A DNA stretch of 50,848 nt from an uncultured Verrucomicrobiales bacterium (GTDB taxonomy: Bacteria > Verrucomicrobiota > Verrucomicrobiia > Verrucomicrobiales > Akkermansiaceae): positions 1 to 50,848 of the forward strand of contig CALGLJ010000015.1 in assembly GCA_937930235.1 (NCBI GenBank). The letters run 5' to 3'. The translations under genes and the position numbers were made by a program. The stretch's first letter is position 1; each line of letters begins with the position of its first letter. Shown here in pieces: positions 1 through 50,848 of this stretch. The notes under the pieces were generated by a model that saw only the letters and a list, made by a program, of their open reading frames with translations, had not been told where the DNA came from and ran no database searches.

Positions 1-762
1 ATGGTCTCCACTTTGATGTCTTCCCTGTCTTTCGCGGAAGAAGCCCCTTGGATGAGCCTTTTTAATGGAAAGGACCTCGAAGGTTGGACACCAAAGATCA
101 CTAATCATGCCCTCGGAAAAAATGCTCACAATACCTTCCGGGTGGAAGATGGCATCCTCAAGGTCTCCTATGCAGACTATGATGCCTTCGATGGCCAATT
201 CGGCCACCTCTACACCAATCTCTCCTACTCCCATTATCTCTTGAGGCTCGAATGCCGCTTCGAAGGTAAAATGATGAAAGGTGCCCCCCGCTTCGCAGAT
301 CTGAACAGTGGCGTCATGATTCATTCCCAGCCACCTCAAAGCATGACTCTCGATCAACGCTTTCCCCTCAGCGTGGAATTTCAAATCCTTGCCGATCAGG
401 GAAAAGGACCACGTCCAACCGCAAACGTCTGCACCCCCGGGACGCATATCATGAGAAATGGGAAGCTCATAAAAACTCACAAAACAAAATCCAACTCTCC
501 GACATTCCCCGCTGACGAATGGGTGCAAATCGAAATCGAAGTCCGAGGACATCAGGAAATCATTCATCGGATCAATGGCCAAGAGGTCATCCGTTATCAA
601 AAGCCACAGATCGATCCGGATTGCAGGGTCACCCCGGGGAAACCCCTCCTCGAAGCTGGGGCCTCTCAAGATCTCAGCTTCGGCCACATCGCACTTCAGG
701 CTGAAGGTCAGGGCATTTGGTTTCGTAACATTGCCATCAAACCGCTCCCCATTAAAAAATAA
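1..762 (+). CDS. DUF1080 (3-keto-disaccharide hydrolase-like) secreted protein, probably 5'-truncated
   Basis: The protein starts its globular part with LFNGKDLEGW, the hallmark opening of DUF1080 domains, and continues as a concanavalin/LamG-type beta sandwich with a GHIALQ-like late motif and a final WFRNI strand. DUF1080 members are exported; some hydrolyse 3-keto-glycosides, but many are uncharacterised, so the substrate is not known. The first visible residues (SLSFAEEAP) look like the end of a signal peptide whose hydrophobic core lies before base 1, so the true start is probably outside the window and the ATG at base 1 is internal. It lies 91 bases before carA on the same strand. Family call is confident; enzymatic activity is inference. 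Confidence 0.85.
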   Translation: MVSTLMSSLSFAEEAPWMSLFNGKDLEGWTPKITNHALGKNAHNTFRVEDGILKVSYADYDAFDGQFGHLYTNLSYSHYLLRLECRFEGKMMKGAPRFADLNSGVMIHSQPPQSMTLDQRFPLSVEFQILADQGKGPRPTANVCTPGTHIMRNGKLIKTHKTKSNSPTFPADEWVQIEIEVRGHQEIIHRINGQEVIRYQKPQIDPDCRVTPGKPLLEAGASQDLSFGHIALQAEGQGIWFRNIAIKPLPIKK

Positions 763-853
763 GCGTTCAAATGACCACTTGCTCTCTCCTGATCGCGAGA
801 GCTTGAAAGAACGGCTTGCAAGGATCGCTTCGCTCCCCTCTAATCCGCGTGCT

Positions 854-1996
854 TTGACTAACGCCATTCTCGCACTCGAAGACGGCCGCACTTTCTGCGG
901 GCGTGCCTTTGGTCATACCGGAACGACTTCCGGCGAAATCTGCTTTAACACCTCCATGACTGGGTATCAGGAAATTATCACTGATCCCTCTTACCGAGGA
1001 CAGATCGTGACCATGACCTATCCACTCCAGGGGAACTACGGGGTCAACCCCGAAGATGCCGAGTCATCCAGCCCGCATGTCCGAGGATTCGTGATCGGTG
1101 AACTCTGTGAGCTCCCTTCAAACTGGCGTTCCCAGCAGTCGCTGGAGGAATACTTCGCCGAGCACCAGATTATCGGAATCGATGACATCGACACGCGTGC
1201 CCTGACGAAGCATTTGCGCTCTCAGGGAGCGATGCGTGCAGTCATCTCGACCGAACTTTCTGAAGAAGAAGCGGTGCAAGCTGCTAAAGACGCCCCGCCA
1301 ATGGAGGGGAGCGATTTTGTGCAGGAAGTCTCGACCAAGGAAGATTACCTCTGGGAAGGAGAATCCAGAAAATGGACGATTCCAAGTGTCACCACGAATC
1401 AAGAGACCAACTATCTTGATCTCCCTCCGGTAAAATATCGTATCGTAGCCCTCGATTTCGGGATCAAATACAATATTCTACGCTCTCTGCGCCAATGTGG
1501 TTTCGAAGTAGAAGTCGTCAATTGCCGCACCAGCGCAGAAAGTATTCTCGCGAAAAATCCCGACGGAGTTTTCCTCTCCAATGGACCTGGTGACCCTGCC
1601 GCCCTCTCATACATTCACGAAGAGGTGAAGAAGCTCATCGGAAAAGTCCCTCTCTTTGGAATCTGCCTCGGACATCAGATTCTCACTCATTGCTTCGGGG
1701 GCACTACCTACAAGCTCAAGTTCGGCCATCGCGGGGGGAATCATCCCGTGAAGGAACTTCGCTCAGGCAGAGTAGCTATCACGGCACAGAACCACGGCTT
1801 CGCGACCGATGATTCCTCATTGCCAGATTTTATCGAAATCACGCACCTCAACCTCAATGACCACACCGTGGAGGGGATGCGCAGCACGAAGGATCCAGTC
1901 TTCTCCGTGCAACACCATCCAGAAGCGGCTCCCGGTCCCAATGATGATCAGGTGTTCTTTGAAGAATTCGCCAAGCTCATCGAGTCAGCCAAATAA
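854..1996 (+). CDS. carA: Carbamoyl-phosphate synthase small subunit (glutaminase)
   Basis: Supplies ammonia from glutamine to CarB for carbamoyl phosphate, the shared precursor of pyrimidines and arginine. The N-terminal CarA domain begins AILALEDGRTF and is followed by a class I glutamine amidotransferase domain with nucleophile Cys271 in GICLGHQ and the HHPE catalytic His/Glu at about 354-357. The frame is open back to 575 inside the previous gene, but that extension has no CarA similarity. I chose TTG at 854, which gives a 380-residue protein of normal family length; TTG at 803, preceded by GAGAG, is a second possibility. carB is not in the window, so the two subunits are not encoded together here. 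purA follows after 18 bases. Confidence 0.9.
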   Translation: MTNAILALEDGRTFCGRAFGHTGTTSGEICFNTSMTGYQEIITDPSYRGQIVTMTYPLQGNYGVNPEDAESSSPHVRGFVIGELCELPSNWRSQQSLEEYFAEHQIIGIDDIDTRALTKHLRSQGAMRAVISTELSEEEAVQAAKDAPPMEGSDFVQEVSTKEDYLWEGESRKWTIPSVTTNQETNYLDLPPVKYRIVALDFGIKYNILRSLRQCGFEVEVVNCRTSAESILAKNPDGVFLSNGPGDPAALSYIHEEVKKLIGKVPLFGICLGHQILTHCFGGTTYKLKFGHRGGNHPVKELRSGRVAITAQNHGFATDDSSLPDFIEITHLNLNDHTVEGMRSTKDPVFSVQHHPEAAPGPNDDQVFFEEFAKLIESAK

Positions 1997-3280
<1,284 letters not shown>

Positions 3281-3291
3281 CCCGATTTCAC

Positions 3292-4002
3292 ATGAATGAA
3301 AACCAGTCAGGGCCCAAACACATCGCCGTCATCATGGACGGTAATGGGCGCTGGGCCAATGCCCGCGGCTTACCCCGCAAAGCTGGACACCGTGCCGGGG
3401 CGGAAGCGGTCCGTGAAGCTGTCGAGATCTGCCAAGATCTGAATATCGACTACCTCACCCTCTACGCATTTTCCTCTGAGAACTGGGATCGCCCTGAAGA
3501 TGAAGTGAAAGCGCTCATGAAGCTTCTCGAACGTTTCCTCAAAACAAAAGCACGAGAAATCGCTAAAAAGAACGTCCGCTTACGAGCGATCGGTCGTCTG
3601 CACTTACTCCCCGATCACGTACGAGTTGAGCTAGACCGCGTCATTGAGGATACTCAGCACAACAATGGCCTCACCCTCGTCCTCGCACTCTCCTATGGAA
3701 GTCGGGAAGAAATCGTAGATGCCACGAAATCCTTAGCTCAAAAAATCACCCGCCAAGAGATCACCCCGGACGAGATTACCAACGAAACAATCGCGGAACA
3801 TCTTTACACCTCAGATCTTCCGGACCCCGATCTCCTCATCCGGACCTCCGGTGAATTGCGACTTTCCAACTTTCTCCTGTGGCAACTCAGTTACGCTGAG
3901 ATCTTCATTTCTCAAAAAAATTGGCCTGATTTCCGAAAAGCGGACTTTGAAGAAGCCATCCAAGAATTCACCCGCCGAAACCGCCGTTTCGGTCGCGTCT
4001 AA
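3292..4002 (+). CDS. uppS: Isoprenyl transferase (di-trans,poly-cis-undecaprenyl-diphosphate synthase)
   Basis: Elongates farnesyl diphosphate with isopentenyl diphosphate in cis to make undecaprenyl diphosphate, the lipid carrier for peptidoglycan and surface glycans. The diagnostic N-terminal motif HIAVIMDGNGRWA contains the catalytic Asp, followed by the GHRAGAEAVRE and LTLYAFSSENWDRP motifs and the C-terminal DLLIRTSGELRLSNFLLWQ and YAEIFI motifs. Length of 236 residues is standard. The ATG is 11 bases after the purA stop with no ribosome binding site visible. The next gene, a response regulator, starts 14 bases after its stop. cdsA and dxr, frequent neighbours in other bacteria, are absent. 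Confidence 0.96.
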   Translation: MNENQSGPKHIAVIMDGNGRWANARGLPRKAGHRAGAEAVREAVEICQDLNIDYLTLYAFSSENWDRPEDEVKALMKLLERFLKTKAREIAKKNVRLRAIGRLHLLPDHVRVELDRVIEDTQHNNGLTLVLALSYGSREEIVDATKSLAQKITRQEITPDEITNETIAEHLYTSDLPDPDLLIRTSGELRLSNFLLWQLSYAEIFISQKNWPDFRKADFEEAIQEFTRRNRRFGRV

Positions 4003-4016
4003 CCCCCTCCATAACC

Positions 4017-5384
4017 TTGAGTGATAGCCAGCCACAGAATATTCTCCTCGTAGATCCTGACCACGATTACCTCGACTGGGCCACAAAACATTTGGAAGCA
4101 CCCAGTGTAAAAATCCTAAGATGTGATGATGCAGATAAAGCGCTCAAAGTCGTAAAAAAAGCCGCCATTGACGTCGTGATTTGCGACTTCAAATTAGAGC
4201 CTTTCAGCGGACTCGATCTTCTGGAAAAAATCCGGGCCACCTCTTCTGATACAATCGTCATCCTCACCGCCGCCTTCCCAACCACTGGCCAAATTATTGA
4301 AGCCACTCAGCAAGGCGCTCATGAAGTCCTGCGGAAAGAGGCCCTCGCATTTGAACTCCGGGGTGTCATCGAAGCCGCCCTCCAACTCGTCGATCAAAGG
4401 CGCGACTCCTCGCCAAATGAAGATGAACGTCAAGATGTTGGAAAAAATGCCATCATCGGAATCTCCCGCCCGCTGCAAGATGTCCTCAAGGTAGTCGGCC
4501 GCGTGGCTCAATCAGACGCCCCCGTCCTCGTCACCGGAGAAAGCGGGACCGGGAAAGAGCTCGTGGCCAAATCCATTCACGACTACAGCCCCCGCCGTCA
4601 TAACGAACTCCTCATCATCAACTGTGGAGCCATCCCTGACAACCTCTTGGAATCTGAGCTCTTTGGCCATGAGAAAGGCTCATTCACTGGAGCGATGGCA
4701 CGCCGAGCCGGACGGTTTGAAGAATGCCATGAAGGCACCTTATTTCTCGATGAAGTGGGTGACCTTCCCGGTAGTGTTCAGGTCAAACTCCTCCGCGTCC
4801 TCCAAGATGGGAGTTTCTCACGAGTGGGGAGTAATGAAGTTCTAAAAACTGATGTTCGTATCGTCACCGCAACAAATAAAGACCTTGCGGCAGAGGTGAC
4901 TGCAGGCCGTTTTAGAGAAGATCTCTATTATCGCCTGAACGTGGTAGAAATTACCCTTCCCCCCTTACGTCATCGCCAGGAAGACATCCCTCTTTTAGCT
5001 GAATTTTTCCTCGATCGCATCGCTCGGCGGAACAATCAGGGACGCCTGCAACTTTCCAACGAAGCGGTAGATTATTTAAAAAATCATCGCTGGCCCGGGA
5101 ATGTCCGCGAGCTCGAAAACACGATGACTCGCGCATGTGCGCTTGCCTCCAATGAGCTCCTCTTGCCGGATGATATCCCACTTGGTCGGGCTCCATCTGC
5201 CGCCGTCGGGACTCTTGACGAGGCGCTACAGCTCCTGATCGATGTCTTCTCACGTGATGGTGCAAATGCCATCACCCGCACGCAGCAAGAACTGGTCCGC
5301 TTTGCGCTGGAACAGACCGGGGACAATGAGGACGCCGCCGCCCATCTTCTCGGAGCAAGCGTGAAAGAACTGCGGAATTCCTAA
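4017..5384 (+). CDS. Sigma-54-dependent response regulator (NtrC family), shortened C-terminus
   Basis: Three parts are visible: a receiver domain (about 5-122) with phospho-acceptor Asp57 in VVICDF and the conserved threonine at ILTAAF; a central AAA+ domain with Walker A GESGTGKE at 174-181 and the sigma-54 contact loop as GSFTGA at 221-226, one residue from the GAFTGA consensus; and a C-terminal Fis-like segment ([16 protein letters not shown]) that stops after KELRNS. In relatives the recognition helix continues for roughly ten more residues, so the DNA-binding part looks clipped. The start is TTG at 4017, 14 bases after uppS. No histidine kinase is nearby, making it an orphan regulator with unknown targets. 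Confidence 0.9.
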
Positions 5385-5605
5385 AAAAAATTTCAAGTCA
5401 TCATCTCCTGTAATCGCGAGCTGCCTCTCAACTTCTCCGCTTGATCTCTCTCATTGAATCTAGGGACATTAAAAGATTACGGCCAAGATGACCCCTCGGA
5501 ATCAAAGATAAAATAAATGATTATTTGACGTATAAATGACACTCTTCCACGCGCCCTAAAAAAAATTCCATGAATAAATCCTATTTTAGGGTCATCTTAG
5601 TAAGC

Positions 5606-6076
5606 ATGAAACCCCTTCTTATCTTGCCCGTCATGGCACTCTTCCTTGCAAGCTGTGGTCACACCGTGACTTCTCGCATCGATAAAAATCCCGAAATTTA
5701 TCAACAACTGAGTTCCAAACACCAGGCTCTTGTCGAGCAAGGGCGCATTACCCGAGGAATGAGTAAAGATGCCGTTTTTCTCGCATGGGGAAAACCGGCA
5801 TCAACGAGTAAGGGTGAAAATAAAAAGGGACTATTTGAGCGGTGGGATTATACCACGCTTGAGCCGATTTATACCAACAGCTTTCATGGAGTCTACGGAA
5901 GAGGTTTCGGAAGAGGCCTTGGATATGGCCGCCACAGACGGGGCGGCTTTGGTTATTCGACCTTCAGCTCCGGGGTCCATTATATCCCCCGGCACTCTTC
6001 TAGTGTTGATTTCCGTAAAGGCCGCGTGACGGACTGGTATCGTGGCCGCTCCCGTCGCACCGGATTGTATCACTAA
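5606..6076 (+). CDS. Small BamE-like lipoprotein with Gly/Arg-rich tail
   Basis: The ATG at 5606 opens a lipoprotein signal peptide (MKPLLILPVMALFLASC) with lipobox LASC; an upstream in-frame ATG at 5570 would add 12 polar residues and is less likely. The mature protein carries QGRITRGMSKDAVFLAWGKP, the pattern of the SmpA/OmlA/BamE fold in which a short helix and strand precede G-x-P. The second half is rich in Gly, Tyr, His and Arg (about residues 93-150) and low in complexity. A role in outer-membrane protein assembly cannot be claimed from this alone, because many verrucomicrobial lipoproteins share the fold. It converges on the metallo-beta-lactamase gene with a 15-base gap spanned by an inverted repeat. 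Confidence 0.72.
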   Translation: MKPLLILPVMALFLASCGHTVTSRIDKNPEIYQQLSSKHQALVEQGRITRGMSKDAVFLAWGKPASTSKGENKKGLFERWDYTTLEPIYTNSFHGVYGRGFGRGLGYGRHRRGGFGYSTFSSGVHYIPRHSSSVDFRKGRVTDWYRGRSRRTGLYH

Positions 6077-6095
6077 TACGCGTTCGCCGTATTAG
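6073..6095. terminator. Inverted repeat covering both stop codons of a convergent gene pair
   Basis: Arms CTAATACG (6073-6080) and CGTATTAG (6088-6095) are perfect 8-base complements around a 7-base loop. The TAA of the lipoprotein gene lies in the left arm and the stop of the opposing nuclease gene in the right arm. There is no run of T on either side, so a factor-independent terminator is not proven; an RNA 3'-end stabiliser shared by both transcripts is equally possible. Confidence 0.5.
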
Positions 6096-7492
6096 AAGAT
6101 CACCTCCTTACCAAGTTCAGCAACGGAGACTTCTCCGTCGTGAATCTGAGTGAGAGCATCGCACATCTTTTCAGAGCGGCTCGTCTCGCCATGTACGAGC
6201 CATACTTTTTTACGAGGTCCGGACATGGCGTTGAAGTAGTCGATCAATTCTGAATGATCAGCGTGACCGGAGAAGGAGTCCATCTTCTCGACATTGGCTC
6301 GCAGTTTATATTCTTCTCCGAAGATGCGGACTTTTTCTTTCCCCTCTCTGATCTTAGATCCTAGGGTATTTTCGGCACAATATCCTACAAATAGGATGGT
6401 GTTTTTTGGGTTCTCAATCCCGTTCTTGAGATGGTGCAAAATGCGCCCAGCTTCGCACATCCCGGAAGCCGAGATGATGATTGCTTGCTGGTCTTGAGCA
6501 TTGAGTTCCTTGGATTTAGCAACAGAACGGATGAGAGTTAAGCCTTCGAAACCGAAGGGATTCTGTTTATCAAACAGAACTTGGTAAACCTCCTCATTAA
6601 AACATTCGGGATGGAGTCTGAAAATTTCCGTCGCATTCACAGCAAGCGGACTGTCTACATAAACTGGGATATCAGGAATTTCATCATTACGGAAAAGCTG
6701 ATACAGCACGTAGAGAAGTTGCTGAGTGCGTTCTACGGCGAAGGCAGGAATAATGATTTTTCCTCCTCGGTCGATCGCCTGACGCAAGATCTCTGCCACT
6801 TGTTCATCGGCCTGAGTTCCCAGTTCATGCTCACGTCCTCCGTAGGTGCTCTCCATCAAAAGGTAATCAATGTTTTCTGCAATGACGGGATCACGCAGCA
6901 GGTCATTATTTCCTCGGCCGACATCTCCAGAGAATAAGAAGCGTTTCGTTTTTCCATCCTCCTCATCTTCAACTTCGAGTAACACCTGCGCACTTCCAAG
7001 AATATGACCGGCATCCAGAAATGTCAGCTTCACTCCTTTGCCAATGTGCATCGCTCGATTATACCCCATGTTTACAAACTGGCGGTTGCACTGTTCGGCA
7101 TCTTGAACGGAGTAGAGAGGCTCTAAGGGAGGGAGATTTTCTTTCTTTCGCCTCTTGTTGACCCAATCCGTATCTGATTTTTGAATGCGTGCTGAGTCCG
7201 CGAGCATGATTTGACAGAGGTCACGTGTTGCGAACGTTGCATAAATATTCCCATTGAATCCCTTACTCGTGAGATTCGGTAAATTCCCGCTATGATCAAT
7301 GTGTGCATGAGAAAGAACGACGGAATCGATCGTCGCTGGATCAAAATGAGGAAAACAACAGTTAATCTCATACGCATCTTTCCTCCTTCCCTGATACAAT
7401 CCGCAATCGAGCAAAATACGCTGCCCATTGACCTCTAACAAATGCTGCGACCCGGTCGTCGTTCCTGCTGCTCCACAAAACTTAAGCTTCAT
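6092..7492 (-). CDS. Beta-CASP metallo-beta-lactamase RNA nuclease (YSH1/CPSF73-like)
   Basis: The protein has the metal-binding HAHIDH motif at about 62-67, the later histidine/aspartate motifs DAGHILGSA and SGDVGR, and the beta-CASP cap signatures SASGMCEAGR and SGHADH, ending with LVHGE. This combination identifies the prokaryotic beta-CASP exonuclease group related to archaeal aCPSF1-type and bacterial MBL-fold RNA exonucleases. At 466 residues it lacks an added RNA-binding KH domain or C-terminal extension, as is common for the bacterial type. It probably acts in RNA processing or decay in the cytoplasm; the substrate is not inferable. The start ATG follows an AT-rich leader that contains a hairpin at 7531-7551. 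Confidence 0.93.
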   Translation of the reverse strand: MKLKFCGAAGTTTGSQHLLEVNGQRILLDCGLYQGRRKDAYEINCCFPHFDPATIDSVVLSHAHIDHSGNLPNLTSKGFNGNIYATFATRDLCQIMLADSARIQKSDTDWVNKRRKKENLPPLEPLYSVQDAEQCNRQFVNMGYNRAMHIGKGVKLTFLDAGHILGSAQVLLEVEDEEDGKTKRFLFSGDVGRGNNDLLRDPVIAENIDYLLMESTYGGREHELGTQADEQVAEILRQAIDRGGKIIIPAFAVERTQQLLYVLYQLFRNDEIPDIPVYVDSPLAVNATEIFRLHPECFNEEVYQVLFDKQNPFGFEGLTLIRSVAKSKELNAQDQQAIIISASGMCEAGRILHHLKNGIENPKNTILFVGYCAENTLGSKIREGKEKVRIFGEEYKLRANVEKMDSFSGHADHSELIDYFNAMSGPRKKVWLVHGETSRSEKMCDALTQIHDGEVSVAELGKEVIF

Positions 7493-7530
7493 AAATAATT
7501 AGGGATTAAATTTAAGCAATTCCCTCAGCA

Positions 7531-7551
7531 GTGGCGACTGAAAAACGCCAC
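7531..7551 (-). promoter_or_regulatory. Hairpin in the leader of the beta-CASP nuclease gene
   Basis: GTGGCG (7531-7536) and CGCCAC (7546-7551) are perfect 6-base complements with a 9-base loop, 39 bases upstream of the nuclease start codon and within a roughly 210-base gene-free gap to the next divergent gene. No T-run follows. A role in mRNA leader structure is possible, for example autoregulation of a nuclease on its own transcript, but that is inference. The rest of the gap (7552-7705) is AT-rich and shows no recognisable promoter pair. Confidence 0.35.
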
Positions 7552-7705
7552 GAATCGCGGATATGATCTGATCTAACAAATAAACTGTCATACACCTCAA
7601 ACAGCTAGCCGATGGTAATGCACTAATTTTGAATAATATGATGGAAATTTTGATCTTATTAAATAAGTCTGACTTAGACATCAGGATCATTAAATCGCTG
7701 AGAAA

Positions 7706-8044
7706 ATGACCCCTCTACGCCCAAACCACATAGATGCACATGATGATGTCATCGATTCTTTCCAGGCCACTTTGGATTTTGCAAAACTGCATCAAAGTGC
7801 CCCTCAAGCAGAGAAAGGCCTACGCATCGCTCCCAAATATATCGATACCGCTTCCAGCCTCATCTCTCATGCTGGGCTCCCGAATCTTGAACGAGTGATC
7901 GCAACTGGATCAACTTCCCGCTTCATGCTATTTTCCATGCATTCTGATAATGAAGATTCGCCTGGTCCTCGCATGTTTGGCATCACGACCAAAGCGAACA
8001 CCAACGCCACCACAATCTCAAATCTCGTAAGAGAAGTTCTTTGA
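7706..8044 (+). CDS. Small protein with possible Roadblock/LC7-like C-terminal half
   Basis: A 112-residue soluble protein without signal peptide or membrane segment. I do not recognise its family with confidence. Its second half (RVIATGSTSRFMLFSMH, then ANTNATTISNLVREVL) has the beta-beta-helix order and the closing helix pattern of Roadblock/LC7 domains, whereas the first half is a polar helical region. It ends only 10 bases before the next gene, which clearly begins with a Roadblock-like domain fused to a kinase, so the two are probably co-expressed and may form a heterodimer. Longin/Roadblock proteins usually work as dimers that regulate small GTPases, but no GTPase gene is in the window. 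Confidence 0.6.
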   Translation: MTPLRPNHIDAHDDVIDSFQATLDFAKLHQSAPQAEKGLRIAPKYIDTASSLISHAGLPNLERVIATGSTSRFMLFSMHSDNEDSPGPRMFGITTKANTNATTISNLVREVL

Positions 8045-8054
8045 AACGTAAGTT

Positions 8055-9392
8055 ATGACTGGTCGAAGTGTCGTTGATGCCCTAACTGCCATGAATGGCG
8101 TGTATGGCTCGTTTCTCTGCTCACTGGAGGGCAAAAATATTGTATCCGCCGCCCCAGCAGATTTCACCGTCGAAGTGTTAGAAACCCTCTCGCAGCAAGG
8201 AGCTTCTCTGATGGATCAAGCGAAAAAAAAGATCCCTGATTGCTACGAACTTCGCTTGGATAGCGAGGCGGCCGTCGTTTTGATTTACGAAGTCCAAGAT
8301 CGGCTCGTCTTTGTGTTCACCAATCATCCTGATCCTGAAGCACCCGTCATTCTTCGCCCTCAAATTTTGGAAATTTGTGCCCAATATCAGGCAGACGCAC
8401 AATTTGTCCCGACTTCATTCTCGGCTCCTTTTGAGTCGGCGATGAGTATTGTCCCTCGCACTCGAGCGGCACAACTTGATCGGGCAAATCCTCTCAACGC
8501 CGAAATCATCAAACCTGCTACGCCCGAAGAAAAAGCTCCAACCACCACCGTCGAAGCGGATCGATATACCAAGGAAGTCAAGATTGGTGAAGGCGGTACC
8601 GCAGAGGTTTACCGAGCTTATGACACGCATCTTAAAAGAGAGGTGGCGCTCAAACGTTTTAAGGAAAACTCGTCTAAGAACACGAAAGATGATTACCGAT
8701 CTGAACTGATATCGGCATCACGCATCCGACATCATGGCGTCGTCAGTATCTTTGATGCTGGAGTTGATAATCGAGGGCGCTTCATCGTCATGGAACTCGT
8801 GAATGGCGAAAATCTTGAAAAATTAGGAGGGAAAAACCTTTCTGATCTCAATAGCTTTACCGACTTTGCGGTCCAAGCCCTAGAAGGGCTAAATACCACC
8901 CACGAGAGTGGACTTCTGCACTTAGACTTAAAACCCTCGAACATCATGATCTCCACTGGGGCCAGTGGCAGAAATCATGTGACTTTGATCGATTATGGCC
9001 AGGCTACCCTACGCGCTGGGGTAGAAGGAAGTGAGGCTCCGGTCGGGCACGGACTCGATGGTTCGATTTACTTCACCAGCCCTGAATATCTGAATAAAGC
9101 TCCGGTAGATACCCGCTCTGACATTTACTCGATGGGATGTCTTTTCTATTGGATTCTTTCTGGGAAATTCCCCTTCGATGGATATACCTCGCTGCAAGTG
9201 ATGGCGGCTCATCTCCAGCACATCGTGCCGCCATTACAGGAGGTCGTCCCTGAAATTCCTAGTGATCTGGCAGAATGGGTCATGTCGCTCATCAGTCTTG
9301 AGCCCGACAAACGCCCAGCAGATGCGCAGACCGCCTTAGAGCTCCTCCTTAAAAAGGTGAATACTGATAAAATTCACCAACTTGGATCCTAA
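8055..9392 (+). CDS. Roadblock/LC7-like domain fused to a Hanks-type Ser/Thr protein kinase
   Basis: Residues 5-112 resemble a Roadblock/LC7 domain (LTAMNGVYGSFLCSLEGKNI at the start). A linker at about 113-170 leads to a protein kinase domain with glycine-rich loop IGEGGTAEV (177-185), ATP-binding Lys200 in VALK, catalytic loop HLDLKPSN (289-296, Asp291), metal-binding DYG (313-315) and activation-segment motif SPEY (342-345). HLD in place of HRD and DYG in place of DFG are non-consensus but the catalytic Asp, Lys and Asn remain, so it should be active; loss of the HRD arginine often means no need for activation-loop phosphorylation. There is no transmembrane segment or PASTA repeat, so the kinase is cytoplasmic. 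It is 8 bases upstream of an exported SGNH hydrolase. Confidence 0.9.
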   Translation: MTGRSVVDALTAMNGVYGSFLCSLEGKNIVSAAPADFTVEVLETLSQQGASLMDQAKKKIPDCYELRLDSEAAVVLIYEVQDRLVFVFTNHPDPEAPVILRPQILEICAQYQADAQFVPTSFSAPFESAMSIVPRTRAAQLDRANPLNAEIIKPATPEEKAPTTTVEADRYTKEVKIGEGGTAEVYRAYDTHLKREVALKRFKENSSKNTKDDYRSELISASRIRHHGVVSIFDAGVDNRGRFIVMELVNGENLEKLGGKNLSDLNSFTDFAVQALEGLNTTHESGLLHLDLKPSNIMISTGASGRNHVTLIDYGQATLRAGVEGSEAPVGHGLDGSIYFTSPEYLNKAPVDTRSDIYSMGCLFYWILSGKFPFDGYTSLQVMAAHLQHIVPPLQEVVPEIPSDLAEWVMSLISLEPDKRPADAQTALELLLKKVNTDKIHQLGS

Positions 9393-9400
9393 ACTTTTTT

Positions 9401-10855
9401 ATGTCATTGCTCCATCTATCCTTCGTCTTACTAGTGGCTTCTCTGTTCGCTCGTGCGGAGACTTACACCACGATCAAATTAGAAAATGAACGCGGTGGCT
9501 TCACTGGAGACAGTGTATCCACCGGAATCATTACTCCTCTGGATCAAGAAATGAAAAATTTCTACATCCGCAATGCTGATGGCGTGATCGAAGTCAAACT
9601 CACCCCAGATGCGGTGATCGGCCTGCAAGCGAAGGTCACAAAAGATCAACTGAAGAAGCGCAAAATCTCATTCAAAGCAGGAGAGCAACACTACTCATAT
9701 CAGCTTCCTGAGAAACTTTATGTGAGGCGACAATTCAAAGACGCTCAAACGGTGCAAGATTTTTTAAATCGTGGGGAAATGAAACTCGCCCTCGGGAAAA
9801 TTTACACCACGAAATTACCTGACCATCTCCCAACGGCCGATGAACCTTGGATCTCAGGCATGCTCACCGAAGTCACTGATAAATTCATGAAAGTGAAAGT
9901 CCATGGTGAGCCGTACCTCATTCGCACCGATTCTCATGATCGCATGCAGCGCATCATGGGACTCTTCACTCACAAAGATATCAAACCATTTTCCCAGCAA
10001 GCGTATGTGTATGGAAAGAGAGTTGATCATGTCTTTCACGCGAGCGAAGTCGGACTCAAAATGCTCGAGGACTCCTCTCTCAAAGATGACCCGCAGCTTG
10101 GGCGCTATCTTTTCATCGGAGATTCTATTTCTGGAAATTACGATCGCGCTCTCCGAACCGCGTTGAAGGGCAAGCTGAACATCTATCATCCTCCGGTAAA
10201 CTGTGGCGCGAGTGGTCGTGGGGTAAAACAAATGGGAATGTGGCTCGGTGCGCACGATCAACCAGGCCAAAATTGGGACATCATCAGCTTTAACTTCGGG
10301 CACTGGGATTGTGGAAACTCAAAGGATGTGTATCAAAGTAATCTCGAACTCATCATCTCCGAACTTAAGAAGACGAAAGCCAAACTCATTTACGTCACCA
10401 CTGCTCCGGTCCCAAATGGATACGCCGGACCAGAGCCACTCACCGCAGATGGTAAGGCTCCCGGCCGCACCCGTGGAGTGATGAAAAACTACCTCAACCC
10501 CTGGGCGCTTGAAGTCATGGCGAGGCATCCAGAAATCAACATTTGTGATCAACACAAACTGATCTCTTCCGAAAAATTCTACGCCACGTGGCTAGCTAAA
10601 GCCGGACAAAAAGATGGGAAAGCCTCGAAAGAATATGGCGATGTCCACATCGGAGGACTCCTCGGAGAGCCGGTAGGCCGTCAACTCGCACGGAAAGTCT
10701 TGGATGTTCTCGGCCGGACCGATGAAGCCCTCCATCCACATGGGATTTCGAAAGGACAACTCGCTCCAGAACGTCAACGCGGAGCGACCAAAAATATCGA
10801 CGCGGAAGACTTCCTCGACCTTCTCGAGAGTGATTCCCGTTTGAGAAAATACTAA
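9401..10855 (+). CDS. Exported SGNH/GDSL-type hydrolase with N-terminal accessory region
   Basis: A signal peptide (MSLLHLSFVLLVASLFARAE) directs export. Residues 21-230 form an accessory region I do not recognise. The SGNH hydrolase fold follows: block I FIGDSIS with nucleophile Ser at about 242, block III as NFGHWD where many relatives have GxND, and block V with DVH at about 414-416 supplying the catalytic Asp and His. Such enzymes deacylate polysaccharides or esters outside the cytoplasm; the substrate is unknown. Its ATG is 8 bases after the kinase gene, so a shared transcript is likely, and an imperfect hairpin with a T5 tail follows the stop. No Shine-Dalgarno sequence precedes the ATG. 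Confidence 0.88.
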   Translation: MSLLHLSFVLLVASLFARAETYTTIKLENERGGFTGDSVSTGIITPLDQEMKNFYIRNADGVIEVKLTPDAVIGLQAKVTKDQLKKRKISFKAGEQHYSYQLPEKLYVRRQFKDAQTVQDFLNRGEMKLALGKIYTTKLPDHLPTADEPWISGMLTEVTDKFMKVKVHGEPYLIRTDSHDRMQRIMGLFTHKDIKPFSQQAYVYGKRVDHVFHASEVGLKMLEDSSLKDDPQLGRYLFIGDSISGNYDRALRTALKGKLNIYHPPVNCGASGRGVKQMGMWLGAHDQPGQNWDIISFNFGHWDCGNSKDVYQSNLELIISELKKTKAKLIYVTTAPVPNGYAGPEPLTADGKAPGRTRGVMKNYLNPWALEVMARHPEINICDQHKLISSEKFYATWLAKAGQKDGKASKEYGDVHIGGLLGEPVGRQLARKVLDVLGRTDEALHPHGISKGQLAPERQRGATKNIDAEDFLDLLESDSRLRKY

Positions 10856-10861
10856 TACTGA

Positions 10862-10891
10862 AGGGCTTCTCCGAGGAAGCTCCCTGTTTTT
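10862..10891 (+). terminator. Probable factor-independent terminator of the kinase/SGNH unit
   Basis: AGGGCTTC (10862-10869) pairs with GAAGCTCCCT (from 10877), with a single bulged T at 10881, and five T residues follow at 10887-10891. It begins 7 bases after the SGNH hydrolase stop, between convergent genes, so it would end the plus-strand transcript before the acyltransferase gene. Confidence 0.55.
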
Positions 10892-10899
10892 CGCATCCC

Positions 10900-11928
10900 T
10901 CAAGCTTCGGTCTTGCGGCTCACCTTCTTCTCCACAGCTTCCATGAATAAGCGGAGGCCCCATGCCACGACGATGGCCATCACGAAAAAGAACAGAACTT
11001 TAATCGGCCACGGCAGGGCCATACCCTCGATCGCGTGAGCGAACCACATGTGGCTCAAATACACCTGTAAACTCGATTTTCCCAGCCAAACACCGGCTTT
11101 CAAAAGTCCCACTTGATCCAGAAGAGCTTGGATCTGATGCCTCAAGAGGACAAAAGCCGTGACGATGACCAATCCGAGTATCTGAAGAAAAGAACAAGCC
11201 AAGGTCGGAGGTAAGGAGGACAGCTGCCCGCGAGAATAGAGGAACTTCAAACCCACATATGCCACAAAACAGCCCCCCGCGATCGCGGTCAAAAGAAGAG
11301 GTTTTTTGCATGGCAGATCCCCTTCTACGGCATCTCGTTTCCCGAGCACGACTCCCATCAAAAAGACACAAAAGAAGAAGCTCCACCAGATCGTCGCCGG
11401 GAGAGAACCTAGCGAAACCTTCTCACCGATCTGCGCCGCTTCCAGCGAGGCGTGCGTCACGCAGACAATCCAACCTAATAAACTCGCACCCAGCGCTGCC
11501 TTGACCGCCTTCAGGTCAAATCGCGCCAAAAGCCAAGCGAAAGGATAGAATATCATAATTTGCGCCACGAATTTATAATGCGTCGGCCAGACCAACTGCT
11601 TGAACCCTTCCCCTAGACTCTCAGGACGATGCGCTAGGTTCAAAATCCAGCCAATCACCATCACGACAAAAAGCGTAGGATAAATACGAACCACTCGTCG
11701 GCGATAAAAGGAGCCCAATCCGTATGGACGCTTTGTTTGGCTAATAGCGACCCCATAGCCAGCGAGGAGAAAGAAAATAGAATTCCCCAAAAGTCCGTCC
11801 GCAGCCATCCATGACCGAGGATAAAGTCCTTCCAAATGAGAGTTGGCAATCAAAAGGCATGCGACAGCCATTAAGGGGAATGTTGCCTCTCGAGGATTCA
11901 AATGAGGGGAAGACGTTTGCAAATTCAC
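10900..11928 (-). CDS. Acyltransferase 3 family integral membrane protein
   Basis: A 342-residue polytopic membrane protein with about ten hydrophobic segments. The layout matches acyltransferase family 3 (OafA/NodX-like): an early segment of the LLIANSHLEGLYP type, FFLLAGYGVA, the basic RRRVVRIYP motif near residue 80, and a late STLxVYLSH-like sequence (GKSSLQVYLSHMW). These enzymes move acyl groups to sugars or lipids of the cell surface. It starts at GTG 11928; no upstream ATG in frame fits. The usual catalytic first-helix histidine (H near residue 31) is present. It sits downstream of the MoxR operon on the same strand after an 80-base gap, so it may be read with it, but it has no known connection to it. 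Confidence 0.82.
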   Translation of the reverse strand: MNLQTSSPHLNPREATFPLMAVACLLIANSHLEGLYPRSWMAADGLLGNSIFFLLAGYGVAISQTKRPYGLGSFYRRRVVRIYPTLFVVMVIGWILNLAHRPESLGEGFKQLVWPTHYKFVAQIMIFYPFAWLLARFDLKAVKAALGASLLGWIVCVTHASLEAAQIGEKVSLGSLPATIWWSFFFCVFLMGVVLGKRDAVEGDLPCKKPLLLTAIAGGCFVAYVGLKFLYSRGQLSSLPPTLACSFLQILGLVIVTAFVLLRHQIQALLDQVGLLKAGVWLGKSSLQVYLSHMWFAHAIEGMALPWPIKVLFFFVMAIVVAWGLRLFMEAVEKKVSRKTEA

Positions 11929-12008
11929 ACCGATAAGATGAATGAGAAATACCCACTTTTAGCAAGAATCAATATCCACTAATTCGGCTCATATCCAGAA
12001 CGCGATCA

Positions 12009-13313
12009 CTAGATCGACTCGCGAGTGTCCAAATAAGTATTCGCAAGAGCGATGGGAAACACCTGGGCCGTTTCATCAAGAGTCACGATCCCGTGAGAAC
12101 GAATATTTTTGAGAACCGCTTCACGCTCTGCGCTATAATCGAGCGCACCCAGATACGAAAGTGCAGAATCAAAGTCATTCATTTCTGCTTCCAGTAACTG
12201 ATCAATCCCCGTTTCTCTTAGGTTTGCGAGGACCACGACATGCTTCCGACGGAGGAGTCGGAGCGGCTCACTGAGTTCATCTCCATCTTCGCCACGAAGA
12301 TTGGTTAGAACAATGACGAGGGAACGACGGCGCTGTTGACGGAGGAGACGCTCCGCTGCTTCACTGAAATCGCTGGGAAAAGGAGAAGTCTCATAATTGT
12401 AAAGGTGGTTCAACACCGTCGTCATATGATGCGCTCCTTTCACTGGGGGAAGCCAGCGCTCGGTCCCTCCGAAACTCAGGACCCCGACGTGATCTCCCTG
12501 ACGAAGGGCGATGTACGACAGAAGGAGCATGGAATTGAGACAATGATCAAACTGAGAAAGCTCCCCATCCATGACTCGCATTCGCCTCCCGCTATCCACC
12601 ATGAGAATGACGGACTGGTCACGCTGTTCTTGGAAATCACGACTAATGAGAGTCTGCCGTTTCGAACTCGCTTTCCAATCTACCTGAGAGAGGGAATCCC
12701 CCATTTGATAATCGCGCAGCTGATGGAAATCGCGACTGAGTCCGGCGCGATTTTTTCGCACAATCCCGCTCTGCTCCTGTCGGTGCTCCATCGCTAAGAG
12801 GGCATAGCGCAGCACTGGTTGATAGTTGGGATACACTTTCGTGGATTGCTCTTCTCCAATCAAGAGTCGGCGTCCCCAGAATCCTACGAACGATTTTTCC
12901 AGCACATGAACGAGATCGAACCAGGTTTCCCCCCGTTTTTTTAAAGTAATGGGATAAGTGACATCCGTAAATCCCTTGGCCTTGATCCGACCACTCCATG
13001 GCAGAAGCTCTGCTTCCGAATCAGACGGAATCCCGTCATACATCTGAAGCGATGCGGGGCGTTTCCTCAGATTGGTAAGACGCACCGTGACTTCTCCTTC
13101 CACATTCAAAGCAAAGCGTCCAGGCAAACGGCGCTGTGCCGCCACCCCTTTGCGTAAACATAAGAAGACGGCATCCAGAATAGCGACCACCAAAAAAACC
13201 AAGCCAAGGATCCGCCAAAACTCCTCCGCAGGTTTCCACCACGAAGCAGAAAGACCCAAGAGCGCCCAAAGGGTGAGCACCCAGAGCAATGGCTGAGTTG
13301 GTCGCAGTGACAT
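12009..13313 (-). CDS. DUF58 domain protein of the MoxR operon
   Basis: Two N-terminal membrane helices (about 8-50) precede a cytoplasmic or periplasmic beta domain and the DUF58 signature near residue 195 (HQLRDYQMGDSLSQVDWKAS), followed by a von Willebrand-like segment VILMVDSGRRM. DUF58 proteins are regularly encoded beside MoxR ATPases and are thought to be their client or partner in assembling or activating another complex. The gene begins one base after the moxR stop and is the last of a six-gene operon. Length (434 residues) is normal. The MIDAS-like DxSxS is reduced to DSGRR, as in most DUF58 proteins. Confidence 0.92.
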   Translation of the reverse strand: MSLRPTQPLLWVLTLWALLGLSASWWKPAEEFWRILGLVFLVVAILDAVFLCLRKGVAAQRRLPGRFALNVEGEVTVRLTNLRKRPASLQMYDGIPSDSEAELLPWSGRIKAKGFTDVTYPITLKKRGETWFDLVHVLEKSFVGFWGRRLLIGEEQSTKVYPNYQPVLRYALLAMEHRQEQSGIVRKNRAGLSRDFHQLRDYQMGDSLSQVDWKASSKRQTLISRDFQEQRDQSVILMVDSGRRMRVMDGELSQFDHCLNSMLLLSYIALRQGDHVGVLSFGGTERWLPPVKGAHHMTTVLNHLYNYETSPFPSDFSEAAERLLRQQRRRSLVIVLTNLRGEDGDELSEPLRLLRRKHVVVLANLRETGIDQLLEAEMNDFDSALSYLGALDYSAEREAVLKNIRSHGIVTLDETAQVFPIALANTYLDTRESI

Positions 13314-13314
13314 C

Positions 13315-14310
13315 TTACGTGCGTGGAGCTTCTACCGTTTCGATTCCCTTTGCTAAAATATCATCCACATTTTGTCCGCTGATCGCTACTTCCGGGGAAA
13401 CCTGTACTCGATGTCGAAAGACCGGGACGGCTGCAAATTTAATATCATCCGGAGTCACATACTCGCGCCCATCAATGATCGCGTATGCCTTTGCCACCTG
13501 AACGAGGCTGATCGCACCACGTGTCCCTGAGCCGAGGCTTAAACCGGGAGATTCGCGGGTGTATCGCGTTAGTCGCAGCGCGTAATCCACGACTTCAGGC
13601 ACCACCGCAACGGTGGCCGTCAGACGTTGCGCTTCGATAACATCATTCACGCTACAAATGGTATCCACAGCCCGAGGATTCAGCCCACTCCCTGCTTGTG
13701 AAGTCACTCCCATGATGACCGCTCTCTCGTCTTCCACCGATGGATAATCGATGATCACCTTCATCAGAAAGCGATCCAACTGGGCTTCCGGCAAAGGATA
13801 AGTCCCCTCTTGCTCAATCGGATTTTGAGTCGCGAAACACATAAATGGAGGACTCACCGGGAGTGATTCTCCATCAATCGTGACCTGACGTTCCTGCATC
13901 ACTTCCAGAAGGGCCGCCTGCGTCTTCGCCGGAGCACGGTTAATCTCATCGGCTAAGAGAAGATTGGTAAACACCGGTCCTCGGCGGGTCTGAAAGGTCT
14001 GACTTTTCATGTCAAATAAGGTAAATCCTGTCACATCAGAAGGCATCATATCAGGCGTAAACTGAATGCGCCCAAACTCCCCTCCAAACGCACTCGCCAA
14101 TGCCAACACCATATGCGTCTTCCCAAGACCAGGTTTCCCTTCCAGGAGAACATGCCCTCCTGCGAGTAAGGCCGCTACAATCTGGGTCACGGTCTCATCC
14201 TGGCCAAATACGACTCGAGCTACTTCGCTTTTCAATTTCTGCGCTAACTGCGTGACACCAGATAATTCACTCGCGGGTGCTTCTTCGTTGATTTGTTCTT
14301 CGTCGATCAT
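13315..14310 (-). CDS. MoxR-family AAA+ ATPase
   Basis: Walker A is GKPGLGKT near residue 60, Walker B LLADEINRAPAKTQAALLE near 120, sensor 1 is in CFATQNPIEQEGTYPLPEAQ, and the C-terminal lid follows, all typical of MoxR. These AAA+ proteins act as chaperone-like activators together with DUF58 or VWA proteins. The start codon overlaps the stop of the DUF4350 gene in ATGA, and the DUF58 gene follows after one base, which indicates translational coupling. At 331 residues it is full length with all nucleotide-binding motifs intact. Confidence 0.95.
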   Translation of the reverse strand: MIDEEQINEEAPASELSGVTQLAQKLKSEVARVVFGQDETVTQIVAALLAGGHVLLEGKPGLGKTHMVLALASAFGGEFGRIQFTPDMMPSDVTGFTLFDMKSQTFQTRRGPVFTNLLLADEINRAPAKTQAALLEVMQERQVTIDGESLPVSPPFMCFATQNPIEQEGTYPLPEAQLDRFLMKVIIDYPSVEDERAVIMGVTSQAGSGLNPRAVDTICSVNDVIEAQRLTATVAVVPEVVDYALRLTRYTRESPGLSLGSGTRGAISLVQVAKAYAIIDGREYVTPDDIKFAAVPVFRHRVQVSPEVAISGQNVDDILAKGIETVEAPRT

Positions 14311-15482
14311 GATGTTTTTTGAGATAAGTTTTTAAGATTACGGGTCACGCGAACGAGCTTCCCAGGGTCTTTGGCATCGAATTTCCCCATGGCTTCCTGA
14401 ACCTCTGTTACGGTCAGTTCAGATTCATCGGCGAGGCGTTGATAGAAGACATCATCTTCTTCCCCTTTTCGACCGGATTCGATTCGCGCATGAAGAGGAG
14501 ATAACAGTCCCTGAATCTGATTTTGCCGCCAGAGAAAGAGAGAGGAACTCAAGAGGTGAGCTCCGTATTCGTGCTTCTTGATCTCTCCATGATCCAAGAT
14601 CGGCCCGAAACGAGGGACCCGCATCCATAGCCAAGCCGCGAGAAGAATGAGTCCTGCTATAATAGCCGGCCAAGCGGCCTCCCATAACAACTCAAAAAAC
14701 GATCCTCCGATCCCGGAAAGAAAAAGCACTTCCCCAGGCCCTCTCCATTCTGCAACCGCTTCCACAAAGGCCGCATGATCCGCCCGATCAATAAAAGCAT
14801 TCCGGAATGGCCGAGCATGCGCCAGTAACATTAACGTGCCATCACCATACGGCTTCGTCGTCATTCGTGAAAATTGCCGATCAGAATCCCAACTGGTCCC
14901 ATACTTTATTTGGCTTCCCCGCTTGCCTTCAAATTCGACCTGATAGTTAAAATCTTTATCATCAACGACCCATTCAATGGTCGCCTCATGCCATTTCCGT
15001 TCCATATGGCCATTTCCCTCTCCTCCCACAAATTGAAATTCTTCCGATCCCAGGGTGAATTTGAGTTCTTCAGCTAAAAACGTCAATCCGACCGGCTCCT
15101 CATCCTCTTCTTTTTTCGGAGTAAAGACAGCCGATTCTCCCTTAAAATCATTCAAGCGAGCTTCCCCTCCTTCCAGAAAGATCACGAGCATTCCTCCCTC
15201 TGAGATCCAATTCAACACCTGCTTTCCTAATCCTCTCGTTTTAAGAAAAGACGCAGGCATAAAGATCGTTTCAATTTCATCCAAACGCTCTTCGGAGGGC
15301 CACAGCCTTCCATGACTTGCAGTGAAGTCAGCAGATTCTAACAGTCGTTCCGCCGCAAGATAAGGATTGACCCGCGCTTTGCCCCGAAAGCCGTGCACGA
15401 TTTCTTCTTTCACCCATTTTCCATCCTCACGACATCCCCCCAAAAGAAGAACGCATAGGAGCAAACAAACGCGACTCATCAT
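14307..15482 (-). CDS. DUF4350 domain lipoprotein or membrane-anchored protein of the MoxR operon
   Basis: The start is best placed at ATG 15482, which overlaps the previous stop in ATGA; an upstream in-frame ATG at 15509 would overlap by 31 bases. From 15482 the N-terminus is MMSRVCLLLCVLLLGGC, a lipoprotein-type signal with lipobox LGGC. The domain (about 30-120) has the DUF4350 layout, with YLAAERLLE and later VLNWISEGGMLVIFLEGG, a Rossmann-like strand pattern. A transmembrane helix at about 270-290 (WPAIIAGLILLAAWLWM) precedes a cytoplasmic tail. DUF4350 is a recurrent member of MoxR-DUF58 operons with unknown biochemical role. Confidence 0.85.
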   Translation of the reverse strand: MMSRVCLLLCVLLLGGCREDGKWVKEEIVHGFRGKARVNPYLAAERLLESADFTASHGRLWPSEERLDEIETIFMPASFLKTRGLGKQVLNWISEGGMLVIFLEGGEARLNDFKGESAVFTPKKEEDEEPVGLTFLAEELKFTLGSEEFQFVGGEGNGHMERKWHEATIEWVVDDKDFNYQVEFEGKRGSQIKYGTSWDSDRQFSRMTTKPYGDGTLMLLAHARPFRNAFIDRADHAAFVEAVAEWRGPGEVLFLSGIGGSFFELLWEAAWPAIIAGLILLAAWLWMRVPRFGPILDHGEIKKHEYGAHLLSSSLFLWRQNQIQGLLSPLHARIESGRKGEEDDVFYQRLADESELTVTEVQEAMGKFDAKDPGKLVRVTRNLKNLSQKTS

Positions 15483-17020
15483 GAGGAACTCCTTCCTCGA
15501 AAGGGCCAAGCGGAAAAGATCTTCTCCATCAGATCATCTTGCGGGAAGACCCGACCATATGCAGCTCCCATCCAAACGCTCGTGAGCTCTTCGAAGGGAG
15601 CTATGAGAGTCTTCTGCTCCCCCTCTTTGAGACGACGCACACAATCCAACTCCGTGTCACTCTCACTAATGCTGGCAACCTCCTGCGTCACCAACCAGCT
15701 AATCGCTCCCCGGTAGAGCAAGCCCAAGGAATCCTTTTGTCTTCCTTCTACCCACAGCGCCCTCGCCGCAGCCACGAGATCCTCTGGGAGTGACTCCGGG
15801 GTGATATCCATTCCTGCGACAGTTTTGACGACCTTCTTCGGTTCAGAAGACACCTTTTTTGAAGGCTCACCAAAGACATGAAGATTTCGCACAATCAACC
15901 AGATTAGCAACGCGACGCATAAGACGAGAAGCGTCCAGAAAAGCACCTTACCAAAAATTCCCAAAGGTCCTAATGGCAGATTGCCTCCCGACCATGAGGA
16001 GCGTTTTTTCCGATCTGGGACCCACCGTTCCTCTTCGCTCTTATGAATTTCAAAATCTTCATGCGCGAGAATCTCCGCCACACGTTCCTGAGAAGATTCC
16101 GCTTTCACCTCCGTGAATCCCAAACCGAGAAAAAGTAAAATCAAAGAAAGCCGTTGTCCTATTTTCTTAAAATTCAGCTCGATATCCCATCCTTCAGTCC
16201 AAGTCCGAGTATTCACATAAAGCCCAAAGCCCCCCCCAACATAAAGCCACGCGGTGAGCGTCATGGCACAAAAATAGAGAAACACCACGACCAGATGCTC
16301 CGTTCGCGAAAACACATCCGGCATCCCGGTGAGCATCTCACCGGTCAGCTGCCCCCAATCTTCAAGATTACTCGAAGACCAAGAAGAATCACCAGGGAAC
16401 ATTAACTCAACAAAGGCAACCAAAGACCACATCAGTCCGACTTCGACCAAGAGACAGAGGATGGTAAGAACACTGGCTGCGCCGGCTGCCCGGCGAGAGA
16501 GTAACTGCACCCGTTTCCGATATTTCGAGTCGGTGAGATTTTCTAAAAATCGCACCGGCAAGGTAAAGGAACGGGTGATCATAGAGCGGTAAAATGCGAG
16601 CCCGATGACCGTCAGCCAAAAGAGCACGATGAAGCCCGCTTCACCTCCCTCCTCTCGATGGAGAAGATAGCCGCTGAAAGTCAGGACGACACCAAGGAGA
16701 ATGAGAAGCCAGAGAGATCGCACCTGAGACCAGAAGGAGCTTCTCCGATCCCGGTTTGTCGGCAATTCGCCAAAGAGCCTGCGACTGAGATCAAATAAGA
16801 CGACTCGTTCAAAAAGTGGCTTCAGCCACCAGATCGCAAAGATCGCCCACCCCGGCTGTTGATAGCACATTAAAATAATGACGAGACAAAGTGGGAAGAC
16901 CAAGGTTAGCCAACTGCGCCAAAGATCAGAGAGATAGTGGCGAGTGAGACTCAAGCCTAAATCGATCGACTCCCACTCACTGCGAGGACGAATTTCGGCA
17001 GTGATGTCCTCAAGCTTCAC
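15479..17020 (-). CDS. Multi-pass membrane protein with C-terminal DUF4129 domain
   Basis: The N-terminal 290 residues hold about six hydrophobic segments; a seventh helix (LFWTLLVLCVALLIWLI) is near residue 360, followed by a soluble DUF4129 domain (about 410-510) with ALWVEGRQKDSLGLLYRGA and the ending AYGRVF. DUF4129 occurs next to MoxR, DUF58 and DUF4350 in many phyla. It starts at GTG 17020, overlapping the SpoIIM-like gene by 11 bases, and is one of the few genes here with a good purine-rich ribosome binding site (GAGGGAG) in front. It is probably the membrane scaffold of the complex; that role is inference. Confidence 0.87.
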   Translation of the reverse strand: MKLEDITAEIRPRSEWESIDLGLSLTRHYLSDLWRSWLTLVFPLCLVIILMCYQQPGWAIFAIWWLKPLFERVVLFDLSRRLFGELPTNRDRRSSFWSQVRSLWLLILLGVVLTFSGYLLHREEGGEAGFIVLFWLTVIGLAFYRSMITRSFTLPVRFLENLTDSKYRKRVQLLSRRAAGAASVLTILCLLVEVGLMWSLVAFVELMFPGDSSWSSSNLEDWGQLTGEMLTGMPDVFSRTEHLVVVFLYFCAMTLTAWLYVGGGFGLYVNTRTWTEGWDIELNFKKIGQRLSLILLFLGLGFTEVKAESSQERVAEILAHEDFEIHKSEEERWVPDRKKRSSWSGGNLPLGPLGIFGKVLFWTLLVLCVALLIWLIVRNLHVFGEPSKKVSSEPKKVVKTVAGMDITPESLPEDLVAAARALWVEGRQKDSLGLLYRGAISWLVTQEVASISESDTELDCVRRLKEGEQKTLIAPFEELTSVWMGAAYGRVFPQDDLMEKIFSAWPFRGRSSS

Positions 17021-17978
17021 TTCTCCCTCTTCCTACAAATGTGAAGTAAAGAACATGCAGAACCCAAAAGGTGATCCCGACGGCATACTTTATTTCACTC
17101 GGCATCGGCTGAGCGGACCAAAATCCTTCGACCACTGCCGCCAGCGCCGTCATGCACGACCCTCCAATCAAGAGCGGTAAGCCTTCCTTACCAGCTTTGG
17201 TAAGAGAAGCACCCCATCCGCTTTGTCCAGGCGAGAGCATCCCGATCCCAAGCTTCAAGCCTGCCATTCCTACGACGATCATTCCTAACAATTCAAAGGA
17301 AGAATGTCCGGCAACAAAACTCCAGAGTTTCTGCGGATCACCAGCATACTCGACATAGCCAACGACTCCGCCAATCGCGAGCCCGTTATAAACCAGAAAG
17401 AAAATCGTTCCTAACCCAAAGAAAATCCCACCTGCAAAGAGACGAAAATCAATCCCCACATTATTGTTAATGTAATGAGCAAACATCTCAAAATTTGATC
17501 CAAATTGTTGTCTCAAATGCTCGATGGTCTCCTCCTCACCATACATCCCTTCGATGTTTGCCAATTGCTCCGAACCCAGGAGTGCCTGCACCCAAGTGAT
17601 CTCATAACGAGCGGAAAACCACATCAGAAAAAAAGGCACCCAAAATAGGAGAGATGAGATGAGAAACAGTTTCCGCTCGCGTCGAATCGCCTGCGGGAAA
17701 GTGGTCAAAGTGAAGCGAATGACACTCTCCCCAAACGCTCCGCGTTGAGCACTCAACACACGGTGACTCCGAATTGCCAAATGATTCAAGCGATCGCACA
17801 ATTTTTCACCAAACATGCGATATTGAGCGAGGGAAAGATCACGGGTGACCTTTCGATACAGGGAAGGAATTTTTTCCGCATCTGCGACCTTCTTATTTCC
17901 TGACTCAAGGACATTGAGCTTCAAATCCAGATCGGTCCAAGCACGCGCATTGCGTTTTTCAAATTCTTGCCTGTTCAT
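17010..17978 (-). CDS. Stage II sporulation protein M-like (SpoIIM family) membrane protein
   Basis: A 322-residue protein with an N-terminal soluble helical part (1-105), then several membrane helices (first near LFLISSLLFWVPFFLMWF). The FAHYINNNVGIDFRLFAGG stretch is the typical SpoIIM/DUF95 sequence (inverted N-N-V motif), followed by VAGHSSFELLGMIV, which is also conserved. The organism need not sporulate; this family is a standard part of RDD-SpoIIM-DUF4129-MoxR operons in non-sporulating bacteria. The gene begins 3 bases after the RDD gene and overlaps the next gene by 11 bases. Confidence 0.9.
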   Translation of the reverse strand: MNRQEFEKRNARAWTDLDLKLNVLESGNKKVADAEKIPSLYRKVTRDLSLAQYRMFGEKLCDRLNHLAIRSHRVLSAQRGAFGESVIRFTLTTFPQAIRRERKLFLISSLLFWVPFFLMWFSARYEITWVQALLGSEQLANIEGMYGEEETIEHLRQQFGSNFEMFAHYINNNVGIDFRLFAGGIFFGLGTIFFLVYNGLAIGGVVGYVEYAGDPQKLWSFVAGHSSFELLGMIVVGMAGLKLGIGMLSPGQSGWGASLTKAGKEGLPLLIGGSCMTALAAVVEGFWSAQPMPSEIKYAVGITFWVLHVLYFTFVGRGRSEA

Positions 17979-17981
17979 CTT

Positions 17982-18707
17982 TTATTTTCGCTCTTCCAAC
18001 CACCGTGCCATGCCCAAGACTCTCGCCAGCCCCTCTGGGCCTTCCTTGCCACTCAGGGGCGCCAAATGATTGATCAGTTCAACCTTCCGCGCCTCAGACC
18101 ATCGCGTATTACGATCCCGAAATGACAAGATCGCCGCTTGCTCTTCCCGAGTCAGGGCGACTTGCACGGGCACGGATTGCAGCGATGGAGGGCTCGCCTC
18201 AACGGGGTCCACCCGAGGGCGTGCATAGACCACGAGCGTTCCCGCAGCCAGATCTCCCAAGCGTTGAAAGCGAGGATGGAAAAATGCCACTAAAGGCAAG
18301 ATAGGGAGAATCAATTCCATTCCTCGGATGAAGTTTCGCACCATCGCTTGCCCCATCGTAATACGCGTCCCTGATTCATTGACCACTCTCAACCCAAGAG
18401 CTCTCTTTCCCCATGTCGACCCCTTTTTTCCCGCCTCAAAAATGACGGGGTAAAACCAAAATACGGTGAAAAAAGCGAGCATCATGAAGCCTGAACTCAC
18501 TCTTTCAAAACCGTTTTCAAAACCAGAAAAGAGAGCGATTAAAAGTGAGAGGATCCCAAAGACGATCAACAAGCCAATCGTCACCGCTAGATCGAGAGTC
18601 CAAGCAACCATGCGCAAAAATGGACCTGCGGTGCGGAGATGAATTTCGACCCCTTCCGCCAACTCAGTTGTCTGCAGGGTATCGATACGCTGAAGGGGTC
18701 GTGGCAT
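17982..18707 (-). CDS. RDD family membrane protein, first gene of the MoxR operon
   Basis: The RDD domain occupies about residues 20-175: an aliphatic helix start MVAWTLDLAVTIGLL (with the family Asp), a second helix pair and the GKRALGLRVVNESG motif after the second helix. The C-terminal 60 residues are charged and helical. RDD proteins are predicted transporters or channel-like components; in this context it heads the operon. An inverted repeat of 8-base arms lies immediately before its ATG, the only obvious control element of the six-gene operon. Confidence 0.9.
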   Translation of the reverse strand: MPRPLQRIDTLQTTELAEGVEIHLRTAGPFLRMVAWTLDLAVTIGLLIVFGILSLLIALFSGFENGFERVSSGFMMLAFFTVFWFYPVIFEAGKKGSTWGKRALGLRVVNESGTRITMGQAMVRNFIRGMELILPILPLVAFFHPRFQRLGDLAAGTLVVYARPRVDPVEASPPSLQSVPVQVALTREEQAAILSFRDRNTRWSEARKVELINHLAPLSGKEGPEGLARVLGMARWLEERK

Positions 18708-18708
18708 G

Positions 18709-18727
18709 AATTTCTTATCAAGAAATT
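18709..18727. promoter_or_regulatory. Palindrome abutting the start codon of the RDD/MoxR operon
   Basis: AATTTCTT (18709-18716) and AAGAAATT (18720-18727) are perfect 8-base arms separated by 3 bases, ending one base before the ATG of the RDD gene on the minus strand. It covers the place where a ribosome binding site would be. It could be an operator or a leader hairpin that blocks translation. Confidence 0.5.
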
Positions 18728-18792
18728 AACGCCCGAAACTGCGGCGACAAGAAACGATTTCGTGAAAGAAAGAGATCTTTTGGCCAGCACCC

Positions 18793-19743
18793 TTACCAAG
18801 GGCGAATCATTTTTAAAAAATCAGTCCATTTACTCGGAAGCGGCTCAGCAGGGGCGAAGACTTCTAACTTGGTATCACTGCGTGCAAAATTGATTTCGGT
18901 CGCCCGGTCATGCAGCTCTCCATCGACCTCGGTCGGCACAGGTTCATCTGCCGTGATTCGTAAAGTGGCCGCTTGGAGATAGACCATCGAGTCACTCGGG
19001 AATTGCATATCCACGCCTCCGCGAGCCACTCCCTTGAGAGATTCCAATACCATGCGGTAGCCAGATTCTTTAAAAATCACGATGTCGAGTAGTTGATCCG
19101 CATTGTCCGCCTGTCCGAAAAAGCGAAATTGACCACCATAAAGTGACCCATTTCCCACGAGGATGAAGACGCCTTCATGCTCCTGACCATCGGGAGTTGT
19201 AATCGTTAATTTCGGCGGGCGTTCTCGTAAGAGGCGTGCCCCAGTCATCACGTAGGAAAGCGGACCGTAGCGTTTCTTACTTTGCCAAGTGGTCTCCTCG
19301 ATCACTTGAGCATCGAAGCCCACTCCAGCCATTTGCACAAAAGGCGCCCCATTGAGCGTGAAAAGATCCACCATCTTCTTCTCCCCCGCATCAATCACCT
19401 CCATGGCCCGCTTGAGTTGATCAAAGGGAATACCCATTTCCCGAGCAAAGACATTCATCGTCCCTGTCGGAAACACTCCTAAAATTGTTCGCGAGCCAGC
19501 GAGTCCTTCCACCACGGCATTGAGAGTCCCATCTCCTCCGGCAGCGATTACCACGGGTTCACCTTTCTTAGCCAACTCGCGGGCGAGCTCCACAGATTCT
19601 TCCCGACTGCGAGTGGCATAAATCACAAACCGGGTGGCATTCTGCATCACAAAATTCAATGCACGCTTCCCCCGTTCGCTCTTGGCTTTGGGATTCAAGA
19701 TGAGCGGGTAGCGCGGTAAATCTTCCGAGGGAGTCTCTGACAT
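18793..19743 (-). CDS. Diacylglycerol kinase-family lipid kinase (YegS/BmrU/DgkB-like)
   Basis: The N-terminal catalytic domain shows LILNPKAKSERG and the nucleotide-binding GGDGTLNAVVEG motif near residue 70, followed by GVFPTGTMNVFAREMG, which corresponds to the G-T-x-N-D-F/A pattern. The C-terminal beta domain contains VDGELHD. These kinases phosphorylate diacylglycerol or related lipids with ATP. The start is placed at ATG 19743, 4 bases after the Maf stop; an earlier in-frame ATG at 19779 would overlap Maf by 32 bases. It follows Maf on the same strand as the last gene of a probable three-gene transcript. Confidence 0.92.
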   Translation of the reverse strand: MSETPSEDLPRYPLILNPKAKSERGKRALNFVMQNATRFVIYATRSREESVELARELAKKGEPVVIAAGGDGTLNAVVEGLAGSRTILGVFPTGTMNVFAREMGIPFDQLKRAMEVIDAGEKKMVDLFTLNGAPFVQMAGVGFDAQVIEETTWQSKKRYGPLSYVMTGARLLRERPPKLTITTPDGQEHEGVFILVGNGSLYGGQFRFFGQADNADQLLDIVIFKESGYRMVLESLKGVARGGVDMQFPSDSMVYLQAATLRITADEPVPTEVDGELHDRATEINFARSDTKLEVFAPAEPLPSKWTDFLKMIRPW

Positions 19744-19747
19744 AAGA

Positions 19748-20350
19748 TCAGTGCGGAAGAGGAAACCCCATTTGCTCAAGATGGTCGAGGACCTTTGCCA
19801 CGGGAAGCCCTACGATGTTATTAAAATCACCCTCAATCTTTTCCACAATCATTTCTCCGTGCTCCTGAATGGCATAACCCCCAGCCTTATCTAGGACGTC
19901 CACTTTTGCGAGATAGTCCTCCAGAGTGGAGTCATCAAATTGGTGAAATTTCACATAAGAAGCTTCGATGAAATCTAAGCTCTCACTCCCCTGAATCAGC
20001 GATACCGCCGTGATCACCTCATGCACTCGCCCGCGGAAGGTCTTCAGATTGCTTCTCGCTTCTGCCAGATCCTGCGGCTTACCGTAGACCGCCCCCCCCA
20101 GAGCGACGACGGTGTCACTGCCTAAAATCAGATCTTGGGGATGATCCAACGCAATCGCCGTTGCCTTAAGACGCGCGTTGGTCAACGAAAGCTCACGAGG
20201 TTTGAGAGTCCCCGGTCCTAGTTCCTCCACCTCAGGGCATATGATTTCAAAACTCAATCCTGCCTCTTTGAGAAGATCTCTCCGCCTCGGAGATCCCGAA
20301 GCAAGAATCAAACGAGGCGATAAGGCGGAAGAATCAATTAAACCAATCAT
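19748..20350 (-). CDS. Maf-like nucleoside triphosphate pyrophosphatase
   Basis: The N-terminal motif ASGSPRRRDLL, the central GSDTVVALGG and the late EHGEMIVEKIEGDFNNIVGLP are those of Maf proteins, which hydrolyse non-canonical or dTTP/UTP nucleotides and affect septation in some bacteria. The 200-residue length is standard. The last motif (EGDFNNIVGLPV) is characteristic of the dTTP/UTP type (YhdE-like). Its ATG lies 21 bases after the repeat-protein gene; the lipid kinase follows after 4 bases. Confidence 0.94.
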   Translation of the reverse strand: MIGLIDSSALSPRLILASGSPRRRDLLKEAGLSFEIICPEVEELGPGTLKPRELSLTNARLKATAIALDHPQDLILGSDTVVALGGAVYGKPQDLAEARSNLKTFRGRVHEVITAVSLIQGSESLDFIEASYVKFHQFDDSTLEDYLAKVDVLDKAGGYAIQEHGEMIVEKIEGDFNNIVGLPVAKVLDHLEQMGFPLPH

Positions 20351-20371
20351 TGAAAACAGATCAATACAGCC

Positions 20372-21727
20372 TTAACGACCTAATCTTCTCAGCACCCGGT
20401 CCTTTGCCCGTTCGCTTAACAAGTCTGATTCTTCGACATACGCAGCCCCCGCCTCTTGGTCTTCACCAATCAACTGAAAGACCGCGATGCCTAGAGCTCG
20501 ATCACGGGTTCGCTCGTCGGTGATCGTTTCGGCGAGCTCGATCTTAGGAGTGGCCGGCCCTGATTGTTCATTGAAAATATAGGAGCTGACTGCCGAATCT
20601 CGCACCGGACCCACTGGTTGCTCAGACACCCAAGCCAGCGCACCCTGAGGATCTTGCGCGACCCATGGGCGGATCACATTACCTACCCCATCTTGTTTAC
20701 CTTCTTCCGAGCCATTTTCCATGAGCCACGCCATCGCTCCGGAGGGATCTTGTTTCGCCAATTCTCCCACGACATTTCCCATGGCGTCATTGCGAATGTC
20801 ATCATCCTCGATCCCAAGAACTTTATCTGCAGCAAGCTGAGAGTCTTGCGCCGCCAAGGACACAATTCCCGCTCGGAACGCTTCTTCCTGATCTTCTGCC
20901 GGTAAAGTTTTGATCCAGCCTTCTGTTTCATTCCAATCGGACTTCGCCCACTCGGAGGCGATGGATTGATAGGCAGATCTGCGATTTTCTTCATCCACAT
21001 TTGTCAGCATTTCGGCCGCTTTCCTCGGGTCATCTTTTGCTAAAACTTTCAATGCGCTCGCGGTGGCACGACTGCCCTCCCCCCGACCATTCAATTCTGA
21101 GGCCCACTTCAAGGCCGCAGCAGGATCTTGCTTAGCCCATTCTCCCGCAATCAACGCTTCGGCAGAGTTGTCTCCTCCTCCGCCGCCACCCCTTCGACCA
21201 CGCATCCCTCGACGTCCCATCATCGACATCATCTGAAACTCTGATTTATTTTCCTGAAAATAGAGAGAGGCTCCAACAGGATCGCTTGCGGCCCAGCTTT
21301 GTAGCACCGTGGGTTTCACAAAATTTCCCGCAAAGCCCATCTTCGTGCGAGCGTGCTCCATCGCATCTGTGGGAGAAGTCTCAGCCCAAGAAGAAAACAA
21401 AAGGTATGCCGCTAAGACTCGTTCCGAAAATGGAAGAGCATCCAATTTCTCGGCCTCTTCCGCAAATTGATCTCCTGCTAGATTTGAGTAAAATTCGATG
21501 AGCCCGGAAATGCGCGACGTTTGCCCCGGTTGATTGGTGATCTCCGCATAACTATTCAACTTCTCCTGCCTGGCTTGAGAGGTCGTAGCAGTCGCCCCGC
21601 GTTGAATGGCTCGATTTTTTTCAATTTCGACTTTTTCCGAAGGGGCAGGACTGTTCCCTTTCGCCAAGAAACCAAGCCCGCCGCCGATCAGCAAGCACGT
21701 CACTCCCGTAATAAGCTGTTCTTTCAT
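20372..21727 (-). CDS. Exported protein with ~31-residue W-x-x-x-DP-x-x-A helical repeats
   Basis: I do not recognise a named family. The N-terminus has a signal-anchor (LITGVTCLLIGGGLGFLA). From about residue 110 a repeated unit of the type W-A-x-x-D-P-x-x-A-x-x-W occurs at about 113, 143, 196, 227, 258, 289, 320 and 352, giving spacings of 30, 53, 31, 31, 31, 31 and 32. The only wide gap (143 to 196) contains an insertion with GRRGMRGRRGGGGGG. Each unit probably forms two short helices, so the protein should be a solenoid scaffold outside the cytoplasm. Similar tryptophan-aspartate-proline repeat proteins are common in Verrucomicrobiota but have no known function. Confidence 0.75.
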   Translation of the reverse strand: MKEQLITGVTCLLIGGGLGFLAKGNSPAPSEKVEIEKNRAIQRGATATTSQARQEKLNSYAEITNQPGQTSRISGLIEFYSNLAGDQFAEEAEKLDALPFSERVLAAYLLFSSWAETSPTDAMEHARTKMGFAGNFVKPTVLQSWAASDPVGASLYFQENKSEFQMMSMMGRRGMRGRRGGGGGGDNSAEALIAGEWAKQDPAAALKWASELNGRGEGSRATASALKVLAKDDPRKAAEMLTNVDEENRRSAYQSIASEWAKSDWNETEGWIKTLPAEDQEEAFRAGIVSLAAQDSQLAADKVLGIEDDDIRNDAMGNVVGELAKQDPSGAMAWLMENGSEEGKQDGVGNVIRPWVAQDPQGALAWVSEQPVGPVRDSAVSSYIFNEQSGPATPKIELAETITDERTRDRALGIAVFQLIGEDQEAGAAYVEESDLLSERAKDRVLRRLGR

Positions 21728-21744
21728 TCTGAAGATTCTCTCTT

Positions 21745-21784
21745 AAAAAGAAAAAATCTGCGACGAAAATTTCCGCCGCAGATT
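21745..21784 (-). terminator. Factor-independent terminator of the DksA-like gene
   Basis: On the minus strand AATCTGCG (21784-21777) pairs with CGCAGATT (21762-21755), with further inner pairing, followed by TTTTCTTTTT at 21754-21745. It starts 24 bases after the stop codon of the DksA-like gene and separates it from the downstream repeat-protein gene. Confidence 0.85.
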
Positions 21785-21808
21785 GAAATCTTTCATCACG
21801 AATGATTC

Positions 21809-22552
21809 TTAGTTGAAACCAAACGCATCGCTCTGGGTGAAACGACGGTGACCGTTTTCTTCTTCCCACTTGGCTTGGCACTCAACCGTGAGCCTCGCAA
21901 ATGGGATCGCTTCGAGGCGCATTTTAGGAATCTTTTCTTTCGAGATCTCACAAATCCCATAAGTCCCAAGATCGAGGCGATTCAAGGCCCCCTCAATTTC
22001 TTCAAGGGCGTCATGCTCTTGAGAAAGCAAATTTAGAGCAAAATCTCGATCATAAGCATCAGATCCGGCATCTCCCTGGTGCATGCCGGAGCCGCTGGCA
22101 TCACTGCCACTGTCTGCCGCACTCTTGGTATCCTGCTGCATGCCATACATGGTATCCATGAGCTGATCGCGTAGATCCATGAGCTTTTGCTTTTGTTTCT
22201 TCTCGAAAGGAGAAAGTTTGGCAAGTTTTTCCGGTTTAACGAATTTTTTGATCACAATCGGAGGTTCGATCTCCTCTTCCTCCTTCTTCGCAGCAGCTTT
22301 TTTGGTCGCTTTTTTTGCTAGGGTGGCAGTTTTTTTGGTCGCCTCTTTTGCTGGAGCAGCAGTTTTTTTGGCGGCAACTGCCTTTTTCGCGGTTTTCTTA
22401 GCTGGAGTAACGGTTTTATTGGCCGCTTTCGTCGCTTTTTTTGCCACTTTTTTCGTGGCTTTTTTCGCAACCTTCTTGGCTACGACTTTCTTTGTGGCTT
22501 TTTTCGCAACCTTCTTGGCTGCGGCCTTCTTTGCAACTTTCTTTTTTGCCAT
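21809..22552 (-). CDS. TraR/DksA-type protein with histone-H1-like Lys/Ala N-terminal tail
   Basis: Residues 1-90 are almost only Lys, Ala, Thr and Val in AKKVAKKATKK-type repeats, resembling the tails of histone H1-like proteins. A short acidic hinge (EEEEIEPP, 91-98) leads to a coiled-coil and then a DksA/TraR domain (about 110-235) with SDAYDRDFALNLLSQE and LGTYGICE. The zinc finger is reduced: Cys201 and Cys225 remain, while the other two positions are Ser204 and Thr222, so zinc binding is probably weak or lost. The domain should bind RNA polymerase through the secondary channel; the tail could bind DNA. It lies divergently from scpB across a 204-base gap and ends in a clear terminator. 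Length (247) exceeds E. coli DksA by about 100 residues, which is the tail. Confidence 0.88.
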   Translation of the reverse strand: MAKKKVAKKAAAKKVAKKATKKVVAKKVAKKATKKVAKKATKAANKTVTPAKKTAKKAVAAKKTAAPAKEATKKTATLAKKATKKAAAKKEEEEIEPPIVIKKFVKPEKLAKLSPFEKKQKQKLMDLRDQLMDTMYGMQQDTKSAADSGSDASGSGMHQGDAGSDAYDRDFALNLLSQEHDALEEIEGALNRLDLGTYGICEISKEKIPKMRLEAIPFARLTVECQAKWEEENGHRRFTQSDAFGFN

Positions 22553-22756
22553 TGATCTAAAAGGGGTATCGGAGGAAATTGGAATTGATGGTCATTGTCC
22601 GAGAAGCTAGTTCCATACCAGCTTTTCACTCAATTGGGCGGCGTTAATTAGTGGCTTAATCTCCACTGCGCAAGCTGAATTTTACGGCCCAATTTTCTGA
22701 GAATCTCAGCTGACTCTTGAATTCTTCTTGCTTCACCCTAGTCTGAGCGTCCTCAC
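22553..22756. other. Divergent intergenic region between the DksA-like gene and scpB
   Basis: A 204-base gene-free stretch that must hold promoters for both genes. I see no convincing -35/-10 pair, only AT-rich sequence and a weak 5-base inverted repeat AAGCT...AGCTT at about 22604-22624. Confidence 0.4.
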
Positions 22757-23527
22757 ATGGATCTTGCGTCTATTTTAGAATCACTATTGGTGGCTTCCGA
22801 GTCTCCTCTCCCATCTTCAGAATTGTCCAGGCTCGTCCGAGCACGAGCAACCGAGTTCACTGATGATGCCATCACGGAGGAATCCGATGAAAAACCAACC
22901 CCCGAAGGACCAGAAAGCGAGTTGGACATGGTCGCTCTCGCTCAAACCACGGATGAAGAAGTCGACGAAGCGATTGCCAAGCTCAATCAAATCTACCTCA
23001 CCCAAGGCCGTGCCTTCACCATCACGCAACGCGCCAAGGGTTGGAAGCTCTTTACTCGTTCAGAGTTTGGAGGCTTTGTTTCCCGTCTCTTTCCCAGTCG
23101 GAAACCAGAGCGGCTCAGCGCCCCCGCGATGGAGACTCTCGCCATCACCGCCTATCGCCAACCCATCACCAAGTCAGCGCTCGAAGCAGTGCGAGGGGTC
23201 TCTTGTGACGGAATGCTCCAAAAACTCCTCGATCGCGAACTTGTCAAAATCGAAGGGCGTGCTGACCTCCCAGGCCGGCCCCTGCTTTATGCCACCACAG
23301 ATCTTTTTTTGGAACACTTCGGAATCACTGATATTGACGAGCTCCCAAATATTGGAGAACTCCGAAAGGTGGAACTCCCCTCTGGAGAAGAAAGCCCCGC
23401 AAGCACCTCGGAAGAAGAATCTCAAACTGGAGAAACAGAGAAGCAACTCGCTCTGAGCGCGATCGAAAAAAACGCGGAAGAAAAAGAAGACACCACTGAT
23501 ACTCCCGAAAATACCGAAGAGGAGTGA
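22757..23527 (+). CDS. scpB: Segregation and condensation protein B
   Basis: ScpB is the winged-helix partner of ScpA and SMC in chromosome condensation. The N-terminus (LASILESLLVASESPLPSSELSRL) matches the ScpB first winged-helix, the segment ETLAITAYRQPITKSALEAVRG is the conserved core motif, and LPGRPLLYATTDLFLEHFG closes the second domain. A non-conserved acidic insertion (about 35-65) and an acidic, Glu-rich C-terminal tail (about 208-256) are present, adding about 50 residues over common ScpB. No scpA is in the window. It is followed by pheA after 45 bases. Confidence 0.93.
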   Translation: MDLASILESLLVASESPLPSSELSRLVRARATEFTDDAITEESDEKPTPEGPESELDMVALAQTTDEEVDEAIAKLNQIYLTQGRAFTITQRAKGWKLFTRSEFGGFVSRLFPSRKPERLSAPAMETLAITAYRQPITKSALEAVRGVSCDGMLQKLLDRELVKIEGRADLPGRPLLYATTDLFLEHFGITDIDELPNIGELRKVELPSGEESPASTSEEESQTGETEKQLALSAIEKNAEEKEDTTDTPENTEEE

Positions 23528-23572
23528 AGACTCCTGTTTACTATTCCTAATTCACCTTTCACGATCTCCTCC

Positions 23573-24643
23573 GTGCCACTCGACGACATTCGCAAAACCA
23601 TCGATTCCATCGACACCCAGATCTTGGATCTTCTCTCCCAAAGAGCAGATGCCGTTCATGAAGTCGGTGAGATCAAAAAAAAGGAAGGCTTACAAATTTA
23701 CGCTCCCGAGCGTGAAGACGCGCTCCTGAAATCACTCGTCACAAAAAATAAAGGACGGCTCCCAGAACACAGTATTCGTGCGATCTACCGCGAAATCATG
23801 TCGGCGGCGCTGCATCTGGAAGACGAATTAAAAATCGCATACCTGGGGCCAAAGGGAACTTGGACTCACCAAGCTGCCATCAAAAAATTTGGGCATTCGG
23901 TCGAGTATCTTGATCGAGAAAATTTTGCCGAAGTGTTTGATAGCGTGGCCCGTCGCCGCGCCAATTATGGCGTCGTCCCTATTGAGAATTCGACCGAAGG
24001 AGCAGTCTCTCATACTCTGGACCTCTTTGTTGAATCTCCTCTGAAAATTTGTGCTCAGATTTTACTTCGGATCGAGAATGGGCTCATGGCATCCATTCCC
24101 CGTTCCGAGATCAAAACACTCTACTCCCACCCGCAGGTCTTCGGGCAATGCCGGAACTGGATTCTCCAGAATCTCCCTAAAGCCGATCTGGTCGAAGTCT
24201 CCTCCACCACCAAGGCGGCCCAACTTGCCCGACAGAATGCCCACCAAGGAGCCGCCGCAATGGGAGGCCCTCTGGCCGCAGAGCTGAATGATCTCACCAT
24301 GCTCGAAAGCGCCATTCAGGACCGGGCGACCAACACGACACGCTTTCTGGTCATTGGCGAAGAAACCTGCCCTCCCACGGGAAAAGATCGCACCTCTATT
24401 CTCTTTTCCGTGCACGATCGCCCCGGCTCTCTCGTGAAAGCATTGCAATCGTTCGACGCTTTTGAAATCAATATGTCAAAGATTGAATCTCGTCCTTCAA
24501 AACAGAAAAACTGGGAATACATTTTTTACGTCGATCTGGCTGGGCACTGTGAAAACCGCGAAGTCGCAGACGCCCTCGAACAGCTTGAGAAGCATTGCTC
24601 TCTCGTGAAAATCCTCGGTTCCTATCCAGATCTCATTCTTTAA
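23573..24643 (+). CDS. pheA: Bifunctional chorismate mutase / prephenate dehydratase
   Basis: Converts chorismate to prephenate and then to phenylpyruvate for phenylalanine synthesis. Three domains in order: AroQ-type chorismate mutase (about 1-85, LDDIRKTIDSIDTQILDLL), prephenate dehydratase (about 88-270, with YLGPKGTWTHQAA, PIENSTEGAV and the catalytic TTRF), and a C-terminal ACT domain (about 280-352) with ESRPS, the phenylalanine-binding motif responsible for feedback inhibition. The start is GTG at 23573. The stop codon overlaps the stop of the opposing protease gene by two bases, leaving no intergenic room at this convergent junction. Confidence 0.95.
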   Translation: MPLDDIRKTIDSIDTQILDLLSQRADAVHEVGEIKKKEGLQIYAPEREDALLKSLVTKNKGRLPEHSIRAIYREIMSAALHLEDELKIAYLGPKGTWTHQAAIKKFGHSVEYLDRENFAEVFDSVARRRANYGVVPIENSTEGAVSHTLDLFVESPLKICAQILLRIENGLMASIPRSEIKTLYSHPQVFGQCRNWILQNLPKADLVEVSSTTKAAQLARQNAHQGAAAMGGPLAAELNDLTMLESAIQDRATNTTRFLVIGEETCPPTGKDRTSILFSVHDRPGSLVKALQSFDAFEINMSKIESRPSKQKNWEYIFYVDLAGHCENREVADALEQLEKHCSLVKILGSYPDLIL

Positions 24644-26871
24644 TCGTAATCTACTTCTAGGAGGTAATCCCCCACTTGCTCTCCTAAGACCGTGGTGGCC
24701 CAGATGAAATAATCCCTCTCTCCGGCTGCCGTAAAACTTACGGTCACCGTCCCTTCCTCACCCGAAGCTTGATCGATCCTTTCTAAATTGTCATCGAGGA
24801 GAATTAAGAAGGGTTCAAAATTTGAACTGGTCATCGTGACCGTCACCACCGCTCCTGCAGGAGGAGTGATAATGATGCTTTCATCATAATACTCCGTCCC
24901 AGAAAATTGAAAATCTGACGGCGACAAAGTCCCCGGATAAGTTCCCTCGTCTGGGATTAAATCAGAAGGGAAATATGATAGCGTATAGGATCCGGTAGCC
25001 TCTGGAATCGCGGAAGTGACCCGGAGAATATAGCTTTGACGCGGTAGCCCCGTGAAAAAAAGAAGTTGCTCTCCCGCTTCTTCGGTCGGAGGAGTGGTTA
25101 AATCCAGAAACAATCCCGTTTCTGCGTTATGCAGGGTCGCCCTGGGTAAAAAACCGTCATTGGAAGAAAGGCTAACAAACAAGTCAAGACCCTGAGCTCC
25201 GCCAGGAATGAGATATTGATCTGTAAAATAGGTCTCATCGGTAAAATCAGGATGAGAAGGATCTGACGCTTCGATCTCTCCAGAACTCAAGCCAGAAACA
25301 AGGATGGGGAGTGCATCTTGAGATCGATAGATCGCCAGAAAAATCGGACCTAGTTCTCCCCCATTCGTACTCGTCACGCGCACCCGATACCGCGTTCCTT
25401 CGCTCGGGGTAAACGAGAAAATTTCATCATTTCCACCGGCATGATCCCCATTTGATTCGGCCAAAATCATTTCATTTTCATCATCAATGAGCTGCAACCT
25501 GCTATTGAGCGATGATGATCTCATCACGAATTCCAAAGGCTCTCCGGCAACGAAATCCGATAAAATGTAGTCCTTAAAGTAAGAGCCATTCTCTAGCTGA
25601 CGGTCATTCTCATTGAGAGAAGAATTAATATAACCGGGAGCTTGAATTTCATAGTCACGAAGAGCGACCTCACGAGAGACCAGGAAACGCCGCCTGAAGT
25701 ATCCCTGCGCAAGCTCTGGCGTGGGACTTTTCGCATACATCATCGCAAACCGAGCATCCGCTGCAGGAGCTTCCAGTGGTGCGATCGGAATGACCGTCCA
25801 GTTCTTCAAATCAGGAGAAAACTCGATTTCAGTCTCAATCTCTTCCGTATCGATCCGGCTCTGAAAGATCACCGCGCGCGCTGGCTCCTCATCACCTTGC
25901 GTGACCAGATCGACTACCCCCCAATCATCCTGATTTTTTTGGAGCGGAGACGTGAAGTTTGCAAATTCATCCCAGTTCAGGAGTCCATCCCCATCTTCAT
26001 CTAAACTCACTCCCCCGACTGCGTTCTCTAGCGCCCATTGCGCATAGTCAGGCCGGATGTGCTGATTGATCCATGGAATAAAGGAAGACACCCTCGTGTA
26101 AGCTCCATACGCATTTGGATCCGCGCAGTCAAAACCTGGAGGAGCAAAGCTCGTCAAACCAGCAAGAAGCCATCCCTCACCACCCTCTCGCGAGACCAAC
26201 AAAGGACCACCACTATCACCGCTACAAGTATCGATCCCTCCTTCGGCAAAACCCGCAATGAGCATCTCATCAGTGAGAAGGCCATCGTAGATCGTAGATA
26301 CATTGCCAAGCTCATTAGCAACAATAGGAAGCTGAGCCTCCCTGAGTTCATTGGGAATATTTGTGGTCAAAGTATCCGTCGTCCCCCAACCAATGACCGT
26401 CGACATCACCCCCGAGAGCGATCTGGAAGTCTCCTCGAAAAGCCCAATCGGCACAATCTCCTCCGGCAAAGCCTCTGCGAGGAGCAGTAGGGCGATATCA
26501 TTTTGGACCGTTACTGCGTTGTAGCCAGGATGCACAAAGATATCCGAGACCCGGACTCGAGTCATCTCGGTGAGAAGATGAGACCCAAAGCCAACTTCGA
26601 TCTCATCCACCTCAGTCTCCACGACACAATGGGCCGCCGTAATGATCCAGCGAGGATGAATGACAGATCCTCCACAAATATGACGACTTGGCGTATCGGG
26701 CTGATTCACACTAGAAAGTGAAACCATCCATGGATACTCCCCAGGATCGGCAAACCCTCCACCAATAATCGGAAGTGGCAGCGAGGGATCATCATCTTGG
26801 GACCAAGAAGACCCGATCATCGCGATCTCCACCAAAATAGTGATTAAAATAACTGGTTTAAAAAAAATCAT
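24640..26871 (-). CDS. Secreted trypsin-like serine protease with EF-hand-like loop and C-terminal PPC-type domains
   Basis: A signal peptide (about 1-24) precedes a chymotrypsin-fold domain starting IIGGGFADPGEYPWMV. The catalytic triad is visible: His in TAAHCV, Asp in NDIALLLLAE, Ser in CSGDSGGPLL. A calcium-binding DEDGDGLLNWDEF loop at about 295-307 follows the protease, then about 430 residues containing three beta-rich units resembling bacterial pre-peptidase C-terminal (PPC) domains (around 410-525, 530-640, 645-743; for example EPFLILLDDNLERI). These domains usually aid secretion or surface binding. The trypsin family is uncommon in bacteria. Its promoter region toward yqjD-like gene carries an inverted repeat. 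Confidence 0.92.
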   Translation of the reverse strand: MIFFKPVILITILVEIAMIGSSWSQDDDPSLPLPIIGGGFADPGEYPWMVSLSSVNQPDTPSRHICGGSVIHPRWIITAAHCVVETEVDEIEVGFGSHLLTEMTRVRVSDIFVHPGYNAVTVQNDIALLLLAEALPEEIVPIGLFEETSRSLSGVMSTVIGWGTTDTLTTNIPNELREAQLPIVANELGNVSTIYDGLLTDEMLIAGFAEGGIDTCSGDSGGPLLVSREGGEGWLLAGLTSFAPPGFDCADPNAYGAYTRVSSFIPWINQHIRPDYAQWALENAVGGVSLDEDGDGLLNWDEFANFTSPLQKNQDDWGVVDLVTQGDEEPARAVIFQSRIDTEEIETEIEFSPDLKNWTVIPIAPLEAPAADARFAMMYAKSPTPELAQGYFRRRFLVSREVALRDYEIQAPGYINSSLNENDRQLENGSYFKDYILSDFVAGEPLEFVMRSSSLNSRLQLIDDENEMILAESNGDHAGGNDEIFSFTPSEGTRYRVRVTSTNGGELGPIFLAIYRSQDALPILVSGLSSGEIEASDPSHPDFTDETYFTDQYLIPGGAQGLDLFVSLSSNDGFLPRATLHNAETGLFLDLTTPPTEEAGEQLLFFTGLPRQSYILRVTSAIPEATGSYTLSYFPSDLIPDEGTYPGTLSPSDFQFSGTEYYDESIIITPPAGAVVTVTMTSSNFEPFLILLDDNLERIDQASGEEGTVTVSFTAAGERDYFIWATTVLGEQVGDYLLEVDYD

Positions 26872-26902
26872 CTCATTTCAGAGTGCGTGTTCCTATTAGA
26901 AC

Positions 26903-26938
26903 GACAAGAGTGAATCTCTCATTCACTCAAAACTTGTC
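26903..26938. promoter_or_regulatory. Nested inverted repeat between divergent protease and yqjD-like genes
   Basis: Inner arms GAGTGAAT (26908-26915) and ATTCACTC (26921-26928) around a 5-base centre, and outer arms GACAAG (26903-26908) and CTTGTC (26933-26938), all in the 97-base gap between two divergent start codons. This is the position of an operator that could control both genes; no transcription factor gene is adjacent. Confidence 0.5.
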
Positions 26939-26968
26939 TTCTGGCTGAAGCGAGCCAATCTAAGCTCT

Positions 26969-27325
26969 ATGAACGAGCAACTCAATCCACCAAATCCGTT
27001 CTCAGAAACCCCATCTTCTCAAGGTGCCGCTGACGAACTGCGTGTCGCGGCTGGTGAAAACGCCAAACACGCAAAAGACGCCGCCGTCGAAAAGGCTGAC
27101 ACCCTCAAAGATGTCGTCTCCTCGCGTGCGGCCGCTCTCCGGGAAGGCGCTGGTGAAACGGCCATCAACCTCAAGGGAGTCGCCGGAGAACAATGGCAAG
27201 ATACCTGCCTGAAGGCCAAAGAACTTCAAGCTTCTTTGGAAGACAGCGTTCGTGCCAACCCTACAAAAGCAGTCCTCACGGCTGCAGCAGCCGGTTTCAT
27301 CGCAGGATTAATCCTCCGGCGCTAA
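26969..27325 (+). CDS. YqjD/ElaB-like DUF883 inner-membrane protein
   Basis: A 118-residue protein with a polar, Ala-rich helical body (repeated A-A-x-x-A-K heptad-like) and a single C-terminal membrane helix preceded by RANPTKAVLTAAAAGFIAGLILRR, the ending typical of DUF883 proteins such as YqjD and ElaB. YqjD binds ribosomes at the membrane in stationary phase in E. coli; that function is not shown here. It starts a three-gene cluster with a YqjE-like gene and a third small membrane protein, in the same order as yqjDEK of enterobacteria. Confidence 0.85.
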   Translation: MNEQLNPPNPFSETPSSQGAADELRVAAGENAKHAKDAAVEKADTLKDVVSSRAAALREGAGETAINLKGVAGEQWQDTCLKAKELQASLEDSVRANPTKAVLTAAAAGFIAGLILRR

Positions 27326-27349
27326 AAAAACCTAACACAGCAGAGATTC

Positions 27350-27772
27350 ATGCCTCCTCCCGAGGATCACGAGGGTTTGAAACAAGAACTCTCCACCCTA
27401 GCCAAAGATGCTGGTAAGTTCCTCCAGACTCGAGGCGAACTTTTGGCTATCGAAGCGCAGGAAGCTTCCCTCGTGTATCAGAAACGGGCGAAATCCTACC
27501 TCTTACTCACAACCTTTATCACCACCGCCTACCTGCTCATCATCCTGAGTCTCACCGGCTTTTTGGGATACTTCCTCTCTCAGCATGGAGACGGCCCCTT
27601 TTTCAGTTGGATGGGAGCCGCCCTTATCCTCGCTCTCATCCACTTTTTCTTTGCCATCATTTGCTTCCTAAAAGCACGTCAATCCCCGCAAGAACCTCTC
27701 TTTGAATACACTCGGCGAGAGTGGACTAAGGACCAATCATGGATCAAACAAGACATCGCAAAGAAGAGCTAA
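27350..27772 (+). CDS. YqjE-like (phage holin superfamily III / DUF1469) membrane protein
   Basis: A 140-residue protein with an N-terminal amphipathic helix (about 10-40) and two transmembrane segments (about 50-75 and 83-108), followed by a charged C-terminal tail ending IAKKS. This matches YqjE/holin-like DUF1469 proteins, which are encoded next to DUF883 proteins. It starts 25 bases after the yqjD-like gene and its end overlaps the third gene by 34 bases, so translation is probably coupled. Confidence 0.82.
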   Translation: MPPPEDHEGLKQELSTLAKDAGKFLQTRGELLAIEAQEASLVYQKRAKSYLLLTTFITTAYLLIILSLTGFLGYFLSQHGDGPFFSWMGAALILALIHFFFAIICFLKARQSPQEPLFEYTRREWTKDQSWIKQDIAKKS

Positions 27773-28107
27773 GCCGTCAGTTAGATTCCCAGAGACACTC
27801 ACTCACTCACGCACATTCCCGAGTGACCAAAGAGCTGAACCTGACCACTCAACTAAAGCGCTCGGTCAAAGAGAACCCCTGGGAATGGTTTGCGGGCTCA
27901 TTTGGCACCGCTACCATCATCACCTTACTTTTCCGGCGGCGTCCCATCAAAACACCATCTCGCCGAAAAGGGATCCTGCGCTGGACTGTTGGCACTGCTT
28001 TTGGACTGGCAAAACCCTTCTTATTAAAGTGGGCTGTTGAAAAATCTCAGCAACACCTCCCCCAAATGATCGAAACCGTCCAACGACAAAAAAGACCTTT
28101 TCGTTAA
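27739..28107 (+). CDS. Third small membrane protein of the yqj-like cluster (YqjK position)
   Basis: A 122-residue protein, very basic, beginning with a polar helical stretch (about 1-45), then PWEWFAGSFGTATIITLLF as a hydrophobic segment at about 47-65 and another at about 80-97. It holds the place of YqjK in E. coli, but I see no sequence evidence that it is an orthologue, so it is named by position only. Overlap of 34 bases with the YqjE-like gene indicates co-expression. No terminator follows; the pilT-like gene begins 114 bases later. Confidence 0.75.
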   Translation: MDQTRHRKEELSRQLDSQRHSLTHAHSRVTKELNLTTQLKRSVKENPWEWFAGSFGTATIITLLFRRRPIKTPSRRKGILRWTVGTAFGLAKPFLLKWAVEKSQQHLPQMIETVQRQKRPFR

Positions 28108-28164
28108 TTTCCTCACCATCTCAGAAAAAATCTCAAAATCCTCGCTTGGCGAAGGACTTCAGAT

Positions 28165-28198
28165 GTGGTGGTTTAGGAATCACCTTCACCTCCACCAC
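28165..28198 (+). promoter_or_regulatory. Hairpin upstream of the first PilT-type gene
   Basis: GTGGTGG (28165-28171) and CCACCAC (28192-28198) form a 7-base stem with a 20-base loop, 23 bases before the ATG at 28222. No T-run follows. It could be a leader structure of the pilT-like transcript. Confidence 0.35.
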
Positions 28199-28221
28199 TG
28201 TTATCGTAATTACCTACCAAA

Positions 28222-29301
28222 ATGGCCCATCAAGTTCTCGCTCACGTTGACGAATACCTTCAAGTCGGAATTGATTACTCCTGCTCTGACATCCATCTTC
28301 CCACCGGATACCCTCCTGCTTGGAGACGATTTGGAACTCTCTCAGCGATTTGGGATGACCACGCTCCCCTGACTGCAGAAGACACCGAACGCCTTGCTCG
28401 GAGCTTCCTGGACGATGAACGCTGGGCTCACCTTGAAAAAGTTGGCGATATCGATTTCGCTTACGCTAATGAACGTGGCCGCTTTCGTGCCTCTGTCGTT
28501 AAACAGCGTCTCGGATACGAAATCGTCTTCCGAATCGTAGACAGCAAGATCCGGAGCATGGAAGATCTTCAACTCCCTGTCGATTCCCTCGTTCCCCTGA
28601 CCCGCTACCAAAACGGACTCATCCTCGTCACCGGGGCGGTTGGATCCGGTAAGTCGACGACCCTCGCCGCTCTCGTTGACTTTATCAACAAAGACCGTGA
28701 AGACCATATCCTGACTCTCGAAGACCCCATCGAATTCGTCTTCGAATCTCAGGGCTGCCATGTCAATCAGCGCGAAGTCCACACTCACACCGAATCTTTC
28801 CCCGCCGCTCTGCGAGGAGCATTACGAGAAGATCCTGATATCATCATGGTGGGAGAAATGCGCAATCTGGAGACAATCTCTCTCGCCCTCACCGCCGCAG
28901 AAACAGGTCACCTCGTACTTGCCACTCTCCATACTGGAAATGCTCCACGAACTCTTGATCGAGTCCTCGATGTATTCCCTGTCGACCAACGGGACCAAAT
29001 CCGCATCATGGTCTCGGAATCTCTCCGAGGAGTGGTCTCTCAACAACTCATCCCAAAGGCCGATGGCTCCGGCCGCGCTCTGGCGCTGGAACTACTGGTA
29101 AACACCCCCGCCGTTGCGGCAAGTATTCGCGACGGAAAAACCTTCATGCTTCCCGGCATTATGCAGACTGGTAAAAATGTCGGCATGATTACCATGGATG
29201 AATCCATCCGTAACCTTTATGTCAAAGGCCTCATCAGCCAGGAAGAAGCCATGTATCGCTGTGAAGACAAAACTCAGATGCGCTCCTTCTTCCAATCATA
29301 A
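28222..29301 (+). CDS. PilT/PilU-family type IV pilus retraction ATPase (first copy)
   Basis: A secretion ATPase of the GspE/PilT superfamily, 359 residues. The N-terminal domain starts DIHLPTGYPP. The motor domain has Walker A GAVGSGKST, Asp box TLEDPIEFVF, Walker B ALREDPDIIMVGEMRN and the His box AAETGHLVLATLHTGNA. The order and length match PilT rather than PilB (no extended N-terminal MshE region). It shares overall layout with the next gene, 44 bases downstream, so the two are paralogues; by comparison with other bacteria, one may be PilT and the other PilU, acting together in retraction. No pilin or PilB gene is in the window. Confidence 0.92.
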   Translation: MAHQVLAHVDEYLQVGIDYSCSDIHLPTGYPPAWRRFGTLSAIWDDHAPLTAEDTERLARSFLDDERWAHLEKVGDIDFAYANERGRFRASVVKQRLGYEIVFRIVDSKIRSMEDLQLPVDSLVPLTRYQNGLILVTGAVGSGKSTTLAALVDFINKDREDHILTLEDPIEFVFESQGCHVNQREVHTHTESFPAALRGALREDPDIIMVGEMRNLETISLALTAAETGHLVLATLHTGNAPRTLDRVLDVFPVDQRDQIRIMVSESLRGVVSQQLIPKADGSGRALALELLVNTPAVAASIRDGKTFMLPGIMQTGKNVGMITMDESIRNLYVKGLISQEEAMYRCEDKTQMRSFFQS

Positions 29302-29345
29302 TTCTCTTTTACACCCTACAATCTCTCACCTTTCTACTTTCTAAA

Positions 29346-30455
29346 ATGGCTACTATTGATCGCTATTTCCAATATCTTGTCGAGTCTGGCGGCTCTGATC
29401 TTCACCTTTCTGAGGGACAACCACCAAAAATTCGGGTGCATGGAGGAGTCAGCGCAATTCCGAATGAACCAGTGCTCACCAGCGAGTTCATCCACACCCT
29501 GCTCTCCGAAATTTGCGAACCGGGACCCTTCGCCGACTATCTCAAAAAAGGAGATCTCGATTTCGCTTACGAAATGGATGAGGAATCCCGTTTCCGCTGT
29601 AACTACCTCAAACAACAGCATGGTCTCGGGGCGGTCTTTCGTCTCATCCCAACCGAAATCGCCAGCATCGAAGACCTCAATCTCCCACCCGTCATCAAAG
29701 AATTTGGCCACATGCGTTCTGGCTTAGTCCTCGTGACTGGCCCAACCGGTTCAGGAAAGTCCACTTCTCTCGCCGCTCTCCTCGACTATATCAATACGAA
29801 TTTCGCCCGCCACATCATCACCATTGAAGAGCCTATCGAATTCGTTCATCGGAGTAAAAAATCCATTATCAGCCAGCGCGAAGTTCCCATTCAGACTCCC
29901 ACCTTCTCAGATGGCCTCCGCGCCAGTCTCCGAGAAGATGCCGACATCGTTCTCGTGGGCGAGATGCGTGACCTTGAGACCATTTCTCTTGCCTTAACGG
30001 CTGCGGAAACAGGGCTCCTCGTCTTTGGCACCCTTCACACCAACAACGCCCGTAAAACGGTGGATCGAATTATTGATGTTTTTCCTGCCGACCAACAATC
30101 ACAGGTTCGCACCATGCTTGCCGCTTCCCTCAAAGGTGTTGTTGCTCAGCTCCTCTGTAAACGGGCTGATAAACCTGGACGAACTGCGGTTAATGAGATT
30201 CTCTTCGCCACCCCTGCGGTATCCGCGATCATTCGGGAAGGAGCGACGCAAAAACTCTTTGATGTCATCATTGGAGGAAAAGCTGAAGGCATGCAATTCA
30301 TGGATGAGGCCATTTGGGAAAAACTTCAAAGTGGCATGATTTCTCCTCAAGAAGCCTACATGAAAGCCATCGATAAAACACGTTTTAAGGCCTTCCTCCC
30401 CGAAGAACATAAAGCACTCGCGAATGCTTCGGGCGAAAACCCTCTCGAACATTAG
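29346..30455 (+). CDS. pilT: Type IV pilus retraction ATPase PilT (second copy)
   Basis: A 369-residue PilT family ATPase with N-terminal GGSDLHLSEGQPPKIRVHG, a very typical PilT start, Walker A GPTGSGKST, Asp box TIEEPIEFVH, Walker B LREDADIVLVGEMRD, and His box AAETGLLVFGTLHTNNA. It is closer to canonical PilT than the first copy, which lacks the typical PPxxR motif (here PPKIRVHG versus PPAWRRFG). Drives depolymerisation of type IV pili for twitching. It ends at a strong terminator, so yqj-like genes and the two ATPases may form one transcript, although the 114-base gap before the first copy leaves room for a promoter. Confidence 0.93.
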   Translation: MATIDRYFQYLVESGGSDLHLSEGQPPKIRVHGGVSAIPNEPVLTSEFIHTLLSEICEPGPFADYLKKGDLDFAYEMDEESRFRCNYLKQQHGLGAVFRLIPTEIASIEDLNLPPVIKEFGHMRSGLVLVTGPTGSGKSTSLAALLDYINTNFARHIITIEEPIEFVHRSKKSIISQREVPIQTPTFSDGLRASLREDADIVLVGEMRDLETISLALTAAETGLLVFGTLHTNNARKTVDRIIDVFPADQQSQVRTMLAASLKGVVAQLLCKRADKPGRTAVNEILFATPAVSAIIREGATQKLFDVIIGGKAEGMQFMDEAIWEKLQSGMISPQEAYMKAIDKTRFKAFLPEEHKALANASGENPLEH

Positions 30456-30483
30456 AATCAATAAATCATCGAATGAACCCAAT

Positions 30484-30516
30484 TCGCCAAGTTTCAAAAA
30501 ACTTGGCGATTTTTTT
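30484..30516 (+). terminator. Strong factor-independent terminator after pilT
   Basis: CGCCAAGTTT (30485-30494) and AAACTTGGCG (30499-30508) are perfect 10-base arms (11 with T30484-A30509) around a CAAA loop, followed by seven T residues at 30510-30516. It ends the transcript of the two pilT-type genes. Confidence 0.93.
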
Positions 30517-30533
30517 GATCAACGTTGCCTTTC

Positions 30534-30562
30534 TTGACGAGGCTCATTCCAGCTTCTAAATA
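30534..30562 (+). promoter_or_regulatory. Possible promoter of the zinc-ribbon protein gene
   Basis: TTGACG (30534-30539), a 17-base spacer and the AT-rich TAAATA (30557-30562). The -10 element matches only loosely (three of six). It lies just after the pilT terminator, and it would put transcription initiation after the ATG at 30562, which favours translation from the next ATG at 30586. Confidence 0.35.
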
Positions 30563-30585
30563 TGACCAAGAGCCGAGTTTCGTTT

Positions 30586-31518
30586 ATGAACTACCCTGAC
30601 ATTCCATTTTCCTGCCCCACCTGTGAAATCACCCTCAAGGTCCGAGCAGATGCCAAGAAACTCACCGGACCTTGTCCCAAATGTAAAACCCTCATCACCG
30701 CCCCCGATATCGATATCGAGAGCGAAAGCGGGAATAAGAGCGAGAACGATGCACTCGCAAACTTCAAACCCATCACTCCCGCTCTCCCTTCCACCACCGA
30801 ATCACTTTTACTAGAAAATACCGCACAATCTGCCACCGAGGAAAATCATCATCGCAAGAAACCTCGTCCTTTGCTGAATTTTTTAATTCCTCTCCTCTTA
30901 GTCGGGATGCTCGTCGCAGGGGCCTATTTCATCGTCACTCGTGAGCAAAAGAACAAAAACCTTCCTCAAGACGAAGACTCCGTAACACCAGCCAAAGAAC
31001 TCACCACTCATTCTGACTCCACGCCCCCCAAAGAGCCTCCCCTCTTGGTTAAACCAAACCTTTCCAAATCAAAGGTCACTCTTCCTCCTCTTCCCGAATC
31101 GGAGAGTCCCTCTGAACTCGAAACCCCAGTCAGGGAATTGTCACCCAAAAAACAAACCCTCGCACACGATCCCCAAGACCTCATTCGCCCCGGCGAAATC
31201 CCCTCCCTGACAAACTCCCCATCCCTGACCCAACCCTTTGAAGGCACGCGTGATCTCACTCTCTATGCCACGCATTCATCATATTGCTTCGAAGACCTCC
31301 CCGCGGCAAAAACTAAAGCGACGATACGTTTATTCAAAGACCCATCGCAACCAGAGTATGCCAAAGCATACCTTTCTCTGAAATCATCTTTATACCAAGA
31401 ACTCATCGCTGCATCGCAACCTGGTGAAAAGAGAGAATGCTCACTCTCTCTCAGATGGAATAGCACGGAAGATCCGGCACGTCCCTATCTCGAATTAGTC
31501 CGTTACGCTGTCAAGTGA
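30586..31518 (+). CDS. Membrane protein with N-terminal zinc ribbon
   Basis: From ATG 30586 the protein is 310 residues: residues 1-40 form a C2-C2 zinc ribbon (CPTC at 10-13 and CPKC at 30-33), followed by an acidic linker, one transmembrane helix around 98-118 (FLIPLLLVGMLVAGAYFI), a long Pro/Ser/Lys-rich linker and a small C-terminal beta-rich domain from about 215. Such CPxC plus helix proteins are frequent in Planctomycetota and Verrucomicrobiota; function unknown. An upstream in-frame ATG at 30562 overlaps the candidate promoter and is disfavoured. It precedes the GH95 gene by 27 bases and may be co-transcribed. Confidence 0.75.
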   Translation: MNYPDIPFSCPTCEITLKVRADAKKLTGPCPKCKTLITAPDIDIESESGNKSENDALANFKPITPALPSTTESLLLENTAQSATEENHHRKKPRPLLNFLIPLLLVGMLVAGAYFIVTREQKNKNLPQDEDSVTPAKELTTHSDSTPPKEPPLLVKPNLSKSKVTLPPLPESESPSELETPVRELSPKKQTLAHDPQDLIRPGEIPSLTNSPSLTQPFEGTRDLTLYATHSSYCFEDLPAAKTKATIRLFKDPSQPEYAKAYLSLKSSLYQELIAASQPGEKRECSLSLRWNSTEDPARPYLELVRYAVK

Positions 31519-31545
31519 ACCGCTCCATTCCATTTTGAAACAAAC

Positions 31546-34107
31546 ATGACCTCATCACTTTTTTTAAAAGCCGCATTAATTGTCGGTTTACTAACATCAT
31601 TCACCCGTGCATTGGAAGTTCAGCCCATTCCATTACAAGAGCGTAAAGAAATTTTACCTTTACCCGGAATGTGCAGTACCGCTCCTGCCTCCGCGTGGGA
31701 TACCGGTTTAGTCACAGGCAATGGGGTCATGGGAGCAATTATTGAAGGACATCCCTTTGAGGAAATCGTCACCTTCAATCACGAAAGACTCTTCCGCCCC
31801 ATCTATGACCAGCGCCCACTTCCTCCACGCATTGCCAACGGCCTCCCTGAAGTCCGGCGGCTCATGAAATCCGGAAAAAGCGAAGAGGCTCAAGCATACT
31901 GGCGCGAAGTCATGGCAGAAAACGGGCATACCAAAATGATCCGAACCCCCTCGTATCATCCAGCGTATCGTTTGAAAATTCAGCGACCCCACGGAGAAAA
32001 AGTCTCCCACTATTTACGATCCGTAGACTTCTCAACTGGCGAAGTCACCGTTCGCTTTCACGACGACAAAGGGCCTTGGATTAGTAAAACCTTTGTCTCG
32101 CGCGCGGATAACGTCGTGGTGCAGCTTTTAGAAACTCCCGATCAGCGCCCTTTTGACCTCTCTCTCAATCTCCTCCACGCCACGTCACATCTCGGAGAAC
32201 TCAAAACTCACGAACAACAAGATCATCCCTTCCTGCAATATCGTTTTAAATATCGTAAAACCAAACGTGGATATGAAGGCACCACTCTCGTTCTGACCGA
32301 TCAAGGGACATCTGAGATCAATGCCGACACTCTTTCTTGTAAAAAGATACGCCGAGTTCTCTTGCTCACTCGCATCACCGATCTTGATGAATTTTCAAAT
32401 TCTCAACTCCCCGAAACTCGGAAAGAGCTTCTCGCCCTCCCCCCTTCTTACGAGCTTCTCTTAAAAAACCATCAAGCTCTGCATCAGCCCGCGATGGAAC
32501 GTATGACCGTGCATCTCGATCATTCAGATGCACGCTATCACTCCTCCGAAGAACTCATCGCGCAACAGAGTCAGACGCGTAAAATCATTCCCGCATTTTT
32601 GGAAAAAATGGCCAACATGGGCCGCTACACCCTGCTCTCATCGAGCGGTCGCTACCCTCCTTGCCTCACTGGCATCTGGAACGGCTCCAGCACTCCAGCT
32701 TGGTCCGGAGATTTCACCCTCAATACCAACTTAAACCAACAAATCTCCGGCGCGAACATCTGCGCCCTGCCCGAAGCCCTCACCTCCTACCTCTCGCTTA
32801 TCGAAGAAATCGCCCCCACTTGGGAAGTAAATGCCAAAAATCTCTACGGCATTCGTGGAAACCTCGCCGGGACCCGCACCGCCGGCCGAGAAAACTACCA
32901 AACTCATTTCCTCAAATTTCCAGGCCACCTCTGGACCTCAGGAGCCTCTTGGCTCACTTACCCGCTCTACGAATACTATCAGACAACGGGGGACCTCGAA
33001 TTTCTTAAAAAGCATGTCCTCCCCTTAATGGAGAAGAACGTGCTCTTCTACGAAAACTTCCTCACCGAATTTGATGATCAAGGACATTTCCTCTTCCTCC
33101 CTTCCAATTCTCCTGAGAACAATAAAACACAAACAATCAACGCCTCTCAAGACATCGCGGCGGCCAAACAAGCGATCAAACTCCTGATTCAAACTTATCG
33201 TGATCTTAACATAAAGCCGGAGCGCATCTCCCAGCTTGAATCCATGCAGTCAAAATTCCCGCCCTATCTCATCGATCCCGATGGCTCTTTCAAGGAATGG
33301 GCATACCCAGGATTTAAAGAATCTTACAATCACCGCCACATGTCTCATAGCTACCCCGTCTGGCCCGCGCATGAGCTCAATTGGGAACAACATCCTCAGC
33401 TCATGAAGGCTATGAGAGTCGCGACCGAAAAACGCCTCCCTCAAAATTGGTCCGCTCACGGCTTTGTCATCCGCGCCTTCAGTGCGGCACGGACAAAATA
33501 CCCCGAACTCTTTTGGCAAAATCTCTACACCCTGATGCGCTACCAGTTCATCGCTCGAAATCTCATCATGCGCCATGACCCGGACTGGGGACCAAACACA
33601 GATGCCCTCTGTGCGCTCCCGGCCCTCGTGTCAGAAGCACTTGTCTATTCGAAACCAGGCGAAATCGAACTCCTCCCAGCGTGGTCCTCTGAAATCCCTC
33701 GCGGCTCTGCGAAAGGAATTCCCTGCCGGACTCAAGCCACGGTAAGTCACTTAGAATGGGATCTCTTAAAGAAAAAAATCACCGCGACATTCACCTCTCG
33801 AAAGGACCAATGGATCACCCTCACCGCGCGCCAAGGAATTCAATCCATTCAGAGTAATCAAGCCGTCAAGACGCATCCACATGCTGAAATTTCACGATCG
33901 ATTTTTCTTTCAAAAGACACCCCCACTCAAATTGAGCTGACTCTCCAAAAGGCCACCAACTCCTACCCCGTCAATCAAGCGGCATTCACGCTCGATCTCG
34001 CAGACGCCTCAATCGAAGAGCTCATCAAAACTCGCAAAGAAAAGAAAGCTCGTCGCAGAAAAAAACAGCGCCCTAAAAAGAGGAAAAAACAAAAGAAATC
34101 AGAGTAA
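31546..34107 (+). CDS. Glycoside hydrolase family 95 protein (alpha-L-fucosidase/galactosidase type) with basic tail
   Basis: Exported by an N-terminal signal (MTSSLFLKAALIVGLLTSFTRA). The N-terminal domain has GLVTGNGVMGAIIEG, the GH95 opening. The (alpha/alpha)6 catalytic domain carries GRYTLLSSSGRYPPCLTGIW, NTNLNQQISGANICALPEA and HRHMSHSYPVWPAHEL, all strongly conserved in GH95 inverting fucosidases. Total length is 853 residues. Activity on fucosides or related galactosides of algal or host glycans is inferred from family. The last 25 residues (about 829-853) are extremely basic: 17 are Lys or Arg, unlike normal GH95 ends. Downstream lies tRNA-Asp on the opposite strand. Confidence 0.92.
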   Translation: MTSSLFLKAALIVGLLTSFTRALEVQPIPLQERKEILPLPGMCSTAPASAWDTGLVTGNGVMGAIIEGHPFEEIVTFNHERLFRPIYDQRPLPPRIANGLPEVRRLMKSGKSEEAQAYWREVMAENGHTKMIRTPSYHPAYRLKIQRPHGEKVSHYLRSVDFSTGEVTVRFHDDKGPWISKTFVSRADNVVVQLLETPDQRPFDLSLNLLHATSHLGELKTHEQQDHPFLQYRFKYRKTKRGYEGTTLVLTDQGTSEINADTLSCKKIRRVLLLTRITDLDEFSNSQLPETRKELLALPPSYELLLKNHQALHQPAMERMTVHLDHSDARYHSSEELIAQQSQTRKIIPAFLEKMANMGRYTLLSSSGRYPPCLTGIWNGSSTPAWSGDFTLNTNLNQQISGANICALPEALTSYLSLIEEIAPTWEVNAKNLYGIRGNLAGTRTAGRENYQTHFLKFPGHLWTSGASWLTYPLYEYYQTTGDLEFLKKHVLPLMEKNVLFYENFLTEFDDQGHFLFLPSNSPENNKTQTINASQDIAAAKQAIKLLIQTYRDLNIKPERISQLESMQSKFPPYLIDPDGSFKEWAYPGFKESYNHRHMSHSYPVWPAHELNWEQHPQLMKAMRVATEKRLPQNWSAHGFVIRAFSAARTKYPELFWQNLYTLMRYQFIARNLIMRHDPDWGPNTDALCALPALVSEALVYSKPGEIELLPAWSSEIPRGSAKGIPCRTQATVSHLEWDLLKKKITATFTSRKDQWITLTARQGIQSIQSNQAVKTHPHAEISRSIFLSKDTPTQIELTLQKATNSYPVNQAAFTLDLADASIEELIKTRKEKKARRRKKQRPKKRKKQKKSE

Positions 34108-34145
34108 GCGCTAAACGGCTCGAAATCTCTTTTACCTCAAAAAAG

Positions 34146-34222
<77 letters not shown>

Positions 34223-34272
34223 GCATTGCCGGTTAGGACGGCGGGACGCTAGGACGATTCATCGAGCGGGGC

Positions 34273-34300
34273 AATATCTTTTTACCTCTTTTTCTGCCAA
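34273..34300 (-). promoter_or_regulatory. Candidate promoter of tRNA-Asp
   Basis: On the minus strand TTGGCA (34300-34295) is followed after 16 bases by GATATT (34278-34273), a fair sigma-70-type pair that would place the tRNA 5' end about 45 bases downstream. The spacer is purine-rich. Confidence 0.4.
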
Positions 34301-34383
34301 AAATTGACCCTCCGGTCCAATATCACGCCCTCAATTTCACAAAGAAGCAAAATGAAGCCAAGGCACGACTCTCGCAATCCTTC

Positions 34384-35307
34384 TTAAAACTCGGAAAGAG
34401 CCGCCTCAAGACTGGCCGCGTCTTCAATCGCAATCACCTTCGCGCTCTTATCGATCCGAGACATGAGACCAGTCAAAACCCGACCTGGGCCGAGCTCAAT
34501 AAAGAGGTCGTGCCCCTGCTCACGCAGCAGTTGCATGGATTCAACCCAACGCACCGACCCTGTCACTTGCTTCGTGAGAGATTCGCGAATTGCGTCTTCT
34601 CCCACCGCAGCTTGCGCAAGATAATTAGAAATGACGGGGATTTTCGGGTCTTGAAGCTGAGCATCTGCCAAGGCACCGGCAAGCTTCTCCTGCGCCCCAG
34701 ACATGAGGCGAGAATGATACGCTCCCGCAACACTCAGTTGTTTCCCCATCCGCAAACCATATTCTTTAGCCTTCGCTACCGCTTCCTGAATTCCTTCCAC
34801 TGTCCCCGAAAGAACGATCTGCCCTGGGCAATTTAAATTTGCAACATCGACATCACAATCAGCGGCTAATCTTCTCACATCCTCTTCTTCCCCACCGATC
34901 ATGGCAGACATGCTTCCCGATGTGGCCGCACAGGCTTCATCCATAAGTTCTCCACGCCGAGCTACAATGCGCAGCCCCTCTTCAAACGAAAAGGTTCCCG
35001 CCGCCGCATGAGCTGTCATCTCCCCCAGTGAGAGACCTGCAGCCGCAACCGGTTCCAGCGTAGGTAATTTTTCTCGAAGAACTTCCAAAAGAGCCAAGCC
35101 ATGAAGAAAGAGAGCAGGCTGACAATTTCCAGTCTGCGTCAAAGCCTCTTCCGGCCCGTGAAACATGACTTGCGTGAGAGACCTCCCGAGGATGGCATCC
35201 GCTCGCTCAAAGAGTTTTTCGGCGACTGGATAGGTATCCACTAAATCTTGGCCCATCCCCACTTTCTGGGCTCCTTGTCCGGAAAATAATAGCACTGCTT
35301 GGCTCAT
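34384..35307 (-). CDS. fabD: Malonyl-CoA:ACP transacylase
   Basis: Loads malonate onto acyl carrier protein for fatty acid synthesis. Motifs: GQGAQKVGMGQD at the N-terminus, GLSLGE with catalytic Ser93, the arginine in RRGELMDEA that binds the malonyl carboxylate, and GAYHS with catalytic His near 197. Length of 307 residues is normal. Unlike in many bacteria it is not next to fabH, fabG or acpP in this window. A 205-base non-coding stretch separates it from the upstream PAS-AraC gene, so it likely has its own promoter. Confidence 0.95.
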   Translation of the reverse strand: MSQAVLLFSGQGAQKVGMGQDLVDTYPVAEKLFERADAILGRSLTQVMFHGPEEALTQTGNCQPALFLHGLALLEVLREKLPTLEPVAAAGLSLGEMTAHAAAGTFSFEEGLRIVARRGELMDEACAATSGSMSAMIGGEEEDVRRLAADCDVDVANLNCPGQIVLSGTVEGIQEAVAKAKEYGLRMGKQLSVAGAYHSRLMSGAQEKLAGALADAQLQDPKIPVISNYLAQAAVGEDAIRESLTKQVTGSVRWVESMQLLREQGHDLFIELGPGRVLTGLMSRIDKSAKVIAIEDAASLEAALSEF

Positions 35308-35512
35308 CAGGAACGAGCTAATCTCAGCCTGATGCTTTTGGCAAACTAATCAAACAAAGGATATTAATCATGTTCCTCTCCGAGCCTGGTGACTTGTGGA
35401 CTTCCCCCGAAAAAATGGACATGAAGAAGGCCGTGATTTCAAACTGGTTTTCTCAGACTGCACATCTGCTATCCACCAAATCGAAGTAAATCTAGATTTC
35501 GGTTACCACGAT
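35308..35512. other. Intergenic region upstream of fabD
   Basis: A 205-base stretch without a gene, between the PAS-AraC stop and the fabD start. It contains the perfect 12-base palindrome AAATCTAGATTT at 35488-35499 but no recognisable terminator or promoter. Confidence 0.35.
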
Positions 35513-36232
35513 TCAAGCCGAAGACTCCCCGAGTCTTGTTTCCTGTTGCCGATACTTGCCCGGAGGGCACCCTACTGCAGATTTAAACTGACGGGTCAGG
35601 GAGGATTGCTCGCTATATCCACATGCGAGGGCAATTTCTGCGATTGAACGGTCCGTGGATCTTAGGAGGTATGCGGCTCTTTCAATTCGCATTTTACGAA
35701 CATACTGTGCCACCCCGAGTTTGAAGATTCGTTTCATTCGCCGTTCTAGCTGGGATGGACTCATCCCCGCCATTTGCGCCAAATCTGCCGTATGGATTTC
35801 TTCATCAAGGTGATCTCGTAGCCATTCTGAGATTTTTTGTAGACCAGCCATCTGGAGGTCCCCAGTGCTCGGGGTCTGCAGATCGCGAGAGATCGAGACA
35901 AGGCCAATAATCTTTCCCCCTTCATCTTTCATTGGAAATTTACTCGCAAGATACCATCCTAGGGAGCCATCTCGGTTATTGATCAGCTCTAATTGATTCA
36001 CCAATTCCAGCCCCTGCTGTAAAACCTTTCGATCTTGTAGTTCATAGGTTTCCGCGAGATGCGGGGGGAAAAGATCACGCGCACGAAGACCAATCACCTC
36101 TTCTTCCGAACTGAGCCCCAGACGCTCTGCAAAAGCCGCATTTGCCGCCCGATAGAACTCATCGCGGTCTTTTATGCAGAAGACGATATCTGGAATTACG
36201 CAAAATACTCGCGCCAACATTTCTTGATCCAT
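35513..36232 (-). CDS. PAS-domain AraC-family transcriptional regulator
   Basis: An N-terminal PAS domain (about 8-120; PDIVFCIKDRDEFY, GLRARDLFPP, then LVSISRD) is joined to a C-terminal AraC/XylS DNA-binding domain (about 130-230) with two helix-turn-helix units (LAQMAGMSPSQLERRMKRIF; IAEIALACGYSEQSSLTRQF). It probably senses a small ligand through PAS. It is divergent from putA with a 92-base gap holding a perfect inverted repeat, making it the likely putA regulator. The same architecture recurs at 44957. PAS-AraC fusions are characteristic of Verrucomicrobiota and Planctomycetota. Confidence 0.9.
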   Translation of the reverse strand: MDQEMLARVFCVIPDIVFCIKDRDEFYRAANAAFAERLGLSSEEEVIGLRARDLFPPHLAETYELQDRKVLQQGLELVNQLELINNRDGSLGWYLASKFPMKDEGGKIIGLVSISRDLQTPSTGDLQMAGLQKISEWLRDHLDEEIHTADLAQMAGMSPSQLERRMKRIFKLGVAQYVRKMRIERAAYLLRSTDRSIAEIALACGYSEQSSLTRQFKSAVGCPPGKYRQQETRLGESSA

Positions 36233-36261
36233 CCATGAGACGATAGCTTATTTTTACCACT

Positions 36262-36286
36262 TGCACCACCCTCGGCGGGTGGTGCA
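36262..36286. promoter_or_regulatory. Perfect inverted repeat between PAS-AraC gene and putA
   Basis: TGCACCACCC (36262-36271) and GGGTGGTGCA (36277-36286), 10-base perfect arms around a 5-base spacer. The repeat lies 30 bases before the regulator start codon and 39 before the putA start codon. It is a likely operator for a regulator acting on the divergent pair. AraC proteins often use direct repeats, so the binder may be a different factor. Confidence 0.65.
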
Positions 36287-36324
36287 GTCAAGACGCAGAG
36301 ACACCTTGATGATAAATTCTAAGG

Positions 36325-39300
36325 ATGTCTTCTCGCGCACCCCACACAGACCCCGCCTTCATTGAGCAAGCTTGTCAGCTCGCATCAAAGCTTCTTTTAG
36401 CAACGCAAGCGGAGAGGACGAAAAAGGAAATAGAAGAGCATCAAAAAACAGACCAAATGCTCAAAGACAAGGAGGGTAAGGAATTCACCTTTCACCTTGC
36501 AGACGAAGTTTTCCGCCCACCCAGCGCCAAGAAACGAGCAGAAATCTTCCGGCGCCTCACCCGGAAATACGGAGTCCCAGGCTACCTTTCGGATTTCGAG
36601 CAGGTGCTTCTGAAACTGGGAAATCTGGCTTCTCGTTTTTTTCCAAAAATCGTCATGTCCGCTATTACCCGACAGATCCGTCACGATTCTCGACACGTCA
36701 TTCTGGCTCGAGAGACTTTTCTCGGAACGAAAAGCGGAGTGAACATCAATCTTCTCGGGGAAGCGATTCTCGGAGAAGAAGAAGCAGAAAAACGCCTTCA
36801 GGAAAACCTCCAACTCTTACAAAGTGATCACTGCCATTACCTTTCCATAAAAATCTCTTCCATTTTTTCACAGATCAATCTGTTAGACGAAGAGGGAACC
36901 ATTCAGAAAATCCAAAAAAGACTCCGCCCTCTCTATCGCACTGGGAAATTCATCAATCTTGATATGGAGGAATATCGGGATCTTCATCTCACGGAAGCGG
37001 TATTCTGTCGCACCTTGGAAGAGCCGGAATTTCAATCTCTCGAAGCTGGAATTGTCCTTCAAGCTTACCTCCCTGACTCGTACCACATTTTGCAGCGTCT
37101 CACCACTTGGGCCAAATCTCGCCCCAAACCAATAAAAATTCGCATTGTCAAAGGAGCCAACCTCGCACTGGAGAAGGTGGAAGCTTCACTGCATCACTGG
37201 CCGCAGGCTCCTTATCTCACGAAAATGGAAGTGGACGCGAATTATAAACGCATGCTCAATTACGCCCTACATCCAGACCACTGCACTGCAGTCAGAATTG
37301 GAGTCGCTTCGCATAACCTCTTTGATATTTCTTACGCTCTTCTTTTGCGTCAACGGAATGGAGTCGAAGAATTTGTCGAACTCGAAATGTTAGAAGGGAT
37401 GGCGAACGATCAAGCTCGAGTTATTCGAGAGACGCACTCCCCGGTTCTTTTTTATGCTCCGATGGTTCGTCAGGAAGATTTCCATTCCGCAATCGCTTAT
37501 CTCATACGCCGTCTTGATGAAAATACTTCCCCGGAGAATTTTCTAACTCACGTCTTCTCCATGCAACCCGGTGACTCCGCATGGACTGATCAGGAAAATC
37601 GATTTCGCCAATCGTGTGAACGAATTGACACCATTGAAAGCAATCCCCGGCGAACCCAAGATCGCAATCATCCCGCTCTCACCCCAAGCGTTCCCTTTAC
37701 CAACGCCGCCGATACGGACTGGGTTCTACCTGCCAACCGTCAATGGCTTAGAAAAAAGCTCGCTTCATTTTCCCTCGCTCCCCTTCCCTCTCCTCCCAGC
37801 TTGATGGAAGTTTCCAAAATGCTCGAAACGGCAAAGGAAAGCACATGGCCTGAAACGAGTCATTCCGAACGAGTGGAAATCTTTTATGAGCTTGCTCGCA
37901 TCATCGAAAATTATCGGGGCGAACTCATCACCGTGATGCAGCGTGAAACGGAAAAACGTCCTTATGAAGCGGATATCGAAGTGTCTGAAGCGGTGGATTT
38001 TGCAAACTATTACGCATCCAGTTTATTAGATTCCTCCTTTTATGATGGCACGGAGTCTCGCCCGTTGGGGCCAATCGTCATCGCTTCTCCTTGGAATTTC
38101 CCATGTGCGATTCCGTGCGGGGGGATCATTGCAGCTTTGGCAATGGGAAATCCCGTGATCTTCAAACCTGCGCCGGAAGCGCTCCATACGGCTTGGGAAA
38201 TGGTGCAATTTTTCTGGAAAGCGGGGATCCCTCGTGAGGCTCTCCAATTTTTCGGGGGGCCTGATTCTGACATCAGTAAGGCGCTGATCTGTTCTCCTGA
38301 TGTCGCCGCAGTCATTCTCACAGGTGGATCAGAAACCGCGACTCTCTTTAAACAATGGCGTCCTGACTTGCTTCTCTTTGCTGAGACTTCTGGAAAAAAT
38401 GCCATGATCATCACCGCCACCGCTGATCCTGATTTGGCCATCAAAGATCTCGTGTCCTCCGCCTTCGGACACGCGGGGCAGAAATGCTCCGCTGCGTCCA
38501 TCGCGTTTATCGAAGCAGAACTGTATAACTCACCATCCTTCTTGGCTCAATTACGCGATGCGGCTGCGTCACTCTCGGTCGGAGAAGCAACTCATCTTAG
38601 CAGCTATGTCACCCCGCTCATTCGGAAACCAGGTCCAGATTTATTAAGAGGACTCACCGAGCTTGATCCCGGTGAATCTTGGCTCCTCAAACCAGAGCAA
38701 CTCACTCCCACGCTTTGGTCTCCGGGCATTAAAATGGGAATCAAAACGGGATCATGGATTCATCAAACCGAGCTCTTTGGCCCGGTGCTCTCGCTTATAA
38801 AAATAAAAAATCTGGATGAAGCGATCACCCTCCAGAACAGTTCTGAATTCGGACTGACCGGTGGAATTCACTCGCTCGACCCGCAAGAAATCGCCACTTG
38901 GTGTGAGCGAGTGGAAGTGGGAAATGCTTACATCAATCGACCCATGACGGGGGCCATCGTCCGGCGTCAACCTTTCGGTGGTTGGAAAAAATCCTCAGTG
39001 GGTCCCGGAGCAAAAGCAGGCGGCCCTAATTACCTTTCGCAATTCTGTTCATGGCAAGAAACGGCTCTCCCAGAACATGCCGCGACTCCAAGCGCGGCGG
39101 TGATCAATCTGTTAGAAAATCATCCCCCATCGGAGAGAATTACCAAAGCAGCACAAAGTTACGCCTACTGGTGGCAGGAAGAATTTTCTCAAGAGCACGA
39201 TCCATCACAACTCCACGGCGAGAGCAATCACTTCCGTTACCGGCCCGCGCCAGAAATTGTCGTGAACGATCTCGAAGGGGAAGATCTTGCACTTGTGGAA

Positions 39301-39480
39301 ATCGCGGCGATGACGGTCGGGAGCAAGATCGTGAGTAAATCTTCTCATCCCCTCGCTAAGTACCTCACGCACAAGCCTCTTGCCAATGGGCGGCTGGAGT
39401 TACGGCACTACCTTCATGAGCAATCTGTCAGCAGAACCACCCATCGCCATGGGCGGGTAGCAAGCCAGCTCCAGCAGTAA
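36325..39480 (+). CDS. putA: Bifunctional proline dehydrogenase / L-glutamate-gamma-semialdehyde dehydrogenase
   Basis: Oxidises proline to P5C (FAD-linked) and then to glutamate (NAD-linked). The proline dehydrogenase barrel spans about 90-430 with RIVKGANLALEKVEASLHH near 276. The aldehyde dehydrogenase domain begins near 500; GPIVIASPWNFPCAIPCGG, catalytic base Glu687 in AETSGKN and nucleophile Cys721 in AGQKCS are intact. The protein lacks the N-terminal ribbon-helix-helix DNA-binding domain of enterobacterial PutA, so it does not repress itself. At the end, about 130 residues past the ALDH domain form an extra C-terminal region. Regulated probably by the divergent PAS-AraC protein. Confidence 0.96.
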   Translation: MSSRAPHTDPAFIEQACQLASKLLLATQAERTKKEIEEHQKTDQMLKDKEGKEFTFHLADEVFRPPSAKKRAEIFRRLTRKYGVPGYLSDFEQVLLKLGNLASRFFPKIVMSAITRQIRHDSRHVILARETFLGTKSGVNINLLGEAILGEEEAEKRLQENLQLLQSDHCHYLSIKISSIFSQINLLDEEGTIQKIQKRLRPLYRTGKFINLDMEEYRDLHLTEAVFCRTLEEPEFQSLEAGIVLQAYLPDSYHILQRLTTWAKSRPKPIKIRIVKGANLALEKVEASLHHWPQAPYLTKMEVDANYKRMLNYALHPDHCTAVRIGVASHNLFDISYALLLRQRNGVEEFVELEMLEGMANDQARVIRETHSPVLFYAPMVRQEDFHSAIAYLIRRLDENTSPENFLTHVFSMQPGDSAWTDQENRFRQSCERIDTIESNPRRTQDRNHPALTPSVPFTNAADTDWVLPANRQWLRKKLASFSLAPLPSPPSLMEVSKMLETAKESTWPETSHSERVEIFYELARIIENYRGELITVMQRETEKRPYEADIEVSEAVDFANYYASSLLDSSFYDGTESRPLGPIVIASPWNFPCAIPCGGIIAALAMGNPVIFKPAPEALHTAWEMVQFFWKAGIPREALQFFGGPDSDISKALICSPDVAAVILTGGSETATLFKQWRPDLLLFAETSGKNAMIITATADPDLAIKDLVSSAFGHAGQKCSAASIAFIEAELYNSPSFLAQLRDAAASLSVGEATHLSSYVTPLIRKPGPDLLRGLTELDPGESWLLKPEQLTPTLWSPGIKMGIKTGSWIHQTELFGPVLSLIKIKNLDEAITLQNSSEFGLTGGIHSLDPQEIATWCERVEVGNAYINRPMTGAIVRRQPFGGWKKSSVGPGAKAGGPNYLSQFCSWQETALPEHAATPSAAVINLLENHPPSERITKAAQSYAYWWQEEFSQEHDPSQLHGESNHFRYRPAPEIVVNDLEGEDLALVEIAAMTVGSKIVSKSSHPLAKYLTHKPLANGRLELRHYLHEQSVSRTTHRHGRVASQLQQ

Positions 39481-39525
39481 GATCAAGAAATCGTGAAACG
39501 CGGTGTGAGTCAGCTCTTGATCTTA
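39478..39525. terminator. Inverted repeat covering the convergent ends of putA and the Gfo/Idh gene
   Basis: TAAGATCAAG (39478-39487) and CTTGATCTTA (39516-39525) are perfect 10-base arms with a 28-base loop. The first three bases are the putA stop codon; the right arm lies in the last codons of the opposing gene. No T-run; a termination or 3'-end stability role is inferred. Confidence 0.5.
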
Positions 39526-40667
39526 GTCCAAGTGGCATTCGCCTTCGAAGAAGCGACGACAGCATCGATAAATGCCATCCCCCGAATACCATCGTCAATT
39601 TTAGGATAATCAGTCACTTGAGGATCGGGTGTTTCACCGGCATTGAAAGCACGGATGTGATCCGCAAAGTTGCGATAGATATTAGCAAATGCTTCCAAGT
39701 AACCTTCTGGATGACCAAATGGAGTACGGGAATTGTAAGAGGCTGACTCACAGACGTAGTCATTTCCAGTGCGGTAAATTTGGCTCGGCTGGCCAAGGCG
39801 GTGCACGATCAAGGTATTCGGCTCAGTTTGATGCCACTCGATGCCTCCCGTCTCGGCATAAATTCGTAGACTCAGATCATTCTCACAGCCTACCGCGATC
39901 TGCGAGGAGTGGAGAATCCCTTTCGCCCCCCCTTTAAAGCGCAAGAGGACATTGCCATCATCATCTAACTGACGCCCCGGCACAAATGCCGTCAAATCGG
40001 CGGCCAGTTCATCAATTTCCAATCCTGAAACATATTCCGCGAGATTCTCGGCATGCGTTCCGATATCACCCATGCAACCAGCCGCACCAGATCGCTTAGG
40101 GTCTGTACGCCACTCTGCCTGCTTCGCGCCATCCTTCTCCAGCGCAGTAGCCAACCAACCTTGCGGGTACTCGACCACTACTTTACGGATCTTCCCAAAG
40201 TCCCCTGAAGCAAAAAGCTCTTTGGCCTGCTTGATCATGGGATAGCCAGTGTAGTTGTGAGTGAGTCCGTAGAGTTTCCCAGATTTTTCAATAATGGATT
40301 TCAAGGCAATTGCTTCTTCGCTGGTGAAGGTAGCAGGCTTGTCAGAGAGAACGTGAAATCCTGCTTCGAGCGCCGCTTTCGCAGCGGGGAAATGCAGATG
40401 GTTTGGAGTCACGATCGTGACAAAATCCATACGTTCCCCTTCTGGTAACGCTGCTTCTTTTTCCATCATCTCTACGAAAGAGCCGTAGCAACGATCACTC
40501 GGGAGCATAAAGTCTTCTCCAGATGCTTTCGACTTTTCAGGCGTCGAGCTAAAGGCTCCACAGACCAGCTCCACTTGCTGATCAATCGCGGCGGCAATCC
40601 GGTGAATCCCCCCAATAAAAGCATCCCGACCCCCGCCGATCATGCCCATGTTGATTTTACGTTTCAT
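39510..40667 (-). CDS. Gfo/Idh/MocA family oxidoreductase
   Basis: A 385-residue NAD(P)-dependent sugar oxidoreductase. The N-terminal Rossmann domain starts MGMIGGGRDAFIGGIHR, with VTIVTPNHLHFPAAKAALEAG and DKPATFTSEEA (the EKP motif as DKP). The second domain holds GCMGDIGTHAENLAEYV with the histidine of the GxxxDxGxH catalytic motif. The first glycine motif GGGRDAF is a known subset of Gfo/Idh enzymes. Substrate unknown; it is the last of four genes with xylA, xylB and an epimerase-like protein, so a sugar or polyol is probable. It starts 6 bases after the previous gene. Confidence 0.92.
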   Translation of the reverse strand: MKRKINMGMIGGGRDAFIGGIHRIAAAIDQQVELVCGAFSSTPEKSKASGEDFMLPSDRCYGSFVEMMEKEAALPEGERMDFVTIVTPNHLHFPAAKAALEAGFHVLSDKPATFTSEEAIALKSIIEKSGKLYGLTHNYTGYPMIKQAKELFASGDFGKIRKVVVEYPQGWLATALEKDGAKQAEWRTDPKRSGAAGCMGDIGTHAENLAEYVSGLEIDELAADLTAFVPGRQLDDDGNVLLRFKGGAKGILHSSQIAVGCENDLSLRIYAETGGIEWHQTEPNTLIVHRLGQPSQIYRTGNDYVCESASYNSRTPFGHPEGYLEAFANIYRNFADHIRAFNAGETPDPQVTDYPKIDDGIRGMAFIDAVVASSKANATWTKIKS

Positions 40668-40673
40668 AAATCG

Positions 40674-41732
40674 TTACTGATTTTCATTATCAAAGGCCGA
40701 ATCAAACATCCCTCCTTCATTACCAGGGAAATCGAGTGATTTGGTAAACTCACAGCTTTCGGTGGCTCCGTGGAAGCGCTCCATGCGGCCATCTTCCCAT
40801 TCTACTGAAAGAGGTCCGTTGTATTGAATGTCATTGAGCGCGACGATGATCTCTTCAAAATCGATGTCCCCGCGTCCTACGGAACGAAAATCCCAATGGC
40901 GGCGGGCATCACAGAAATCCGTATGCCCCCCAAAGACTCCTACCGTGCCATCTCCATGTCCCCACCAAACGTCTTTCATATGCACGTGAAAGATACGGTC
41001 TGAAAATTCCCGAATGAAACGAACATAATCTACCCCTTGGTAACCGAGATGACTCGGGTCGTAGTTAAAGCCAAATCGCTTATGGTGATCAATGGCCTCC
41101 AAGGCCCGCTTGGCAGAAGCGATATCGAAGGCGATTTCCGTAGGGTGTACTTCGAGAGCAAAATTCACGTCCTCTTGATCAAAGGCTTTTAAAATCGGAT
41201 CAAAGCGCAGCGCAAAGTCATCAAATCCTTTCTGGATATATTTCTGGTCGGTCGGGGGGAAGGCATAAAGAGCATGCCAGATGCTGGATCCCGTGAATCC
41301 ATTTACGACTGCTCCGATGCCAGATTGGGGATTCTGATCTTTCAAATACGACTTACCGGCATCCATGAATTTACGGCAAGCCTTCCCAGTATGAATCATT
41401 TCCTGCGCCGCACGTTCACGCACTCCTTCGGGATCACCATCTCCATAAATCTCATCGGAGAGAATCGCCTGATGGCGTTCATCAATGCGATCACAAATCG
41501 CCTGCCCTACGAGGTGGGAGGAAATGGCAAAGCAAGAGAGTTGATTCTTCTTCAGAAGCTCCCACTTTTTCTTGAGGTATTTGTCATCATTTAAAGCGGC
41601 CTGCACGTCAAAGTGATCACCCCAACAGGCAAGTTCAACGCCGTCGTATCCCATTTCTTTTACCTTGGGCAGGAGGTCGGCAAGCGGGATATCGGCCCAC
41701 TGGCCGGTGAAGAGTGTGACTGGTCTTGGCAT
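40674..41732 (-). CDS. Sugar phosphate isomerase/epimerase (AP endonuclease-like TIM barrel)
   Basis: A 352-residue xylose isomerase-like TIM barrel protein. Visible elements: DGVELACWG near residue 35, [11 protein letters not shown] near 190, [15 protein letters not shown] near 220, [13 protein letters not shown] near 250 and SVEWEDGRM near 310, giving the metal-binding Glu, Asp/His, His and Glu of the family. It is 6 bases upstream of the Gfo/Idh gene, an association repeatedly seen for carbohydrate oxidation/epimerisation pairs. The reaction cannot be named from sequence. It is separated from xylB by 86 bases that hold a repeated GATGGATT and a T7 run on the minus strand. Confidence 0.9.
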
Positions 41733-41818
41733 TTTCAGTAATGGGTTAAATGTTGAAAAGGAGTAAAAAGAATAACTTGAGAGGCGTCAAAAAAATCCAT
41801 CAATAAATTATGAATCCA

Positions 41819-43396
41819 TCATGAGGAGGATTTCTTCTGATCTTGAGATTGTTGACTTGTTAGGAACTCTTTGAACTTTGGGAGCATGGCATCATAGATC
41901 GCCTTTGTTTCTGATTCTGGAACGATCTCGGATCCTTGCTTCGCTTGACAAAATTGCTGTTCCAATCGCGTCAGATCACCCCCCAAGGCATGACAGGCCC
42001 GCATTCCAGCGCCGATAGCAGCCGAACCAGGGACATCGAGGCGATCGACCAGGACTCCAAATACATTGGCAACCACCTGTGCAATTCCGTCATTGGCCGA
42101 TGCTCCTCCAGTTAGAGAAATACTCTCCGGTTCTACTCCGAGCCAGTCGAAATGAGCTCGCATATTGAGAAACTGACCTTCCAACACCGCACGCACTCTT
42201 TGGGCGGCAGAGTGGTCAGGATCTTTCGAATACACCGGACCTCCGGTATTCACTCGGGGAGTGATTTCCGGCTCAAAGAATGGCAACATCATGAGGCCAT
42301 CATTCCCGGCTGGAGTTTCTAACAGACTCTCTTTTTCAAAAGCAGACCATTCAAGATCGAACTCTTCTTTTACAGCCTCACGTGCCAAGGAGCCATTTTT
42401 AAAACAGATCAAACTCATATACCCTCCGGCAGGATTCCCAAACACATGCCCGTAACCATCAGGATCGGTGTGGGGCTCAGGCATCGCAGCGAAAAGAGTA
42501 TCGCTGGTTCCCAGGCTGATGACCACTTTACCCGGTTTGGCTGCGCCCATCCCGATCAGGCTGCAAGGATTATCTCCGGACCAGATGACCGTTTCACAAG
42601 TCGGAGAGAATCCGTATTTTTCTACGAAGTAATTTGAGATGAGTCCCGATTTCTCGATTGAAGGCTGGCACTTGGGTAATTTGGCCATGAGGTCCGTCGC
42701 CGTGGCATTTACCAAATCTGCATCCCAATCCCCTTTTGCAAGATTCATCAGATTCATTCCGGCGCCATCGCCATAATCAATCGCGACACTTTTTCCCGCC
42801 ATGATCGAAGCGAAGAATGAACTCACTAAATGAATCACTCCGGTTTTCGCATAAGCCTCAGGTTCATTTTTCGCGAATTTACGAATCTGAGGTCCGGTGA
42901 AGCGCTCAATCGCAATCGAGCCCGATTTCGCACAAACTACCGCATTCCCACCCACCGCAGAGGCGATTTCAACACATTCCACGGAAGTCGAAGAATCCAT
43001 CCAAATCGGAGAGCTTGATCGTGAAAGACACTCTGCAAGCTGGTCTTTGAGACTCTGAGAGGTATCGAGTGATTTTAATTTCTCCTCAAAGCCGTGGCGG
43101 AGATAAACACTCCCGTGTTGCTGACCAGATCCAGAAACCGCGGTAACTTTTGAAAAATCAAACCCTCGAGATTTCATCTGCCCCAGAAGAAGATCCAGAG
43201 CCTCAAGCCACATGAGGGGATTGGCATGCACCGTGCCACACGTCCCTGATTCATCATAGCCATGAGCTTGATGATAGTGAGGTAAACTTTCCCCAAAATT
43301 CACCGAATCTTCGGCAACAATGACCCCTTGTTCGGCATCAAGAAGTACCGCCGAAAGGCTCTGAGTTGATAAATCTAATCCAAGGAACATTGGCAT
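41819..43396 (-). CDS. xylB: Xylulokinase of the eukaryote-like (XYLB) type
   Basis: FGGY-family kinase, 525 residues, making xylulose-5-phosphate from xylulose and ATP. It begins FLGLDLSTQSLSAVLLDAE with the phosphate 1 loop, continues with AVSGSGQQHGSVY, has the adenosine/phosphate region SLGTSDTLFAAMPEPHTDPDGYGH and a terminal LTGGASANDGIAQVVANVF. The phrases GDNPCSLIGMG and SLICFKNGSLAREAVK resemble animal and plant xylulokinases more than E. coli XylB, so it belongs to the long type. It lies downstream of xylA on the same strand, with 125 bases between them holding a strong stem-loop. Confidence 0.93.
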   Translation of the reverse strand: MPMFLGLDLSTQSLSAVLLDAEQGVIVAEDSVNFGESLPHYHQAHGYDESGTCGTVHANPLMWLEALDLLLGQMKSRGFDFSKVTAVSGSGQQHGSVYLRHGFEEKLKSLDTSQSLKDQLAECLSRSSSPIWMDSSTSVECVEIASAVGGNAVVCAKSGSIAIERFTGPQIRKFAKNEPEAYAKTGVIHLVSSFFASIMAGKSVAIDYGDGAGMNLMNLAKGDWDADLVNATATDLMAKLPKCQPSIEKSGLISNYFVEKYGFSPTCETVIWSGDNPCSLIGMGAAKPGKVVISLGTSDTLFAAMPEPHTDPDGYGHVFGNPAGGYMSLICFKNGSLAREAVKEEFDLEWSAFEKESLLETPAGNDGLMMLPFFEPEITPRVNTGGPVYSKDPDHSAAQRVRAVLEGQFLNMRAHFDWLGVEPESISLTGGASANDGIAQVVANVFGVLVDRLDVPGSAAIGAGMRACHALGGDLTRLEQQFCQAKQGSEIVPESETKAIYDAMLPKFKEFLTSQQSQDQKKSSS

Positions 43397-43468
43397 GTGA
43401 TGTGCTTTGAATGATGGTGTGTTGTGATCAATACCTGATGTGTTGAATTACGTTGTTGTTTAGTGTTA

Positions 43469-43509
43469 GCGGAAGAAGATTGTTGAGATCACTCATGATC
43501 TTCTTCCGC
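43469..43509 (-). promoter_or_regulatory. Intercistronic stem-loop between xylA and xylB
   Basis: GCGGAAGAAGAT (43469-43480) and ATCTTCTTCCGC (43498-43509) are perfect 12-base arms around a 17-base loop, starting 12 bases after the xylA stop on the minus strand. No T-run follows, so it is not a simple terminator. Within it GATCA (43487-43491) can pair with TGATC (43496-43500) as an alternative, mutually exclusive hairpin. Likely shapes relative levels of the xylA and xylB parts of the mRNA. Confidence 0.65.
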
Positions 43510-43521
43510 GCTCTTTTCCGA

Positions 43522-44832
43522 TTATAGGTAATCGTTGAAGAGATTTTCCAAACGCTCTTGACGACCGCTCGCGAGCTGAGGAGGAGTGATTTCGAGGGCG
43601 TATTTGTCGAGAGAATCCAGGGTGGCTTTTCCTGATTCGATCTCCGCTCCAACTCCAGTATCGAAGCTCGCATAGCGTGTTTTCACAAACTCATCAAAAC
43701 GGCCATCTTCGATGATTTTTGCGGCCACCTTCAGCCCTCGAGCAAAGGCGTCCATTCCTCCAATATGGGCATGGAAAAGATCTTCCGGCTCATGGCTTTC
43801 CCGACGACGCTTGGCGTCAAAATTCAACCCTCCGGTAGTAAAGCCACCCATCTTGAGAAGACGGAGCATGACATTGGTTGTCCCGTAAAGATTCGTCGGA
43901 AATTGGTCCGTATCCCAACCGAGAAGCTCATCACCTCGGTTCGCATCGATTGACCCCAGCGCATTCGAGCCGATAGCGACTTCCAGCTCATGCTCCATGG
44001 TATGGCCTGCGAGAGTCGCGTGATTAGTCTCGATGTTGAGTTTAAAGTGGTCGAGAAGATCATACTCGCGCAAAAAGTTTAAACATGCTGCTGAGTCAGA
44101 GTCATATTGATGGGTCGAAGGCTCCCGTGGTTTTGGTTCAATGTAAAATTGTCCCTCATAACCAATCTTCTTGGCGTAATCGACCGCCATATGGAGGAAG
44201 GCAGCGAGGTGATCTAACTCACGCTTCATATCCGTATTGATCAGCGAGCCATAACCTTCACGCCCTCCCCAGAAAGTGTACCCCGGACCGCCGAGGCGGT
44301 GAGTCGCATCCAAAGCATTTTTCACCTGACTGGCAGCGTATGCAAAGACATCCGCATTAGGAGAAGTCGATGCTCCATGTGCGTAACGAGGATGAGCAAA
44401 GAGGCAAGCCGTTCCCCAGAGTAGTTTTTTTCCAGATGATTTCTGGAATTTCTCAAATTCATCCACCACTTGATGGAACATCTCATGAGTCTGAGCGAGA
44501 GTCTCGCCTTCGGGCGAGATGTCACGATCATGGAAGCAATAGTAATCGATATCGATTTTATCTAAAAATTCAAAAAAGACGGGAACCCGAGCAAGCGCGT
44601 TTTCGAGAGTCTCCTGCCCATTATCCCAGGGCATCAAAGCGGTCCCATCACCGAAGGGATCGCCCAGCCCATTGCGCATGCAATGCCAATAAGCGGCTCC
44701 AAAACGCAGGTGCTCGCGCATGGTTTTTCCAGCGACCATTTCGTCAGGCTGGTAGTGATGAAAAGCGAAAGGGTTATCAGATTCAGGCCCTTCATATTGA
44801 ATCTTGGGAATGTTTGGAAAATATTCAGACAT
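43522..44832 (-). CDS. xylA: Xylose isomerase
   Basis: Interconverts D-xylose and D-xylulose; 436 residues, class II type. Motifs include [18 protein letters not shown] at the N-terminus, FHDRDI around residue 105 with the catalytic His/Asp, FWGGREGY near 190, [15 protein letters not shown] near 232 and [16 protein letters not shown] near 270 that supply the metal ligands, and [19 protein letters not shown] near 295. It heads the xyl cluster and is divergent from the second PAS-AraC gene with a 124-base gap. In that gap GAACTTT (44836) and AAAGTTC (44892) form a widely spaced inverted pair of unknown meaning. Confidence 0.96.
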
Positions 44833-44956
44833 CGCGAACTTTTAATATGGTATGTGGCAGCCTTAACTACCGCGTCCTGATAGATTAACAGAAAGTTCTT
44901 TTCCTGTGCCATGATTGATTTCATCGTTCTTTTGTCCTAAATCGTCACAGCGCTTA

Positions 44957-45721
44957 ATGAATTCTTCCTTTAAAAATACCACAAATGATCGTAATTTTGA
45001 GGAATTCATTCAGCAAATCCGCTCGGGGCAAATTGCCCTCGGTTTGTTCGAAGCTCTCCCGGATGTCATGTTCTGGATCAAAGACCGCGAGGGGGTTCTC
45101 ATTTTTGCCAACAAAGCGTATGCCCATCTCCTGCGGCGCTCTCCTGAAGATCTCGTGGGGCAGACAGATCGCGATCTCTTTGCCCCTGCGATGGCAGAGG
45201 TATTCCAAAAGGATGATGCGCAAGTCATCGCAACCGGAACCCCTCAGCACAATAAGTTAGAAATCGTGACGCGCCCCGGCGGAAATATTGAGTGGCGAAT
45301 TACCTCTAAAATCCCTCTTTTCAATCATGCCGATCAAGTCATTGGCTCTGCCGGAATTTCGCGTCGAATGGAACATGGAGAAGGTCCCCCCTTACCCACT
45401 CCTCAACGAGCCATTTCAAAACTGATCAATCAGCTCCACGAACATCTTGGTGAGCCGCTGACAACTCATGATCTTGCTGAAAAAGCAGGGATGTCCATCA
45501 GCACGCTGGAGCGGCGCTTCAAGGAATATCTTGGCACCACTCCTAAGCGCTATCTCGTACATGCCCGCATGGCAGCCGCGTGCGATCTTCTATTGAACTC
45601 CACGCTAAGCATCGGTCAGATCGCAGCTTCCCTCGCCTATCAGGAACATGCTTCATTTACCCGAGCCTTTATTTCTGTCATGCACATGAGCCCAAGAGCA
45701 TATCGAGAATTTTATCGTTAA
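44957..45721 (+). CDS. PAS-domain AraC-family regulator of the xylose cluster
   Basis: From ATG 44957 a 254-residue protein: PAS domain (about 35-150; PDVMFWIKDREGVLIFANKA, RDLFAPAMAEVF, WRITSKIPLFNH) and an AraC-type DNA-binding domain (about 155-252; LAEKAGMSISTLERRFKEYL, LAYQEHASFTRAFISVM). It is a clear paralogue of the regulator at 35513. A TTG at 44915 would lengthen it by 14 residues and is less likely. Divergent from xylA, so it probably controls xylose use. Unlike E. coli XylR it has a PAS domain instead of a periplasmic-binding-like sensor, so it should not bind xylose in the same manner. Confidence 0.9.
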   Translation: MNSSFKNTTNDRNFEEFIQQIRSGQIALGLFEALPDVMFWIKDREGVLIFANKAYAHLLRRSPEDLVGQTDRDLFAPAMAEVFQKDDAQVIATGTPQHNKLEIVTRPGGNIEWRITSKIPLFNHADQVIGSAGISRRMEHGEGPPLPTPQRAISKLINQLHEHLGEPLTTHDLAEKAGMSISTLERRFKEYLGTTPKRYLVHARMAAACDLLLNSTLSIGQIAASLAYQEHASFTRAFISVMHMSPRAYREFYR

Positions 45722-45732
45722 AGAATTTCTCT

Positions 45733-45759
45733 CGTGAATCAGCTCATCGCGACTTCACG
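45733..45759. repeat. Short inverted repeat at the PAS-AraC / AEC transporter convergent junction
   Basis: CGTGAA (45733-45738) and TTCACG (45754-45759) flank a 15-base loop and overlap the stop codon of the AEC gene at 45755. The arms are only 6 bases, so this could be chance. Confidence 0.3.
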
Positions 45760-46708
45760 GAAAGACAAATTTCATTCCCCAGCGAATCCAAAGTGGCATC
45801 GTGATGAGCGCAGCTACCGAGGTGGCGACCACGGTCTGCACCGCCACGCCTGGGCTCCCTCCATAGTGGCGAGCCACAATAATCGGAGTGACTGCGGCAG
45901 GCATCACTGCTTGCACTAGCAAGACTTGTTTCAAAGCTGTCGCAAGGGGGAGATACCTTGCGGCACAAAGAAAAATGAGAGGCATAATGAGTAATCGCAC
46001 CAGAAGAGCGCTGATACCGATCTTCATCGAGAGACGTTCTTTTCCAACCAGATCCATCATCGTTGCTCCAATCAACATCAAGCCCAAGGGAAAAGCACAA
46101 GCGCCTAGCCAAGACATGGTCTGCCGAATCATACGCCCGATGAATCCCCCCAACTCTGGATCAAAGAGGGTCCATCCCCCAGTCCAAGAAAGACCCACTC
46201 CTAAAATCACCGCCACAATGGGACCATTCAGCAACAGCTTGAGATTCTTTGAAACCGTTCCGGTCATCACCATGATTCCAATGATCCAAATGGCGATTTC
46301 TACTCCCAAGCTGTGAACAAAGAGCACTCCTAACACTGAATCATCTCCCGAACTCGCAAAGAGCGCCGCGAGAATCGGAATCGCGGTATATCCAAAATTT
46401 TGAACTCCTCCTGCCAAGATAAAGGTCCGTTTGCCAGTTCCCGACTGAAGCCCCGCAATGCTTCCGATGAGCCACGAGCATAGCATCCCGATCACAATGA
46501 GACCGCAGCCTAATCCGATCCCCCACGCGACGATATCAAACTGGCGCACTAGAGGATTTCCCAGGGTCTTATCGAGAATCAAACAAGGATAGAGGCAGTG
46601 AATGACGAGCTTCAATATGCCCTTTTCCATCTCTTTCTCAATGACCCTCGCCCGATGCAAGATCATGCCTACGGCTGCCAGAAGATACACTGGGAGGACC
46701 GCCTGCAT
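45755..46708 (-). CDS. AEC family transporter (auxin efflux carrier-like)
   Basis: A polytopic membrane protein of 317 residues from ATG 46708, with about ten hydrophobic segments. The N-terminus QAVLPVYLLAAVGMILHR and the terminal membrane halves, each about five helices, match the AEC/MdcF family of organic acid or malonate-type carriers. An ATG at 46774 would add 22 residues but lies inside the T-rich tail of the preceding terminator, so 46708 is better supported. It is transcribed separately from the coiled-coil protein gene upstream. The substrate is unknown. Confidence 0.83.
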   Translation of the reverse strand: MQAVLPVYLLAAVGMILHRARVIEKEMEKGILKLVIHCLYPCLILDKTLGNPLVRQFDIVAWGIGLGCGLIVIGMLCSWLIGSIAGLQSGTGKRTFILAGGVQNFGYTAIPILAALFASSGDDSVLGVLFVHSLGVEIAIWIIGIMVMTGTVSKNLKLLLNGPIVAVILGVGLSWTGGWTLFDPELGGFIGRMIRQTMSWLGACAFPLGLMLIGATMMDLVGKERLSMKIGISALLVRLLIMPLIFLCAARYLPLATALKQVLLVQAVMPAAVTPIIVARHYGGSPGVAVQTVVATSVAALITMPLWIRWGMKFVFP

Positions 46709-46765
46709 CACAATCGCAAAACTCACTCCCCATTTGTGCGTTGTGATCTCCCCGCCAACAAGAGC

Positions 46766-46800
46766 GAAAAACAAAGAACCCCGGAGTGAGACTCCGGGGT
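46766..46800 (-). terminator. Factor-independent terminator upstream of the AEC transporter
   Basis: Arms ACCCCGGAGT and ACTCCGGGGT (46778-46787 and 46791-46800) form a perfect 10-base stem with a 3-base loop; on the minus strand TCTTTGTTTTT follows (46777-46767). It would end transcription of the upstream minus-strand gene at 46911. Confidence 0.85.
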
Positions 46801-46910
46801 CGAGTGAACTTTTGTTAGAAATTCATTGAGGCCATCTTTCGGAATTCTCCGACGTCAGCCCCGATGATTCTTCATTCTGAGCCGTGGCCGCACGAAAGAG
46901 TCTCTTTCAT

Positions 46911-47972
46911 TTATTTAAGGAGATACGCGATAATCACCGCGATGAGACCCAGCCCGAGTAAGATATTTACGAGCATGGTATTTTTCTGAATCGCGGCGAC
47001 TTTCTCAGCCTGCTTTCTGGCGGATTCTTCCGTTTTTTGCACCAGTTCGTCGTATGCTTTACTCGATTTTTCCACCTCGCCCTGCATCCCCTTGACGCCA
47101 GATTCCACCGTCGTCATCAATTTGTTCATCTGAGCCATGGAGCTGAGAGATTTCTCACTTCCTTTTCGAAGTTCTCCAAGTGAACCAGAAAACTGACTTA
47201 GAGAATCCTTGATCTGATTCCCTTTTGTTTCTGCTGCGGCGTTAGATTTTTCAATCTCTCCGCTGATTTTTGTGATGTCACTGCTGACCTTGCTCAGCGT
47301 GGTTCCCAGCTTTTCTTGACTGCTGGAGATGGCTTTAACGACACTCTCTTGCCCATTCTCGATGGCGCTGAGCATTTCTTTCTGGTTTTTGGCGACGGCA
47401 GCTTCCAGCGGAATCGGTGGTAAAATGTCTAAACTCGCGGAATAAGAAATCGGTCCCTTGGGCTTAGCGATCGGTGGGATGGTGCGCTTTGCTGGCGGAG
47501 CAGATTTTGATTCGGGCAGCTTTGTGGGTGATTCGGTTGACTTCGAAGCGGCTTGTGATTTTTCGTGCGTATGGGACTTTGCCGCCACTTTTGCGGGATC
47601 GATGGGCGGGAGAGATTGCGGAGCTCTCGTTCGGTTTGGCGCGGTGGCTTTCATCGGGGTTGGCTTTTTCAGACTGGGTTCATTTTTAACCCCCTCCTCT
47701 CGGCCTTTGTGGTCATTTACGGTGAGAGTGACGTCTTTTTTACCCCAGAATTTCCACCAAGGGCGTTTTTTCGTGCTCAAAGGTGGGGCAGGATATCCTG
47801 GGAGGGCGACGGTCTTAGGATTTGGGATTTTCCCCTGCTCTGAGCGAGGAGAAGGAAAGTCTGCCTTTTCAATCCGCTTCGTAGTCTGGGCCGGTTGCGG
47901 AGGAACTTTGGATCCTTTCGGAGAGTTCTCATTCGCAGCTGGATTTGGACTGGGTGACGTCGCTTGCTTCAT
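46911..47972 (-). CDS. Pro/Lys-rich coiled-coil membrane-anchored protein
   Basis: A 353-residue protein with three regions: a disordered Pro/Lys/Ser-rich part (1-180) that contains KKRPWWKFWGKKD at about 68-80, a long coiled coil (about 185-325) with many Lys, Glu and Ser, and one C-terminal transmembrane helix (TMLVNILLGLGLIAVIIAYLL, about 331-351). The orientation, with the soluble part in the cytoplasm, suggests a tail-anchored scaffold. I do not recognise a family; resemblance to chemoreceptor-like coiled coils is only compositional. Its start lies 111 bases from the argH start in the opposite direction. Confidence 0.72.
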   Translation of the reverse strand: MKQATSPSPNPAANENSPKGSKVPPQPAQTTKRIEKADFPSPRSEQGKIPNPKTVALPGYPAPPLSTKKRPWWKFWGKKDVTLTVNDHKGREEGVKNEPSLKKPTPMKATAPNRTRAPQSLPPIDPAKVAAKSHTHEKSQAASKSTESPTKLPESKSAPPAKRTIPPIAKPKGPISYSASLDILPPIPLEAAVAKNQKEMLSAIENGQESVVKAISSSQEKLGTTLSKVSSDITKISGEIEKSNAAAETKGNQIKDSLSQFSGSLGELRKGSEKSLSSMAQMNKLMTTVESGVKGMQGEVEKSSKAYDELVQKTEESARKQAEKVAAIQKNTMLVNILLGLGLIAVIIAYLLK

Positions 47973-48083
47973 ACTATGGCCAAACTAAAGGACTCTCATC
48001 ATTTATCAATACTAGAACTTTACGAAAAAAATCCCTCACCCTCTGCTCTTGAATGTCTCATTTACCATGACAAAACTGCCCGC

Positions 48084-49442
48084 ATGTGGAAGGGCCGTTT
48101 TTCTCAAGCAACAGCAGATCTTGTTCAAAAATATGGAGAATCTATCTCCTATGACTGGCGTCTTTACCCGCACGACATTGCAGGCTCCATCGCTCATGCT
48201 CGTGCGCAGGTCAAAGCAGGAATCCTTACCGATGACGAATTCGCGCAGATCGAGTCCGGACTCATCGAGATCAAGAATGACATTGCAGATGGAAATTTCG
48301 AATTCTCGATTGAACTCGAAGATATCCACATGAATATCGAAGCGGAGCTCACCAAACGCATCGGAGCAGCCGGAGCAAAACTCCACACTGCTCGTTCACG
48401 CAACGATCAAGTCGCGACTGATACCCGCCTTTACTGCCGGACTGCCATCGATCAGCTCGTCTCCCTGATTTCTGATTTACAGCTCGCTCTTCTCGGACAG
48501 GCCGAGACATATGCTGATGCCGTTATTCCCGGCTACACTCACCTCCAACGCGGGCAACCAGTCACGGTGGGCCATCATTTACTCGCCTATGTCGAGATGC
48601 TCGCACGCGACCAACAGCGGCTGATCGATGCTCGTAAACGAGTGAATATTTCACCACTTGGTTCAGGTGCGCTTGCGGGTTCCACCATTAATTTAGACCG
48701 GGAGGCCATCGCGCAAGAACTCGGATTTGATGCGGTCACCACAAACTCCATGGATGCCATCTCTGATCGAGATTACATTGCGGAAATCCTCTTTACGCTT
48801 GCCCTTTGTGGCGGCCACCTTTCTCGTCTCTCGGAAGACCTCATCCTATGGTGCTCTAGCGAATTCGGCTTCGCTTCGCTTTCAGATGCTCACACCACGG
48901 GATCCTCTCTCATGCCTCAGAAGAAAAACCCTGATGTGTGTGAACTCACACGAGGAAAAACGGGACGACTCTATGGAAATCTCGTTGCCATTCTCACCGC
49001 CATTAAAGGGCTCCCTCTGACCTACAATCGCGATCTACAAGAAGATAAGGAGCCACTCTTTGACTCGATCGATACCATCCTCATGGCGCTCGAAGTGAAT
49101 GCAGAGATGATCTCCTCGATGTCCATCAATGTTGAGACCTGTAAAGCAGCCTCATCCGATCCTCTCCTGCTCGCCACAGATCTTGCAGATTGGTTGGTCA
49201 AAGAAGGCGTCCCCTTCCGTGACGCTCACGAACTGGTAGGAAAAGCCGTGGCCGCATCATATGCCGAGAACACGCCTCTCGATCAAATCGACCTCACAAA
49301 AATTGATCCCGCTTTCAAAAAAGAAGCGGCCAAAATATTCGATCTTACGACAGCTCTCGCTGCGCGCACAAACCCCGGCGCCCCCTCGATCGAAAACGTC
49401 AAAGAGCAGATTCATCGCTGGAAAGCGACAATCCGTTCTTAA
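48084..49442 (+). CDS. argH: Argininosuccinate lyase
   Basis: Releases arginine and fumarate from argininosuccinate. I place the start at ATG 48084, giving MWKGRFSQATADLVQKYG which lines up with the family start (LWGGRF); an ATG at 47976 would add 36 unrelated residues and leave only three bases between divergent start codons. Motifs: HTARSRNDQVATDTRLY, GYTHLQRGQPVT, and the signature GSSLMPQKKNPDVCE with the catalytic serine. From 48084 the product is 452 residues, normal. argG is not in the window. Confidence 0.92.
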   Translation: MWKGRFSQATADLVQKYGESISYDWRLYPHDIAGSIAHARAQVKAGILTDDEFAQIESGLIEIKNDIADGNFEFSIELEDIHMNIEAELTKRIGAAGAKLHTARSRNDQVATDTRLYCRTAIDQLVSLISDLQLALLGQAETYADAVIPGYTHLQRGQPVTVGHHLLAYVEMLARDQQRLIDARKRVNISPLGSGALAGSTINLDREAIAQELGFDAVTTNSMDAISDRDYIAEILFTLALCGGHLSRLSEDLILWCSSEFGFASLSDAHTTGSSLMPQKKNPDVCELTRGKTGRLYGNLVAILTAIKGLPLTYNRDLQEDKEPLFDSIDTILMALEVNAEMISSMSINVETCKAASSDPLLLATDLADWLVKEGVPFRDAHELVGKAVAASYAENTPLDQIDLTKIDPAFKKEAAKIFDLTTALAARTNPGAPSIENVKEQIHRWKATIRS

Positions 49443-49469
49443 CGGTAAAGGCACCTCAATCCGTTTTCT

Positions 49470-49721
49470 CTAAGTAAAATGTAGGATCGTTTTCACAATC
49501 GCAACCAGCACCCCAAGAGCGCCTGCGAGGATTGAAATGGTGCTAATAATCCCGCCTCTTACTTTATCAGACATGGATTTCAATACCCCCAAGATGCCAA
49601 ACAAAATGGCAACCCCGGCCAAGATCCAGGCCCAAAATGCTCCTGAAGTGAAACTCAGGATGGCCGCAATCAGAGCAATGATTGAAGTCTTACTAATTCG
49701 TTCGGAAGTCGGTTTACTCAT
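49470..49721 (-). CDS. Small DUF4190-like membrane protein
   Basis: An 83-residue protein with two hydrophobic segments, about 12-42 and 55-81, and a Gly-rich turn (FGILGVLKSMSDKVRGG). Layout matches the small DUF4190-type two-helix membrane proteins, function unknown. It converges on argH with a 27-base gap in which AACGG (49441-49445) can pair with CCGTT on either side. Confidence 0.7.
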   Translation of the reverse strand: MSKPTSERISKTSIIALIAAILSFTSGAFWAWILAGVAILFGILGVLKSMSDKVRGGIISTISILAGALGVLVAIVKTILHFT

Positions 49722-50024
49722 ATAATTTATATTCTATGCACATCCCCTATTGTCAACTTCTTGTGGTTCATCATGACCATATGACCAGGGATTCAGAAAG
49801 CACCTTTCCAAGAAGTGCGCTTTTTCACTCCTCATTCAGCTCTGGATGATCGATATCGTGTGACTGAGTGGCCTCTACTTTACCTAACGAGGACTCAACT
49901 TCCTCAGAGCTTTTGCAGCTCCATAAAATGAAACTCGCAAAAAATAAAAGACAGGCCCTTGCGATGTTGTGTTTGTGATCTCTGGTGGGATTTATTCTTT
50001 TAAAATATCACATCTCTTTTCGCA
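49722..50024. other. Gene-poor stretch between the small membrane protein and the transposase
   Basis: A 303-base stretch without a confident gene. It holds a possible lipoprotein-like reading frame (49825-49965, minus) lacking a standard start codon. No repeated REP-type palindromes are seen here, although a RAYT gene follows. Confidence 0.6.
49825..49965 (-). other. Possible small lipoprotein frame without canonical start
   Basis: The frame codes for 46 residues: a hydrophobic segment RACLLFFASFILWSC with a Cys in lipobox-like position, then an acidic tail ending HPELNEE and a TGA stop. The only initiators available are ATC (49965), since no ATG, GTG or TTG lies between it and an upstream in-frame stop. 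It may be a chance frame, a gene with a rare start, or a decayed gene. Confidence 0.25.
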
Positions 50025-50848
50025 TCACTCCCGCATCACGAACACTTGACTCCTTCCGCTCATCAACTTCTTCCCCGGCTTCACTCGCACTCGCCCCATC
50101 TCCTCGCAGTAACGCTCGGACACCTCCCGCACAAATCCTTCACTCCCCAGCACCACCCCTCGGCTCATCGCCCGAATCCGAGTCTCCCTCAATTTGAGTC
50201 CCTCCTTCAGCTTCACCTTTGTCATCTCCTCGACACTCATCCCTTTCTTCTTCGACTCTCGTTTCTCTCCCGTTTTCGGATCTTTTTCTCCTACCGAAAC
50301 TCCCTCTTCATAGAGCCAACAACGATAGATCGCGCTTGCTTTCGCCTCCCATGCATCTTGCGGAGCCTCCACCACCTTACACAGCCCTCGCCGGGCACGC
50401 CGACTCCCACTCATCGCCTCCCCATACCCCGTCCACCGCGACTTCGCCGGATCATCCACCAAACCTGCTCGCACCGGATTGAGGTCGATATATGCCGCCA
50501 TCATCAGCAGCGCGTCCCCATTCTCCACCAAGACCGAGTGGAATCGATCCATCCACAAGGTCCCCCGCCGTCCATGCAGTTTATTATACCATCGGGAGAA
50601 CCGCTCCTTCAGCTCTTTGACGAAGAGACTGACATCACAAAAACGCCGCTTAAAACGATCCAAAAGCACCTCAATCTCCTTCTCCCGCCCCTGAGTCCGC
50701 AATTTTCCCAACTCCCCCTCTAACTGCTTCAAAAAAGCCTTCGAATACACCTTCCCGAGATGCGCAAGCAAACGGCTCTCACCTTCATCTCCTTCAAATC
50801 TTTTCAGCCACCGCTCCCGGTCAGGCACCTTCACCAACAAATGAAAAT
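50025..50848 (-). CDS. REP-associated tyrosine transposase / IS200-like Y1 transposase, 5' end outside window
   Basis: The right edge cuts the gene. The visible part begins with FHLLVKVPD, the continuation of the N-terminal HxH (MPNHFHLLV) catalytic motif of Y1 (HUH) transposases, and includes RRGTLWMDRFHSVLVE and YIDLNPVRAGLVDDP, both hallmarks of RAYT proteins. The final 100 residues are basic and less conserved. Such genes usually act on REP palindromes and are domesticated. No other mobile element is in the window. No flanking repeats are visible on the left side. Confidence 0.85.
   Translation of the reverse strand, partial: FHLLVKVPDRERWLKRFEGDEGESRLLAHLGKVYSKAFLKQLEGELGKLRTQGREKEIEVLLDRFKRRFCDVSLFVKELKERFSRWYNKLHGRRGTLWMDRFHSVLVENGDALLMMAAYIDLNPVRAGLVDDPAKSRWTGYGEAMSGSRRARRGLCKVVEAPQDAWEAKASAIYRCWLYEEGVSVGEKDPKTGEKRESKKKGMSVEEMTKVKLKEGLKLRETRIRAMSRGVVLGSEGFVREVSERYCEEMGRVRVKPGKKLMSGRSQVFVMRE

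Follow-up and report, generated by a model that had tools for sequence, protein, structure and literature searches.

A stretch of 50,848 nucleotides from the genome of a marine Verrucomicrobiales bacterium (assembly completeness 86.6 %), referred to here as the window, carries three closely spaced genes in which a kinase with a Roadblock-like N-terminal domain stands between a small protein and a hydrolase. Roadblock proteins function as dimers or in complexes (PMC9481161), and where their function is known it is mostly the regulation of small GTPases (PMC9481161, PMC4316618). The question raised by this locus is what such a domain does when it is joined to a Ser/Thr kinase, and whether the hydrolase belongs to the same system. 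The features of the locus are listed below (S, small protein; R, Roadblock domain or protein; K, kinase or its catalytic domain).

7706-8044, plus strand: S, small protein of 112 aa (ORF call)
8055-9392, plus strand: R-K, Roadblock-kinase fusion protein of 445 aa (ORF call)
8055-8399, plus strand: R domain, residues 1-115 of the kinase protein (AlphaFold, Foldseek, VIA-align, hhalign)
8400-8555, plus strand: variable R-K linker, residues 116-167 (poor conservation; pLDDT below 50 after residue 116)
8556-9329, plus strand: K domain, PknB-like Ser/Thr kinase, residues 168-425 (Pkinase match, invariant residues)
9401-10855, plus strand: SGNH/GDSL-like hydrolase of 484 aa (ORF call; weak PF13472 match)
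10863-10882, plus strand: terminator-like hairpin 3' of the SGNH gene (consensus match only)

The intergenic gaps measure 10 bases (S to R-K) and 8 bases (R-K to SGNH); this spacing of the three genes and the kinase motifs HLD and DYG, all reported in the initial annotation, were confirmed from the ORFs and the sequence. The hairpin is weak evidence, since nine terminator-like sites were found in the region and 3.7 are expected in shuffles. Upstream of S-R-K lies an NtrC-like response regulator gene (4017-5384, plus strand).

Regarding the N-terminal domain of the window kinase, no match to PF03259 above the curated cut-off was found; Pfam and NCBIfam returned nothing for either S or R of the window, and the R relative of genome G043 scored 20.6 bits against PF03259, below the cut-off of 23. 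Because R is too divergent for this model, it was assigned by its fold and by a chain of profiles. The AlphaFold model of residues 1-115 (ten-row alignment; mean pLDDT 86.7, pTM 0.81) has the secondary-structure order H-E-E-H-E-E-E-H, which is the alpha-beta-beta-alpha-beta-beta-beta-alpha order of the Roadblock fold. Foldseek with this model gave an Asgard Roadblock protein as the top match (7yh1, 1.4e-6) and also found MglB (6hjm, 2e-5), and VIA-align yielded Z scores of 15.2 to 9jue and 14.9 to MglB. The R profile matched that of its free-standing relatives over residues 1-112 (hhalign, 99 %, 3e-18), and the profile of these relatives in turn picks up Roadblock PDB chains (7yh1, 9e-5). Residues 1-115 of the window kinase are thus predicted with confidence to fold as a Roadblock/LC7 domain. 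The N-terminal Roadblock-like domain first proposed from the letters of the sequence is borne out by the structure model, both structural comparisons and the profile chain; its absence from residues 5-112 was to count against the proposal, and the fold is present in the model.

The remainder of the protein matches Pkinase over residues 171-425 (3.1e-41; 141.9 bits, cut-off 31.7), and its nearest solved structures are those of PknB (9e-30). Lys200, Glu217, Asp291, Asn296 and Asp313 are invariant in an alignment of 13 module kinases; the motifs read HLDLKPSN and DYG, with Leu in place of the Arg of HRD. No PASTA domain was found in the window kinase by Pfam, and the score against NF033483 (PASTA kinase, Stk1/PknB equivalog) was 205.8 bits, below the cut-off of 450. 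Since the catalytic residues are kept and the Pkinase score is high, K should be an active PknB-like Ser/Thr kinase. The proposed attachment of a Roadblock domain to a kinase, here an apparently active one, is supported.

The small protein S yielded no Pfam match. The genome encodes six further homologues, and every one of their genes is closely followed by R or R-K; the conserved motifs are SFQ[AT] and PGPR-x-FG-x-x-T. Comparison with Roadblock profiles gave weak probabilities of 40 % and 20 % (hhalign), the reciprocal matches were also weak, and a single-sequence structure model was poor (pLDDT 44). In distant Verrucomicrobiota the gene at the position of S encodes a Roadblock protein (best Pfam E 1.5e-5). 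From these profile scores and the gene position, S is probably a divergent Roadblock protein; the Roadblock-like C-terminal half ascribed to it at the outset is weakly supported, by the faint profile similarity. Distances among S proteins track those of R (r 0.74) more than those of K (r 0.38), a correlation that would fit a partnership of S and R, yet is partly to be expected from inheritance as a unit. (A further S match, in genome G188, was rejected on account of the adjoining rnpA/yidC-like genes.)

Together, S, R and K make up a conserved module, of which this genome has seven copies (contigs C15, which is that of the window, C114, C104, C41, C60, C92 and C21) and six other genomes of the genus have nine or more. 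S proved to be a conserved neighbour, which bears out its initial grouping with the kinase: it lies immediately upstream of R on the same strand in all 16 genus copies and directly upstream of R in both copies from elsewhere in the order. The S-R gap, measured in 12 of the genus copies, ranges from -19 to 33 bases. An unfused R gene, placed between S and K, occurs in the C21 copy of the same genome, in G022 C245 and in G001, G004, G008 and G017, so that the R-K fusion is one form of the S-R-K set. Searches spanning up to 387 genomes placed S in 7 of the 27 genomes of the genus and in two genomes from other families of the order (G043 and G673); the named relatives are mostly uncultured Verrucomicrobiales assemblies. 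Some surroundings recur: C114 and G011 C181 have a LysR-type gene upstream and a pckA-like gene downstream, and C60 and G011 C226 have nuoEF and a peptidase gene in common (names assigned by eye). Module copies other than that of the window thus adjoin genes other than SGNH, e.g., pckA, nuoEF or ATP synthase genes. K does not always accompany the S-R pair, since three kinases of the module clade (C80 of the same genome, G011 C228 and G011 C11; L049 7412-8527, L037 2501-3580 and L038 2-1159) have no S or R found alongside; the ORF of the G011 C11 kinase (L038) runs off the contig end, and its upstream part is missing.

The likely origin of the module is visible outside the genus. In G043, S and R are followed by genes for a rhodopsin (114.8 bits), a carotenoid oxygenase (BCD, retinal-forming; 102 bits) and the kinase, in that order; in G673, S and R are followed by a rhodopsin gene. 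The G043 rhodopsin carries Asp, Thr and Lys at the DTK positions, and its best match is chain 4hyj (6.7e-43), the Exiguobacterium sibiricum rhodopsin. In a tree of 46 kinases, the G043 kinase and all module kinases form one clade (99/97) in which the former branches first. A trace of the same operon is found in the R-K spacer of G022 C284 (CALBVA010000284.1; L033, about 414-805), where a segment matching rhodopsin residues 1-57 (63 % identity, 1.6e-18) gives way, no more than 3 bases on, to one matching oxygenase residues 244-326 (2e-7). This joint between a rhodopsin start and an oxygenase end is a probable deletion remnant; a misassembly is conceivable for a single metagenome-assembled contig. 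The other unfused copies showed no rhodopsin remnants between R and K, and the search of the window's assembly (86.6 % complete) yielded no rhodopsin. Taken together, gene order, kinase tree and remnant support descent from the rhodopsin operon, so that the S-R-K module probably derives from an S-R-rhodopsin-oxygenase-K operon, a case limited to one complete operon with kinase (G043) and one remnant contig. This ancestry is the main new finding of the analysis. The initial reading thus stands in part, having missed the sevenfold repetition, the separate R genes and the probable descent from a rhodopsin operon.

The association of S-R with rhodopsin holds for a subset of rhodopsins only, since DTE-type rhodopsins and several DTK rhodopsins had no S-R alongside in the stretches examined. 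Eight further R loci were found in eight genomes from other families of the class (L183, L184, L185, L187 and L240-L243; apart from the genes run against Pfam, neighbours were identified by eye). In seven of the eight, all but L187, R is followed by a response-regulator-like gene; six, all but L242 and L243, have an ammonium-transporter-like gene as the next member of the cluster. Upstream of R, a small Roadblock-like gene is present at six loci, none being listed for L187 and L242. Tandem Roadblock genes with a response-regulator-like and an ammonium-transporter-like gene make up a conserved cluster in L183, L184, L185, L240 and L241 (and in L187, with neither the first gene nor the regulator listed). 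In L186 (G358), a small Roadblock-like gene and R are followed by a rhodopsin split over two ORFs (6387-7123), through a frameshift or a sequencing error, and then by regulator-like genes. The C-terminal tail of R reads [GS]IWG in all four rhodopsin-linked copies (the remnant copy included) and [FY]RGxxY in all eight copies of the other class. Such context-dependent tails suggest a role in partner docking.

We regard S-R-K, with a probability of roughly 0.55, as a self-contained cytosolic signalling module of rhodopsin-operon descent in which a heteromeric S/R Roadblock platform controls the kinase. R, a Roadblock protein, and S, probably a divergent second one, would pair to form the platform; in other Verrucomicrobiota, too, R comes after a second Roadblock gene. 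The platform would control the activity or the location of the PknB-like kinase, with which R shares a polypeptide chain at the window locus. In the ancestral operon the S/R pair probably linked a membrane protein, the rhodopsin, to the kinase; within the genus the rhodopsin would have been lost, most copies would have acquired the R-K fusion, and the module would have increased in number. Each copy could then respond to a different input, the present inputs and substrates being putative.

The hydrolase fits into this scheme poorly. The third gene probably encodes a divergent, exported SGNH/GDSL-like hydrolase, judging from an N-terminus that by eye resembles a signal peptide and from a Lipase_GDSL_2 (PF13472) match of 28.3 bits, below the cut-off of 32.9. 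It was originally proposed that the kinase and this hydrolase are coupled in an envelope or glycan process. The 8-base gap and the terminator-like site beyond the gene make a single transcript with S-R-K plausible. Against the proposal, no SGNH homologue was found elsewhere in the genome and no SGNH match was found among the ORFs of the other module loci searched, and the kinase is predicted to be cytosolic whereas the hydrolase is apparently exported. As SGNH adjoins no other copy examined, a coupling to the envelope is not supported, and control of such a process by S-R-K through the hydrolase appears very improbable. The neighbourhood survey accordingly upheld conservation of the gene order outside this genome for S-R-K and contradicted it for the hydrolase gene, which lies outside the conserved module and would at most be a passenger or a target particular to this locus. 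Convergent with the SGNH gene is an acyltransferase-3 (AT3) gene (10900-11928, minus strand; 66.6 bits). Polysaccharide O-acetyltransferases often combine AT3 and SGNH domains in one protein, and the two gene products may for this reason act together.

Two other explanations concern the module itself. Several PknB-like kinases are activated by dimerisation, and R could be a handle by which R-R homodimers join two kinases for trans-autophosphorylation, with S as an inhibitor or chaperone. MglB does homodimerise (PMC9481161), and the resemblance of S to Roadblock profiles is weak, as a non-Roadblock role for S would have it; S nevertheless always adjoins R, even at loci with an unfused R or with no kinase alongside, and follows R in divergence, which makes this explanation rather unlikely. 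About equally doubtful is a scheme in which S and R act in the manner of MglB, as a platform for a Ras-like GTPase whose gene lies elsewhere and through which the kinase would be controlled. The usual role of Roadblock proteins and the likeness of R to MglB speak for such a GTPase, the gene for which could be missing from an assembly that is 86.6 % complete; no obvious MglA-like gene lies beside the module at any listed locus, however, and an Arf profile found no MglA-like GTPase in this assembly, matching only large ORFs (709, 467 and 549 aa), none of them of MglA size (by eye, the 709-aa ORF resembles IF2 and the 467-aa ORF HflX).

The preferred reading, a Roadblock platform controlling a kinase, differs from each of the known systems that it resembles. 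With MglA/MglB of Myxococcus and Thermus it has in common the Roadblock fold of MglB; that system has a cognate Ras-like GTPase, whereas none was seen at the S-R-K loci or found in the genome, and here the Roadblock domain is fused to, or encoded beside, a Ser/Thr kinase. The actinobacterial conservons (CvnA-D) are likewise multi-copy cassettes in which a Roadblock protein is combined with a small companion protein and with a kinase (PMC4316618, PMC13343842). They combine a histidine-kinase-like sensor, a DUF742-type protein and a Ras-like GTPase, whereas the window operon consists of S, R-K and SGNH only, with a PknB-like kinase and no GTPase seen, and the probable ancestral operon of S-R-K includes a rhodopsin. 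Among PknB-type kinases, to which K is closest in solved structures and in its retained catalytic residues, the module kinase is set apart by an N-terminal Roadblock domain in place of the PASTA domains that were not found, and by HLD instead of HRD. By its best match and its DTK residues, the S-R-linked rhodopsin of G043 resembles the Exiguobacterium-type rhodopsins, which are known from the Planctomycetes-Verrucomicrobia superphylum and described there as light-driven pumps (PMC5673642). In the literature searched, no description was found of tandem Roadblock genes and a kinase beside such rhodopsins, nor any link of Roadblock with rhodopsin in Verrucomicrobia or of a Roadblock domain with a protein kinase domain. 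(Note that this is not proof of novelty.)

A tentative extension of these results is a GTPase-free pathway from rhodopsin via a Roadblock pair to a PknB-like kinase, from which, in marine Verrucomicrobiales, the light sensor would later have been dropped, with fusion and multiplication of the Roadblock-kinase core giving rise to a family of new switches. The G043 operon raises the question of whether an Exiguobacterium-type rhodopsin, usually seen as a proton pump, also signals to a kinase via Roadblock proteins. S-R-K is a testable case of a signalling core cut loose from its sensor, and two Roadblock proteins linked to a Ser/Thr kinase, with no GTPase at the locus, would widen the role of Roadblock proteins beyond the regulation of small GTPases.
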